Part shown: in pieces, positions 1-50,786 of the stretch | How the letters are laid out: each line of letters begins with the position of its first letter | Numbering within the stretch: the first letter of the stretch is position 1 | Source of the DNA: Bacteroidia bacterium | GTDB lineage: Bacteria > Bacteroidota > Bacteroidia > SpSt-205 | DNA: 50,786 nt | Assembly: GCA_025062295.1 (NCBI GenBank) | Contig: JANXAJ010000014.1 | Span: 1-50,786, forward strand | Direction of reading: 5' to 3' | Notes under the pieces: model-generated | Databases searched by the model: none | Seen by the model: the letters and a program-made list of their open reading frames with translations, nothing else | Told to the model about the DNA's origin: nothing | Position numbers and translations under genes: made by a program

Positions 1-19
1 GCCAGAGGCGGCTGCCGCC
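1..19. repeat. Right arm of a GC-rich palindrome cut by the window edge
   Basis: The first bases read GCC, loop AGA, then GGCGGCTGCCGCC. The arm matches the right arm of the palindrome at 37532-37560 except for one base (GGTGGCTGCCGCC there). The GCC in front fits the end of the missing left arm. I infer a second copy of the same 13-bp-stem, 3-nt-loop intergenic hairpin, with most of the left arm outside the window. Confidence 0.5.
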
Positions 20-25
20 GCTCAA

Positions 26-58
26 GTGTGGGCCCGCGCCCAAGGCGCTGGCGCACAC
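26..58. repeat. Degenerate copy of a 33-nt intergenic palindrome
   Basis: This 33-nt stretch aligns without gaps to the perfect palindrome at 2602-2634. The last 16 bases, AGGCGCTGGCGCACAC, are identical and four changes fall in the left half and loop, so this copy folds less well. It lies in the 185-nt space between the window start and the stop of the thiO-like gene. No T-run follows on either strand, so a simple intrinsic terminator is unlikely. Confidence 0.6.
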
Positions 59-185
59 CCCCCCTCAAGACCCCTTATCAAGGCATAATCATACATGCCT
101 CACACACCCCAAAAAAGAAGGAAAAGAGCCTTAGGATCCCTTGGGAAGGGATTTTTCCAGAGCTAAACTTTCTGCATGGAAATCC

Positions 186-1310
186 CTATAAGTCTCTTTT
201 CTGTCCCTCTTCTGAAAGGACCTCTGGGCAGAATGGTTGAAGTTCAGCCGGCAATTCTCCTTCTAAAATCCATTGGGCTATTCCTTCGCCTATCAGAGGT
301 GCTAAAAGGATGCCATTCCGATACAGTCCGTTCACGTAATAGAGGGGGCGTGAAGGGTCTTTGTACAAGATTGGAAGTCTGGAGGCCGTCGCAGGGCGAA
401 GGCCTGCCCACCACCGTAGAATTCTACTTTCATACAGGTCTGGAAAAACATGGTAAGCTCTTCGGAGAATATCAAGAACACCGCCCACTGTGAGAGAGGG
501 GTCTCTTCCTTTTTCTTCTGCTGTACCTCCTAAGATGATATAGTCTCGCTTTGGGATTGCATAGCCATATCCCGCAAGCTTATTGAAGTAACGAACAGGA
601 GCTGGAAGCCAATCAGCGGCTGGGCTTTCTATAGCAATCATTTGTCCTCGGACAGGATAGACTTTGAAGGGAAGGGAAAGACCCGCTAAAGGAACACCTG
701 TGCAAATCAGCAGCTGATCTACCTCATACGTACCTTGAGGAGTATAAACCCGAAAGGTGCCTGGAAGGAATTCAATGCGCTGGGCAGGCGTATGAGAGAG
801 AATGCTGCCTCCATCACGAAGAATAGCTTCCACCAAACGATCCCGCAGTAATTCGGGGATTAGGTGGCCTTCATCTGGGGCGTAGGTCCCCCCGGGGATG
901 CGGGGAGAGATGTGAGGGAGGCGACGACGCAGCTCACTGCTTTCTATCCACTCTACCCTAAGTCCTTGTTGAAGCTCAAATTCCATCCGACGCTGGACAT
1001 ACGGCACATCCTCAGGCAGAAGGGCTAACTCGTATGTCCCAGACTCTACATATCCTATATCTCCCAGCTGAGCCGCCCATTCAGGGTAACGCTGCCGACT
1101 CGCTATCATCGCCCGAAGGAGGGGAAGCTCCTCGTATTGAGCTTCGTAGGCAGGAGAGAGCATTCCACCCGAAGCAGTCATAGCGCCACTTCCTGGTGTA
1201 TGTGCCTCAAACACAAGAGGTGGCTTGCCTCTTCGGGCTAACTGCCATGCAACTGACAACCCAGCCGCGCCAGCCCCTATGATCCCAATCTCAGCCACCC
1301 TGACGGGCAT
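186..1310 (-). CDS. thiO: FAD-dependent glycine oxidase, ThiO type
   Basis: The 374-aa protein is a soluble amine oxidase of the DAO family. It begins with the Rossmann FAD motif GAGAAG at about residues 12-17 and continues with a GGML-P segment as in ThiO. It ends with the family's closing FAD-contact motif, here GLYRNGILLAPL. ThiO oxidises glycine to the imine used for the thiazole ring of thiamine. Its gene follows thiS directly with a 20-nt overlap, which supports a thiamine role over a generic D-amino acid oxidase. The ATG start gives a two-glycine Rossmann turn close to the N-terminus, as expected. The thiazole synthase ThiG is not in the window. Confidence 0.85.
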   Translation of the reverse strand: MPVRVAEIGIIGAGAAGLSVAWQLARRGKPPLVFEAHTPGSGAMTASGGMLSPAYEAQYEELPLLRAMIASRQRYPEWAAQLGDIGYVESGTYELALLPEDVPYVQRRMEFELQQGLRVEWIESSELRRRLPHISPRIPGGTYAPDEGHLIPELLRDRLVEAILRDGGSILSHTPAQRIEFLPGTFRVYTPQGTYEVDQLLICTGVPLAGLSLPFKVYPVRGQMIAIESPAADWLPAPVRYFNKLAGYGYAIPKRDYIILGGTAEEKGRDPSLTVGGVLDILRRAYHVFPDLYESRILRWWAGLRPATASRLPILYKDPSRPLYYVNGLYRNGILLAPLIGEGIAQWILEGELPAELQPFCPEVLSEEGQKRDL

Positions 1311-1497
1311 ATACCAGCTCTATCTGATCTCCTTCCGAGATCACGGTTTGAGTCCACTCCTTGCGAGGAATCACGCGACGATTGATGGCAACGGCGATCC
1401 CTACCTGGTGGGGATTAATCTGAAGCGACCGCAACAGTCCTTCTATGGTCGTGCCGGCTGCTATAGTCGTTGGCTCACCGTTGAGCTGTACTTGCAT
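1291..1497 (-). CDS. thiS: Sulfur carrier protein ThiS
   Basis: This 68-aa protein has the ubiquitin-like ThiS pattern: a short beta-grasp start (MQVQLNGE), the IEGLL helix region and the required C-terminal Gly-Gly (ARQGG). The terminal glycine is adenylated and then thiocarboxylated, and it delivers sulfur to the thiazole of thiamine. The gene overlaps the upstream SDR gene by 23 nt and the downstream thiO by 20 nt, so the three are translated as one unit. The length is normal for ThiS. Confidence 0.9.
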   Translation of the reverse strand: MQVQLNGEPTTIAAGTTIEGLLRSLQINPHQVGIAVAINRRVIPRKEWTQTVISEGDQIELVYARQGG

Positions 1498-2485
1498 ACT
1501 GTGAGAGAAACATTTTAGCTGTTTCCTGAATGACTTCTCTCAAGGGCGTATATTGAAATTCGGAATAAGTCCGAGTGATTTTGCTTCCATCATACAGAAA
1601 GTCTGAGCTTGAGGTACGAGCGGTCTCTCGGGTTACTGCAGCTGGTAGTCCAAACCAGCGTCCAATGTGCTCCATTGTCCATCCGACACTCACTGCTAAG
1701 GCCTTTGGGATAGGGAGGCGAGGGGGACGCTTCTGCAGACAGTACGCAATCTCTGAAAAAAGCTGCTGATAGCGCCAGTTTTCTGCTACAAGGATGTATC
1801 TTTCACCCCATCCTTGAGGATACTTTTCTATTCCCAGGAAGAGTGCCTTGATTACATCTCCCACCCCTACGAACCCATTTGTACCTACAGGATAAGCAAT
1901 AAGTCCTTGATATACCATGCGAAAGAGGGCAGGGGATCCCTTTTGCCAATCGATGTACGGACCCAAGATGACACCTGGATTAAAGATTTGGACATGAAGG
2001 CCCTCTTCGGCGGCACGCCATACTTCCTTTTCACCTAAGTACTTGGTATAACCATAAAAAGTATTATACGGGGAAGGTTGCCAAAGAGCCTCCTCTGTAA
2101 TCAAACCTTCGGGGGAGGCAGGGCGTCCCAAAGCGGCAATCGAACTCAAGTAGATGAAACGAGGTACATTCTTCTCTAAGGCGGCATTCACAAGATTGCG
2201 TGTGCCTTCTACATTGGTTTTATGCATCCAGGCGCGACTTCGAGGCAAGAAGCTAATGGTAGCTGCTGCATGGAGAATGCCCTCCACGCCCTCACAGTAT
2301 TCAACTAAAGCTTGGACATTAGAAAGTGTCCCCTGAACAATCTCGACTTTACCCTCGTAGGGCTGGAGGACTGGATGGTGGGGGTTACGTACAAGGAGTC
2401 GCAGGGGAAAAGGGCGTCCCCTCTCCTCCCACATTCGGAGGAAATTATATCCCACGAATCCAGTCGCACCCGTAAGAAGCCACAT
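1475..2485 (-). CDS. NAD(P)-dependent epimerase/dehydratase-like extended SDR
   Basis: The 336-aa protein opens with the nucleotide-binding motif TGATGFVG at residues 5-12. It has the second-strand LLVRNP and a Tyr-x-x-x-Lys pair in GYTKYLGE near residue 145. This is the layout of extended short-chain dehydrogenases such as dihydroflavonol reductase-like enzymes. The substrate cannot be told from the sequence. It is the first gene of a tight group with thiS and thiO, which may only reflect cotranscription. The 188 nt upstream hold a perfect palindrome at 2602-2634 and no recognisable TPP riboswitch. Confidence 0.8.
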   Translation of the reverse strand: MWLLTGATGFVGYNFLRMWEERGRPFPLRLLVRNPHHPVLQPYEGKVEIVQGTLSNVQALVEYCEGVEGILHAAATISFLPRSRAWMHKTNVEGTRNLVNAALEKNVPRFIYLSSIAALGRPASPEGLITEEALWQPSPYNTFYGYTKYLGEKEVWRAAEEGLHVQIFNPGVILGPYIDWQKGSPALFRMVYQGLIAYPVGTNGFVGVGDVIKALFLGIEKYPQGWGERYILVAENWRYQQLFSEIAYCLQKRPPRLPIPKALAVSVGWTMEHIGRWFGLPAAVTRETARTSSSDFLYDGSKITRTYSEFQYTPLREVIQETAKMFLSQYASTAQR

Positions 2486-2601
2486 GCCTGCAATATAAGC
2501 AAACTTCTTATCTCTTCAGGAAACAGCCTCTAAGGAAGAGAGAAGCATTTGCCACCTTGCCTGTAGGAGGAGATATTTTCTGTGCTTTTATTTAGGCTTG
2601 A

Positions 2602-2634
2602 GTGTGCGCCAGCGCCTTAGGCGCTGGCGCACAC
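2602..2634. repeat. Perfect 15-bp palindrome with TTA loop
   Basis: GTGTGCGCCAGCGCC, loop TTA, then the exact reverse complement. It sits between the ThiE-like gene and the SDR gene, both on the minus strand. Neither strand shows a T-run after the stem, so I do not call it a terminator. It could stabilise or process the mRNA. A degenerate copy is at 26-58. Confidence 0.75.
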
Positions 2635-2673
2635 AACCCTACTCATTTGAGAGTAGAGAACTTCACCTTCAGG

Positions 2674-3213
2674 CTAAACCCTGAGAAAGTACCGGATGGC
2701 AGCGAATCCTCCAGCTCCAGCTATACGGATCTGCTCTATTTTCTCCTCGGAGTCAATTCCCCCCACTGCCACGAGTGGCAGCGTAGGGTAAAGAGTGCGC
2801 AAGGTAGAAAGAAGGCTCAGTGGAAGAGGGGAATGAACGTGGGGATGGGAAGGGGTCGGAAAGAAGGAGCCTATCCAAACATAAGAGGCCCATGGAGCTG
2901 CTAATGCCACCTCTTCAACCGAGTGGCAAGACTGCCCATATGCATACGCAGGGTCTGGTCGAGGCGGAGGAGAGATCGGAGGAGCGGGGAAATGCATGCC
3001 ATATCCAAATGGCTGAGTAGCCCAGCGAGCATGTACAATCCAGAAGAGGCCCTCCCAGCGGCGCGCCCAGCCCCATAAATCAACCATCGTAGGTGGATAT
3101 CGCAAGCGTAAAATCACTGAGGTTGCCCCACGCTTGAGAGCCCCTTCTGTCCATCGGTCCAGGTCCTCTACTTCCCAAGGCGTGATAGCCATTGCTTCCC
3201 AATAGGGCCTCAC
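2674..3213 (-). CDS. ThiE/TenI-like thiamine phosphate synthase family protein
   Basis: This 179-aa protein matches the C-terminal half of the ThiE/TenI TIM barrel. It has a GQSCHSVEEV segment, the phosphate-loop region YVWIGSFFPTPSHP, the strand PLVAVGGI and the ending AGAGGFAAIRYF. ThiE joins the pyrimidine and thiazole parts of thiamine, whereas TenI aromatises the thiazole. The protein is about 30 residues shorter than typical ThiE and its N-terminal half is divergent, so either activity is possible. It overlaps the M1 peptidase gene by 4 nt and is followed, after a 188-nt gap, by the SDR-thiS-thiO group, which supports a thiamine link. Confidence 0.7.
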   Translation of the reverse strand: MRPYWEAMAITPWEVEDLDRWTEGALKRGATSVILRLRYPPTMVDLWGWARRWEGLFWIVHARWATQPFGYGMHFPAPPISPPPRPDPAYAYGQSCHSVEEVALAAPWASYVWIGSFFPTPSHPHVHSPLPLSLLSTLRTLYPTLPLVAVGGIDSEEKIEQIRIAGAGGFAAIRYFLRV

Positions 3214-4874
3214 AGCAAAGCTGAGACAAGGACCATAAATCGGTTTCTATCAGGTACAATTGACTCTACTTCAGAGGGCAGAGCAAAGCGCTGAAGTTCA
3301 GAGGTTAGAAAAAAACGGAAGCGTTGATTCCCTCCTAAGAATTCCATAGGTCCGTCAAATTTCGGCTCATCACATATCCATCTCGCTTCTAAATACGTCG
3401 TATCTCTCTCTCTCACGACACGATACTGAACCACAGGAGGACGCAGGTAGAGTAAATAAGCCCGAAAAAAAGGCTCTAAATTCTCCCCCAGCTGACGACT
3501 CATGAATGAGATAAGCTGGTGGGCAGAAATCGTTTGAAAAGAAAAGCTATCCTGAATTGCCCTCAAGCACCTAAACCATAGGGAGTCGTTATTTACTCGG
3601 TGACGCAGGGTGTGAAGAACCCATGCCGCTTTGTAGTAGATATCGGTATTGTAGGGTTGGTCTGCATTCACACCATACGGTGCTTGCAGAGTTTGGCGGT
3701 TGCGAATGTAGGAGCGCTGCTGAAGAAGATACTCTAGGGCTCGTTCATATCCCTCATAATACTCTATGAAAAGAGCCTCGCTATAAGTGCAGAAACCCTC
3801 CTGAATCCACAAATCCGCATTATCCGCAGCAGTGACGTGATTACCCCACCACTCATGCCCTGTCTCATGAAGAATGATATAATCAAAGCCCCACCGCGGA
3901 TCTTCTCGGAATTCATTCCCATAGGCAATTCCACTCTGGTGCTCCATGCCGTAGTAAGGAGACTCAACAAGGGCAAATCCATCTCTCTGTGGAGGAAATG
4001 GACCGAAATAGTGTTCAAAAGCCCGAAGTACCCGCTTTGCGTGACGCTTTAGATAGTTGACCTTATCTATGTCGCGATGAGGAAGGAGGTGAAAGCGAAG
4101 AGAGAGCACTTCTCCACTTACACTATGCAGGGTATCAGTGTAACTTCGGTAGCCCGGAGCTGCATAAAAGGTAACATTATAGGTGTTGATAGGGTAGCTC
4201 GTCCTGTAAGTGTAACAGGTGTCTGAGCGTAAAGGCACACTTTGAAGGAATTGTCCGTTTGCTATGACTCGGAGAGGGGCTGGCACGCAGAAATTCAGGG
4301 TTACGCTATCAGGTTCATCAGACAGGTGGTCCTTGAGAGGCCACCAAAGACTGGCGCCACTGCCTTGGCAGGTTACACCTATCCATGGCTGACCCGTGGG
4401 AGTCTTTGACCATACTAATCCGCCCTCCCATGGCGGACGCACAGCGGGTCTTGGCCTGCCTTCATATCGTACTCGCCATCGTCGAAGATCTCCTATCTCC
4501 CATCTTTCTTTCCATTTAGAGAGAGGGACCCATATTGCCCGCGTGCCTTTGACCCGCACAAACGGTACCCTTTCCTCTTCTATCTGAATATCAGACACTT
4601 CAAGAGTGGAGTCAAGGTCTATCTGCAAGGTATCACTTCCTCCTAACCACCGAAACGTACAGATGACTTCTCCTTTGAGGAAATTTCTCCGAGGATAAAT
4701 AGAAAGAGAGAGAGTATAATGGACTACATCATAACAGCTTCGGTAAGGGGAAAGACTTCCCAAGAGGGTATCCGCTCGCGTGAAGGTACGCCGCCCATAG
4801 AACACTTGGGTTTTATCCGATTGAGCGCAAGCCAAGAATGGTATGAGGATAGTTATGCCCAGTCTGATCCGCAT
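3210..4874 (-). CDS. M1 family zinc aminopeptidase, exported
   Basis: The 554-aa protein carries the zinc site HETGHEWWGN at residues 336-345 and the third ligand Glu359 in LWIQEGF. In place of the classical GAMEN exopeptidase motif it has YGMEHQSGIAYG at about 308-319, as in many Bacteroidota M1 enzymes. The N-terminus is hydrophobic and ends in LACAQS. It is either a signal peptide cut after Ala or Ser or a weak lipobox with Cys16. The protein probably trims peptides in the periplasm or at the cell surface. It is shorter than the roughly 850-aa housekeeping PepN. The gene overlaps the upstream arginase-family gene by 22 nt. Confidence 0.87.
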   Translation of the reverse strand: MRIRLGITILIPFLACAQSDKTQVFYGRRTFTRADTLLGSLSPYRSCYDVVHYTLSLSIYPRRNFLKGEVICTFRWLGGSDTLQIDLDSTLEVSDIQIEEERVPFVRVKGTRAIWVPLSKWKERWEIGDLRRWRVRYEGRPRPAVRPPWEGGLVWSKTPTGQPWIGVTCQGSGASLWWPLKDHLSDEPDSVTLNFCVPAPLRVIANGQFLQSVPLRSDTCYTYRTSYPINTYNVTFYAAPGYRSYTDTLHSVSGEVLSLRFHLLPHRDIDKVNYLKRHAKRVLRAFEHYFGPFPPQRDGFALVESPYYGMEHQSGIAYGNEFREDPRWGFDYIILHETGHEWWGNHVTAADNADLWIQEGFCTYSEALFIEYYEGYERALEYLLQQRSYIRNRQTLQAPYGVNADQPYNTDIYYKAAWVLHTLRHRVNNDSLWFRCLRAIQDSFSFQTISAHQLISFMSRQLGENLEPFFRAYLLYLRPPVVQYRVVRERDTTYLEARWICDEPKFDGPMEFLGGNQRFRFFLTSELQRFALPSEVESIVPDRNRFMVLVSALL

Positions 4875-5776
4875 AAAACGAGTCCGCAGAGCCTATAAAT
4901 AAGATGAGAAGCTACAATTGCATCCAGTTCCGCCCCCCCTGTTTCGCAGACATCAAACCCAATGATTCGTCGTCCAGAATGAGGTATAGCCTCTAAAAGG
5001 AAGAAGAGCTCTTCATACCGAAGGCCGCCCGGTACAGGGGTTCCTGTGTGGGGCACATGGCCCACCTCTAAGACATCCATATCTATGCTAATGTAGACAG
5101 ACGTAGGGAGAAGACTCACAATTTCACTCACGAGTTCGGTCCAAGACCGTCCCCGAAAAGCTGCTCGCGCAAGGTACCGCATTTCATAAACTACGAGACG
5201 AGGGAATAATGAACTTGCGTATTCTGCTTCCATTCGACTCCAATCGCGAATCCCTACCGCTACAATACGCTCAACCGCTGGCAATTGACTGATGTGATAT
5301 AGAATCGTTGCATGAGAGTATTTCATCCCTCCGTAGGTCGGACGCAGGTCAGCGTGAGCATCAATGTGGAGAACACCATAGGAGAGTCCTCGGAGTTGGT
5401 AATGAGCGCCGAGAGGAATGCTGTGATCCCCCCCAATCAGACCGAAGCTTTTTCCACTCTGAAGGACCTCTCTCACCTGCGATTCTACATAAGGCAAGAC
5501 TTCCCCCTCATATAAGTGGTCTGGGTTATCAGAAATGCCAAAGGGCTGGGCAGGTGCGCTCCAAAAAAACTCCTGCTCTTCTAAGGAAGGACACTCCGAT
5601 CGATAGTAGTCTATTTGTTCAGAGACCTGACGGATCAATTCAGGGGCTTGAGCTGTCCCGCGCCGAAAAGAGACGCCTCCCTCCCAAGGTACGGCGATGA
5701 GGGCAACAGCTGCTGACTCCCACCTTCCTTGTCGTCCATAGGCGGGCAGTCCTAAGCGAACTGCCGAGTACATCAT
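4853..5776 (-). CDS. Arginase/agmatinase family ureohydrolase
   Basis: The metal-binding motifs of the ureohydrolase family are all present: GGDHS, DAHAD, and SIDMD followed by HTGTPVPGGL. The family hydrolyses guanidino compounds such as agmatine, arginine or formiminoglutamate with a binuclear Mn centre; the substrate is not clear here. The reading frame is open to 5884, but I place the start at the ATG-ATG pair at 5776/5773. The longer form would overlap the divergent rhomboid gene. The shorter form is preceded by a near-perfect -7 box (TATCTTCG, 5783-5790, minus strand) only 6 nt away. It is the first gene of the minus-strand run leading to the thiamine genes. Confidence 0.82.
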   Translation of the reverse strand: MMYSAVRLGLPAYGRQGRWESAAVALIAVPWEGGVSFRRGTAQAPELIRQVSEQIDYYRSECPSLEEQEFFWSAPAQPFGISDNPDHLYEGEVLPYVESQVREVLQSGKSFGLIGGDHSIPLGAHYQLRGLSYGVLHIDAHADLRPTYGGMKYSHATILYHISQLPAVERIVAVGIRDWSRMEAEYASSLFPRLVVYEMRYLARAAFRGRSWTELVSEIVSLLPTSVYISIDMDVLEVGHVPHTGTPVPGGLRYEELFFLLEAIPHSGRRIIGFDVCETGGAELDAIVASHLIYRLCGLVLCGSDWA

Positions 5777-5818
5777 CTCGAACGAAGATACAGCTTGATG
5801 TCCTCTGAAGACTTCGCT

Positions 5819-5826
5819 TATCTTTG
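5819..5826 (+). promoter_or_regulatory. Bacteroidota -7 box for the rhomboid gene
   Basis: TATCTTTG fits TAnnTTTG and ends 11 nt before the rhomboid ATG. A TTG lies 21 nt upstream (5795-5797), in the right range for the -33 element. The predicted leader is only about 5-7 nt, with no Shine-Dalgarno sequence. Confidence 0.6.
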
Positions 5827-5837
5827 TAAGAGCAACT

Positions 5838-6635
5838 ATGGTAAAGCCAGGGCGACGATTTTTCGCTGGGGCTGCCCCACTCACTTGGCTAATAGCGACA
5901 AATGTCTCTATTTATGTAGCATCTGTTTTGATTGCACTAGGCTTTTATTTAGCGAATAGCCTCCCCACTTTTGAATACTTTTTCCGAAAATTTGCCTTGC
6001 CTGGACATCCCACTTTACTCCTAAAGCAACCCTGGAGTCTTATTACTCATATGTTTATTCACGACTGGCGCGGCTTTTGGCATATCCTCTTGAATATGTT
6101 CTGGCTTTACTGGATGGGGCAGCTTTTTTTGACGACCCAATCCAGTGAGAGGCTTCTGTGGGCTTATGGGTTAGGAGGTTTAGGGGGAGCGATCGGTTTC
6201 CTTAGCTATGCATGGAGCCATGCTAATTACTCTGGTTATGCTATCGGTGCCTCTGCTGCTGTCAATGGAGTCTTTTTTGCCACGGTTACCTTAATGCCCT
6301 ACTTCCGAGTCCATCTCCTCTTTTTCGGTCCGATTGCCTTGAGATGGCTTGCCCTAATCTGGATATTCCTAGATTTGCTTTTGACCTTAGGAGGCAATGA
6401 AGCCACTGCCATTGCCCACTTGTCTGGAGCAGGGATGGGAGTGATTGTAGGTTATCTCCTGAGAAGGGGCTGGGGTCCAGAGCTTCTCGGCAAGAGTATG
6501 ATGCCTTTCTTCAGAGAAAAAGAAGTTACAGAGGAAGAGCTTAATAGAATTTTAGAAAAGATCCATCAGAAAGGATTGAAAAGCCTAACGCGCCGTGAGC
6601 GAGAGGTTCTCAAACGAGCAGCGGAGAGGTTATGA
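5838..6635 (+). CDS. Rhomboid family intramembrane serine protease
   Basis: The 265-aa protein has about six hydrophobic segments. The catalytic serine lies in GASAAV (Ser139) and the catalytic histidine in AIAHLSGAGMG (His194). The HILLNM segment (His82, Asn86) gives the oxyanion-side residues typical of rhomboids. Rhomboids cleave single-pass membrane proteins within the bilayer. After the last membrane segment comes a charged cytoplasmic tail of about 55 residues rich in Lys, Arg and Glu. The next gene starts 4 nt after the stop. Confidence 0.88.
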   Translation: MVKPGRRFFAGAAPLTWLIATNVSIYVASVLIALGFYLANSLPTFEYFFRKFALPGHPTLLLKQPWSLITHMFIHDWRGFWHILLNMFWLYWMGQLFLTTQSSERLLWAYGLGGLGGAIGFLSYAWSHANYSGYAIGASAAVNGVFFATVTLMPYFRVHLLFFGPIALRWLALIWIFLDLLLTLGGNEATAIAHLSGAGMGVIVGYLLRRGWGPELLGKSMMPFFREKEVTEEELNRILEKIHQKGLKSLTRREREVLKRAAERL

Positions 6636-7592
6636 GGGGATGTTACTATGGCGAATGGGTGGGATTTTTCTGCTGGGGCTATGGGGGCTCTCATGGGTGA
6701 TTCCTCCCTGGGGCTGGAGCTTGCCCTTCTTGACTGCCATTTTCTGGACCTATGGCGGGGGGTGGTTCTTCGGCTGGCGCCTCTTGAGAGATAGGGCATT
6801 TGCTTGGCTATGGATTTCTGCCCTTATCTTATGGATAGGGAGCCTGAGATACATCTGGCAGTTGATGCCACCTGCGTCTTTGGAAAAGAAGGCAGACCTG
6901 CGCATAGCTAGCTTCAATATGGATGCAGCCCACTACAAGCGCCCTCAAATTGAGCGGCTGGTTGATAGCCTGCGCCGCTGGCATCCTCATATCCTGTGTC
7001 TTCAAGAAGTGTATTTGGGAGATTATACTGTGGAGGCCTTCGTCAAAAGGCTGGGTTACCCTCACTATGCTTTCTTAGATGCAAAACTCCAAATGGGCAT
7101 GTTAGTAGTCAGCGATTTTCCGATTCTGAAAGCTCATGCGCATCTCCTTCAACCAGGCACAACCAATGGCTTTCAAGAGATTCAGATAAGCCTTCCTTCC
7201 ACTGGTCAAGTGATAAATATTCTTCATGTACATTTTCCCTCCTATCGCTTAGGGCAAGGTCGTTTTTGGCAATGGGAATGGTTTCATCGGGTTTGGCAAG
7301 AACATGCTCGTTTCTATGCCCAGCTCAAGCAGCGAGTGGAAGCTCATAGGGACTATCTGTGGGTATGCGGCGATTTTAATATGCTTCCCTTTCATCCGAT
7401 GTATCGGTTCCTTCAAGCTTGGCTTTATGACAGCCATCGGGCGGCTCGCTGGGGGGTAGGACCTACATGGCGGGGATTGCTACGCATAGATTATATCTGG
7501 GGTAGCCTGCCCGCTCTTTCTCAAGAGCTTCGGTGGATTCCCAAACAAGCTCATGCATATGTAGAAGCTGCATACAGTATTGAAAAGAACTC

Positions 7593-7600
7593 TACCTTTG
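7593..7600 (+). promoter_or_regulatory. -7 box for tRNA-Val (and probably dxr)
   Basis: TACCTTTG is a perfect TAnnTTTG box ending 6 nt before the mature 5' end of tRNA-Val. It lies inside the open frame of the upstream EEP gene. No clear -33 element is seen at the usual distance. Confidence 0.6.
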
Positions 7601-7606
7601 CCAAGA

Positions 7607-7680
7607 GGGGCGTTAGCTCAGGGGTTGAGAGCGCCTGCTTCACACGCAGGAGGTCGGTGGTTCGAATCCATCACGCCCCA
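7607..7680 (+). tRNA. tRNA-Val (CAC)
   Basis: The 74-nt gene folds as a complete cloverleaf. The acceptor arms are GGGGCGT and ACGCCCC, the D arm GCTC...GAGC, the anticodon stem CCTGC/GCAGG with loop TTCACAC, and the T arm GGTGG-TTCGAAT-CCATC. The discriminator is A, and CCA is not encoded. The gene has its own -7 box, lies inside the open frame of the EEP gene, and ends one base before the likely start codon of dxr. Confidence 0.96.
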
Positions 7681-7681
7681 C

Positions 7682-9863
<2,182 letters not shown>

Positions 9864-9867
9864 GAGC

Positions 9868-12045
9868 ATGAAAAGGCTCGTAATCGTCTGCATTGGCTTC
9901 TTTGGAGGTTTCATCCGAGCAGAATATGCATATCATCGCTCGGAAATCATCTATCACCGGGCACCAAACTGGAAAGGGGATACAGTAGATCTATGGGCAG
10001 ATTTGTACATACCTCAGAATCCTGACCGAAAGGATCCCGCTATTATTCTCGTGCATGGGGGGGGCTTTCGGGGAGGGAGTCGGAAAGATGCCCTTCTCTT
10101 GCACATGGCGGATTTTTTCGCAAAACGAGGGTTTTTCGTTGCCTCTATAGAGTATAGACTACGGGAATCTCCTCTCTCAAATTATCGGGATTGGCTTTTA
10201 TGCCTCATGTATGCCGTGCAAGATCTCCAAACCTTTGTTCGTTTTCTCAAGTGGAAGGCAGCGACTGGAAACCCCTACGACATAGATACTACTCGGATCG
10301 TTGTTGTTGGAGTCTCGGCTGGGGCAATGGCGACTCTACACGCAGCTTTCGTAGAAGAAGTAGAGATCCTCAAGCTGTCAGATGATCTTTTATCGCAGCC
10401 GACTCAGCTTTTCGATGAAGCTTACCAGCCTCATACGGCTCATTTCTGGATGGCAGTTAGTCTCGGTGGAGCTATCCTTAATCTCCATTGGCTCCGGCCT
10501 GAAAAAGTGAGCCACGTAGCATACATCTATTCAAAAGAAGATAGCGTGGTCAAGCCGGGTCAGGATAGAATTTATGGAAAAAAAGAGATTTTTGGTGGAG
10601 AACTTGCAGATTCGGTCTCTCGAGCGGTAGGGATATCAACTTTTTCTCTCACCATGCAGGGCCCTTACTGCCGCATGCAGGGAGCTAACTGCCATTCATG
10701 GTATGGAGATAGGTTTCATGCCTCTTTTGGGACGACCATTGTGGAAGAATATCTCTACCAAATCATTACCCTATTGCTTACTGGGCAGACAATTCCCGAG
10801 AAGCTGCGACGACACACAGTAGAGTTGAATAAGTGGAGTCTGGCTCAAGGATGTCTCCAGCGCTTGGTAGGGATTCGCTCGGTTCGAGGAGAGTGCACGG
10901 CCTTGGTAGCAGAGCTCAATCTTTCATGGGTTGATGTTGGGATTTTATGGCTTTTGATTTCGTACTTTTTAGCGCAGTTGCTCATTGTTGTTCTAATTCA
11001 ACGCACCTCCCTTTCTTCTGTTCCTTCTCCTCCCTACGTCCCTCAAGTGCTCATTCCTGTGCGAAACGAAGCTTCCCAGGTCTCGGAATGTATCGCGACG
11101 CTGCTTCAGCAGACAATCCCCCTCTCTCTTGTGTTTGGTGATGATGGATCCACAGACGGTACGGTGGAGAGAATTCTGGCTTCCTTCAAAGAGGGGAGTG
11201 GGGCAGAGATTCTACAGATTCCCTCTGAGCTTCATGAAGTTTACCCGGGCAAACATGCTGTCCTTGTGTATTTAGAGAAGAAGATAAAAGCGCCTGTCTT
11301 CTTTGTGGCAGATGCTGACATGCGTTTCCCCCCGAGCTGGGCAGAAGGGCTATATACTGCGCTTATTCAGGATGAGGAGTTAGGAGCGGTGTGTGCACCC
11401 AGTCTTCCTGTTGCCCATACGCTCTGGGAGTCATTTCAACGGATAGAATGGGCTTCTGTCCTTGCTCTCATTGCAGCATATCAACGAGTAGGGCAGGTGC
11501 CGACGATGATTGGCAATAGCCTTGCGATGCGGCGGGAAGCATGGGAAGCCGTCGGAGGTTGGAGAAGCCTGCCGCCCTCGCTGGTAGAGGACTATGAGAT
11601 GCTTGTGGGATTGAGGGAAGCGGGCTGGAGAGCTAAATGGATATTTCATCCAAAAGTGCTGGGGGAAAGTAGAGCTGAACCTACCTTTCAACAATGGCTC
11701 AATCAGCGGCTGCGATGGAAAGAAGCGGTAAGGCGAGTCCCAGGCTTGGCTTCTGTGTATTGGATTCTTCAAAGTCTGACGCCTTGGCTTATTTTGTTGT
11801 ACAGCAGTACGGCCTTTCTTTTTCTAAGCTTGGGGGCTTTATGGATCTTCTCTGAAGCTCTTGTGATAGGGCGGTTTCGGCTGGTGGTAGGGGCAAAACG
11901 AATACTTCGGTATATACCTCTTCTCCTGCTTTATCGCTTCGTCCAGGGGTTTTGGCTTCTGTGGCTTCGGTTCAATCGGCGTCCCATCCACTGGAAAGGG
12001 CGTTCTTATTTGGTCAAGCCCGGCCTCTCATCCAACTCTCCTTGA
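9868..12045 (+). CDS. Fusion of exported alpha/beta-hydrolase esterase and processive GT2 glycosyltransferase
   Basis: The single 725-aa frame joins two enzymes. Residues 1-19 look like a signal peptide. Residues 20-310 are a carboxylesterase-like alpha/beta hydrolase with oxyanion motif HGGG (63-66), nucleophile Ser150 in GVSAGA and a likely His284. A membrane helix at 356-378 leads into a GT2 domain with PVRNEAS, GDDGSTD (424-430), ADAD (481-484), VEDYEM (base Asp575) and the processivity motif QRLRW (613-617). Two more membrane helices follow at about 638-662 and 684-700. The predicted topology puts the esterase in the periplasm and the transferase in the cytoplasm, which suits making and trimming an acylated exported glycan or glycolipid. 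The product is unknown. Confidence 0.8.
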   Translation: MKRLVIVCIGFFGGFIRAEYAYHRSEIIYHRAPNWKGDTVDLWADLYIPQNPDRKDPAIILVHGGGFRGGSRKDALLLHMADFFAKRGFFVASIEYRLRESPLSNYRDWLLCLMYAVQDLQTFVRFLKWKAATGNPYDIDTTRIVVVGVSAGAMATLHAAFVEEVEILKLSDDLLSQPTQLFDEAYQPHTAHFWMAVSLGGAILNLHWLRPEKVSHVAYIYSKEDSVVKPGQDRIYGKKEIFGGELADSVSRAVGISTFSLTMQGPYCRMQGANCHSWYGDRFHASFGTTIVEEYLYQIITLLLTGQTIPEKLRRHTVELNKWSLAQGCLQRLVGIRSVRGECTALVAELNLSWVDVGILWLLISYFLAQLLIVVLIQRTSLSSVPSPPYVPQVLIPVRNEASQVSECIATLLQQTIPLSLVFGDDGSTDGTVERILASFKEGSGAEILQIPSELHEVYPGKHAVLVYLEKKIKAPVFFVADADMRFPPSWAEGLYTALIQDEELGAVCAPSLPVAHTLWESFQRIEWASVLALIAAYQRVGQVPTMIGNSLAMRREAWEAVGGWRSLPPSLVEDYEMLVGLREAGWRAKWIFHPKVLGESRAEPTFQQWLNQRLRWKEAVRRVPGLASVYWILQSLTPWLILLYSSTAFLFLSLGALWIFSEALVIGRFRLVVGAKRILRYIPLLLLYRFVQGFWLLWLRFNRRPIHWKGRSYLVKPGLSSNSP

Positions 12046-12392
12046 ATGCACTTCGTAGGAGTAGATAAGGTAGAGCTCCAAAGGAGCTGATAGCTTTTTG
12101 CGGGATGTGATATGCCTGCAGAGTACCGAAATAATCTCTGACTCGATCGGAATGTAGGGGAGTTTCATCGGTAGCTGTCTATTGAGCACAGAGCAAAGCG
12201 GCTTATTACTGTGAGGGCTGAAGAATGAATTCCTGTTGGGTTTTTCTTGCTCTCGGCTGCTGTGGCTTAAGGGAGGACACTCTGCCCCTGCTTCGATTCA
12301 TCATGCAAGGAGAGGAAGAGAACACCTCGGTAACAATTTCTCAAAGCGACTCCAGCTTTCTCAAAAGCTCCCTCCTCAGGAGGGTATGGGTA
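12046..12392. other. 347-nt convergent intergenic region
   Basis: The region lies between the plus-strand esterase-GT2 gene and the minus-strand HAD gene. It holds a small hairpin with a nearby T-run (12074-12099) and a doubtful 64-codon plus-strand frame from 12225. I see no tRNA, repeat or other known RNA in it. Confidence 0.6.
12074..12099 (+). terminator. Possible weak terminator after the esterase-GT2 gene
   Basis: AGCTCC-AAA-GGAGCT forms a 6-bp hairpin, and a run of five T follows 6 nt after the stem. The spacing is longer than in a classical intrinsic terminator, so this is a tentative call. Confidence 0.35.

Positions 12393-12419
<27 letters not shown>
12225..12419 (+). CDS. Possible 64-aa small lipoprotein-like ORF
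   Basis: The frame begins MNSCWVFLALGCCGLRE, which resembles a lipobox (LALGC), but it lacks the positively charged n-region usual for signal peptides. The rest has no recognisable family. The last 27 nt overlap the 3' end of the convergent HAD gene. There is no promoter box or ribosome binding site close to the start. It may be a chance frame. Confidence 0.22.
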
Positions 12420-14562
<2,143 letters not shown>

Positions 14563-14566
14563 CTTG

Positions 14567-14574
14567 CAAAGGTA
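14567..14574 (-). promoter_or_regulatory. -7 box for the dedA-ldh-HAD operon
   Basis: On the minus strand TACCTTTG is followed by four bases and then the GTG start of dedA, predicting a leaderless transcript. No strong -33 element is seen. Confidence 0.6.
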
Positions 14575-14617
14575 AGCCTTTAATGATGGGAAGCCGCCAG
14601 TTTTTGTTTGTGGGAAC

Positions 14618-15307
14618 ATGCACTATTGGCTTATCGGCGGAAGTCATGGCATTGGGCGAGCTTTAGTTGATATTCTTCTGAAAGAAGGTCATACGCTGGA
14701 GGTACTTTCACGAAGCCGTGGCGATCTTCCACCTGCAGTGAAGCATTATGAAGGAGATATTCTCAGGGGTAGTCTCCCTCCCTTGTCGGAACCCCTTCAT
14801 GGCCTTGTGTATTTACCAGGCAGCATCACACTCAAGCCCTTCAATCAACTGAGAGAAACGGACTTTCTGACAGATTGGCAGATCAATGTATATGGCGCAA
14901 TTCGGGCACTTCAGCATGCTTATCCCCTTCTCAAAAAAGAAGAGGGGGCAAGTGTGGTCTTAGTGAGTACGGTAGCGGTACAAACGGGGATGCCCTTTCA
15001 TGCCAGCATTGCTGCTGCGAAAGGGGCTCTTGAAGGACTTGTCCGAAGCCTCGCAGCAGAATGGGCACCAACTATTCGTGTCAATGCCGTGGCTCCTTCC
15101 TTGACACAGACGCCCCTTGCGGAGAAGCTAACCAACACGCCCGAAAAAATCCAGCAATCAGCTCAACGGCATCCGCTTCGCCGGATCGGCTGCCCAGAAG
15201 ATGTTGCTCAAGCCATTGCTTTTCTTCTCTCTCCTCGGGCTGCTTGGATAACAGGAGAGATAGTGCGGGTAGATGGGGGATTGGGCGGGCTGCGTCTGCT
15301 AACCTAA
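14618..15307 (+). CDS. SDR family protein lacking the catalytic tyrosine
   Basis: The 229-aa protein is a classical short-chain dehydrogenase in layout. It has nucleotide motif GGSHGIG, the helix-4 Asn in INVYGA, a Ser in VSTVAVQ and IRVNAVAPS after the active site. The usual Tyr-x-x-x-Lys is [11 protein letters not shown]: Lys is present but the residue four before it is Ile, not Tyr. Ordinary carbonyl reduction may therefore be lost or achieved differently. A one-mismatch -7 box (TTTGTTTG, 14603-14610) lies 7 nt upstream. It diverges from dedA, and no downstream partner is close. Confidence 0.8.
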
Positions 15308-15386
15308 GCCAGACAATCAGACCCTTTTCCTCTCTTAGTACTGCTCCTTAGCCATGCCTCTCGCAGGTAAGCAATATGAGGGGCTA

Positions 15387-16202
15387 CTATCCCTTCGGAG
15401 AGACCTTATTGTCTGAAGCCTCTTTCCACTTTGCCCATATTGCGCTCTGGGTAGCCGCTCTCTCTATCAAGTGCTGAGCCTGCTCTTTCCCTAAGTATTG
15501 GTCAATCATCCAATGTATAATATACAAGATGGGCGTGAGGAGGAGAGCTACACCGGCTTTATAGCTATAATTGAGAAGAGCGATAAGGCTGACTTGAAAA
15601 AAATTCCATCCAGCACCCAAATAGAAGGCAATGTAAAGAACGACGAAGCTGTCTATGAGTTGCGAAATAAGTGTAGAGCCTGTAGCTCGTACAGCCAGCC
15701 ATCGCCCACCTGTCAAGCGCCGAAGCCAGTGAAAAGTTACCACATCTGCAAATTGTCCCACTAAGAAAGCGGTGAGTGATCCTCCTACGATCCATAGACT
15801 CTGACCAAAGATGGTATCAAATGCATCTGGCATATAGAGCTGCCTTGCTCCTACAGTCCGCCATATCCAGAAGTCTGCTGGAGGGAGCTGGATTGCTATC
15901 CATACCATTAGAAAGGCATAACCAATCATGACTGCTGCTATCCATGAAAGGAGACGAACTGCTTGAAGTCCGAAATACTCATTAATGATGTCGGTTGCGA
16001 TGAAGACCCAAGGCCAGAGGAGCACACCTGCTGATAAAGAGAGGGAAAGCGGACCTTCTCCCCAGATATAAAAACTGACAGGAGGTATTCTTACCAGCTT
16101 GTCTAAGGAGAAGACTTTCACACCAATAAACTCCGCAACTAAAGCATTACAGAGAAAGAATGCTGAGAGAATGATGAACAATCTTTGTGGCTTTGTATTC
16201 AA
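15387..16202 (-). CDS. Queuosine precursor transporter, VUT (YhhQ) family
   Basis: The 271-aa protein has about six membrane helices and the hallmark FIATDIINEYFG segment of the vitamin-uptake-like YhhQ/QueT family, which imports the queuosine precursors preQ0 or preQ1. Length and start (MNTKPQRLFIILSAFF) fit the family. It is the last gene of the long minus-strand operon and overlaps the RNase Z gene by 4 nt. Both act on tRNA metabolism, although this may be coincidence. The other queuosine genes are not in the window. Confidence 0.87.
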   Translation of the reverse strand: MNTKPQRLFIILSAFFLCNALVAEFIGVKVFSLDKLVRIPPVSFYIWGEGPLSLSLSAGVLLWPWVFIATDIINEYFGLQAVRLLSWIAAVMIGYAFLMVWIAIQLPPADFWIWRTVGARQLYMPDAFDTIFGQSLWIVGGSLTAFLVGQFADVVTFHWLRRLTGGRWLAVRATGSTLISQLIDSFVVLYIAFYLGAGWNFFQVSLIALLNYSYKAGVALLLTPILYIIHWMIDQYLGKEQAQHLIERAATQSAIWAKWKEASDNKVSPKG

Positions 16203-17110
16203 GGAAAGCTAAGGATTTGTCCTTCCTCCGCTAGATAGGTTTCAGGAAAAAGAGAGCGTGCCTCCTGCAAGAGGGGTGAAAGGTCTTTGTATCTTGTGGA
16301 AAAATGTCCAATGTAGAGACGCTGCACCTTTCCTGCGTGAGCAATAAGGGCTGCTTCTCGAGCAGTACTGTGAAAGGTTTGGCGAGCCCTTTCCTGATGT
16401 TCGGAAAGAAAGGTCGCCTCGTGATAAAGTACCATAACCCCCGAAACAAAATCTGCCACCTCAGGTGCATACATAGTGTCGGTACAGTAGGCATAGCTTT
16501 TAGGCGGTAGAGGGGGACGGGAAATGGATTCCCAAAAAATGGTCCTCCCCTCATATACAATACTTCCTTCCTGGCGCAGGCGAGGTAGCAGACTTGAAGG
16601 AAGCTCCATCGCTGCTACCAGCTCAGGATCCGGACGGCGCGGACCAGGCTTCTCCGAAAAAAGATATCCCACCGTGGGCACTCCATGTTTCAGAGGAAAG
16701 CCCCATATCTCTAACCGTTTATCTTCCCATATGAGAACCCTCTCTCGGTGTAGAAGTAACTCTCTAATGTATAGGGGATATCGAAGGGTAGCAAAAGTAC
16801 CCATAAGCGTCTGCTCAATCCAAGCTCGTAACCCTGCTGGTCCAAAGAGATAGAGGGGCTTTTGACGCCCTAACATATGAAGGGTAGTCAAAAGCCCTCC
16901 TATGCCGCTACTGTGATCAGCATGAAGATGGGTGATAAAAATAGCTGTAAGCTTCCCCAGAGGAAGGCCAAAACGCAAAATCTGATGTTGAGTAGCTTCC
17001 CCACAATCTAATAGAAAATGCAATCCTTCATAGCGCACCCATTGAGCTGAATGGTGCCGGCGGTGCAGCGGCATTGCGCTGCTACTGCCTAGCACCTGAA
17101 CCCAGAGCAT
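16199..17110 (-). CDS. rnz: Ribonuclease Z
   Basis: The 303-aa protein is a beta-lactamase-fold tRNase Z. Its metal motif is THLHADHSSGIGG, preceded by LLDCGEATQHQ, with YHEATFL and HSTAREA later and IGHFSTRY near the end. RNase Z cuts tRNA precursors just after the discriminator base. All four tRNAs in this window lack an encoded CCA, so this cut followed by CCA addition is required for their maturation. It starts 11 nt after the STAS-gene stop and overlaps the transporter gene by 4 nt. Confidence 0.92.
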   Translation of the reverse strand: MLWVQVLGSSSAMPLHRRHHSAQWVRYEGLHFLLDCGEATQHQILRFGLPLGKLTAIFITHLHADHSSGIGGLLTTLHMLGRQKPLYLFGPAGLRAWIEQTLMGTFATLRYPLYIRELLLHRERVLIWEDKRLEIWGFPLKHGVPTVGYLFSEKPGPRRPDPELVAAMELPSSLLPRLRQEGSIVYEGRTIFWESISRPPLPPKSYAYCTDTMYAPEVADFVSGVMVLYHEATFLSEHQERARQTFHSTAREAALIAHAGKVQRLYIGHFSTRYKDLSPLLQEARSLFPETYLAEEGQILSFP

Positions 17111-17121
17111 TTACTTCCGCC

Positions 17122-17685
17122 TTACCGCTCTTCCTCTTCTTCTTCCTCCTCCTCCCAGTCTTCTTCTTCCTCTTCCCAATCTTCTTCCCAATCTTCTTCA
17201 TCCCATTCTTCCTCATCCCAATCCTCTTCCCAGTCTTCTTCCTCCTCTTCCCAGTCTTCTTCTGCTTCGTCCCACTCTTCCTCTTCTTCCCACTCTTCTT
17301 CCTCTTCTTCTGTCTCTTCTGCTGGCTTCGCAAGCAAGAGTGCCTGCGCCTGTAAGTACTGTAAAGCATCCTCTATCGTTGTCATAAGCGTAAAAATTTC
17401 ATTTAGTCTTGAGAGAGAAAATACTGACTGAACCCCTGATGAGGGAGCCACCACTACCAGAGGACGTCCATTCTCCTCGAGAATCCGTCTCAGCAGCAAA
17501 AGGGCACTCAAAACCGAGCTGTCTAAAGCCTGAACAGGGGTCAAATCTACGATGATCCCCCCTGTCGTGGTATGGGCCAACACGGTGAATTGGGATTTGA
17601 GCTCTGGGGTATGAGCAGCATTTAGTTGAGCTTCTAAAGGGCGAAAGATAACCCCCTCTTCCAGAGTTTCTACCTCGTACCTCAT
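17122..17685 (-). CDS. STAS-domain protein with long Glu/Trp tail
   Basis: Residues 1-118 form a STAS domain of the anti-sigma factor antagonist type. The phosphorylatable loop reads ALDSSVLSAL, placing the switch serine at Ser56. STAS proteins are bound and phosphorylated by GHKL kinases and released by PP2C phosphatases. From residue 122 to 187 the protein is almost only Glu and Asp, with nine Trp residues at intervals of about four to seven (units such as EEEEDW, DEEEW). Such a tail is unlike any standard STAS protein. It could bind basic partners or metal ions, or interact through aromatic stickers. The gene lies in the same operon as the PP2C phosphatase and SiaB/SiaC genes and overlaps the MBL gene by 4 nt. 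Confidence 0.83.
   Translation of the reverse strand: MRYEVETLEEGVIFRPLEAQLNAAHTPELKSQFTVLAHTTTGGIIVDLTPVQALDSSVLSALLLLRRILEENGRPLVVVAPSSGVQSVFSLSRLNEIFTLMTTIEDALQYLQAQALLLAKPAEETEEEEEEWEEEEEWDEAEEDWEEEEEDWEEDWDEEEWDEEDWEEDWEEEEEDWEEEEEEEEER
17125..17322 (-). repeat. Low-complexity Glu/Trp-coding repeat
   Basis: The DNA is a pyrimidine-rich imperfect microsatellite on the plus strand (TCTTCC and CCCA units), encoding the acidic tail of the STAS protein. Unit gain or loss in multiples of three would change tail length without breaking the frame. Confidence 0.85.
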
Positions 17686-18323
17686 ATTCTCTGGAGGAAA
17701 GGGTTGGTCTGACGCTCATATCCAATGAAAGTAGGCTCACCATGGCCGGGCCACACCTCTGTATCTTCTGGCAGCGAAAGAACCTTCTGCTGGAGAGAGG
17801 TCATAAGAGTCTCATAGTCTGAGAGAGGTAATTCGTAGTTCCCAATGCTCCCACGAAACAGCACGTCTCCAGAGAAAAGTTTCTTACTCTCAGGAGCATA
17901 AAATCCTACATGACCAGGAGAATGTCCAGGCAGGAATAAGACCGTGAGAGGCTCCCCATCCAGAGAGAGTATTTCTCCTTCTTCCAAATACCGAGATGCG
18001 AAGGGTCCAGGCGTGTAGATGAGTCCCATCAAGCTTGCCCATGTGGGAGCATGCTGATAGATTACCTCTTCCCCCTTGTGATAGTACAGCGGCACTTGAT
18101 AGGTCTCTACTATCCACCGAACCCCTAATATATGGTCAATGTGTGCATGAGTAAGATAAATAGCGCTAAGACGAGCTTTCTCAGCTGAAAGAATAGATTG
18201 AAAAGTCTTTCGTTCTGTCTCCGTATAGAACCCAGGATCTATTACCCATGCGGTACCCTCACTACCGACCAAAAGGTAGGTATTCTCTTGATAGGGATTA
18301 GTAACAAAGCGATGTAGGCGCAT
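17682..18323 (-). CDS. MBL-fold metallo-hydrolase, glyoxalase II-like
   Basis: The beta-lactamase-fold motifs are complete: LTHAHIDHILG, then LPGHSPGHVGF, GDVLFRGSIG and a final VWPGHGEPT. This form covers glyoxalase II-type thioester hydrolases and related enzymes, and the substrate is not determined. The frame is open further upstream, but I place the start at the ATG of 18323. It overlaps the preceding stop by one base (TGATG) and gives the usual MRLHRFVTNPYQENTYLL N-terminus. It sits between 3-hydroxyacyl-CoA dehydrogenase and the STAS gene. Confidence 0.85.
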   Translation of the reverse strand: MRLHRFVTNPYQENTYLLVGSEGTAWVIDPGFYTETERKTFQSILSAEKARLSAIYLTHAHIDHILGVRWIVETYQVPLYYHKGEEVIYQHAPTWASLMGLIYTPGPFASRYLEEGEILSLDGEPLTVLFLPGHSPGHVGFYAPESKKLFSGDVLFRGSIGNYELPLSDYETLMTSLQQKVLSLPEDTEVWPGHGEPTFIGYERQTNPFLQRI

Positions 18324-19174
18324 CAAGTGTAGGTGTAAAAGCCGCGGCCAGATTTGCGTCCGAGATAACCTGCTTGTACCATCTTCACGAGCAGGGGGCA
18401 AGGCGCATACCGAGGATCGCCCAGCCCCTCATGAAGCACTCGGAGAATAGCTAAACACACATCTAAGCCGATAAAATCGGCAAGCTCTAAAGGTCCCATT
18501 GGGTGATTCATCCCCAGCTTCATGATAGTGTCTATGGCTTCCCGAGTAGCCACGCCTTGGTAAAGAGCATAAATTGCTTCGTTAATCATAGGCATCAAAA
18601 TCCGATTGGAGACAAAGCCTGGAAAGTCCTCTACTACGACAGGTTCTTTCTCCAGCCCTTTTGCCCATTGAACAACGGCCTGGACAGTCTCCTCGCTGGT
18701 TTGAAGCCCTCTGATGACTTCTACCAGGCGCATAATCGGCACTGGATTCATAAAGTGCATCCCAATAAATCGTTCGGGACGATGAACATGAGCAGCTAAG
18801 CGGGTGATAGAGATAGAAGAGGTATTCGTGGCAAAGATCGCTGTCTCTGAGGCGTGAGCGCTGACGGTTCTCCACACAGAGATTTTAAGATCTACGTCTT
18901 CAGGGACAGCTTCTACGATAAGCTCAGCTTGACTCACAGCTAATGGAATCTCCTCATACAGCTTGATTCTTTTCAGCAGAGCCTCTTTCTCTTGAGGGGT
19001 AAGGATGCCTTTTCGCACCTGTCGATCTGCATTCTGTGAAACGATAGCAAGTGCGGTTTCCCATCGGCTTCTATCTACTTCTACCCAAGCAACAGGATGA
19101 CCATACTGGGCAAAAACATGGGCAATACCTGTGCCCATGGTACCTGCACCTAAAACCGCTACAGGGGCTTTCAT
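18323..19174 (-). CDS. 3-hydroxyacyl-CoA (3-hydroxybutyryl-CoA) dehydrogenase
   Basis: The 283-aa protein has the NAD site VLGAGTMGTGIAHVFA, the catalytic His in GMHFMNPVP, FPGFVSNRI, and the C-terminal MNHPMGPLELADFIGLD and GRKSGRGFY blocks. It oxidises 3-hydroxyacyl-CoA or makes 3-hydroxybutyryl-CoA from acetoacetyl-CoA. The single-domain length fits Hbd or PaaH rather than the fused FadB. It is embedded in the signalling operon, overlapping the upstream unknown gene by 4 nt, and no other beta-oxidation gene is adjacent. An acyl-CoA dehydrogenase lies at 31.5 kb. Confidence 0.9.
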   Translation of the reverse strand: MKAPVAVLGAGTMGTGIAHVFAQYGHPVAWVEVDRSRWETALAIVSQNADRQVRKGILTPQEKEALLKRIKLYEEIPLAVSQAELIVEAVPEDVDLKISVWRTVSAHASETAIFATNTSSISITRLAAHVHRPERFIGMHFMNPVPIMRLVEVIRGLQTSEETVQAVVQWAKGLEKEPVVVEDFPGFVSNRILMPMINEAIYALYQGVATREAIDTIMKLGMNHPMGPLELADFIGLDVCLAILRVLHEGLGDPRYAPCPLLVKMVQAGYLGRKSGRGFYTYT

Positions 19175-19755
19175 AGTTGAAAAGCTCTCTCTGCTACTGG
19201 TTGAGCTTGTCCGACGCTATATAACTGAAGGAGAAGATTCCCCCGCCAAGTCGTAGGTAGAGAATGTTCTATCTGCGAGGGACCTGTAGCTTCCAAAGGG
19301 AGCGTAAAAATCTCCTCACCAAATCGGTTATAAGCTCGCAGAATGTAGTTGCCAGCCCCATGAAAGGTGATTCGGACCACAGCGGATCGCCCTACATCTA
19401 CAGACATCTCAGGCGGTGCAGGGGGCACTCCCCATGGATAGCCCTCGTAAAGGACGACTCGGGAATGCTGGGGCGAAAGTCCTCCTAAAGTGAGTCGCAC
19501 CTTTTGACCAGCCTTGCCTTCTGGACAGCAAATCAGATAGTCCCGAGGAAGGCTCCACCGATCAATTGGGATTCGGTGAAGTACTCGCCATCCTACAGCT
19601 GTGCTCTCCTGCCACATCACCACCAGCGGACGATTTGCCGCCAGAAGCTGAAGCTGACCGCATAGCTGCAGCCCCTTCGGAAAGAGCCCTTTCCATACAT
19701 ACTGAACCCCACTAAGCGAGTCTGTAGAGAGAAGCACTATCGCTATCCATCCCAT
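19171..19755 (-). CDS. Exported protein of unknown function
   Basis: I do not recognise this 194-aa protein. The N-terminus MGWIAIVLLSTDSL is hydrophobic and may be a short signal peptide. The rest is predicted beta-rich, with alternating hydrophobic strands such as SAVVRITFHGAGNYILRAYNRFGEEIFTL, which resembles an immunoglobulin-like fold. It starts 11 nt after the second coiled-coil gene and overlaps the dehydrogenase by 4 nt, so it is expressed with the Sia-type genes. Confidence 0.7.
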   Translation of the reverse strand: MGWIAIVLLSTDSLSGVQYVWKGLFPKGLQLCGQLQLLAANRPLVVMWQESTAVGWRVLHRIPIDRWSLPRDYLICCPEGKAGQKVRLTLGGLSPQHSRVVLYEGYPWGVPPAPPEMSVDVGRSAVVRITFHGAGNYILRAYNRFGEEIFTLPLEATGPSQIEHSLPTTWRGNLLLQLYSVGQAQPVAERAFQL

Positions 19756-19766
19756 TGAGTAATCTC

Positions 19767-20237
19767 TTAGGAGCGCTTTTTGAGGGCCTCCATGAGTTCT
19801 ATGGCTCGGATTGGATCAAAAATAAGGTAATATAACATGAAGAGAATGATCACTGTCAATACGGCAATCATAATAACAAGGGCGATCTGAATGCGACTCA
19901 CCCGCTTGTCAATCAAAGTCTGCTCTTGAGAAATGCGTTGATAATTGTGAATGATTGCTTTTTGAGTTTTTTTCGCCTCCTCTTCTTTCTCTCGGAGAAG
20001 CTGATTCTGGCGCTCTAGTTCAGCATTCATTTCATCTAAGCGCCGTTGATTTCTATCGGCAATGCGAGTCAAGGTGCGGGCTTCTCCGAGAAGCTTCTCA
20101 TACTCCTCCACCATCTTTTTGTAAGAGATTTGCCACTCGCTCTCGGACATTGCGGTGCGGGCAAGGGTCAGCCGAGCCTCCTGAAGGAGGAGATTTTCCT
20201 CTGCGAAGAGGTCTTTGCCGCCAGCAGCCGCACTCAT
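19767..20237 (-). CDS. Coiled-coil single-TM protein, paralogue 2
   Basis: The 156-aa protein has a long cytoplasmic coiled coil (about residues 30-115, with heptads rich in Glu, Gln and Leu), one membrane helix (about 119-142) and a short charged tail. It shares architecture and spaced identities with the neighbouring 151-aa protein: E-N/T-x-LL/FL-QEAR near the start, a Y-x-x-M/L-VE-x-YE-x-LL core, and a Leu/Ile/Val-rich helix ending in MLYYL. I infer a tandem duplicate. It lacks a signal peptide, so it is a tail-anchored-like membrane protein. The start is 6 nt after a perfect -7 box. Confidence 0.8.
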   Translation of the reverse strand: MSAAAGGKDLFAEENLLLQEARLTLARTAMSESEWQISYKKMVEEYEKLLGEARTLTRIADRNQRRLDEMNAELERQNQLLREKEEEAKKTQKAIIHNYQRISQEQTLIDKRVSRIQIALVIMIAVLTVIILFMLYYLIFDPIRAIELMEALKKRS

Positions 20238-20243
20238 ACCTCA

Positions 20244-20251
20244 CAAAGATA
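20244..20251 (-). promoter_or_regulatory. Internal -7 box before the second coiled-coil gene
   Basis: On the minus strand TATCTTTG, then six bases, then the ATG. It lies in the 28-nt gap between the two coiled-coil genes and could drive the operon's distal half separately. Confidence 0.5.
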
Positions 20252-20265
20252 GGGAATTTGCCACA

Positions 20266-20721
20266 TCACTGAATGCCTCGCACCTTTTTCACGAAACTTA
20301 TCATCTGCTCAGTGTCAATAAAAAGGTAGTACATCATGAAAGCCACAATCACAAGCAAGACTGCAAAAAGCACAATCAGCATCATGCGAGTACGTCCCAT
20401 TCGGTCATAAAGGATATCTCGCTCTTGTGCTTTCTTATGGACTTCCTTTTGCTGATGTTGAATCTGACGCTCTAATCCTTCTACTTCACTGCTTAGGGCT
20501 TTTCGCTGGAGCTCAAGCTGAGCCCGAGCCTTCTCCAGCTTGGTCTCCAGTTGAGTGGCTTGATGAGTGAGCACTTGCACCACCTTCAGAAGGTTTTCAT
20601 AGTTTTCCACCAGCTGAGCATAGGCTTCTCTCCAATCTTGGGGCGTGAGTCCGCCTCGCTCTGCGCGCGCCCGTGCTTCTTCTAAAAAGGCTGTTTCTTC
20701 AACGAAGTATTGATCTCTCAT
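20266..20721 (-). CDS. Coiled-coil single-TM protein, paralogue 1
   Basis: The 151-aa protein consists of a coiled coil (about residues 35-110) with many Gln, Glu and Lys heptad positions, a membrane helix at about 113-135 (LIVLFAVLLVIVAFMMYYL) and a short C-terminal tail. It overlaps siaC-2 by 4 nt. No domain family is recognisable. With its duplicate downstream it is the only membrane component in this stretch besides the PP2C sensor, so it may be a membrane partner or output of the SiaB/SiaC switch. This is inference from position. Confidence 0.8.
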   Translation of the reverse strand: MRDQYFVEETAFLEEARARAERGGLTPQDWREAYAQLVENYENLLKVVQVLTHQATQLETKLEKARAQLELQRKALSSEVEGLERQIQHQQKEVHKKAQERDILYDRMGRTRMMLIVLFAVLLVIVAFMMYYLFIDTEQMISFVKKVRGIQ

Positions 20722-21092
20722 ACTGGCACGAGCTCAAAAGGGACATCTAAAAGCGCCTGATAATCCTGTCCTGTCTCCGCCATGTCTTCATCATCTGCAT
20801 CATAGTGCCAGCGAATCAGCACCCGATGCCCGTTCTTATGCATGCGCTCCAGCTTTCGGAAAATGTCCAATAGACACTTAGAAGAGCTTGTATTGAAATA
20901 CTCCAGCTGAAACTTGAATACTGTCTCCGAAAGAGGGGTCTTACTATATTCTTCCACCCAATCCAGCACCTTTCTATAAAATCCGATGGCATCTTCTGGG
21001 ATGCTTCGTCCCGTAATCTCAAATATGCCAAGGTCGGCATTGAGGATAACCTTAGGCGTTTTTGAAGTAGGCTCAATAACGAGGTTTCGCAT
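20718..21092 (-). CDS. SiaC family regulatory phosphoprotein (DUF1987), copy 2
   Basis: The 124-aa protein carries the SiaC signature: TPKVILN near the start, GRSIPEDAIGFY, EYFNTSSSK and the Asp/Glu-rich ending YDADDEDMAETGQDYQ. In Pseudomonas aeruginosa SiaC is phosphorylated by SiaB on Thr68 and dephosphorylated by the PP2C enzyme SiaA. The unphosphorylated form activates the cyclase SiaD. Counting here puts the NTSS threonine at residue 68 as well. It follows siaB-2 after 17 nt and overlaps the coiled-coil gene by 4 nt. A -7 box lies 8 nt before the start. Confidence 0.9.
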   Translation of the reverse strand: MRNLVIEPTSKTPKVILNADLGIFEITGRSIPEDAIGFYRKVLDWVEEYSKTPLSETVFKFQLEYFNTSSSKCLLDIFRKLERMHKNGHRVLIRWHYDADDEDMAETGQDYQALLDVPFELVPV

Positions 21093-21100
21093 GGGCTGGG

Positions 21101-21108
21101 CAAAGTTA
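21101..21108 (-). promoter_or_regulatory. Internal -7 box before siaC copy 2
   Basis: TAACTTTG on the minus strand ends 8 nt before the ATG of siaC-2, overlapping the end of siaB-2. It may allow siaC-2 and the coiled-coil genes to be expressed apart from the kinases. Confidence 0.5.
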
Positions 21109-21109
21109 T

Positions 21110-21673
21110 TTACTTCTCAGGGATACGGGACACACGAGCCTCTAAGCTAAAGAAGGAATACCTGTCATTCACAGGATGAAAATCGTACCCCAGACGCTGA
21201 CCTGACTTCCGAGCAATGTCTATCATGCCTAAGCCTGCCGTTCCCTTTTCACTGAAGCCAGTACCTGTCAGAACTTCTTGATAAAGCTGCTTGAGTTCCT
21301 CTTTTGTAGCCCGATTGATGCGGTCTAATCGAGACTTGAGCTCTGGAATGCGATCATTCAGCACGTGGTTCCCTGTAATGATATAGTAATCTTTCTCCTC
21401 TCGTCCAATCATGAGGAGAGCCGTTTTATCCCGCACGGGGTTGGAGGGGTCTGTGGGGGGTAAAGCATCCAAATGATGATACACATTCTGCAAGCACTCC
21501 ACCATCACATTAAAGACTCGTTTCTTGACCTTTCTATCCTCTCCCTCCCCCTCTAACTTATTCTCTACCATCTGTAAAATAGAGGATACAAGGTCGGCGG
21601 TTACTTCCCCCTGATAGACAAAGATAATGTTATTAAGCTGCATGTTTTTATAGTAGCTATAAGTCATGCTCAT
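21110..21673 (-). CDS. SiaB family protein kinase, copy 2 (intact motifs)
   Basis: The 187-aa protein matches SiaB (GHKL-type Ser/Thr kinase). The N-box region reads VMVECLQNVYHH, with Asn63 and the two His at 66-67. The G-rich ATP-lid region reads EKGTAGLGMIDIARKSG at about 142-158. It ends FFSLEARV, as SiaB proteins do. It should phosphorylate a SiaC partner on Thr68 in the cytoplasm. It lies between the two siaC genes, 5 nt after siaC-1 and 17 nt before siaC-2. Compared with copy 1 it keeps the nucleotide-binding residues, so it is the more likely active kinase. Confidence 0.88.
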   Translation of the reverse strand: MSMTYSYYKNMQLNNIIFVYQGEVTADLVSSILQMVENKLEGEGEDRKVKKRVFNVMVECLQNVYHHLDALPPTDPSNPVRDKTALLMIGREEKDYYIITGNHVLNDRIPELKSRLDRINRATKEELKQLYQEVLTGTGFSEKGTAGLGMIDIARKSGQRLGYDFHPVNDRYSFFSLEARVSRIPEK

Positions 21674-21678
21674 AGGCT

Positions 21679-22062
21679 CTATGATTGGACTTTTACAGAA
21701 AGTTCTATTGGAAGGTTGAGGAGTGCTTGATAGTCTTGTCCTGTCTCTTCCATGTCTTCATCATCTTCATCATAGTACCACGTCACTCGTACCTCATGCC
21801 CCGCTGCATGAATAGCCTCTAATCGCTTGAGGACTTCAAGGATATTCTTTGAGCTGCTTGTGTTGAAATACTCCAAGTCAAATCGCACGTGGGTAACGGG
21901 GAGTGGCTGCTTTGAGTATTCTTCTAACCATGCGAAAATGGGTGTATAAAAACCTACAGAGTCCTCAGGAATACTTCTACCAGAAAATTCAAATATCCCA
22001 TTCTCTGGGTCTAATATGACCCGAGGAGTCTTGTGTGTAGACTCTATTCGTAGAGCTTCCAT
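21679..22062 (-). CDS. SiaC family regulatory phosphoprotein (DUF1987), copy 1
   Basis: The 127-aa protein is closely similar to copy 2 along its whole length. It has TPRVILD, the segment GRSIPEDSVGFY, EYFNTSSSK with the phosphoacceptor at Thr68, and YYDEDDEDMEETGQDYQ near the end. Both copies thus keep the phosphosite. It begins 5 nt after siaB-1 and ends 5 nt before siaB-2. Differences concentrate in the surface around residues 41-60 and the C-terminus, which would allow different partners. Confidence 0.9.
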   Translation of the reverse strand: MEALRIESTHKTPRVILDPENGIFEFSGRSIPEDSVGFYTPIFAWLEEYSKQPLPVTHVRFDLEYFNTSSSKNILEVLKRLEAIHAAGHEVRVTWYYDEDDEDMEETGQDYQALLNLPIELSVKVQS

Positions 22063-22067
22063 AGGCT

Positions 22068-22643
22068 TTATGAATTGTTTTTTCGGATTCTAGCCTCCAG
22101 TGAAAAAAAAGACTCAAAGTCATCCAAGTACTCAAAGTTGTAATGCAAGAAGTCATGCGATTTTCGGGCTAGGTCTAATATACTAATTGAAGGAACTCCT
22201 CCGATGTGGGGGGGAATACTGTGGGTGGCTTTTCCTTGAAGAAGATGATGGTAGGCATCTCGCAGCTCTTCAGAAGAGCAGGTATTTACCCAGTCGATGA
22301 AAGATTTGATAGCATACACTGAATCTCCTCGCACCCGGCGTCCCACACTTACAGCATATAAATAAGGTAGCTGGCGAACAAGTAAAACAGCACCGCCTCT
22401 CTCAACATCATCTCCTATGGTAAAGGATTCCACCATGATATTGAAGAGCTTCTTGCTAATGCGTCTATCTTCTCTAGAATCCTCTAGGCGATATTCTACA
22501 AGATTGAGTACGTCAACGATGAGATCCGGAGTTATAGGACCATTATATATAAAAACCACACTATTATCCAGCATGTTTCGGTATAGAGGATAAGCGTAGC
22601 TTAGGGCTGGCTCATGTAAGAGCTCGGACTCAGTAGCAACCAT
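22068..22643 (-). CDS. SiaB-like protein, copy 1, with lost ATP-binding motifs
   Basis: The 191-aa protein aligns with SiaB copy 2 at both ends: FIYNGPITPDLIVDVLNLVEYRLE, then KKLFNIMVES, later LDLARKS and FFSLEARI. The N-box is gone. Where copy 2 has ECLQNVYHH, this protein reads ESFTIGDDV, with about ten residues fewer afterwards. The Gly-rich lid GTAGLG is replaced by GGVPSIS. The frame is uninterrupted, so this is not a broken gene but a diverged one. I infer a pseudokinase that may bind SiaC without phosphorylating it. It follows the PP2C gene after 24 nt and has its own promoter boxes. Confidence 0.83.
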   Translation of the reverse strand: MVATESELLHEPALSYAYPLYRNMLDNSVVFIYNGPITPDLIVDVLNLVEYRLEDSREDRRISKKLFNIMVESFTIGDDVERGGAVLLVRQLPYLYAVSVGRRVRGDSVYAIKSFIDWVNTCSSEELRDAYHHLLQGKATHSIPPHIGGVPSISILDLARKSHDFLHYNFEYLDDFESFFSLEARIRKNNS

Positions 22644-22651
22644 ATCCGCTA

Positions 22652-22659
22652 CAAAGATA
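22652..22659 (-). promoter_or_regulatory. Internal promoter before siaB copy 1
   Basis: On the minus strand TATCTTTG ends 8 nt before the siaB-1 ATG. A TTTG lies 17 nt upstream of the box, near the spacing of a -33 element. It could uncouple the SiaB/SiaC genes from the phosphatase gene in front. Confidence 0.55.
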
Positions 22660-22667
22660 GATAAACC

Positions 22668-25397
22668 TCATAAACGCAAACCTAAAACTGTAATATCGTC
22701 TGTAGGTGGTTTATCCCCCATCCATCCACGCAGTTCTTCTAAGAGCTTCTGATGCTGCTCGGCCATAGGTAGATGGACCCATGTCATGAGAAGTTCTCGA
22801 AACCGCCGATGAGAGAAGCGACGCTGCCCATCTGCACTAAACTGGTCTAAGTAGCCATCCGTATAGAGGTAGACTGCATCCCCGCTTTGGTAGGAAAAGG
22901 CATGAGTGGTAAAGCTTTTTACCTCATCCAACCAGAGGGCTCCTCCTAAACCTGTAGGGGCGCCAGGTACGAGAGACCAGCGTCCACTCTGGTACAAGAG
23001 TAGGGGACGATGAGCCCCTGCAAACCGAAGAAGACGGCGCTGGGGATCGATGCTGCACAGGGCTACATCCATTCCGTCCTGCATAGCTTCTTGTCCAGAG
23101 AGGAGCTGTCGCAGACGAGTATCCATGTATTGCAGAATAAGCGCAGGGTCGGTCAATTTTCGCTCATGCACCGCCGACTCAAGCAGAGTATACCCCAAAA
23201 AGGTCATAAATGCCCCTGGCACCCCATGCCCTGTACAGTCCACTACTGCGACTATTCGTTGTCCTTCCACTTCTCCGCACCAATAAAAGTCTCCCCCTAC
23301 TACATCCCGCAACCAATGCAGGACGAAGCTTTCAGGAAAAAGCGCTTGCACTCCTGCCTCCCCTATAAGAAGGGCTCCCTGGATCCGCCGAGCATAGGCA
23401 ATGCTCTCCATAATATCCCGATTCTTTTCCTCTAGCTCTCGCTTCTGCTCTTCTAAGACTTTACGAGCATGCTCTAAGCGAAGGTTCTGCAGATGAAGCT
23501 GTTCCTGGACCTGCCGCAATTCCGTAATGTCTTGCAGGAGAACAACCATCGTCTCTACCTCTCCGCCTGGTCCCACCTCAGGAATGCCTCGCACTGCCAT
23601 CCGCCGCATTCCATACACTGAAGGAAACCCTATCTCTGCAGACTGCACTTGGAGCGTGTCAAAAAGTTTGTGGATAAATTCCTCCCAAAACCGAACTTCC
23701 TCCAAAGAGAAGCCCACGGAATAAATTGTATTTCGGATATAGTGATTAGGCGAGTAGCCTGTATAGCGCTCAATCGTAGGATTCACGTAAAGAAAGCGCC
23801 CATCTCGGTCTGTCCGAAAAATAATGTCGGGCGAATTCTCTACGAGAGATTGGAATTTGAGGCGAGTCCGATATTGCTTCTCATACTCTACCTCCTCTGT
23901 AATGTCTCGTAGAATGAGAAGGATAGCTTCTATGCCAGGGGTAGAGAGATAATTACATCCGACCGCCTCTATCCAGAGAAGGTGTCCATCCTTATGAAAG
24001 TAGCGGAAGCGAATGGTGTGTGTAGAGCCCTCAGCGCTTAGAAGAGATTGGAAGTAGGCTCGGACTGCCTCTGCATCTGATTTGTCTACAGGACGGAAAA
24101 ATATTTGGAGCTCACTTTCTGAATAGCCCAATAGACGCTGGACACCAGGACTCAAGTAGCGGGGGCGACCTGTGGTGTCAAAAAATACGATTGCTTCCCG
24201 CAAATGAGCAACTACGATCTCCCATCGGTTCTGGGCTAAGGAGAGAAACCGCTCTACCCTCTGACGAGCCGATTCGGCATCCATGAGTTGGCGCTGAAGA
24301 TGCTCTTGGATTTCAGAGCTGGAGCGGAGGCGCTCTTCTTGCTCCTGTAGCGTTTGCTTTAGCATCAGAAGGGTGGATTCGTGTTTCTGCTGCTCTTGCA
24401 TTAGGTATTTCTGGCGCTCCAGCTCTTCTTGAAACAGATACCCCACTGCAAAGAAGGGGAGGAGTATGTCAGCGGCGGTTTGCTGGAAAGTATCCCATTC
24501 TGAAAAGGCTGCTAAGTCCCAAACGCCTCGGATGCTATCGCCTGCGATGACTGGAAGCACAGCCACTGCCTGTGGCGGGGCTTTTCCGAGGGCAGAGAGA
24601 GCCTCTAAATAGCCCTGTGGTAGGACGGAGAGCCATAGGGGTCGTCCTTCGCGAGCCACCTGGCCAATCCAGCCTTCTCCCATCGCAAAAATCTCGGGCG
24701 AACCCGTTGGATAGGCGTAGCTGTAAATGCGGCGGAGTTTATCTCCTTCTATTCGGTAAAAGGCCCCTAAAGATGCTCCCACCGCTCTGAGGAAAATAGG
24801 ACCAGCAGCTGAAAGGTAGCCTTCAGGCGAAGTGCTCTGCTGACTCAGACGGATAAAGGAGAGTGCTTCTTTCAGCAGAGCCTCGCGAAAATTGGCTTGT
24901 CGCTGAGTGTGCGTAACCACTTCTGTGAGCTGTAGGGCAAGCCGTCCTAGCGCAGGGGGCCATTCCGCTGCTATAGGGGAAAGGCTTTGCCGCTGATGTC
25001 GTATTACCTGTTGGATAAACTCTATGGCTTCCGACAAATCATCCGCTGCTTGCCAGATTTCAGCTGCTTCGCTGGGAAGAAGAGCTAAAGGTCGTCCCTG
25101 ATCAGACCCTTCCCAAAGTAAATGCCGAAGCCGGTCCCGAATCCGAAGAAGGGGACGCGCAATCCGAGCCCACCACCATAGCCCCACTCCAATAGAGACC
25201 CCAAGAAGGACGAGAAGCATACCATAGGCCCACAAGGACAATGCCCTGTCCCATCTTACCCATTCTACACTTCCGCTCAAAAGCATCATATCCCGCTGCG
25301 TCACGATCCATACCCCCACTAGGATAAGGAAGCCGACCGACCCTACAAGTACCGCTAATCCAAATCCTAAATACTCAGCGATGCCCCATCGCCGCAT
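22668..25397 (-). CDS. Membrane GAF-PAS-PAS sensor with SpoIIE/PP2C phosphatase domain (SiaA-like)
   Basis: The 909-aa protein has two N-terminal membrane helices (about 11-33 and 55-77) with a short outside loop and a HAMP-like linker. A GAF-like domain follows (about 170-330), then a coiled coil, a PAS domain (about 390-500), a second PAS domain (about 515-635), another coiled coil and a C-terminal PP2C domain. The PP2C metal motifs are DVVGGDFYW, VDCTGHGVPGAFM and YLYTDGYLDQF. Such phosphatases reverse GHKL-kinase phosphorylation of STAS or SiaC proteins. Encoded just before the siaB/siaC genes, it is the likely SiaC phosphatase, and it could also act on the STAS protein downstream. Its start overlaps the PEBP stop by one base. 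Confidence 0.9.
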   Translation of the reverse strand: MRRWGIAEYLGFGLAVLVGSVGFLILVGVWIVTQRDMMLLSGSVEWVRWDRALSLWAYGMLLVLLGVSIGVGLWWWARIARPLLRIRDRLRHLLWEGSDQGRPLALLPSEAAEIWQAADDLSEAIEFIQQVIRHQRQSLSPIAAEWPPALGRLALQLTEVVTHTQRQANFREALLKEALSFIRLSQQSTSPEGYLSAAGPIFLRAVGASLGAFYRIEGDKLRRIYSYAYPTGSPEIFAMGEGWIGQVAREGRPLWLSVLPQGYLEALSALGKAPPQAVAVLPVIAGDSIRGVWDLAAFSEWDTFQQTAADILLPFFAVGYLFQEELERQKYLMQEQQKHESTLLMLKQTLQEQEERLRSSSEIQEHLQRQLMDAESARQRVERFLSLAQNRWEIVVAHLREAIVFFDTTGRPRYLSPGVQRLLGYSESELQIFFRPVDKSDAEAVRAYFQSLLSAEGSTHTIRFRYFHKDGHLLWIEAVGCNYLSTPGIEAILLILRDITEEVEYEKQYRTRLKFQSLVENSPDIIFRTDRDGRFLYVNPTIERYTGYSPNHYIRNTIYSVGFSLEEVRFWEEFIHKLFDTLQVQSAEIGFPSVYGMRRMAVRGIPEVGPGGEVETMVVLLQDITELRQVQEQLHLQNLRLEHARKVLEEQKRELEEKNRDIMESIAYARRIQGALLIGEAGVQALFPESFVLHWLRDVVGGDFYWCGEVEGQRIVAVVDCTGHGVPGAFMTFLGYTLLESAVHERKLTDPALILQYMDTRLRQLLSGQEAMQDGMDVALCSIDPQRRLLRFAGAHRPLLLYQSGRWSLVPGAPTGLGGALWLDEVKSFTTHAFSYQSGDAVYLYTDGYLDQFSADGQRRFSHRRFRELLMTWVHLPMAEQHQKLLEELRGWMGDKPPTDDITVLGLRL

Positions 25398-25870
25398 CAG
25401 CGCTTATGACGCTTGTAGGTAACAAAAGTCTGGGCGTGTCCTATCACCTTATCGCCCATTAGCGACCGTATCTTCTCCCAAGAAACTGCTCCATTCAAGG
25501 GGAGAGGTTTCTTCAGTGCATATACTTCTGCTACGTACCGATGTGGTGAATCCCTCACAGGGGGGCATGGACCACCATATCCTACTTTCCCAAAGTCATT
25601 ATAGCCTTCCTGAACATCTCGGCTTCCTCGTCCGATTTGTGAGTTCTTGATATTGTAAGCTATCCAGTGAATGAAGGTATCCGCCGGAGCATCAGGGTCA
25701 TAAAGGCGGAGAACATATACTTGAGTCTCTTTTGGACTATTGCCCCATTGGATCAGCGGGGGGATGTCTCCTCCGTCGCAAGTGTGTTCTATTCCTATTT
25801 CTGCTCCGGGGGAGTAGTCCCCAATTTTGACCCACATCTGTCCCCATAGAAAAAGCGTCATGAGACTCAT
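25397..25870 (-). CDS. YbhB/YbcL (PEBP) family exported protein
   Basis: This PEBP protein shows IEHTCDGGDIPPLIQW, the ligand-site segment LRLYDPDAPADTFIHWIAYNI, and GYGGPCPP followed by HRY. The bacterial family is of uncertain function, although the eukaryotic relatives inhibit Raf kinase. The start at 25870 gives an ATGA overlap with the cheB stop and a short hydrophobic leader (MSLMTLFLWG). The open frame extends to 25897. It sits between cheB and the PP2C gene. Confidence 0.85.
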   Translation of the reverse strand: MSLMTLFLWGQMWVKIGDYSPGAEIGIEHTCDGGDIPPLIQWGNSPKETQVYVLRLYDPDAPADTFIHWIAYNIKNSQIGRGSRDVQEGYNDFGKVGYGGPCPPVRDSPHRYVAEVYALKKPLPLNGAVSWEKIRSLMGDKVIGHAQTFVTYKRHKR

Positions 25871-26454
25871 ACCGACAAAGTTAAGGCTTGGAGGCACACT
25901 TTGACGAGAGACTCACGGCGGAAACGAACCCTTGGTTCAAAAAGATTAAGGGCTGCTTCGGGCATAGTTGGAATTTCTGCATCGGAGGGCTCTTGGACAG
26001 CAGTAAAGTAACCCGCTTGATGCATAAGGTACATTCCATACGCTCCGTCTCGATTCGCTCCAGAGAGGAGAGCCGCTCCAGCTCGCTTCCAGCGAGCTCG
26101 CACCACAGACTCTAAAAGAACATCTATGCTTGGACGAGAAAAATGAACGGGTTCCTCTACAGATAGGCTGAAATAGCCTTCCGCTTCAACTAAAAGATGG
26201 TAATCGGCGGGTGCAATATAGACATGTCCCCCCTGAATGACCGTCTTGTCATCTGGCTCACTCATTTCCCATCCTTTTAGGTAACCTATTGCATCTATCA
26301 TACCCATCCGAGGAGAGCGTAAGCGATGAAGACATAGGACAATAGCTACATCTGAGTGATAAGGCATCTGATGAAGAAAGCTACGGATAGGATTGAAACT
26401 GCCGGCTGAGCCTCCCATCAGCCATAGATATACTTCCCTGCCCTGTGGCTTCAT
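25867..26454 (-). CDS. Stand-alone CheB methylesterase domain protein
   Basis: The 195-aa protein is only the catalytic domain of CheB. The nucleophile is in MGGSAGS (Ser16), the His in CLHR, and the Asp in LLSGANRDGAYGM. No receiver domain precedes it, so it cannot be controlled by CheA phosphotransfer in the usual way. CheB demethylates or deamidates glutamyl side chains of receptors. It overlaps cheR and the PEBP gene by 4 nt each. No chemoreceptor, CheA or CheW gene is in the window, so its target is open. It may modify the PP2C sensor or one of the coiled-coil proteins, but nothing in the sequence shows this. Confidence 0.87.
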   Translation of the reverse strand: MKPQGREVYLWLMGGSAGSFNPIRSFLHQMPYHSDVAIVLCLHRLRSPRMGMIDAIGYLKGWEMSEPDDKTVIQGGHVYIAPADYHLLVEAEGYFSLSVEEPVHFSRPSIDVLLESVVRARWKRAGAALLSGANRDGAYGMYLMHQAGYFTAVQEPSDAEIPTMPEAALNLFEPRVRFRRESLVKVCLQALTLSV

Positions 26455-27284
26455 CGCCGTTTGCGATAAATGCGTTCTACATCATTTATTGCCGCAAGAC
26501 GCTTGGCAGCTGTACACCAGAAAAGCGATTCCTTCGTCCCTATCATGAGGATTCCTCCGGTTACGAGACTCTCCACAAGCTTCGTTACAACGAGGTCCTG
26601 AAGAGCTGGCGTAAAGTAAATCAAAAGGTTCCTACATAGGATAATCTCAAATTCCTCAAAAGGTGCCTCCGTAACGATGTTATGCTTTAGAAATCTCACA
26701 TTCTTCAGAAGGGTTTTATCAAATACAAGCTCGTTGCCCTCCTCTTGTACATACTTTTCAAAAGGTATAGTGGGGAATACCTGATGAAAATTCTGCTTAT
26801 AAAGCCTTTTCAAACGGATAGGGTATCTTGCTGATTGGGCTTTTTCTAAAGATACTTCGTCTATGTCTGTGGCATAAATTTGAGCTCTTTCATAGAGATT
26901 AGATTCCTGAAGGAGGATAGCCATAGAAAGCACCTCTTCGCCTGTGGAAGCGCCTACATGCCAAATCCGAATCTCTGCCAAGCTAGAAAAAAAGGATAGA
27001 GCTTGCAGTCTAAGAGCAACCCATGCTGGCGGATCTCGGAAAAGCTCGGTTGTGGAGACCGTGATTTCGTTGATGAAGTACTTGATGTACTCTGGCTGGG
27101 TAAGGAGCCGGTGATTGAGGAGCGCAAGGGTAGGGAGTCCGTACTTCTTCATTACAGACCCTAGTCGTCTCTTGAGGGAGGCAGGAGCATAGCCGCTAAA
27201 GTCCAGTCCATATTGGGTGAGCATAATCTGCCTGAATTGCTCTAATTCAGCATCGGAGACTTCTGGAAGTAAATCGGCTAGCAT
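26451..27284 (-). CDS. CheR-type protein-glutamate methyltransferase
   Basis: The 277-aa protein has the N-terminal CheR helical domain (LKRRLGSVMKKYG) and the TELFRD segment. The SAM site is HVGASTGEEVLSMAI, with ATDID after it, and the C-terminal CRNLLIYF completes the pattern. CheR methylates glutamates on receptors. It is the first gene of the long operon and overlaps cheB by 4 nt. A near-match -7 box lies 5 nt upstream. CheR/CheB pairs away from chemotaxis genes are known in hybrid sensory proteins, and here the two are separate polypeptides. Confidence 0.9.
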   Translation of the reverse strand: MLADLLPEVSDAELEQFRQIMLTQYGLDFSGYAPASLKRRLGSVMKKYGLPTLALLNHRLLTQPEYIKYFINEITVSTTELFRDPPAWVALRLQALSFFSSLAEIRIWHVGASTGEEVLSMAILLQESNLYERAQIYATDIDEVSLEKAQSARYPIRLKRLYKQNFHQVFPTIPFEKYVQEEGNELVFDKTLLKNVRFLKHNIVTEAPFEEFEIILCRNLLIYFTPALQDLVVTKLVESLVTGGILMIGTKESLFWCTAAKRLAAINDVERIYRKRR

Positions 27285-27289
27285 CTGAA

Positions 27290-27297
27290 TAAAGGTA
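27290..27297 (-). promoter_or_regulatory. Candidate -7 box for the sixteen-gene operon
   Basis: TACCTTTA on the minus strand matches TAnnTTTG at all but the last base and ends 5 nt before the cheR ATG. No good -33 element was found. Confidence 0.4.
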
Positions 27298-27358
27298 GAG
27301 AAGAAGTGAAGAAGCCTACCTCAGGGCAAAGTAGTTGGCAGAAAGCACCTCTTCCCTT

Positions 27359-30241
27359 TCAAATCCGTTTGCCCCCCTTTTGTTGAAGGCTTGAGGAAAA
27401 AAAGAGGCGCCGAATCAAATATCGCCAAGGGTAATGCCACCGCACTCTACTACCATCTTTTTCTACATACAGAAGTCCCATGCTTCTATCTAAAAGTTCT
27501 GAAAAAATCCCTGTAAAGACCTCAAGATGGGGGTAGCGCTGGATGCGCCTCCGAACCCTCACCGCTTGGATCCGATATAGGAACTTCTCTGCTGGGATGT
27601 AATGATATCCACTTACTTGGAGTGCAGCTACTCGGCTAATAAGAAGGGCGTCCGAGAGCTTGAGAAATCCATCTGTAACAGAAAGCTGGGGGACGTGCGC
27701 TATGAAGTCCATGCTGTCTCTGTAGGCACTCAGATAATATGGACGAAGCCATCGCATAAAACGCGGGGTTCTCATTTGGCCGTCTGCTATGCTTCCTTTT
27801 CCATATAGGCTGCTCTGACGAAGCCATGATATCTCGGGGGTAAATCTTAGATTAAACTGAAGATGTCCGGAAAAGGCGCCTTTCAGGCGGGCTTTTTGAA
27901 AGGTAGGGAGAGCAATCAAGCCGAAGTCTTTCAGAAAATAGTGAATCGGAAGTTGCTGGACCTCGGCAGACCCAGCAATCATATAACACGTAGAGTCTTG
28001 GAGGTCTAAGAAGGCCTGTCCTTTTGCGAGGGCACCAGCGTACCGAAGGGCCGCAGTATCTACCCAACCTGTCAGCCCTTCTATCCGCCCTGCCAGATGA
28101 AGGCTATCTATCCTAAATCCTAAAAGGTCTGCATCTCGCAGATGCACTTTGACCTGAGCGCTCATCTGAGAAGGGAAGCGAACTTGGGGGCGGACTTGAG
28201 TGCGTTCAACGCGTCGCCAGAACTCAGATAGAATGAAGTGGTCCGCTCGAATCGCTATCCAGCCGCGAAGGCGGTACCAATCGGTATAAAGGTAGCTTAG
28301 GGCGCCAGCTATTTCCCCCTCTGCTGAAAAGCTTAGACTCCCTATCTGTCCTTTGACCGACCGAAGATGGGTAGCCTCTGGCAAGTAGTGAATAAATATC
28401 TCTAAGTCAGTGAGGGGAAGGGCTAGCTGTGGAAAAGAACCTTTGACTCCTCTTACTTTCACGACACCTGTGGTGGGATTCTCCCAGTGAAAGAGGGTAT
28501 CCCAGCTTCCTTGTCCGCACACTCCCACTTCTATAGAGCCTGCATACACTTCTAAGCCTGGAAGGGGTAGATACCGCAAAATCCAGGCAAGGGGAAGATC
28601 ACCTTCTACTTGTACATCAGCGCTATCTAAAGAAAGGCGACCTTGAATGTGTAAGGCTTCGCCTGTTGGGAAGAAAACCGTTGCGCGTTGCAGCCATAGC
28701 TGCCGACTCTGCCAGTTGCTTTCTCCGCTCACCTCTCCCACGACATCCTCCCATCGCCACACCCCACTAATCCCTGCATGATTTCCTTTCCAGCTTATGT
28801 ATGCGTGTCCTAAATCTGCTTCCAGGGCTAATTTCCCCCTCTGAAAGTCAGAGGTAGCATATAGTCGTAGGGCTATTGGTGTGTTGAACCGCTTCAAACG
28901 AAGGTGGCCAGACGCTGTAAGATGTCCCTGCCGAAGCACTCCCTCTATTTGGCTTACCTCTCCATATTCATAGGAGGTGAGCTGGGCAATAGAGAAGCGA
29001 AGGCTCACATTCCCGTTTCCTCCTCTCCAAAGGGGACTATAAGAGAGAAGGATGCTTTGAAGAGCTTGAACCTCTACCGTATCTAATTCAAGGCTGAGAA
29101 GAGAGGGCTGAGACCATTTTCCCTTAAATGGAATGCCTTTCACCTGTCCATAGAAGCGCCCTTCTTTCGCTCCTCCGGCTATTTGCAACGTGCTTCCACT
29201 CTGATCTCGTACGCATAGGATGCCTGTATATGTGCCAAGATTTAGAGATCCATGAAAAAGGAAAGTCAGCCCTTGAGGCTGAAGCTGTCCTTTCACTTGC
29301 AGAGCAGAAGGAGGGCCTCTGAAAGAGATATGACCATGAACGGGCTTTATCGTGACAGCTCCATTTAGGTGCTGGAGGTGGGTTCTTTCCCCTTTGAGGC
29401 ATATGTCATAGAAGCCCTGATTCCAGTCTCCTGCCACTCGCAGTTCATAAGAAGGGTGGGTAATCTCCCCACTCACAGCTAATGGGCACGTCTCTATCCA
29501 ATCGGCAGACGAGGGAAAGAGGATTTGGAGAAATAAGGGACTCAAAATTCCACCCAGAGAGCCTCTTAGACTCTCCCATCGGCTGATCGTTCCTATGAAG
29601 CGAAGTATTCCCTCAGAAGCAGACACTGCCACATCTACCCTCTGCCACGTGTCAGTTCTCTTATCGTATTCGCCAGTCAGGGCAAGGCTCGCTGCTGAGG
29701 AGGGGGGAAGCTTTGCTTCTCTTATGCAGATATCTTGAATCTGAAGCTCTGCTCTTCCAGCTGCAATCCGAATCATTGCGCTATCTACCTGAATCTTCCC
29801 ATGAAGGCTGGAAATGAAGAGATTTACAAATACGGCTGGAGGCAGATTGGAGAGATGAAAGACAAGGGATTCAGCTCTGATGAGAAAGTGCTGAGGGCGA
29901 GGGCGACTGTTCCGACGGGGAAAAAACCGATAGTTCTTCTCTAAAGGTTTGAGACGAATGAGGGTAAGCGAGCCTCCACGCAGCCAGATGGAGTCTATTG
30001 AAAGTCCTCTACCATACAGAACCACCTCTTGAAGATGAGAGGCAGGAAGGGTATCCTCAGGTAGCGTACTGCTGATTCGCACCTCTGAGGCCCAGACATG
30101 CCACCTTCCATCTCCTTTCAAGGTAAGGGCCTGAATGTACCCTATCTCTACGGGTGCCCCCATGATGAACGTGAAAATCCCCTCTATACTCCAGTGGATT
30201 ACAGATTCTAATCCTAAAATGAGCGGCATGAGCTTCTCCAT
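27359..30241 (-). CDS. AsmA-like envelope protein
   Basis: The 960-aa protein starts with a hydrophobic segment (about residues 5-30), and the remainder is predicted as long beta-strand repeats. Its C-terminal part has the AsmA-like sequence around GKGSIADGQMRTPRFMRWL and LKLSDALLISRVAALQVSGYHYIP. AsmA-type proteins span the periplasm and are thought to carry lipids to the outer membrane. Length is in the normal range for Bacteroidota members. Only 19 nt separate its start from the divergent DUF3467 start, so its promoter must overlap that gene or lie within it. Confidence 0.78.
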   Translation of the reverse strand: MEKLMPLILGLESVIHWSIEGIFTFIMGAPVEIGYIQALTLKGDGRWHVWASEVRISSTLPEDTLPASHLQEVVLYGRGLSIDSIWLRGGSLTLIRLKPLEKNYRFFPRRNSRPRPQHFLIRAESLVFHLSNLPPAVFVNLFISSLHGKIQVDSAMIRIAAGRAELQIQDICIREAKLPPSSAASLALTGEYDKRTDTWQRVDVAVSASEGILRFIGTISRWESLRGSLGGILSPLFLQILFPSSADWIETCPLAVSGEITHPSYELRVAGDWNQGFYDICLKGERTHLQHLNGAVTIKPVHGHISFRGPPSALQVKGQLQPQGLTFLFHGSLNLGTYTGILCVRDQSGSTLQIAGGAKEGRFYGQVKGIPFKGKWSQPSLLSLELDTVEVQALQSILLSYSPLWRGGNGNVSLRFSIAQLTSYEYGEVSQIEGVLRQGHLTASGHLRLKRFNTPIALRLYATSDFQRGKLALEADLGHAYISWKGNHAGISGVWRWEDVVGEVSGESNWQSRQLWLQRATVFFPTGEALHIQGRLSLDSADVQVEGDLPLAWILRYLPLPGLEVYAGSIEVGVCGQGSWDTLFHWENPTTGVVKVRGVKGSFPQLALPLTDLEIFIHYLPEATHLRSVKGQIGSLSFSAEGEIAGALSYLYTDWYRLRGWIAIRADHFILSEFWRRVERTQVRPQVRFPSQMSAQVKVHLRDADLLGFRIDSLHLAGRIEGLTGWVDTAALRYAGALAKGQAFLDLQDSTCYMIAGSAEVQQLPIHYFLKDFGLIALPTFQKARLKGAFSGHLQFNLRFTPEISWLRQSSLYGKGSIADGQMRTPRFMRWLRPYYLSAYRDSMDFIAHVPQLSVTDGFLKLSDALLISRVAALQVSGYHYIPAEKFLYRIQAVRVRRRIQRYPHLEVFTGIFSELLDRSMGLLYVEKDGSRVRWHYPWRYLIRRLFFSSSLQQKGGKRI

Positions 30242-30248
30242 AATCTCT

Positions 30249-30256
30249 TACCTTTG
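30249..30256 (+). promoter_or_regulatory. -7 box for the DUF3467 gene
   Basis: TACCTTTG is followed by four bases and then the ATG at 30261, predicting a leaderless transcript. It lies in the 19-nt divergent gap with the AsmA-like gene. Confidence 0.6.
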
Positions 30257-30260
30257 CTTT

Positions 30261-30575
30261 ATGAAGACAGAAGCCGACTCAGAAGGCAATGTACTGAATG
30301 TTGAACTCTCTGATGATGTGGCCAGTGGCATCTACTCAAATTTGGCGATTATATCCCACACGCCGAGTGAATTTGTGATTGACTTTCTTCAAGTTCTCCC
30401 CGGCCTACCAAAAGCCCGAGTGCGGAGTCGCATCATTCTCTCCCCCTATCATTATAAGCGTCTTCTTTTAGCCATGCAGGACAACATGGCAAAGTATGAG
30501 AGTCGTTTTGGGGAAATTTCTGTCGGAGATGATTGGATGCCGCCTGTGGCTTTGGGGGGTCCTGGTCTGGCCTGA
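30261..30575 (+). CDS. DUF3467 domain protein
   Basis: The 104-aa protein has the DUF3467 pattern: an N-terminal LNVELSDDVASGIYSNLAIISHTPSEFVIDF, the segment LPGLPKARVRSRIILSPYHYKRLL and AMQDNMAKYE. The fold is a small beta-rich domain of unknown role that is widespread in Bacteroidota. The open frame extends upstream, but the ATG at 30261 directly behind a -7 box is the better start. The 3' end overlaps the next gene by 47 nt. Confidence 0.85.
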   Translation: MKTEADSEGNVLNVELSDDVASGIYSNLAIISHTPSEFVIDFLQVLPGLPKARVRSRIILSPYHYKRLLLAMQDNMAKYESRFGEISVGDDWMPPVALGGPGLA

Positions 30576-31080
30576 GCTTTATACTCAGCCTCTTGCTCGC
30601 AAGTCAGTCTATGCGGATACAATTCCTCGGGTTGATAGCGCGATTACTCCTTTTGAGCTTCACCAAGAGACTATCCTTCGGCTGATAGGATATCACAGGC
30701 CTGAGCTAGATACGATGGAAAGCCTACTAAGGAAATGGCGGGACACTCTCAATCAGATGATGGAGATTGTCCGTTATCCTAAAAGGCTCCCATTTTATGT
30801 AGATTCTTTTCGCATTGTAACTGGGCGCATCCGAAAGGGGAGTGAAGAGATACTTGCCCGCCTCAAGGACATGCAGTTTGAATGGCTTCCTCATCAGTAT
30901 GCTTTGATGGCAGTTTATACTCGGTACGGCGAACTCAAGGTCGTGCACCGGATCACTCCCTCAGTTCGTGAGACGCTTGCAGCTTACCGAGGGTATCTCG
31001 ATCGCATGATAGCCTTGAGCAGAAAAATCGCTGAAATATGGACAGATTGCGACTACCTTCTACTGTCAAAGCTCAAATAG
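30529..31080 (+). CDS. Exported helical protein of unknown function
   Basis: I do not recognise this 183-aa protein. Its N-terminus MIGCRLWLWGVLVWPELYTQ reads as a signal peptide, and the rest is largely charged helix with Arg, Lys and Leu (about residues 60-180). The frame is open from 30496, but the ATG at 30529 places the hydrophobic core at the N-terminus. It overlaps the DUF3467 gene by 47 nt and the next gene by 43 nt, so the three are probably translated together. Confidence 0.65.
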   Translation: MIGCRLWLWGVLVWPELYTQPLARKSVYADTIPRVDSAITPFELHQETILRLIGYHRPELDTMESLLRKWRDTLNQMMEIVRYPKRLPFYVDSFRIVTGRIRKGSEEILARLKDMQFEWLPHQYALMAVYTRYGELKVVHRITPSVRETLAAYRGYLDRMIALSRKIAEIWTDCDYLLLSKLK

Positions 31081-31382
31081 TTTTGATTTTATCTGGGCTA
31101 AGCTTTGCACAACAGCCCCTCAAGAAGCCAAATACCTTTCGCTTGGAGGCTCTCAGCCGAGAAGGAGAAGAAGCGCTGCGGATTCGATATGAGATACCTT
31201 TTGATGGAGTAGTAGAGTTCCGACTACTGGGCAAGGGGGACTCAGTAGTCTACTTTTTTCAGTGGCCCAGTAGTCAAGGAACTCACGAGCGTCGGCTACC
31301 TAATGCAAAGGGCTTGCGTGGTACTTTTCGCTATCGCATCACCTACAAGGGTATAGATTACACGGGACAGGTGAGCTTATAG
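31038..31382 (+). CDS. Small exported beta-rich protein of unknown function
   Basis: This 114-aa protein has a signal peptide-like start (basic residues, then VLILSGLSFAQ) with likely cleavage after SFA. The mature part has alternating hydrophobic strands (LRIRYEIPFDGVVEFRLLG, GTFRYRITYKGIDYTGQVSL) and resembles a single immunoglobulin or transthyretin-like domain. No family is recognised. It overlaps the preceding gene by 43 nt and ends 29 nt before tRNA-Ser. Confidence 0.65.
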   Translation: MDRLRLPSTVKAQIVLILSGLSFAQQPLKKPNTFRLEALSREGEEALRIRYEIPFDGVVEFRLLGKGDSVVYFFQWPSSQGTHERRLPNAKGLRGTFRYRITYKGIDYTGQVSL

Positions 31383-31411
31383 GTGCTGAGGATTTGTGCA
31401 TTTTTGTAAGG

Positions 31412-31501
31412 GGAGAGGTGCCGGAGTGGTCGAACGGGCCTGACTCGAAATCAGGTAGCCTGCCATAAGCGGGCTCGGGGGTTCGAATCCCTCCCTCTCC
31501 G
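31412..31501 (+). tRNA. tRNA-Ser (CGA)
   Basis: The 90-nt gene has acceptor arms GGAGAGG/CCTCTCC and anticodon stem CCTGA/TCAGG with loop CTCGAAA. It has the long variable arm typical of tRNA-Ser (TAGCCTGCCATAAGCGGGCTC region) and a GGGGG-TTCGAAT-CCCTC T arm. The discriminator is G as in serine tRNAs. CCA is not encoded. A one-mismatch -7 box (CATTTTTG, 31399-31406) precedes it. Confidence 0.95.
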
Positions 31502-31530
31502 CTTCTTGGGTAGGGGGTTGCTAGCCTTAC

Positions 31531-32694
31531 CTAGCTCGTAAGGAGGAACTTTTCCCCTCGCCCTATTGCCCGAGAGATGACGATTCGCTGTACCTCGCTG
31601 GTTCCTTCGTAGATTTCCGTGATTTTTGCATCTCGGAAGAGCCTCTCTACATGGTACTCTTTTACGTATCCATATCCTCCATGAATTTGGATAGCTTCGC
31701 TGGTAGTCCAGACGGCAGTGCGAGAGGCATACAGTTTAGCGAGGGAGGCCAAGAGACTGTAAGGCTGATTTCTATCTTTAGCTGAAGCGGCTCGCAAGCA
31801 GAGAAGCCGAGCAGCTTCTATCTCAGTGGCCATGCGAGCTAACTTAGCTGCAATGGCTTGGTGCTTAGCTATCGGTACGCCGAAAGCTTGTCGTTGCATG
31901 CTATAGCGAAGAGCCCATTCATAGGCTCCCGAGGCAATGCCCAAAGCCTGAGCCGCAATGCCGATTCGTCCGCCATCTAGCGTTTTCATTGCAAACTTGA
32001 ACCCGAAGCCCTCCGCTCCAATCCGATTCTCTATAGGAACCTTCACATCATTGAAGATCATCGTGTGGGTATCTGAACCCCGAATTCCCAGCTTATCTTC
32101 CTTTTTACCTACAATCACTCCTTCCCATTCACGCTCTACGATGAAGGCACTAATGCCTCGGCTCCCCAGCGATGGATCCGTTTGAGCCATGACAAGGTAG
32201 ATACCTGCCCTCCCTGCATTTGTAATCCAATTTTTAGTTCCGTTGAGAATATAATAATCACCGCGCCGTTGAGCGGTGGTTCTTTGCTGGGTGGCATCAC
32301 TGCCCGCTTCAGGTTCAGAGAGGCAGAAAGCTCCGATTAGCTCCCCCCGGGCTAAGCGGGGCAAATACCGCTGCTTTTGATCTTCTGTGCCATAGGTTTC
32401 TATGCCCCAATTTACAAGGGAATTCTGAACTGAAACAATCACACTAGCGGAGGCATCTACTTTAGAAAGCTCTTCCATCAGGAGGACATAGCTAATCGTG
32501 TCCATGCCCCCTCCCCCATACTGGGGAGAGACCATTAGTCCAAAAAAGCCAAGCTCTCCCATACGGGCAATCAGTTCCTGAGGGAAACTCTGTTTTTCAT
32601 CCCGCTCAATCACACCTGGAAGGAGCTCTGTCTGAGCAAAATGGCGGGCAGTTTGCCGAATCATCTCCTGCTCCTCAGTCAACTTGAATTCCAT
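31531..32694 (-). CDS. Acyl-CoA dehydrogenase
   Basis: The 387-aa protein has the family signatures: FCLSEPEAGSDATQQRTTA in the FAD/substrate region, QAFGVPIAKHQAIAAKLARM, and IQIHGGYGYVKEYHVERLFRDAKI. The catalytic base is in IYEGTSEVQRIVI. It oxidises short- or medium-chain acyl-CoA to the 2-enoyl form using FAD, passing electrons to ETF. The true start is the ATG at 32694, four bases after a perfect -7 box. A TTG one codon earlier is less likely. It stands alone between tRNA-Ser and the gldFG group. Confidence 0.92.
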   Translation of the reverse strand: MEFKLTEEQEMIRQTARHFAQTELLPGVIERDEKQSFPQELIARMGELGFFGLMVSPQYGGGGMDTISYVLLMEELSKVDASASVIVSVQNSLVNWGIETYGTEDQKQRYLPRLARGELIGAFCLSEPEAGSDATQQRTTAQRRGDYYILNGTKNWITNAGRAGIYLVMAQTDPSLGSRGISAFIVEREWEGVIVGKKEDKLGIRGSDTHTMIFNDVKVPIENRIGAEGFGFKFAMKTLDGGRIGIAAQALGIASGAYEWALRYSMQRQAFGVPIAKHQAIAAKLARMATEIEAARLLCLRAASAKDRNQPYSLLASLAKLYASRTAVWTTSEAIQIHGGYGYVKEYHVERLFRDAKITEIYEGTSEVQRIVISRAIGRGEKFLLTS

Positions 32695-32698
32695 CAAG

Positions 32699-32706
32699 CA
32701 AATCTA
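32699..32706 (-). promoter_or_regulatory. -7 box for the acyl-CoA dehydrogenase gene
   Basis: On the minus strand TAGATTTG, then four bases, then ATG. This is the same geometry as the boxes before DUF3467, dedA and gldF and predicts a leaderless transcript. Confidence 0.6.
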
Positions 32707-32717
32707 ACAAAACAGTT

Positions 32718-33674
32718 TCAAGCTTTCATCTGGGTGAAATGCTTGCGTCGGTAGAGTAACCTGTCTAAAGTATGCCGAGAGATTACATAAGTGAAGTATG
32801 GCGAGTGCCAGAGTTTTATATAGTAATGGAGTGGGCTGCTGCGGTGAGGGTAGACAGTATAATGATACTTTTGATTATTCCACAGAAAAATCTGCACATC
32901 AACTATCGGGGAGAGGTCCAGTAAGGAATCAGGCGAAGCTAAGTCATCAGCGTAGAAGGGACCGGTATAAGCCAAAAGGTATTCTGCTAGGGTAAGAGAA
33001 TCTACGGGCTCACCAGTAGCTAATTCCCAAGGACTTGTGGGTTGGGAGCGTTCTAAGCGCCAGCTGGACTGAGGCTCTCCGTAAAAATCCACTTGAATCG
33101 CCCGAATCTCCGCCGCTTGGGCGGAGAAAACCTGATTTGGCTGCCATACTCCCATATCTGGGTAGTACCGAGAGGTAAGGTATCCTTCTAACCCTGGTAA
33201 AAAGACTTCATAGGGTTGGTCTCGACCAGGACGCAGCATGTATGTAGCTAATTGATCAGGAGTAGGACCCCCGACATAAAAGGTTTCGGTGCGTCCATCT
33301 CTAAAGCGCAGAGTTACCTCTATGCGATGCTCCCGTAGAAATGAAAGTACATTTCGGCGAGCGGTCGGTGCTACAGGCGCTCTTGGTACCTGCCCGGCTA
33401 AAGTTTTGAGGAGGGTATTGACTGGCTGATCAAAAGCCTCCAGAGTATCACCAATAAACCATCCCTTTTTCCTTCTGAAAAGGTCTATTCGGCGAAAGAT
33501 GGTGTCGCTATGCTTCTCTAAAAGGTGAATCTCTATGATTTCGCCCGTATCTGGAAAGGCAAATCGCTTTTCAGCTTCCGCTCGGCGAGTTGCAAGATGA
33601 TTTCCCCAAATCACTATGCCAATAGCTGTGAGTACTACTATTAGCAGCCCTACAGATGCCCAAGAGACCCTCAT
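32718..33674 (-). CDS. DUF4340 domain membrane-anchored protein
   Basis: The 318-aa protein begins with one membrane helix (MRVSWASVGLLIVVLTAIGIVIW) and continues as a periplasmic DUF4340 domain (GWFIGDTLEAFDQPVNTLLKTLAGQ, VTLRFRDGRTETFYVGGPTPDQLATYML). DUF4340 proteins are commonly encoded next to GldG-type ABC transporter genes. The start at 33674 gives an ATGA overlap with the gldG stop. The frame is open further upstream to 33755 but inside gldG. Confidence 0.82.
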   Translation of the reverse strand: MRVSWASVGLLIVVLTAIGIVIWGNHLATRRAEAEKRFAFPDTGEIIEIHLLEKHSDTIFRRIDLFRRKKGWFIGDTLEAFDQPVNTLLKTLAGQVPRAPVAPTARRNVLSFLREHRIEVTLRFRDGRTETFYVGGPTPDQLATYMLRPGRDQPYEVFLPGLEGYLTSRYYPDMGVWQPNQVFSAQAAEIRAIQVDFYGEPQSSWRLERSQPTSPWELATGEPVDSLTLAEYLLAYTGPFYADDLASPDSLLDLSPIVDVQIFLWNNQKYHYTVYPHRSSPLHYYIKLWHSPYFTYVISRHTLDRLLYRRKHFTQMKA

Positions 33675-35362
33675 AAGAGCGATCGACGATAGATATGCCT
33701 GCGCCAGAGAGAGAGCCCGATTCCAAAGCCAGTCATTAGGAGAAGAGGAAGGCAAAGGTTCAAAAGCTGAATCAATACAGAATAGCTCCGAAGGATTTGG
33801 GGATGGAGTCGGCGCATTTGAAGGCTCCGACTACGCACCTGGGTCAAGGTAGTCTCCCCTGTCAAGTAATCTATGCAATTCAGGATAAAGGTGAGATTAT
33901 CAAGGGGTACATAGTCCGCTGCTCTTCCCTGAACCTCAGCTGGAAGAGCTAACTCCCCATCTGTAATCCAGAGCACTTTCCCTGGCAAACCTGAGGCGGG
34001 TAAAAATCGAGCAGAGGGGGGCAGAGGGGCATATTCATCTGTAGGAGGTTCTCGATCGCGAAACACCGAGACAAACCACCCCTCTGAGAGAACCGCCATC
34101 GGACGAAAGCCTTTTCCACGAAAACTCTCTGGTGTGGGAGGATTCTTAACGCTGAGGTTCAAGTCTATGACTTGAGTGCCCTTGACTGAGCGACTCAGAG
34201 GTGAGCTCATAGCTAAAATCGTATGGTGTACCCCTTCCCGAGAAATCGTATCTACGCTTCCAGCATATCTGTACAAAACAGCATCTACAGTCCGGGTAAT
34301 AGGGTGGGGAGGAAAAAGGTATACAATTGGATAGTATATCCATTTCTCCGCTCCCCAGATGGGGCCATCATAGGTGCCTCGGACAACCTCTATATATCCA
34401 CAGGATAAGTCCTGAACAAGATCATAGGCGGGACGCCAGCCCCAGCGAAAAAAGAGATCATCTAGATTCAGCTCCCGAAGAAAGGTCAGAGTGGATCCTT
34501 CACTCAAATTGATGCGGTGATGATCTAAAAGCCAGAGCACCCGTCCCCCCCGCAGAAGATATTGCTCTATCTCATACTTTTCCCTCTCTGTAAAGGTGCT
34601 CTCGGGTCCTATCACAAGCAAGGCTGCGAATCCTTCTCCTTGAAGTTTTTTTTGGAGAGTTTCAGGTAGGTAGGCTTTGGCTGGGGCCAGTGCTTGTCCT
34701 CTTTTCACACTGACGGGAAGAATCCTGTAGAATCTCTCTAATTCAGCCCGTAGTTGGGGCATTTTGTCCAGGGTATATTCGCCGTGTCCTGTAAGCATAC
34801 CCAAAAGAGGCTTTTCTCCATAAACAGCTATCTGACGCAGCCCTGCTGCTAGCTTGTATTCAATTTCTTGCTCAGCTTCTAGCAAGTCTATTTCGCCCGT
34901 AGGACGCAAATGACCCTTGATAAGGTCTATCCAAATGTCCTGTTGTCCGCATCGCATCACAGCGATGGGATACATGTACTGTCGACGAGTCTCGGTCTGA
35001 GATACACGGACATCAATAGGGATAGGTTGAACTCCGCGAGCTTTGAAAAGACGAAGCAGGTCCGGATGCCGAGCTGGATTGACAAAAGTGTAGTTGAAAG
35101 GCTTGGGAGCGATCGCTCTCATCTCTGCTAACATGGTTTCTACCGCTCGTCTATATCGCTGAATAGGGTACGGAAAGTCTCCTTCTAAATACACCGTTAC
35201 ATACACAGCTTGTGGAAGACGAGCGAGAAGGGTTTTTGTTCCTGAGGAGAGGGTATAGCGCTTCTCCTGAGTAAGGTCTATCCGGAAAAAATACTGCTCC
35301 CCTACGAGTAAAATCAGCGATAATGTTCCAATTAGCAGGAAAAAATAGATAGCTTTCTTCAT
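33671..35362 (-). CDS. gldG: GldG-like ABC transporter auxiliary protein
   Basis: The 563-aa protein has an N-terminal membrane helix (KKAIYFFLLIGTLSLILLVG), a GldG/IFT52-like domain with RIDLTQEKRYTLSSGTKTLLARL, the LLVIGPESTFTEREKYEIEQYLLRGGRVLWLLDHHR segment, and a C-terminal membrane helix. With GldF and the ATPase GldA it forms an ABC transporter needed for gliding in some Bacteroidota. The start at 35362 gives an ATGA overlap with gldF. GldA is not in the window. Confidence 0.85.
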   Translation of the reverse strand: MKKAIYFFLLIGTLSLILLVGEQYFFRIDLTQEKRYTLSSGTKTLLARLPQAVYVTVYLEGDFPYPIQRYRRAVETMLAEMRAIAPKPFNYTFVNPARHPDLLRLFKARGVQPIPIDVRVSQTETRRQYMYPIAVMRCGQQDIWIDLIKGHLRPTGEIDLLEAEQEIEYKLAAGLRQIAVYGEKPLLGMLTGHGEYTLDKMPQLRAELERFYRILPVSVKRGQALAPAKAYLPETLQKKLQGEGFAALLVIGPESTFTEREKYEIEQYLLRGGRVLWLLDHHRINLSEGSTLTFLRELNLDDLFFRWGWRPAYDLVQDLSCGYIEVVRGTYDGPIWGAEKWIYYPIVYLFPPHPITRTVDAVLYRYAGSVDTISREGVHHTILAMSSPLSRSVKGTQVIDLNLSVKNPPTPESFRGKGFRPMAVLSEGWFVSVFRDREPPTDEYAPLPPSARFLPASGLPGKVLWITDGELALPAEVQGRAADYVPLDNLTFILNCIDYLTGETTLTQVRSRSLQMRRLHPQILRSYSVLIQLLNLCLPLLLMTGFGIGLSLWRRHIYRRSLL

Positions 35363-36084
35363 GGGTGGCGGCGAGAAAGCTGAAGGTGAGCTAGTCCTAA
35401 TCCAAGAGCCGTTACGCAAGCAAAGTACAGAAGGTCTCGGCTATCTACCACACCTCGGCTCAGACTCCGATAGTGTTCCATCAGACTAAGAGCAGCTAAT
35501 CCTTGCTGAAGAAAGCGTCCTACAGGTAGCTCTGAAGCAAATTCAAATCCAATTAGCCAAATAAAGCCCAAGAAGAGCGCAAGAAGAAATGCAATGATGG
35601 TGTGAGTGGTAAGGGTAGAAGCCCAAATGCCAATAGCGGATAAGCTCAATCCTAAGGCTAAAAGCCCTAAATAAGCCCCTTGGATCGCCCCATGATCCAC
35701 TGAGCCGCGGGGCTGAGCCAGCCAAGCGATAGAGGCGTAAAAAATGCCCGTTGGCACTAAGGCAAAAGTTAGCACTGTCGCTACAGCAAGGTATTTGGCT
35801 AAAATGATCTCCCATCGGCTCAATGGGGCTGTGGCTAAAAGCTCATAGGAACCTGTCCGAAACTCCTCAGCAAAACTGCGCATGGTCAGCGCCGGCGCCA
35901 AAATAAGCAGAAACCACGGGGCTATGCTAAAAAAAGCATCCATTTCTGCCATACCTGTCTGAATAACACTACCCGAAAATACCCATAGAAAGAGTCCAGT
36001 TCCTATCAAGAATATAGCCCATGTAAAATAAGCAATCAGCGAGTAAAGCAAGGCAAGCACTTCCTTTCGCCAGAGGGCTATCAC
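35359..36084 (-). CDS. gldF: GldF-like ABC transporter permease
   Basis: The 241-aa membrane protein has six hydrophobic segments and the ABC-2 type features FAEEFRTGSYELLATAPLSRWEIILAKYLA and PALTMRSFAEE. It begins at a GTG (36084), four bases after a perfect -7 box. Paired with gldG and a DUF4340 gene, it forms a transporter lacking a local ATPase gene. It could serve gliding or a NosY-like export role. Confidence 0.85.
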   Translation of the reverse strand: MIALWRKEVLALLYSLIAYFTWAIFLIGTGLFLWVFSGSVIQTGMAEMDAFFSIAPWFLLILAPALTMRSFAEEFRTGSYELLATAPLSRWEIILAKYLAVATVLTFALVPTGIFYASIAWLAQPRGSVDHGAIQGAYLGLLALGLSLSAIGIWASTLTTHTIIAFLLALFLGFIWLIGFEFASELPVGRFLQQGLAALSLMEHYRSLSRGVVDSRDLLYFACVTALGLGLAHLQLSRRHP

Positions 36085-36088
36085 GCGA

Positions 36089-36096
36089 CAAAGTTA
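36089..36096 (-). promoter_or_regulatory. -7 box for the gldF-gldG-DUF4340 operon
   Basis: On the minus strand TAACTTTG, then four bases, then the GTG start of gldF. It predicts a leaderless transcript with a GTG start. Confidence 0.62.
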
Positions 36097-36127
36097 GAAG
36101 GCAAACCTGTGGGAAAGGCTTCGGTTT

Positions 36128-36676
36128 TTGTTTAATCTGAATGTGCTAAAAGCTCTAAGCCTTCCTGAAAAAGTAGTTCGTCGCCTTATATGGGGCGTCT
36201 CTCTTGCTATTCCTCTCATTGTGCTCCTTCTATTGAGCTTGCCAAGGGTAGATATTGGGATAGATACAAGTGTTATACCTCGCATCAACGCCTTTATCAA
36301 CAGCACCGTTTCTCTTCTTCTAATAGCAGGCTATATTTTGATTCGGTATCGGCAAGTGTCTCTGCATCGTTCAGTGATGCTACTTGCATTCGCTCTGAGT
36401 GTTGCTTTTCTCATCCTATATGTAATTTACCATTTGACCCATGAGGAGGTACGATTTGGCGGTACGGGTTGGATAAAGGGAGTATATCTTTTTATCTTGC
36501 TGACACACATAGGCCTGAGTGCTTTTGTTGTTCCTCTTGCACTTTTTACGATTTATCCAGCGTTGATGCAGCGTTACGGCAGCCACAAGAAGATAGCTCG
36601 GTGGGCTTTGCCTCTCTGGCTTTATGTGTCAGTTACGGGTGTATTGGTATACGTATTTTTGTCTCCATATTATTGA
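36128..36676 (+). CDS. DUF420 family membrane protein
   Basis: The protein has five hydrophobic segments and the DUF420 histidines: INAFINSTVSLLLIAGYILI, RSVMLLAFALSVAFLILYVIYHL and LTHIGLSAFVVPLALFTIY. DUF420 proteins are linked to cytochrome oxidase assembly in Gram-positive and Bacteroidota genomes. The start is unclear: the frame opens with TTG at 36128, and an in-frame GTG lies at 36143. The next gene, a small CAMCR protein, is a common neighbour in oxidase-assembly loci. Confidence 0.8.
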   Translation: MFNLNVLKALSLPEKVVRRLIWGVSLAIPLIVLLLLSLPRVDIGIDTSVIPRINAFINSTVSLLLIAGYILIRYRQVSLHRSVMLLAFALSVAFLILYVIYHLTHEEVRFGGTGWIKGVYLFILLTHIGLSAFVVPLALFTIYPALMQRYGSHKKIARWALPLWLYVSVTGVLVYVFLSPYY

Positions 36677-36681
36677 TAAAG

Positions 36682-36942
36682 ATGAGGAGGTGGATAATAG
36701 GCGTGTTTCTTCTTCTGCCAGTGATAGGCTGGCCCCAATGTGCTATGTGTAGAAAGAATGCTGAGAATGCCGCTCCGGGACTGGCAAAAGGGCTGAGAGT
36801 GGGGATTGTTTTCCTCTTCACAGTGCCGTACATCGTAGCTGGAACAATAGGATGGTTATGGTACAAACGGATGCGAGAGCATGAAGAAGTGGGGGCTCGT
36901 GATAGAGACGGGGGGAACCTCCCTGCAGGTGGGTCTCCTTGA
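36682..36942 (+). CDS. Small CAMCR-motif membrane protein
   Basis: The 86-aa protein begins with a signal peptide-like segment (RRWIIGVFLLLPVIGWPQ) followed by CAMCRKNAENA. A second hydrophobic segment follows (VGIVFLFTVPYIVAGTIGWLWY) and then a charged tail. The CxMC pair could bind copper or heme. I recall similar small proteins beside DUF420 in Bacteroidota oxidase-assembly loci, but function is not established. The ATG is 5 nt after the DUF420 stop, and the 3' end overlaps tsaB by 62 nt. Confidence 0.72.
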   Translation: MRRWIIGVFLLLPVIGWPQCAMCRKNAENAAPGLAKGLRVGIVFLFTVPYIVAGTIGWLWYKRMREHEEVGARDRDGGNLPAGGSP

Positions 36943-37507
36943 GGGGGATACGCCTGTAGGAGGACTTCGGTGGGATTGGCCTAACCAGCACAGTGAAAAG
37001 CTCATTGCAGCAGTCTGCTTTCTCCTGAAGGAGGCTCAGCTGAGATGGCAGGACATCCAATTTGCTGTCTATCACCAAGGCCCCGGCTCTCATACAGGGC
37101 TTCGTATCGGTCTTTCGGCTATCAAAGCATGGGCGTTATCCTTGGGATGGCAAATCTACCCTGTGAGCCTCATGCAGGTCCTTTACTGGTGGGGTCGTGA
37201 GCGGGTGTCTAATGCCAACTTTTTTACCTTTTGGGAGACTCGGGGTCAGGAATGGTATGGTCAATTGTGGAATAATGGGAAACCTGAGCCTCCTCAGCTC
37301 CTTCCTGCTCAAAAGTGGAACGAGCAAGCCGCAGGTAGAGTCTGGATAGGTAATCATCCCACAGCTCACCTGTACATAGAGGAGGTTCGGTGGCAGCTCT
37401 TTGCTAAGGGGGTCTCCCAGATTCCACCTTTGACTTCGCCTGAAGAAATTATAGGGATTGTCCCTCTATACTTTAGAGAATTCCTTCCCACTCAGCGGAA
37501 AAGATGA
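36881..37507 (+). CDS. tsaB: tRNA threonylcarbamoyladenosine biosynthesis protein TsaB
   Basis: The 208-aa protein has the TsaB N-terminal ASKHA fold. It starts MKKWGLVIETGGTSLQVGLLE and has the helix HSEKLIAAVCFLLKEAQ and the hallmark GPGSHTGLRIGLSAIKAWA. TsaB is the scaffold partner of TsaD in making t6A at position 37 of ANN-decoding tRNAs. The start overlaps the small CAMCR gene by 62 nt, and the similarity begins at this ATG. A strong hairpin follows 19 nt after the stop. Confidence 0.87.
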   Translation: MKKWGLVIETGGTSLQVGLLEGDTPVGGLRWDWPNQHSEKLIAAVCFLLKEAQLRWQDIQFAVYHQGPGSHTGLRIGLSAIKAWALSLGWQIYPVSLMQVLYWWGRERVSNANFFTFWETRGQEWYGQLWNNGKPEPPQLLPAQKWNEQAAGRVWIGNHPTAHLYIEEVRWQLFAKGVSQIPPLTSPEEIIGIVPLYFREFLPTQRKR

Positions 37508-37526
37508 GGCTTCCTTGGTGAATGTT

Positions 37527-37565
37527 TTTTTGGCGGCAGCCACCGTAGGTGGCTGCCGCCAAAAA
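37527..37565. terminator. Bidirectional intrinsic terminator after tsaB
   Basis: Five T, GGCGGCAGCCACC, loop GTA, then GGTGGCTGCCGCC and five A. The arms pair perfectly over 18 bp. The flanking A and T runs give a terminator shape for both strands, fitting its place between plus-strand tsaB and the minus-strand tRNA pair. The GC core matches the truncated palindrome at 1-19. From here to the tRNA pair (37566-37753) I see no gene or other structure. Confidence 0.72.
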
Positions 37566-37753
37566 TTAATTTATCTCGCAGATTGCGCTTTTGACTAAAC
37601 GCTCGTCGAAGGAGTGGGGGCTTAGGGCATAGGTTAGTTATCACACGAAAAAGAAGCTAAACCTCTCCTCTCTCATCTAAGCCCGCTCGCTGGAAAGTAG
37701 GGGGAAGAAGCCTTGCCTCCTGCCAGAGACTACAGCAGCAGGATAATCTATCG

Positions 37754-37837
37754 TGCCCAGAAGGAGACTCGAACTCCTACGGCCTTTCGGCCACCGCCCC
37801 CTCAAAGCGGCGCGTCTACCAATTCCGCCATCTGGGC
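37754..37837 (-). tRNA. tRNA-Leu (GAG)
   Basis: The 84-nt gene has acceptor arms GCCCAGA/TCTGGGC, D-arm GGTAGAC, and anticodon stem CCGCT/GGCGG with loop TTGAGGG. It has a leucine-type long variable arm (GGCCGAAAGGCC region) and T arm GGAG-TTCGAGT-CTCC. The discriminator is A, and CCA is not encoded. It lies one base downstream of tRNA-Lys in the same transcript. Confidence 0.94.
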
Positions 37838-37838
37838 G

Positions 37839-37912
37839 TGACTCCGCTGGGATTTGAACCCAGGGCCCCTTGCTTAAAAGGCAAGTGCTCTACCAGACTG
37901 AGCTACGGAGTC
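37839..37912 (-). tRNA. tRNA-Lys (TTT)
   Basis: The 74-nt gene has acceptor arms GACTCCG/CGGAGTC, D arm GCTC...GAGC, anticodon stem CTTGC/GCAAG with loop CTTTTAA, and T arm CTGGG-TTCAAAT-CCCAG. The discriminator is A, and CCA is not encoded. It is the first gene of the Lys-Leu pair and is preceded by a perfect -7 box. Confidence 0.96.
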
Positions 37913-37926
37913 TTACTCCCGCTGCG

Positions 37927-37934
37927 CAAATATA
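37927..37934 (-). promoter_or_regulatory. -7 box for the tRNA-Lys/tRNA-Leu operon
   Basis: On the minus strand TATATTTG ends 14 nt before the mature 5' end of tRNA-Lys. A TTG lies about 23 nt upstream, inside the end of the 509-codon gene. Confidence 0.6.
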
Positions 37935-37942
37935 ACAAAAAT

Positions 37943-39472
37943 TCATGGCCTGACTACCAAGCGCCACACCTGTCCTCTTGTGTCAGTGCATATATACATT
38001 CCAGCCAAAGGAGCCTCTATATCTCCTTCTGACCAGAGAGCTATGAACTGGCCTCTCGTATCCCATATCATAAGAGGAGGACATGCTCCCTTTGGAAAGG
38101 AAAGCAATTCTCCCGCTTGACCTACAATCAAATGAGAACGCTTAGGAGGTGAAGGAAAGGAGAGGGCGGTTTCCACACTGCCAAGCTCCACTCGGACCAT
38201 CATGCATCCCTTGATTTCAGAGGGAGTCCAACCCCCACTAAACTCCAGACGCACGGCACTATCTATGGCACAGCTTGCATCCCATCCTACGCCGAGGGGC
38301 TGACCATCCAATTGAATAAAGCCTAGCCCTACCTGCCCCCCTATAACTAAAGGGGTATCAACCTCATACCACTGCCAACTATTCGTACTGTCCACAAGAA
38401 CTCTCTCTATTTTGAGGTAGAGTGGGGTAGTACCTTGATTGATATCCCAGACTCCTAACTGGAAAGGCTTCCCATACTGGGTAGGGAGGGGAAAAAATTG
38501 AACTCCTATCCGCTTGATGAGCTGAGGCGTATCCAGGCGAAACACCTGCAAAAATGCGCGTCCCGCTTGCCTGAGTCCATAGCCTGTTTCCATCTCTTCA
38601 TCATCATATCCCCATTGATTCCCTTCAAGAACAAGGGTATCTAAAAGAATGCCGGAGTCAGCCGTAGCAAAGCGGTGCCATATCCACTCTATGGAGTAAA
38701 TACCCCTCCCTAAGAAGCGAAAGGGGGGAAGGCAAACCTGAAATTCTCCAACTCCCTGATAGGTCTGTGTAAAGATCACCCGCCTATCCACCCGAACCTC
38801 CACAACTGTAGGAATTGAGTCTGATATCTTTATTATTCCACAGACGCTGTCCAAAGGCGTATAAGTAGGGCCCCACCTTCCATAGGTCTTATCATAGATG
38901 CGGGGAAGGCGCTTCCAGTATGGAGTGGCTGCTATCGTATCAGTAGCAATGAAGGTATAACCAATATGCCAGTTATCATATCCCCCATAGGTGCTACCCC
39001 AGGTACTCCACTTGAGGCGAAAACAGGGGTGAAACCAGATTGAATCCTGAAGGAAAAGTTGAACCACTGTGAATGAACTATCCGCTAAGCCGGTCCCTTG
39101 AGTGTGCCAGAGGAGACGCCACTCACCCGTAGCAGTGAGTCCCCAGAGCATAAGTGTATCATCGGCTTCAGGGGGCTCCATAAGCCCTCCTCGCTGGTAG
39201 GCAAAGCTGACCATAGCTGGTCCGATACTATCCATCCGAATACAATCACATATGGCGCTGTCTCCCCATTCACTCTCACGCGAATTAGTTGTTTGATAGG
39301 GTAGTCCGTAGGCATCCGCTCCATTCAGAAGCAAAGTATAGGCATGAGGAGCCTCATATGCAGAAGTTTTTCGCAGCTCAGCCCCATAGAGCTGCCAAAA
39401 TGCTTGGCTTCTCGGCTCACCCCATTGCAGAGAAAGAGCGGCTTGAAGCCAAAGCCCTATCACAGAAGTCAT
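37943..39472 (-). CDS. Secreted protein with T9SS-like C-terminal region
   Basis: The 509-aa protein starts with a short hydrophobic leader. Its middle (about residues 95-190) carries the pattern of Bacteroidota secreted proteins with a lectin-like jelly roll, ending in YGGYDNWHIGYTFI, close to the recurrent DHWHIDY motif. The last 70 residues (LSFPKGACPPLMIWDTRGQ...GMYICTDTRGQVWRLVV) look like a divergent T9SS sorting domain. I infer secretion to the surface, and no enzymatic motif is seen. It overlaps the PASTA gene by 4 nt. Confidence 0.65.
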   Translation of the reverse strand: MTSVIGLWLQAALSLQWGEPRSQAFWQLYGAELRKTSAYEAPHAYTLLLNGADAYGLPYQTTNSRESEWGDSAICDCIRMDSIGPAMVSFAYQRGGLMEPPEADDTLMLWGLTATGEWRLLWHTQGTGLADSSFTVVQLFLQDSIWFHPCFRLKWSTWGSTYGGYDNWHIGYTFIATDTIAATPYWKRLPRIYDKTYGRWGPTYTPLDSVCGIIKISDSIPTVVEVRVDRRVIFTQTYQGVGEFQVCLPPFRFLGRGIYSIEWIWHRFATADSGILLDTLVLEGNQWGYDDEEMETGYGLRQAGRAFLQVFRLDTPQLIKRIGVQFFPLPTQYGKPFQLGVWDINQGTTPLYLKIERVLVDSTNSWQWYEVDTPLVIGGQVGLGFIQLDGQPLGVGWDASCAIDSAVRLEFSGGWTPSEIKGCMMVRVELGSVETALSFPSPPKRSHLIVGQAGELLSFPKGACPPLMIWDTRGQFIALWSEGDIEAPLAGMYICTDTRGQVWRLVVRP

Positions 39473-40260
39473 TCGGTCAAGGAAGAGGGAGGCTGGCTAT
39501 TCACTACTAAGTCTATGGCTGTGCCTGCAGGCACCGAATCGGTCGCCACCCGTTCAGGATATTGCCTGTAAACTTGGCCAAGAGGAAGAGATGGGATGGG
39601 TTTGTACCGAATATGACCTATTGATAAGCCCATAGCATGCAGGCGTGCAACTGCCTCTTCAAGGGGCAGCCCTACCACAGAGATGAAAGGAACCTTCTGA
39701 TCGCTCAGTCCGCGACTCACTATCAGCTCTATACTCGCGTATTTGGGAGTCATAGTTCCCGGAGCTATTCTTTTTCCCTTATATTTTGCGCCGACGATCA
39801 CATCCGGGTCCCGCCCCGCCACATATTCAACTCCTTCAATACGGAAGCCATAGGTTTCTCGCAAGAGGCGATAGGCTTCCTCATAAGGCATGTCCTGAAT
39901 TTGAGGAAAGGGAATTTCGGGAGGCTTACAAGCTGCAATCGTCAGATACACCTTGCGTCCCTTCTTTACCTTGGTATTGGCAGGAGGGTCTTGAAGAAGG
40001 ACAGTTAGAGGAGGCTTGTCAGGCACATACTGAGAATCTATCACTATCACACGAAAGCCTGCTCGCTCGAGGGATGACTGAACCGCAGGAAGGGACTTGC
40101 CCACAAGAAGGGGTAGGACATACTCTCGGCCCTGTCGGGTAATCCAAGCCAGTAAAACAGAAGTGAAAAATAAATGGCTAAGAATCCCCCCTACAATCAA
40201 TGTAGAAACGAAGAGAACCCCTTCCCTACTGCGAATGTAAGCCCACAGGCGGCTCCACAT
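39469..40260 (-). CDS. PASTA-domain membrane protein
   Basis: The 263-aa protein has one membrane helix (about 16-38) and three PASTA domains. These begin near VLPLLVGKSLPAVQSSLERAGF, FPQIQDMPYEEAYRLLRE and VPFISVVGLPLEEAVARLHAMGL. No kinase domain is attached, as is usual in Bacteroidota. PASTA domains bind peptidoglycan-related ligands, so a cell-wall role in the periplasm is likely. The gene overlaps the MarR-like gene by 35 nt and the secreted-protein gene by 4 nt. Confidence 0.87.
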   Translation of the reverse strand: MWSRLWAYIRSREGVLFVSTLIVGGILSHLFFTSVLLAWITRQGREYVLPLLVGKSLPAVQSSLERAGFRVIVIDSQYVPDKPPLTVLLQDPPANTKVKKGRKVYLTIAACKPPEIPFPQIQDMPYEEAYRLLRETYGFRIEGVEYVAGRDPDVIVGAKYKGKRIAPGTMTPKYASIELIVSRGLSDQKVPFISVVGLPLEEAVARLHAMGLSIGHIRYKPIPSLPLGQVYRQYPERVATDSVPAGTAIDLVVNSQPPSSLTE

Positions 40261-40759
40261 GATAGGCTTCGGCTGCGGCGAAGGTACGATTTCGCAGCGC
40301 TTCTACCCAAATGCGGAGCTGGCTGGGAGAAAGGGAAGGAAAGAATTGTCTCAGTGTGCGGGCTCGCATAAATTCAATTTCACTCAAGAGCTTCTGAGCA
40401 GCAGGAAGGAGTCGGACAAGAAGTCGGCGCCGATCCCCTTTATCTCGTTGAAGCTCTACAAATCGCCAATACCTCAGGTGCTTTAGGATTCGTCCAATCG
40501 CTGGCTGAGTAATAGGCAAGTAGGGGTAAAGTCTGGAGGCAAGCATCCATTCCCCTTCTCCGCATTGCAGCCGACTCAAAAGATACAGCACTTCCACATG
40601 AGGAGCACCTAACTGATACCGAGCAGCTAATTCTTTTTCTTCTCTCTGAAGAAGAGTGTGTAACCGAAGGAGCGAAAAGCCCAAATCGCTCCACAACATA
40701 CACTCCTCTCGGCTCATGCAAGGAGGAGGAGCAAAAAGCATGCCATCAATAATAAGCAT
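40226..40759 (-). CDS. MarR family winged-helix regulator
   Basis: The 177-aa protein has a winged-helix core. HVEVLYLLSRLQCGEG leads into the recognition helix ITQPAIGRILKHLRYWRFVELQRDKGDRRRLLVRLL, with the DKGDRR wing typical of MarR. N- and C-terminal helices would form the dimer interface. The start is uncertain: ATG at 40759, or later Met codons at 40741 and 40717. It precedes the PASTA and secreted-protein genes and may regulate them. Confidence 0.78.
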   Translation of the reverse strand: MLIIDGMLFAPPPCMSREECMLWSDLGFSLLRLHTLLQREEKELAARYQLGAPHVEVLYLLSRLQCGEGEWMLASRLYPYLPITQPAIGRILKHLRYWRFVELQRDKGDRRRLLVRLLPAAQKLLSEIEFMRARTLRQFFPSLSPSQLRIWVEALRNRTFAAAEAYHVEPPVGLHSQ

Positions 40760-40803
40760 CTGACTCTCAGAGTGTTAATTCATAAAACTGGCCCAAGAAT
40801 GTG

Positions 40804-41442
40804 TCAATCATGACGCACAAAAGGAAAAAGGAGGAAGAAGAGAAGGGTTTCGGCGAGAAAAAGGAAGAGGAGCGGTTGAAGTGGGGGCCTTTCTCGAGCA
40901 GAGACCCACAGAAGGGGAAAGAGAAGCAAGGGAAAAGCAAGGACTGCCGAAAGTGCATATGAAGCTTCTGCTCGTGCTGCTAAGATGGCGCTCAGGAGAA
41001 GCGCAAGGCTAAGGGGGAGACTCCCTACTACGCTAATCATCAGAGCAGGGGCATAAGACCAAAGCATGGATGCTCCTAACCACAAACCCAAGCTTCCCCC
41101 TACACTCAGTCCTACCATATAAAGCCAGAGCCCAAGCAGTTCTCCCTCTGCAGAGAAAAGCTGGTAGAGCCATCGCCACTCCTCTGGGCGCCGCTCTAGA
41201 GCGAGCCGAGGGATAGCCTGAAAGAGAATAAACACCTCACTCAGCCAGAAAATTAGCCGAATCGTCTGCCCTGGAAGACCATGCCGTTGTATCACAAGTC
41301 CAACTACAAGCAGTAAAAGTATCATAAAAAGCCCCGCAGTCAGAAGCCCCTGACCTCGGCGCAATTCTAAGCGAAACCACCATAGCATGCCCCATGCTCC
41401 TTCCCGAAAAACTCGTCTTGCTCTGTGAAGAAGCTCATTCAT
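40804..41442 (-). CDS. CcmB-like heme exporter permease
   Basis: The 212-aa protein has six hydrophobic segments and follows the CcmB layout. An N-terminal RLELRRGQGLL is followed by a first helix, then the cytoplasmic loop AIPRLALERRPEEWRWLYQLFSAEGELLGLWLY, and LPLSLALLLSAILAARAEASYALSAVLAFPLLLFPLLW. CcmB is the membrane subunit of the CcmAB ABC transporter for cytochrome c maturation. No ccmA or ccmC is near. The frame is open to a TTG at 41454, but the ATG at 41442 is preferred. Confidence 0.6.
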   Translation of the reverse strand: MNELLHRARRVFREGAWGMLWWFRLELRRGQGLLTAGLFMILLLLVVGLVIQRHGLPGQTIRLIFWLSEVFILFQAIPRLALERRPEEWRWLYQLFSAEGELLGLWLYMVGLSVGGSLGLWLGASMLWSYAPALMISVVGSLPLSLALLLSAILAARAEASYALSAVLAFPLLLFPLLWVSARERPPLQPLLFLFLAETLLFFLLFPFVRHD

Positions 41443-41633
41443 CTCTCTGGACAAAACCTTAGAGTTCCTCCGTATTTCCGCTTCTTTTTTCGTTTCACTA
41501 GAGCAATCCAGTCTTTTTAGTAATATTGAGGGGGTATGAAAATGTTAAATAAGGCATGAAAAAGATATGGCGCGCTTTTGATCCCAGAGCCTCAGCCGTC
41601 AAGCACCTTTCAGGGAATAGTCGCTTTAATCTT

Positions 41634-43136
41634 TTATTCATGCGGCGCGTGAATTTCCTCTCCCTGACAATGTTTATTATCGGCATTTTGGCGAAGCTCC
41701 TCTGGAATTGGTTGGCCCGATAAAATGTAGGGTGCTATCTTCTGCATGTACTCATAGGCGGAGTCATACTCATTCGGAATAATTCCATCTAGAATAGCCT
41801 GGCGAATAGCTTCCTTGATAGCACCGACAAGGGGTCCAGGATTGAGATTGTAGATACGCATGATCTCTTCTCCCCGAATTGGAGGCTGAAAGCGAGCAAG
41901 GTGGTCTTTTTCTTGGACTTCTCGGACTCGCTGCATGACTTTGTCAAAGTTTTGGAGGAAACGATCCCGACGATTAGGATTGCGGGTCGTGACATCACTG
42001 CGGCACAGAAGGATAAGGTCCTCAAGGGCCTCGCCAGCTTCGGCAGCGAGTCTGCGAATAGCACTATCCGTTACCCCTGCTTGGGCTAATGCAATGGGGC
42101 GTCCGTGGAGGCGGATAAGCTTTTGGATATACCTCAATCGCTCATCCAGCGGAAGGTGCAACCGACGGAAAATTTCCTTAGCGCGACGAGCGCCTTCCTC
42201 TTCATGAAGGTGAAATGTCCACCCCGCTTTGTCATCAAACCGTTTGGTAAAGGGCTTGCCTATATCATGAAGAAGGGCTGCCCATCGTAACCAAAGAGAC
42301 GCCTCAGGACGCTGATGAAGAAGCTGATCCAGCACCTTTAGCGTATGAGCGAAGTTATCTTTGTGGGTATAACCCTTCTGAGTCTCCGTACCAGCTAATG
42401 CCGCTACTTCTGGCAAAAACTGATGGAGGAGTCCCGTGTCATATAAAATCTGAAGTCCGCGAGTGGGATTCGGGCTCATGAGAATCTTGTGGAATTCCTC
42501 TATGATCCGCTCGGGCGAGACGATAGAGAGGCGAGACGCTTCTGATTTGAGGGCTTCGTAGGTACGGGACTCAATCCTGAAGTCTAATCTCACAGCGAAT
42601 CGTACGGCGCGCAGCATTCGCAAAGGATCATCGCTAAAAGTGCGCTGAGGGTCTACAGGTGTCCGAATAAGCCGCTGTCCCAAGTCCCGAATCCCTCCAA
42701 AGGGGTCCAAAAGTACCCCCCGCTGCTCCGCATGAAGCCCTACGTAGAGTGCATTGATGGTAAAATCTCGCCGCATAAAATCCTCTTCTAGTGGAGCAGG
42801 CTCTACTGCAGGATTACGCGAAGCTGGACTATAGCTCTCTCGCCGAGAGGCCACTACTTCTATCTCGTAAGCCTTCCACTTCACCACTGCCACATAGAAG
42901 CGGCGGTACTCAGCAGCTATCACAGTGCCTAACCGCTGAGCGAGCCGTTCCGCATACAGAGTGGGATTGCCTATCGTAACAACATCAATAGAGGAGCCTA
43001 AATCTCCGCCCTTTAGAAAAAAATCGCGAACCCAACCTCCCACAATATAAGAAGGCTGGTTAAGCTCATCTGCTACCGCCGAGAGGTGGGGTAGAATCGG
43101 GTCCGCTTCCCACAAGCTGAGGGGAAGCTGTGTCAT
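41634..43136 (-). CDS. CCA-adding/poly(A) polymerase family tRNA nucleotidyltransferase with HD domain, altered DxD
   Basis: The 500-aa protein has the class II nucleotidyltransferase head (YIVGGWVRDFFL), the RRDFTINALY motif, DPLRMLRAVRFA and an HD domain (AALLHDIGKP, FHLHEEEGARRAKEIF). The catalytic metal site is normally Asp-x-Asp after GG-x-VRD. Here the sequence reads SSIDVVTIG, so the first Asp is Ser49 and only Asp51 remains. The rest of the family features look intact. The start at 43136 lies just after the fumC stop at 43138. Every tRNA in this window needs CCA addition. Confidence 0.85.
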   Translation of the reverse strand: MTQLPLSLWEADPILPHLSAVADELNQPSYIVGGWVRDFFLKGGDLGSSIDVVTIGNPTLYAERLAQRLGTVIAAEYRRFYVAVVKWKAYEIEVVASRRESYSPASRNPAVEPAPLEEDFMRRDFTINALYVGLHAEQRGVLLDPFGGIRDLGQRLIRTPVDPQRTFSDDPLRMLRAVRFAVRLDFRIESRTYEALKSEASRLSIVSPERIIEEFHKILMSPNPTRGLQILYDTGLLHQFLPEVAALAGTETQKGYTHKDNFAHTLKVLDQLLHQRPEASLWLRWAALLHDIGKPFTKRFDDKAGWTFHLHEEEGARRAKEIFRRLHLPLDERLRYIQKLIRLHGRPIALAQAGVTDSAIRRLAAEAGEALEDLILLCRSDVTTRNPNRRDRFLQNFDKVMQRVREVQEKDHLARFQPPIRGEEIMRIYNLNPGPLVGAIKEAIRQAILDGIIPNEYDSAYEYMQKIAPYILSGQPIPEELRQNADNKHCQGEEIHAPHE

Positions 43137-43137
43137 T

Positions 43138-44517
43138 TTATACCATATTTTCTGGGCGAATATACTTGTCAAACTCCTCTTCACTCAGAAAGCCTAACTC
43201 TAATGCGGCTTCTCGTAGAGTTTTTTCCTCTTTATGGGCTTTCTGAGCAATCTGAGCTGCTTTTTCATATCCAATTACAGGATTCAAAGCCGTTACCATC
43301 ATGAGACTCCGTTCCAAATGACGCTGGATAGAAGGGAGATTCGCTTCTATTCCTACCACGCAATTGTCAGTGAAGGAGTGGCAGGCATCTGTAAGGAGCC
43401 GAATAGACTCCAAGAGATTATGAATGATAAGCGGCTTGAATACATTCAGCTCAAGGTGTCCTTGAAAGCCGCCGCAAGTGATAGCGACATCATTACCAAT
43501 CACTTGACAGCAGACCATGGTTAGGGCTTCGCTCTGGGTGGGATTGACTTTCCCAGGCATGATGGAGGAGCCAGGCTCATTTTCAGGAAGGTGGAGTTCC
43601 GCAAGGCCTGCTCGAGGACCTGAGCCGAGGAGTCGAATGTCATTCGCTATTTTCATAAGAGCGACAGCTGTGCGGCGAAGGGCTCCCGATAAGGCTACTA
43701 AGGCATCATGAGCAGCCAAAGCGGCAAACTTATTCGGAGCACTTTTGAAGGGATGCCCCGTCAAATCCGCAATCTTTTGAGCAGCTTTTTCTGCAAACCC
43801 CCGGGGGGCATTAAGTCCAGTGCCAACTGCTGTGCCCCCTAATGCTAATTCAGCCACTGCTGGCAGATGCCGCTCCAGCTCTGCCCGACTCTCCGCTACT
43901 TGATGAGCGTAGCCAGAGAACTCCTGTCCTAACCGGATAGGAACAGCATCCATAAGGTGGGTTCGTCCTACTTTGATAATGTTCCAGAAACTCTCTGCTT
44001 TCGTCCGAAGCGCTTGTTCTAGCTTCTGAAGGGCGGGAAGGAGCTTCTCAACCACAGCAAGGTAGGCAGCGATATGCATTGCCGTCGGAAACGCATCATT
44101 AGAAGACTGGGATCGATTTACATCATCATTTGGATGGATAGGCTTTTTGCTTCCCAGGGGCTGCCCCAGCTTTTGATTGGCTCTATTGGCAATCACTTCA
44201 TTCACATTCATATTGGTCTGAGTGCCTGAGCCTGTCTGCCATACTACAAGGGGAAAATGGTCATCCAGAGCCCCAGAGAGAATCTCATCACAGACCTCGG
44301 CAATTATGTGAGCTTTTTCTGGCGGCAGGACCCCTAGTTCCATATTCGCATAGGCGGCAGCTTTTTTCAAAATAGCAAAAGCATAAATCACCTCTTTGGG
44401 CATTCGGTGTCCCCCGATTCGGAAGTTTTCAAGCGAGCGTTGGGTCTGAGCACCCCATAGTTTGTCAGCAGGGACCTGTACTTCTCCTAAAGTATCGTAC
44501 TCAATGCGATAGGACAT
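43138..44517 (-). CDS. fumC: Fumarate hydratase class II
   Basis: The protein (about 459 aa from the ATG at 44517) is a class II fumarase of the aspartase/fumarase superfamily. It has [17 protein letters not shown], the [14 protein letters not shown] segment, the catalytic [11 protein letters not shown] and the signature [15 protein letters not shown]. It interconverts fumarate and malate in the TCA cycle. The frame is open to 44586 inside the SDR gene, but [16 protein letters not shown] is the family N-terminus. It lies in a minus-strand run of BKACE, SDR, fumC and CCA-enzyme genes. Confidence 0.94.
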
Positions 44518-44539
44518 GGGAGGGCGAAGATACGAGCTT

Positions 44540-45304
44540 TTAGGAAAGCTTGAAGAAATCACCCCAGAGCCGCTGACCCCCATCAATATAGACGGTCTCT
44601 CCCGTGATATAAGCTGCCATTGGAGAGGCTAAGAAGAGTGCGAGGTAAGCTACCTCTTCTACTTTACCCAGTCGCTTGAGGGGGATCGCTTCAGCGAGCC
44701 CTTGCTTAATGCTCTCGGGGTATTGGGCAAGTCCAGAGGAGTCTATGATACCAGGAGCAATCGCATTCACTCGGATTCCATATCGGCTCCATTCCACTGC
44801 CAGCGTCTTAGTCATGTTGTCTACACCTGCTCGAGCCGCACCCGTGTGCATCATTCCAGGAAAGCCCCGATAAATATTGACGATGATATTGACAATGACT
44901 CCTTGCCGAGCGGGAATAAAAAACCGATTTGCACAAGTGTAGGTAACATTCCATGTGCCATTGAGATTATTATTAATCACTGCCTGAAATCCTTTCGGCG
45001 TAATCTGCTCAGCAGGAGCGGGAAATTGCCCTCCAGCATTGTTGATAAGGATATGTAGAGCCCCAAATTCTTTTTGGATGAAAGCGGCTAAGGCTTCTAC
45101 CTGATCAAGCTGGCGAATGTCACAAGGACAGTAGGGAATGTTTCCGAGGTTTTGAGCGGCATATCGCAGCTTTTCTTCGTTGCGACCACATATCACCACC
45201 TGAGCACCTACTTTGGTAAGCTCATGAGCTATAGCATATCCAATACCACTCCCGCCCCCTGTTACAAGGGCTACTTGGTCTTGAAGCAAGTCTGAGGCAA
45301 ACAT
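44540..45304 (-). CDS. SDR family oxidoreductase of the enoyl/dienoyl-CoA reductase type
   Basis: The 254-aa protein has the cofactor motif [12 protein letters not shown], the NNAGGQF loop, and the active-site helix [22 protein letters not shown] followed by [11 protein letters not shown]. It lacks the classical Tyr-x-x-x-Lys, reading instead AARAG. That is the known feature of trans-2-enoyl-CoA and 2,4-dienoyl-CoA reductase-like SDRs. The start shares one base with the BKACE stop, so the two are translationally coupled and may act on related CoA or keto acid substrates. Confidence 0.82.
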
Positions 45305-46173
45305 CAGTCAGATCGAAGGGGTAGATTCAGCATTTGACGAGCTTCAGTGATAGAAGCAGGTTCTCGTCCTAACATCCGAGCCAGCCGGACCGCCGCTTCT
45401 ACCAGTTCTCCATTTGACTTTGCCATTTCCCCCTCAGGAAGGTAGAAGTTATCTTCTAAGCCAACTCGGATGTGCCCTCCAATCGTGATGGCCACTGCTG
45501 CAAGCGCCCATTGCTTACGCCCAATCCCAATCACTTGCCAGTGAGAGCCGGGCGGCACACTGCGCGCTTGATGAAGGAGGTTTTCCGTCGTGGCTGGAAT
45601 CCCTCCCATCACCCCCATCACGAAGCTAAAAACATACGGCGGCTTCAAAATCCCCATATCTATAAAAGGTGTGGCATTATGAATATGACCACAGTCAAAT
45701 GCCTCCATCTCCGGCAGGGTTCCCGCCTCTATCATCCTTTGCAAGAAGTATTGAATGTCCCTAAAAGGATTCTGAAAGACAAAGTCATGGTAAAACTGCT
45801 TTGATTTTGGGGAGTAAATCGCATAATTCATAGAGCCCATATTGAGTGCGGCCATGTCAGGCTTAATGGCTGTGATGTGGTGAATACGCTCTTCGCGAGG
45901 GATGCCTACCGCACCTGTGGAAAAATTGATGATTACCTCAGGACACCGCAGACGCACTTCTTCATAGATGCGCCGATATGTCTCAATGTCAAACGCTGGC
46001 GAGCCATCGTCTTTCCGAGCATGGATGTGAAGAATGGCGGCTCCAGCTTCCACTGCGCGGCGCCCTTCCTCCGCAATCTCAACAGGTGTGTAGGGAATGT
46101 ACGGACATTGCTCCCGAGTCGCAAGAACGCCCGTCAGAGCTGCCGTGATGACAACTTTCTTTTCGCTGGACAT
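45304..46173 (-). CDS. BKACE family beta-keto acid cleavage enzyme (Kce-like)
   Basis: The 289-aa TIM-barrel protein has the family motifs ITAALTG at the start, LHIHARKDDGSPAFD (zinc ligands His-x-His), FDCGHIHNA, GGHIRVGLEDN (catalytic Arg and metal Glu) and LPLR near the end. BKACE enzymes condense beta-keto acids with acetyl-CoA and cleave them to acetoacetate and a CoA ester. The founding member acts in lysine fermentation on 3-keto-5-aminohexanoate. The substrate here is open. It is coupled to an enoyl-reductase-type SDR, and no other lysine-fermentation gene is in the window. Confidence 0.87.
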   Translation of the reverse strand: MSSEKKVVITAALTGVLATREQCPYIPYTPVEIAEEGRRAVEAGAAILHIHARKDDGSPAFDIETYRRIYEEVRLRCPEVIINFSTGAVGIPREERIHHITAIKPDMAALNMGSMNYAIYSPKSKQFYHDFVFQNPFRDIQYFLQRMIEAGTLPEMEAFDCGHIHNATPFIDMGILKPPYVFSFVMGVMGGIPATTENLLHQARSVPPGSHWQVIGIGRKQWALAAVAITIGGHIRVGLEDNFYLPEGEMAKSNGELVEAAVRLARMLGREPASITEARQMLNLPLRSD

Positions 46174-46230
46174 ACCTTCAGGCGGTAAAGTAAGAGAAAA
46201 TTACCGAGCCTTCGGCTAGTTCGCCAAAAG

Positions 46231-46884
46231 CTACCAAGGGTGCGTCAGCACATAGCATAGAATATTGACTCCCATACGAAAGGCAAGCTCTCGCACTTCG
46301 GGTGGGTCTTTGTGAACTTGCGGGTCGTCCCATCCATCCCCTAAATCCGCTTCGTACGTCAAAGCAGCAACCAGTCTGCCCTTGTAGAATAATCCGTAAA
46401 GTTGAGGTACTTTATTGTCATGTTCATGAATCTTCGGAAGTCCATAAGGGAAGCTGTAATAGCAGTGAAAGATTGGATGATTGTCAGGTATCAACTGAAG
46501 CTCCCCCTCTGGAAGGATAGCCAGTAGCGCTTTTTTAGCATATTCATGCATGCCATAGTCATCATCCATTAGAATAAATCCCCCCTTGAGGATATATTGG
46601 CGCAAATTGTCAGCCTCTTCCTTTGAAAACTGAATGTGTCCATGCCCAGATGCGTAAAGAAGAACGTATTGATGAAGATGAGGATCACTCGGACGAACCA
46701 CTTCTTCTTGCAATTGAACAGGGATTGGGGCATGACTCTGGGTGTAGCGAAGGAGATTCGTGAGAGAGGCGCGATTCCCATACCAGTCACCTCCTCCTTC
46801 ATAGCGGAGCTTCCCTATTTTGACCAGAGGGCGGTTTTGTGCCCATAGAAGAGTGAGCACGCACAGAGCACGCATGATAAGCAT
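46231..46884 (-). CDS. Exported DUF4159 protein
   Basis: The 217-aa protein has a signal peptide (MRALCVLTLLWAQN) and the DUF4159 fold. Its segments are LRYEGGGDWYGNRASLTNLLRY, then YASGHGHIQFSKEEADNLRQYILKGGFILMDDDYG, then LIPDNHPIFHCYYSFP and ALTYEADLGDGWDD. The fold resembles a glutamine-amidotransferase-like domain without obvious catalytic residues. Function is unknown. DUF4159 genes are often near MoxR or gliding-type loci, which are not seen here. Confidence 0.8.
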   Translation of the reverse strand: MLIMRALCVLTLLWAQNRPLVKIGKLRYEGGGDWYGNRASLTNLLRYTQSHAPIPVQLQEEVVRPSDPHLHQYVLLYASGHGHIQFSKEEADNLRQYILKGGFILMDDDYGMHEYAKKALLAILPEGELQLIPDNHPIFHCYYSFPYGLPKIHEHDNKVPQLYGLFYKGRLVAALTYEADLGDGWDDPQVHKDPPEVRELAFRMGVNILCYVLTHPW

Positions 46885-47116
46885 AACAAAAACTTTGAGA
46901 GAAGAGAAATCTTCTCTCTTGGCTTGATTTACGGAGGCTGTTAGTAGAGAGGGAAAAAGGAAGGATGTCTCTGATGAGGCTTTAGGTCTGAGCTAAGGTC
47001 TAATGTTATCTCTACCTTAGCAAGGACACCAAGCTTTGTGAGTATATTGTGAAGAGCTTTTCAGACCCGTTGTCCAACGTGTCCACTGTTCCCCGTTTTT
47101 ACTAACATTGCGAGTT
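46885..47116. promoter_or_regulatory. Divergent intergenic region before the beta-helix gene
   Basis: The 232-nt region separates the minus-strand DUF4159 gene and the plus-strand T9SS cargo gene. A near-match -7 box, TAACATTG (47103-47110, one mismatch), ends 6 nt before the ATG at 47117. No terminator hairpin or other structure stands out. Confidence 0.4.
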
Positions 47117-50100
47117 ATGAAGAGCTTCTCTTTCGTAGTGCTTGCTAGCGGACTGCTTATAGCTCAACGTGCATGGTATTTTTCTTCGTCGCAGGGGAGC
47201 GATGCGAATGATGGACGCACACCCCAGACACCTTTACGCTCTCTGGGAACGCTTCAGCGACTTCTTTCCGGGCAGATGGTAGGAGGAGAACGGCTAAGTC
47301 GGGGAGATACAATTGCATTTTTGCGTGGTGATACCTTCCGAGTTGTCCGAGTGGAAGGAGGGCGGCTGGAATATGGCCTTAGCTGTAGCGGTACGGTATT
47401 CCGACAAAGCGGAGCACCTATCGTCCTTACAGCGTATGGACCCTCTTCAAAGCCGTTCCCACTCCTGACTGGAACGTGGCGACTCTCTGATTCGGCTCGG
47501 GCTTTCATTCAAGCCGGTAACCTCGTCAAAATCGCTCAGCCCTTTGGAGGGCAGGATAGCCTTGTAGCCCTGCGAGTCTTTTGGCGAGGCGAGCCACTCA
47601 AGCCTGCTCGGTTTCCAAATGATACCATGTTGCCTATTCTTCAGAGCCTGAGTAGCCTCTCTTCTGATCCCGATACCTTTCTTTCCTCAGGACTTGAAAA
47701 TATCCCTTCTTCGGTTGCAGCTGGAGCTTTAGTGTGGGCTTCATTAGGCTCTGACTATAGCTGGGGCTGTGGGAAGGCTCAGAGCTTGAATGGCAATCAG
47801 CTTATTACCTTCCCTTGGGGTCATTTTACCCCTCTCAGAGGAGCCCGCTTCTACTTAGAAGGAAAACCTGAGTTCATAGACCAACCTGGCGAATGGGCTT
47901 ATAGCGAGGAAGGCGATACACTTTATCTTTTTCCTTTCCAGCTTCCCTTTGACCCTACCGACTATGAGGTCATGGTGGTCAGGGTGCGTCCTTCTGATCG
48001 TCATGTCCAAGACTCTAAAGCCCTTATGCTGACAGCTCGTTACGACACACTACCCTCAGACCCTATCCAACGCGTTCTCATAGATCGCCTCCACTTCTTC
48101 GCCTTAGGCGAGGGCATAAGAACAGCAGGTGTGTCAGAAATCACAATCCAACGCTGCCTTTTCACCCATTCTTACCGAGGCATTTGGAATTTCTTGGCGG
48201 AGGGCCTTTACATTCGGGAAAATGCGTTCTACGATAATGAGAATCCTTGCGTTATTTATGGGCGTACAGTTCCTGGATTTCAGGGGAATCCTCGGGCCCT
48301 CACTCGTCGCGTCTATGTGGAACATAATCTTATCAAACGAACGGGCCTTCACCCTCGCTGGAGCTGGCAAAACCTTAGGACAGAGCTGGAGCGATTCGTT
48401 CGGGAAGATTACAGCATTCTCATCGGATATAACATAGATAGCGTGATTATCCGATATAACCGTATAGATAGCGTGAGTCAGGGGGCTATCGGTGGAAATT
48501 GCTTTTACTTCACTCAAACAGATTGGAATGATAGCTATGTAGGGACCGTCCCTTTTATTGTTGAGAAAAATTACATCACAAACTTCTGTATGGACTTCTC
48601 AGATTGTGGGGGTATCAAATTCATCTCCTTTATGAAGAATGGGATTATTCGGGATAACATTCTCATCAAGGGCCAAAATAGAGATAGGTCGCATATAGCT
48701 TGGCCGGTTCGTCCTTTTGCGAAGGGACTCTATAGTGACGTAAGTCCTCATGACATCATATGGGAGGGGAATACAGTGATTGGGGCCAGTATAGGTTGCG
48801 GGAATTTCTTTGGAGGAGGCTCTATTCGTGGGATTAAGGTGAGGGAGAATACCTTTTATCATTGCCAGCGGCTGGGAGTGGATGTAGTGCCCGCTGCGGG
48901 AGGAGCTCAGGGCTGTGAGGTAGTTGGAAACACCTTCTTCCTTGGCATGCACGATGGGGGAGCCGTCAACTTCTATGATGCAGGGGGGAATAATCAGAGA
49001 GATACTTTTGATGTCGTGAAAGACAACCGATATGGTCACCCCACTTATGCTATTTCTTACTTGTATAGAGCAGAGAATGGGTCTGTAACGGCCCTTGGCT
49101 TTCGTCGTCTACAAGCTGAGACGCCATATGAGCGTTCAGCACTCAGTCAGTGGATACGGTGGGTGGGCTTTCGTCAGTGGGAGGGGGCTCAAGTTCAGCA
49201 AAACTTCATTTCCAATCCGACCTTAGATGCAAGTCAGCCTTTACCAGTGGCTCCATTTGGCCGAGCCCGTCTTCAGCGAGTTTCTGTTTCTCCGTTTGGA
49301 GGGCCTGCTTACTTGGTCTGGTACCCCGATACAGCTCAGTTAGGTATTCGGTCAGGGATAGCTCTGCAAACCACTGAATCCCTATACAGTACTCAGCTGG
49401 ACAGTGCTCACCTCTATCGTTGGACTCTCATCTGGGCAGCCAATCGGGCTGCTGATTTTGGAGCTTCTACTGGATGGATAAGATTTACTCATCCAAACAC
49501 AGGGGATACACTTGCTGCTATAGACCGCTTTGCCCTTCCTACCTTCCAACCTTACACGCCGGAAACCCTTCAGGTTCGCTATCAGCCCCGCTTCAAGCAG
49601 TTTTGGACTCGTCCCGAGGTAGAGCTCCAACGAGGTGACTCCGTGTGGCTCACCTATTGGAACTTTGAACGCATAGACCCCAGCTCGGTACCTTCATTGA
49701 GTGAAATATATCCGATCTTTGTCAATCCCTCAGACACGGTGGCTCAGATTCCCCTTCCTTCGGGGTGGGTATATCTTACATTAGATAGCACGCTGGTGTG
49801 GGGAAAGGTAGCAGTGCCCCCGTGGAAGGGTCGAATTCTCGTGCGGTTGAAGTATGATCCTGAGCTGACGGGTCTTGTAGGCTCGATTCCTGTGAGGACC
49901 TGGGCGCTGGTGTATCCAAATCCCACTTCGGACCATGTGAAAGTAACCCTCCCTCAGCCTGCTGAATATCAGTTCCTAAGCCTTCAGGGTCAGCTCATAG
50001 AGAAAGGGAGCTGGAAGGAGGAAGGGGTGCTTTCTTTAGAGAAGCTGTCCCAGGGTATGTATCTCCTCCAGCTTAGATATTCCTCAGGCTATCAGGAAAC

Positions 50101-50122
50101 TGTGCGTATAGTAAAGCAGTAA
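47117..50122 (+). CDS. Large secreted beta-helix protein with T9SS type A sorting domain
   Basis: The 1001-aa protein has a signal peptide (KSFSFVVLASGLLIAQ) and an early WYFSSSQGSDANDGRTPQTPLRSL block, the usual opening of right-handed parallel beta-helix proteins. The helix covers about residues 310-640, with repeated asparagine-rich rungs (ERNAFYDN-type turns, YNRIDSVS, VRENTFYHC, VVGNTFF). Several beta-sandwich segments follow. The last 70 residues are a T9SS sorting domain (VYPNPTSDHVKV...GQLIEKG...LSQGMYLLQLR...VRIVK). Such proteins bind or cleave polysaccharides, and the catalytic residues are not evident. The TTG of 47108 is in frame but the ATG is the natural start. Confidence 0.88.
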   Translation: MKSFSFVVLASGLLIAQRAWYFSSSQGSDANDGRTPQTPLRSLGTLQRLLSGQMVGGERLSRGDTIAFLRGDTFRVVRVEGGRLEYGLSCSGTVFRQSGAPIVLTAYGPSSKPFPLLTGTWRLSDSARAFIQAGNLVKIAQPFGGQDSLVALRVFWRGEPLKPARFPNDTMLPILQSLSSLSSDPDTFLSSGLENIPSSVAAGALVWASLGSDYSWGCGKAQSLNGNQLITFPWGHFTPLRGARFYLEGKPEFIDQPGEWAYSEEGDTLYLFPFQLPFDPTDYEVMVVRVRPSDRHVQDSKALMLTARYDTLPSDPIQRVLIDRLHFFALGEGIRTAGVSEITIQRCLFTHSYRGIWNFLAEGLYIRENAFYDNENPCVIYGRTVPGFQGNPRALTRRVYVEHNLIKRTGLHPRWSWQNLRTELERFVREDYSILIGYNIDSVIIRYNRIDSVSQGAIGGNCFYFTQTDWNDSYVGTVPFIVEKNYITNFCMDFSDCGGIKFISFMKNGIIRDNILIKGQNRDRSHIAWPVRPFAKGLYSDVSPHDIIWEGNTVIGASIGCGNFFGGGSIRGIKVRENTFYHCQRLGVDVVPAAGGAQGCEVVGNTFFLGMHDGGAVNFYDAGGNNQRDTFDVVKDNRYGHPTYAISYLYRAENGSVTALGFRRLQAETPYERSALSQWIRWVGFRQWEGAQVQQNFISNPTLDASQPLPVAPFGRARLQRVSVSPFGGPAYLVWYPDTAQLGIRSGIALQTTESLYSTQLDSAHLYRWTLIWAANRAADFGASTGWIRFTHPNTGDTLAAIDRFALPTFQPYTPETLQVRYQPRFKQFWTRPEVELQRGDSVWLTYWNFERIDPSSVPSLSEIYPIFVNPSDTVAQIPLPSGWVYLTLDSTLVWGKVAVPPWKGRILVRLKYDPELTGLVGSIPVRTWALVYPNPTSDHVKVTLPQPAEYQFLSLQGQLIEKGSWKEEGVLSLEKLSQGMYLLQLRYSSGYQETVRIVKQ

Positions 50123-50254
50123 GAGAAGCTTCTGGAAGCCGGCAGGTGGACTCCTTAGATAGCGAATTGCTTAATCACACTCTCTCCATGACTGAGAGGG
50201 TTATCCCTTGAGAAGCCCCTAAGAGGTTCTTAGCTCCTTTCTTTGAGCCAAGCC

Positions 50255-50786
50255 GTTTCCTACTCCACAGAGGGCCGATAAAAACATCTTCCCCGCTAGA
50301 TGCACCAAAAAAACTTACTTCGTTTCCACTCCACAGAGGACCGATAAAAACGTACTGGGAAGCCGTCGCGATGTGCAAACAGCACCGGTTTCCACTCCAC
50401 AGAGGGCCGATAAAAACTCAAGCGCGTTTTATGACGCTGCGTGTGTATCTCGCGTTTCCACTCCACAGAGGGCCGATAAAAACAAGGTCAGCTTCATTCC
50501 GAAGCCCTTCCTATTGTTAGGTTTCCACTCCACAGAGGGCCGATAAAAACCAAGATGGGCCACCTGCTCAGGATTTTCCCTAACCAGTTTCCACTCCACA
50601 GAGGGCCGATAAAAACCTTCCACGCCGTGCCGTCCCAGCGAAAGGCGGCGTTCTGTTTCCACTCCACAGAGGACCGATAAAAACCGCTCGGCACGATGTG
50701 CGGCAGGTGGGCAAGGTTGTGTTTCCACTCCACAGAGGACCGATAAAAACCCGTCCGTCCAGCAGGGCTCTCCTCCTCCCCCTCCT
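50255..50786 (-). CRISPR. CRISPR array, eight repeats, leader probably beyond the right edge
   Basis: Repeats start at 50255, 50322, 50388, 50454, 50521, 50587, 50655 and 50721. Seven are 30 nt, beginning GTTTCCACTCCACAGAGG and ending CCGATAAAAAC, and they differ only at one G/A position. The first is 31 nt with an inserted T. Spacers are 36-38 nt. A final 36 nt reaches the window end. Read on the minus strand the repeat ends GTGGAAAC, like the 5' handle of type I and III crRNAs, and the damaged repeat at 50255 is then the leader-distal end. No cas gene is present, so the type is not decided. Confidence 0.93.

Follow-up and report, generated by a model that had tools for sequence, protein, structure and literature searches.

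The SiaB1 operon

We begin by considering the genes that surround SiaB1, a member of the SiaB family (DUF6272), in the window, i.e., the whole stretch of 50,786 nucleotides from a Bacteroidia bacterium that was analyzed. On the minus strand, a tight run of genes encodes, in order, CheR, CheB, a PEBP-like protein, a SpoIIE phosphatase, SiaB1, SiaC1, SiaB2, SiaC2 and two coiled-coil proteins, CC1 and CC2, and from the phosphatase to CC2 the intergenic gaps do not exceed 28 bases. The head of the operon is a CheR-type methyltransferase (26451 to 27284; Pfam CheR, 124 bits), whose synteny extends to the congeners and to three further genomes (G115, G116, G117), and the next gene encodes a stand-alone, likewise syntenic, CheB-type methylesterase (25867 to 26454; Pfam CheB_methylest, 121 bits). 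The phosphatase (22668 to 25397; Pfam SpoIIE, 87.5 bits) is SiaA-like with a GAF-PAS-PAS-SpoIIE/PP2C arrangement; its score of 192.7 bits against the NCBIfam model prot_phos_SiaA, which comes from the phosphatase domain alone, is below the cut-off. From its domains, this protein is predicted to be both the SiaC-P phosphatase and the sensor of the system.

Downstream of SiaB1 (22068 to 22643) follow SiaC1 (21679 to 22062; Pfam SiaC, 142 bits), SiaB2 (21110 to 21673; DUF6272, 142 bits) and SiaC2 (20718 to 21092; Pfam SiaC, 144.5 bits), all on the minus strand. Both SiaC (DUF1987) proteins, the phosphoprotein partners, have an intact NTSSSK phosphosite that is invariant in 18 of 18 genomes and aligns with T68 of P. 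aeruginosa SiaC, and SiaB2 has all three of its kinase motifs intact (ECLQN, TGN and GTAGLG). CC1 (20266 to 20721) and CC2 (19767 to 20237), each a coiled coil with a C-terminal hydrophobic segment, are found in 11 of 11 congeners. The combination of a PP2C phosphatase, SiaB and SiaC in one operon is that of SiaABCD, and the adjacency of SiaB to SiaC/DUF1987 genes and a SpoIIE/PP2C phosphatase is shared with P. aeruginosa. Here, unlike in P. aeruginosa, SiaC is duplicated and one of the two SiaB copies is without its motifs.

Several other genes of the same genome were noted. At the end of the operon (19171 to 19755) lies a fast-evolving protein with a median dN of 0.67 and a dN/dS of 0.29, the highest among the genes compared, and with no match in NCBIfam. 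Further along (17122 to 17685), a STAS-domain protein has a tail of about 60 residues that are almost only E, D and W, which is kept in all nine congeners with contigs that include the gene. A second, intact SiaB-SiaC-coiled-coil unit is located on another contig (G000:C34; L100, 9461 to 10918), with the coiled-coil motif RMGDRLQ. One further SiaB candidate (G000:C27, E-value 0.08) is actually IspF.

Loss of the nucleotide motifs in SiaB1

The SiaB1 gene is an open reading frame of 191 residues that runs from an ATG to its stop with no interruption, and the landmarks of the fold named in an earlier note on this DNA (FNIMVES, LDLARKS, FFSLEAR) are all found in it. It scores 45.9 bits against Pfam DUF6272, above the gathering score of 26.6, and 73.2 bits against the NCBIfam model SiaB_fam_kinase (NF038262), below the curated cut-off of 85, which SiaB2 passes with 170 bits. 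In an end-to-end alignment the two paralogs share 32% identity. The AlphaFold2 model of SiaB1 (mean pLDDT 87.7, pTM 0.81) has P. aeruginosa SiaB (PDB accession code: 6kko, chain A) as its closest fold in the PDB, with TM-scores of 0.71/0.79 and a probability of 1.00, and the same structure is closest to the model of SiaB2 (pLDDT 79.6). According to the prediction, SiaB1 retains the SiaB fold, with an N-box helix that stops early.

The earlier note had described SiaB1 as missing the N-box, about ten residues after it, and the Gly-rich lid. Part of the first statement stands: the alignment places ECLQNVYHHLDALPPTDPSNPV of SiaB2 opposite ESFT, a 13-residue gap and IGDDV of SiaB1, so that ECLQN becomes ESFTI with the gap, the Asn and the residues following it are lost, and the Glu is retained. 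The deletion is real and is longer than was estimated, 13 residues. The lid is lost as described: GTAGLGMIDIARKS of SiaB2 is opposite GGVPSISILDLARKS of SiaB1, with a 5-residue insertion just before, so that GTAGLG becomes GGVPSIS, and the loss of the motif is fixed in 11 of 11 SiaB1 sequences of the genus. A third lost motif is added to these two, the TGN turn, which is GRR in SiaB1. The set that serves Mg-ATP, namely the N-box Asn, the TGN Asn and the Gly-rich lid, is missing in all 11 SiaB1 proteins.

Is this loss confined to the motifs? We compare SiaB1 with 114 other SiaB domains, a set that came from similarity searches rather than from random sampling of the family, and that leaves out the copies of the SiaB1 clade and three broken copies of the family f7 (see below). 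In this set N63 is present in 114, N102 in 113 and G149, the last Gly of the lid, in 114 of the domains. Eighteen positions are conserved in at least 85% of the set, 10 within the three motifs and 8 elsewhere; SiaB1 has lost 8 of the 10 and 0 of the 8 (hypergeometric p about 0.001, with motif windows set by the GHKL boxes and with the TGN turn as the G1-box equivalent by our own assignment). Read from these alignments, the loss targets the nucleotide pocket, and its fixation throughout the genus sets it apart from a chance event.

P. aeruginosa SiaB (PA0171; PDB accession code: 6kko), the SiaB of SiaABCD, shares with SiaB1 the fold, the family and a predicted catalytic Glu, and differs in having an intact N-box, a TGN-type turn, a Gly lid and a proven SiaC kinase activity. 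The Glu in question is E61, catalytic by prediction (PMC7647112), and the alignment to 6kko matches it with the N-box Glu of SiaB1. This residue, E72, is kept in 11 of 11 SiaB1 proteins and in 113 of the 114 other domains, which would be expected if SiaB1 were still an enzyme, with altered nucleotide binding or a different reaction that proceeds through the Glu. Three nucleotide motifs that are broken together, including the positions of N63, N102 and G149, and the 13-residue deletion speak against such an enzyme, and the Glu may persist because it has a structural role or touches the threonine of SiaC. We regard a remaining enzymatic function as improbable, keeping in mind that some so-called pseudokinases elsewhere turned out to be active. 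From the motifs, SiaB1 is very probably catalytically inactive.

At the position of N102 in the TGN turn of SiaB2, Arg takes the place of Asn in G114, two genomes of family f7 and the genus itself, all of them without the N-box Asn, and Arg is found at this position in none of the SiaB proteins with an intact N-box. The Arg could possibly fill the emptied nucleotide pocket.

Conservation of SiaB1

The next question is whether such a gene is an artifact or a relic. The genus is a group of uncultured Bacteroidia, whose close relatives with named records are metagenome-assembled genomes of Bacteroidia. All 10 of the 10 congeners examined carry the syntenic operon with identical SiaB1 losses, so that three lost motifs and an intact frame are seen in 11 of 11 SiaB1 genes of the genus. 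One of these genomes is a single contig (G006, KatS3mg025). An assembly or frameshift error is ruled out by the concordance of eleven independent assemblies, one of them single-contig.

The possibility that SiaB1 is a decaying duplicate heading for loss draws on its rate of evolution: it is the faster-evolving of the two SiaB copies, with 61-76% identity between congeners as compared to 95-98% for SiaB2. Its selection, however, is not that of a dying gene. The median dN/dS of SiaB1 is about 0.11, like that of CheB, CheR and SpoIIE of the same operon, with SiaB2, SiaC1 and SiaC2 near 0.02, all values being based on few computable pairs because dS is saturated; by this comparison SiaB1 is an ordinary constrained gene. 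Long stretches outside the pocket, e.g., KKLFNIMVE and RQLPY, are invariant, no frameshift or stop is found in the 11 genomes, and the SiaB1 clade persists across two orders. With the dN/dS and the fixed motifs we reject a decaying pseudogene, and the decay reading as a whole is hardly credible. The nucleotide residues are lost and the rest is conserved under selection, as in a pseudokinase paralog; that SiaB1 is conserved with a broken pocket is, from the alignments, nearly certain.

The proposal in the earlier note, a pseudokinase beside an active kinase, is well supported at the sequence level by the selective motif loss, the purifying selection, the synteny in 18 genomes, the retained predicted fold and the intact SiaB2. 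The part concerning activity we infer from the same motifs: SiaB1 would neither bind ATP productively nor phosphorylate.

A model for the function of SiaB1

We turn our attention to what a SiaB protein of this kind may do. SiaB1 is probably a working "dead kinase", one that regulates its partners by binding instead of by phosphorylation. The SiaB-SiaC complex of P. aeruginosa is tight, has a 2:2 composition and dissociates once SiaC is phosphorylated (PMC7647112), and phosphorylated SiaC is unable to bind SiaD (PMC8457831). As phosphorylation precedes release in that system, a non-phosphorylating SiaB1 would hold SiaC without release, and we therefore favor the view that SiaB1 serves as a sink or sets a threshold, with SiaC1 as its most likely target. 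The suggestion of the earlier note, that SiaB1 could titrate SiaC or set a threshold, is plausible by this analogy.

In the model, a SiaB-SiaC pair inside the partner-switch operon would have been duplicated in tandem long ago and given rise to SiaB1, in which the N-box Glu and the predicted SiaB fold persist but the elements that hold Mg-ATP (the Asn, the TGN turn and the lid of glycines) are lost. The protein would still dock unphosphorylated SiaC, most likely SiaC1, and would form a stable, ATP-independent SiaC sink in competition with SiaB2 and the effector CC2; a signal would pass only if the SiaC dephosphorylated by SpoIIE exceeds the capacity of SiaB1. We lean slightly toward this reading of SiaB1 as a conserved pseudokinase and a non-releasing SiaC sink; taken singly, the step that SiaB1 binds SiaC as a sink is about an even proposition. 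The model has its difficulties. The retention of the N-box Glu, and likewise of the ARKS segment, could point to residual or altered chemistry, and SiaB1 evolves much faster than its putative partners (median dN 0.25, against 0.05 for SiaC1 and 0.04 for SiaC2), a rate that does not demand a tight, conserved SiaC interface.

A further difficulty is that the same sequence facts are accounted for by another arrangement, in which SiaB1 is mainly a heterodimer partner of SiaB2: it would replace one subunit of the dimer and damp, gate or redirect the SiaB2 kinase, and would itself be no SiaC sink. The two genes are two apart and their products share a fold, the complex of P. aeruginosa SiaB with SiaC is 2:2 (PMC7647112), and in Mycobacterium smegmatis the non-kinase RsbW3 binds RsbW1, the proposed effect being inactivation of RsbW1 in a heterodimer (PMC7693655). 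The strong divergence of SiaB1 and SiaB2, on the other hand, may favor separate homodimers, and each SiaB is constantly paired with its own following SiaC, which fits a SiaB1-SiaC1 unit at least equally well. Judged by these analogies, the heterodimer is the main rival of the sink and a serious one, and we consider it rather unlikely.

The nearest precedent of SiaB1 is the RsbW3/RsbW1 pair of the M. smegmatis SigF switch (PMC7693655), where RsbW3, an anti-sigma/kinase paralog of the GHKL fold without kinase activity, regulates by binding beside a kinase-active paralog; SiaB1 is likened to it from its sequence. The RsbW proteins control a sigma factor via STAS antagonists, and SiaB1 differs from them in its family, SiaB/DUF6272, where the partners are SiaC proteins. 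Non-kinase paralogs are already known in RsbW-type switches, to which the SiaB family would add a new case. No description of a SiaB pseudokinase and no paper on DUF6272 were found in the literature searched, a body that has most subscription journals outside its scope.

Among the distant fold matches of the SiaB1 model are RetS and DivL, histidine kinases that are usually termed non-canonical or inactive. They resemble SiaB1 in reusing a GHKL-type ATPase fold for regulation by protein contact; they differ in being two-component histidine kinases, with only distant structural similarity to SiaB1.

Output of the switch

In P. aeruginosa the output protein is SiaD, whose SiaC-binding motif includes R80-I81-S82-D83-R84-Y85-Q86 (PMC8457831). 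A GGDEF domain (PF00990), as a SiaD-type effector would have, is not found in the genome analyzed here or in three related ones (G000, G006, G116, G117) in a search that is positive in 8 of 14 control genomes, and without a GGDEF match in these four genomes c-di-GMP is an unlikely output. CC2 has the segment RIADRNQ, which resembles RISDRYQ of SiaD, and the single CC proteins of the second order that has SiaB1-type genes (see below) have K(I/V/T)(S/A)DK-type versions of the motif. Searches of the PDB with the sequences of two of the coiled-coil proteins give no match. Based on the motif, CC2, a membrane-anchored coiled coil, is likely the SiaC effector and the output. The difference from P. 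aeruginosa SiaABCD then includes the effector: no GGDEF protein is found, and a small membrane-anchored coiled coil is the likely substitute. This points to coiled-coil membrane proteins, and not diguanylate cyclases, as the targets of SiaC switches in Bacteroidia.

In CC1 the motif is replaced across the congeners by HQATQLE or a closely similar sequence, and this protein appears to have lost the role of a SiaC effector or gained another. The inactive-looking SiaB copy is paralleled by an inactive-looking effector copy, CC1 beside CC2.

Origin and parallel losses

We searched 395 genomes of the class with profiles, and the result is a clean break: a SiaB1-type gene occurs in 18, comprising the 11 congeners and seven genomes from a single other order. 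Beyond the genus within its own order, none is found in G011 and G012, both incomplete genomes, and a phylum-wide search gives no additional SiaB1-type gene. In a tree of 67 domains the 18 SiaB1-type proteins form one clade (support 100/100), apart from the SiaB2-type copies located downstream of them. The gene order SiaB1-SiaC1-SiaB2-SiaC2 is kept in 18 of 18 genomes, and a single CC gene follows SiaC2 in five of the seven genomes of the other order (G114, G117, G100, G115, G116).

The upstream SiaB of these seven genomes gives a graded series of losses. The N-box Asn is kept in G059 and G102, with the lid GLSSLG; in G117 the lid is GLTNLA; in G100, G115 and G116 the Asn is kept, the turn is TGS and the lid is GLT.LG; and in G114 the Asn is lost, with TGR and the lid NLTKLG.

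A second case is the family f7, which has a SiaB-SiaC-SiaB-SiaC array where the second SiaB is without the Asn and the lid in four genomes (L174, 7043 to 7609; L175, 1274 to 1828; and genomes G149 and G206, at L180 and L181). The broken copies read ECLEA or ECLET at the N-box and NADLA or NSELA at the lid. On the alignments and the tree, motif loss in SiaB arose independently at least twice. A third such event may have taken place in G114, as its placement beside the genus is weakly supported (81/52).

We tentatively generalize from these lineages, with some doubt, that tandem SiaB-SiaC switches in Bacteroidia have repeatedly made one SiaB a pseudokinase (the SiaB1 clade in two orders, and f7), yielding a recurrent two-arm switch, one arm ATP-dependent and the other ATP-independent, that would control membrane-anchored coiled-coil effectors and not c-di-GMP. 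The usual scheme of a partner switch has a single kinase, phosphatase and antagonist. In the operon described here, a kinase copy that has been retained for a long time no longer has its ATP site yet maintains its position, fold and partner gene, and the same is seen in a second lineage. The lineages with graded loss are natural intermediates, with small soluble proteins, for testing what stays useful in a former kinase.

Some arrangements of the relatives are worth recording. In G017 and G099, the SiaC that follows the broken f7 SiaB has FSSSSAK versus FNSTSAK. In G063, also of f7 (L176, 5458 to 6870), one SiaB with Ser at the N-box Asn precedes two SiaC genes, an arrangement that would result if the second SiaB had disappeared and its SiaC had stayed. 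In Bacteroidales (L060 to L063), SiaB is a fused two-domain protein of about 370 residues, whose second domain has the N-box Asn and SKEAGLG versus KGGAGLG.
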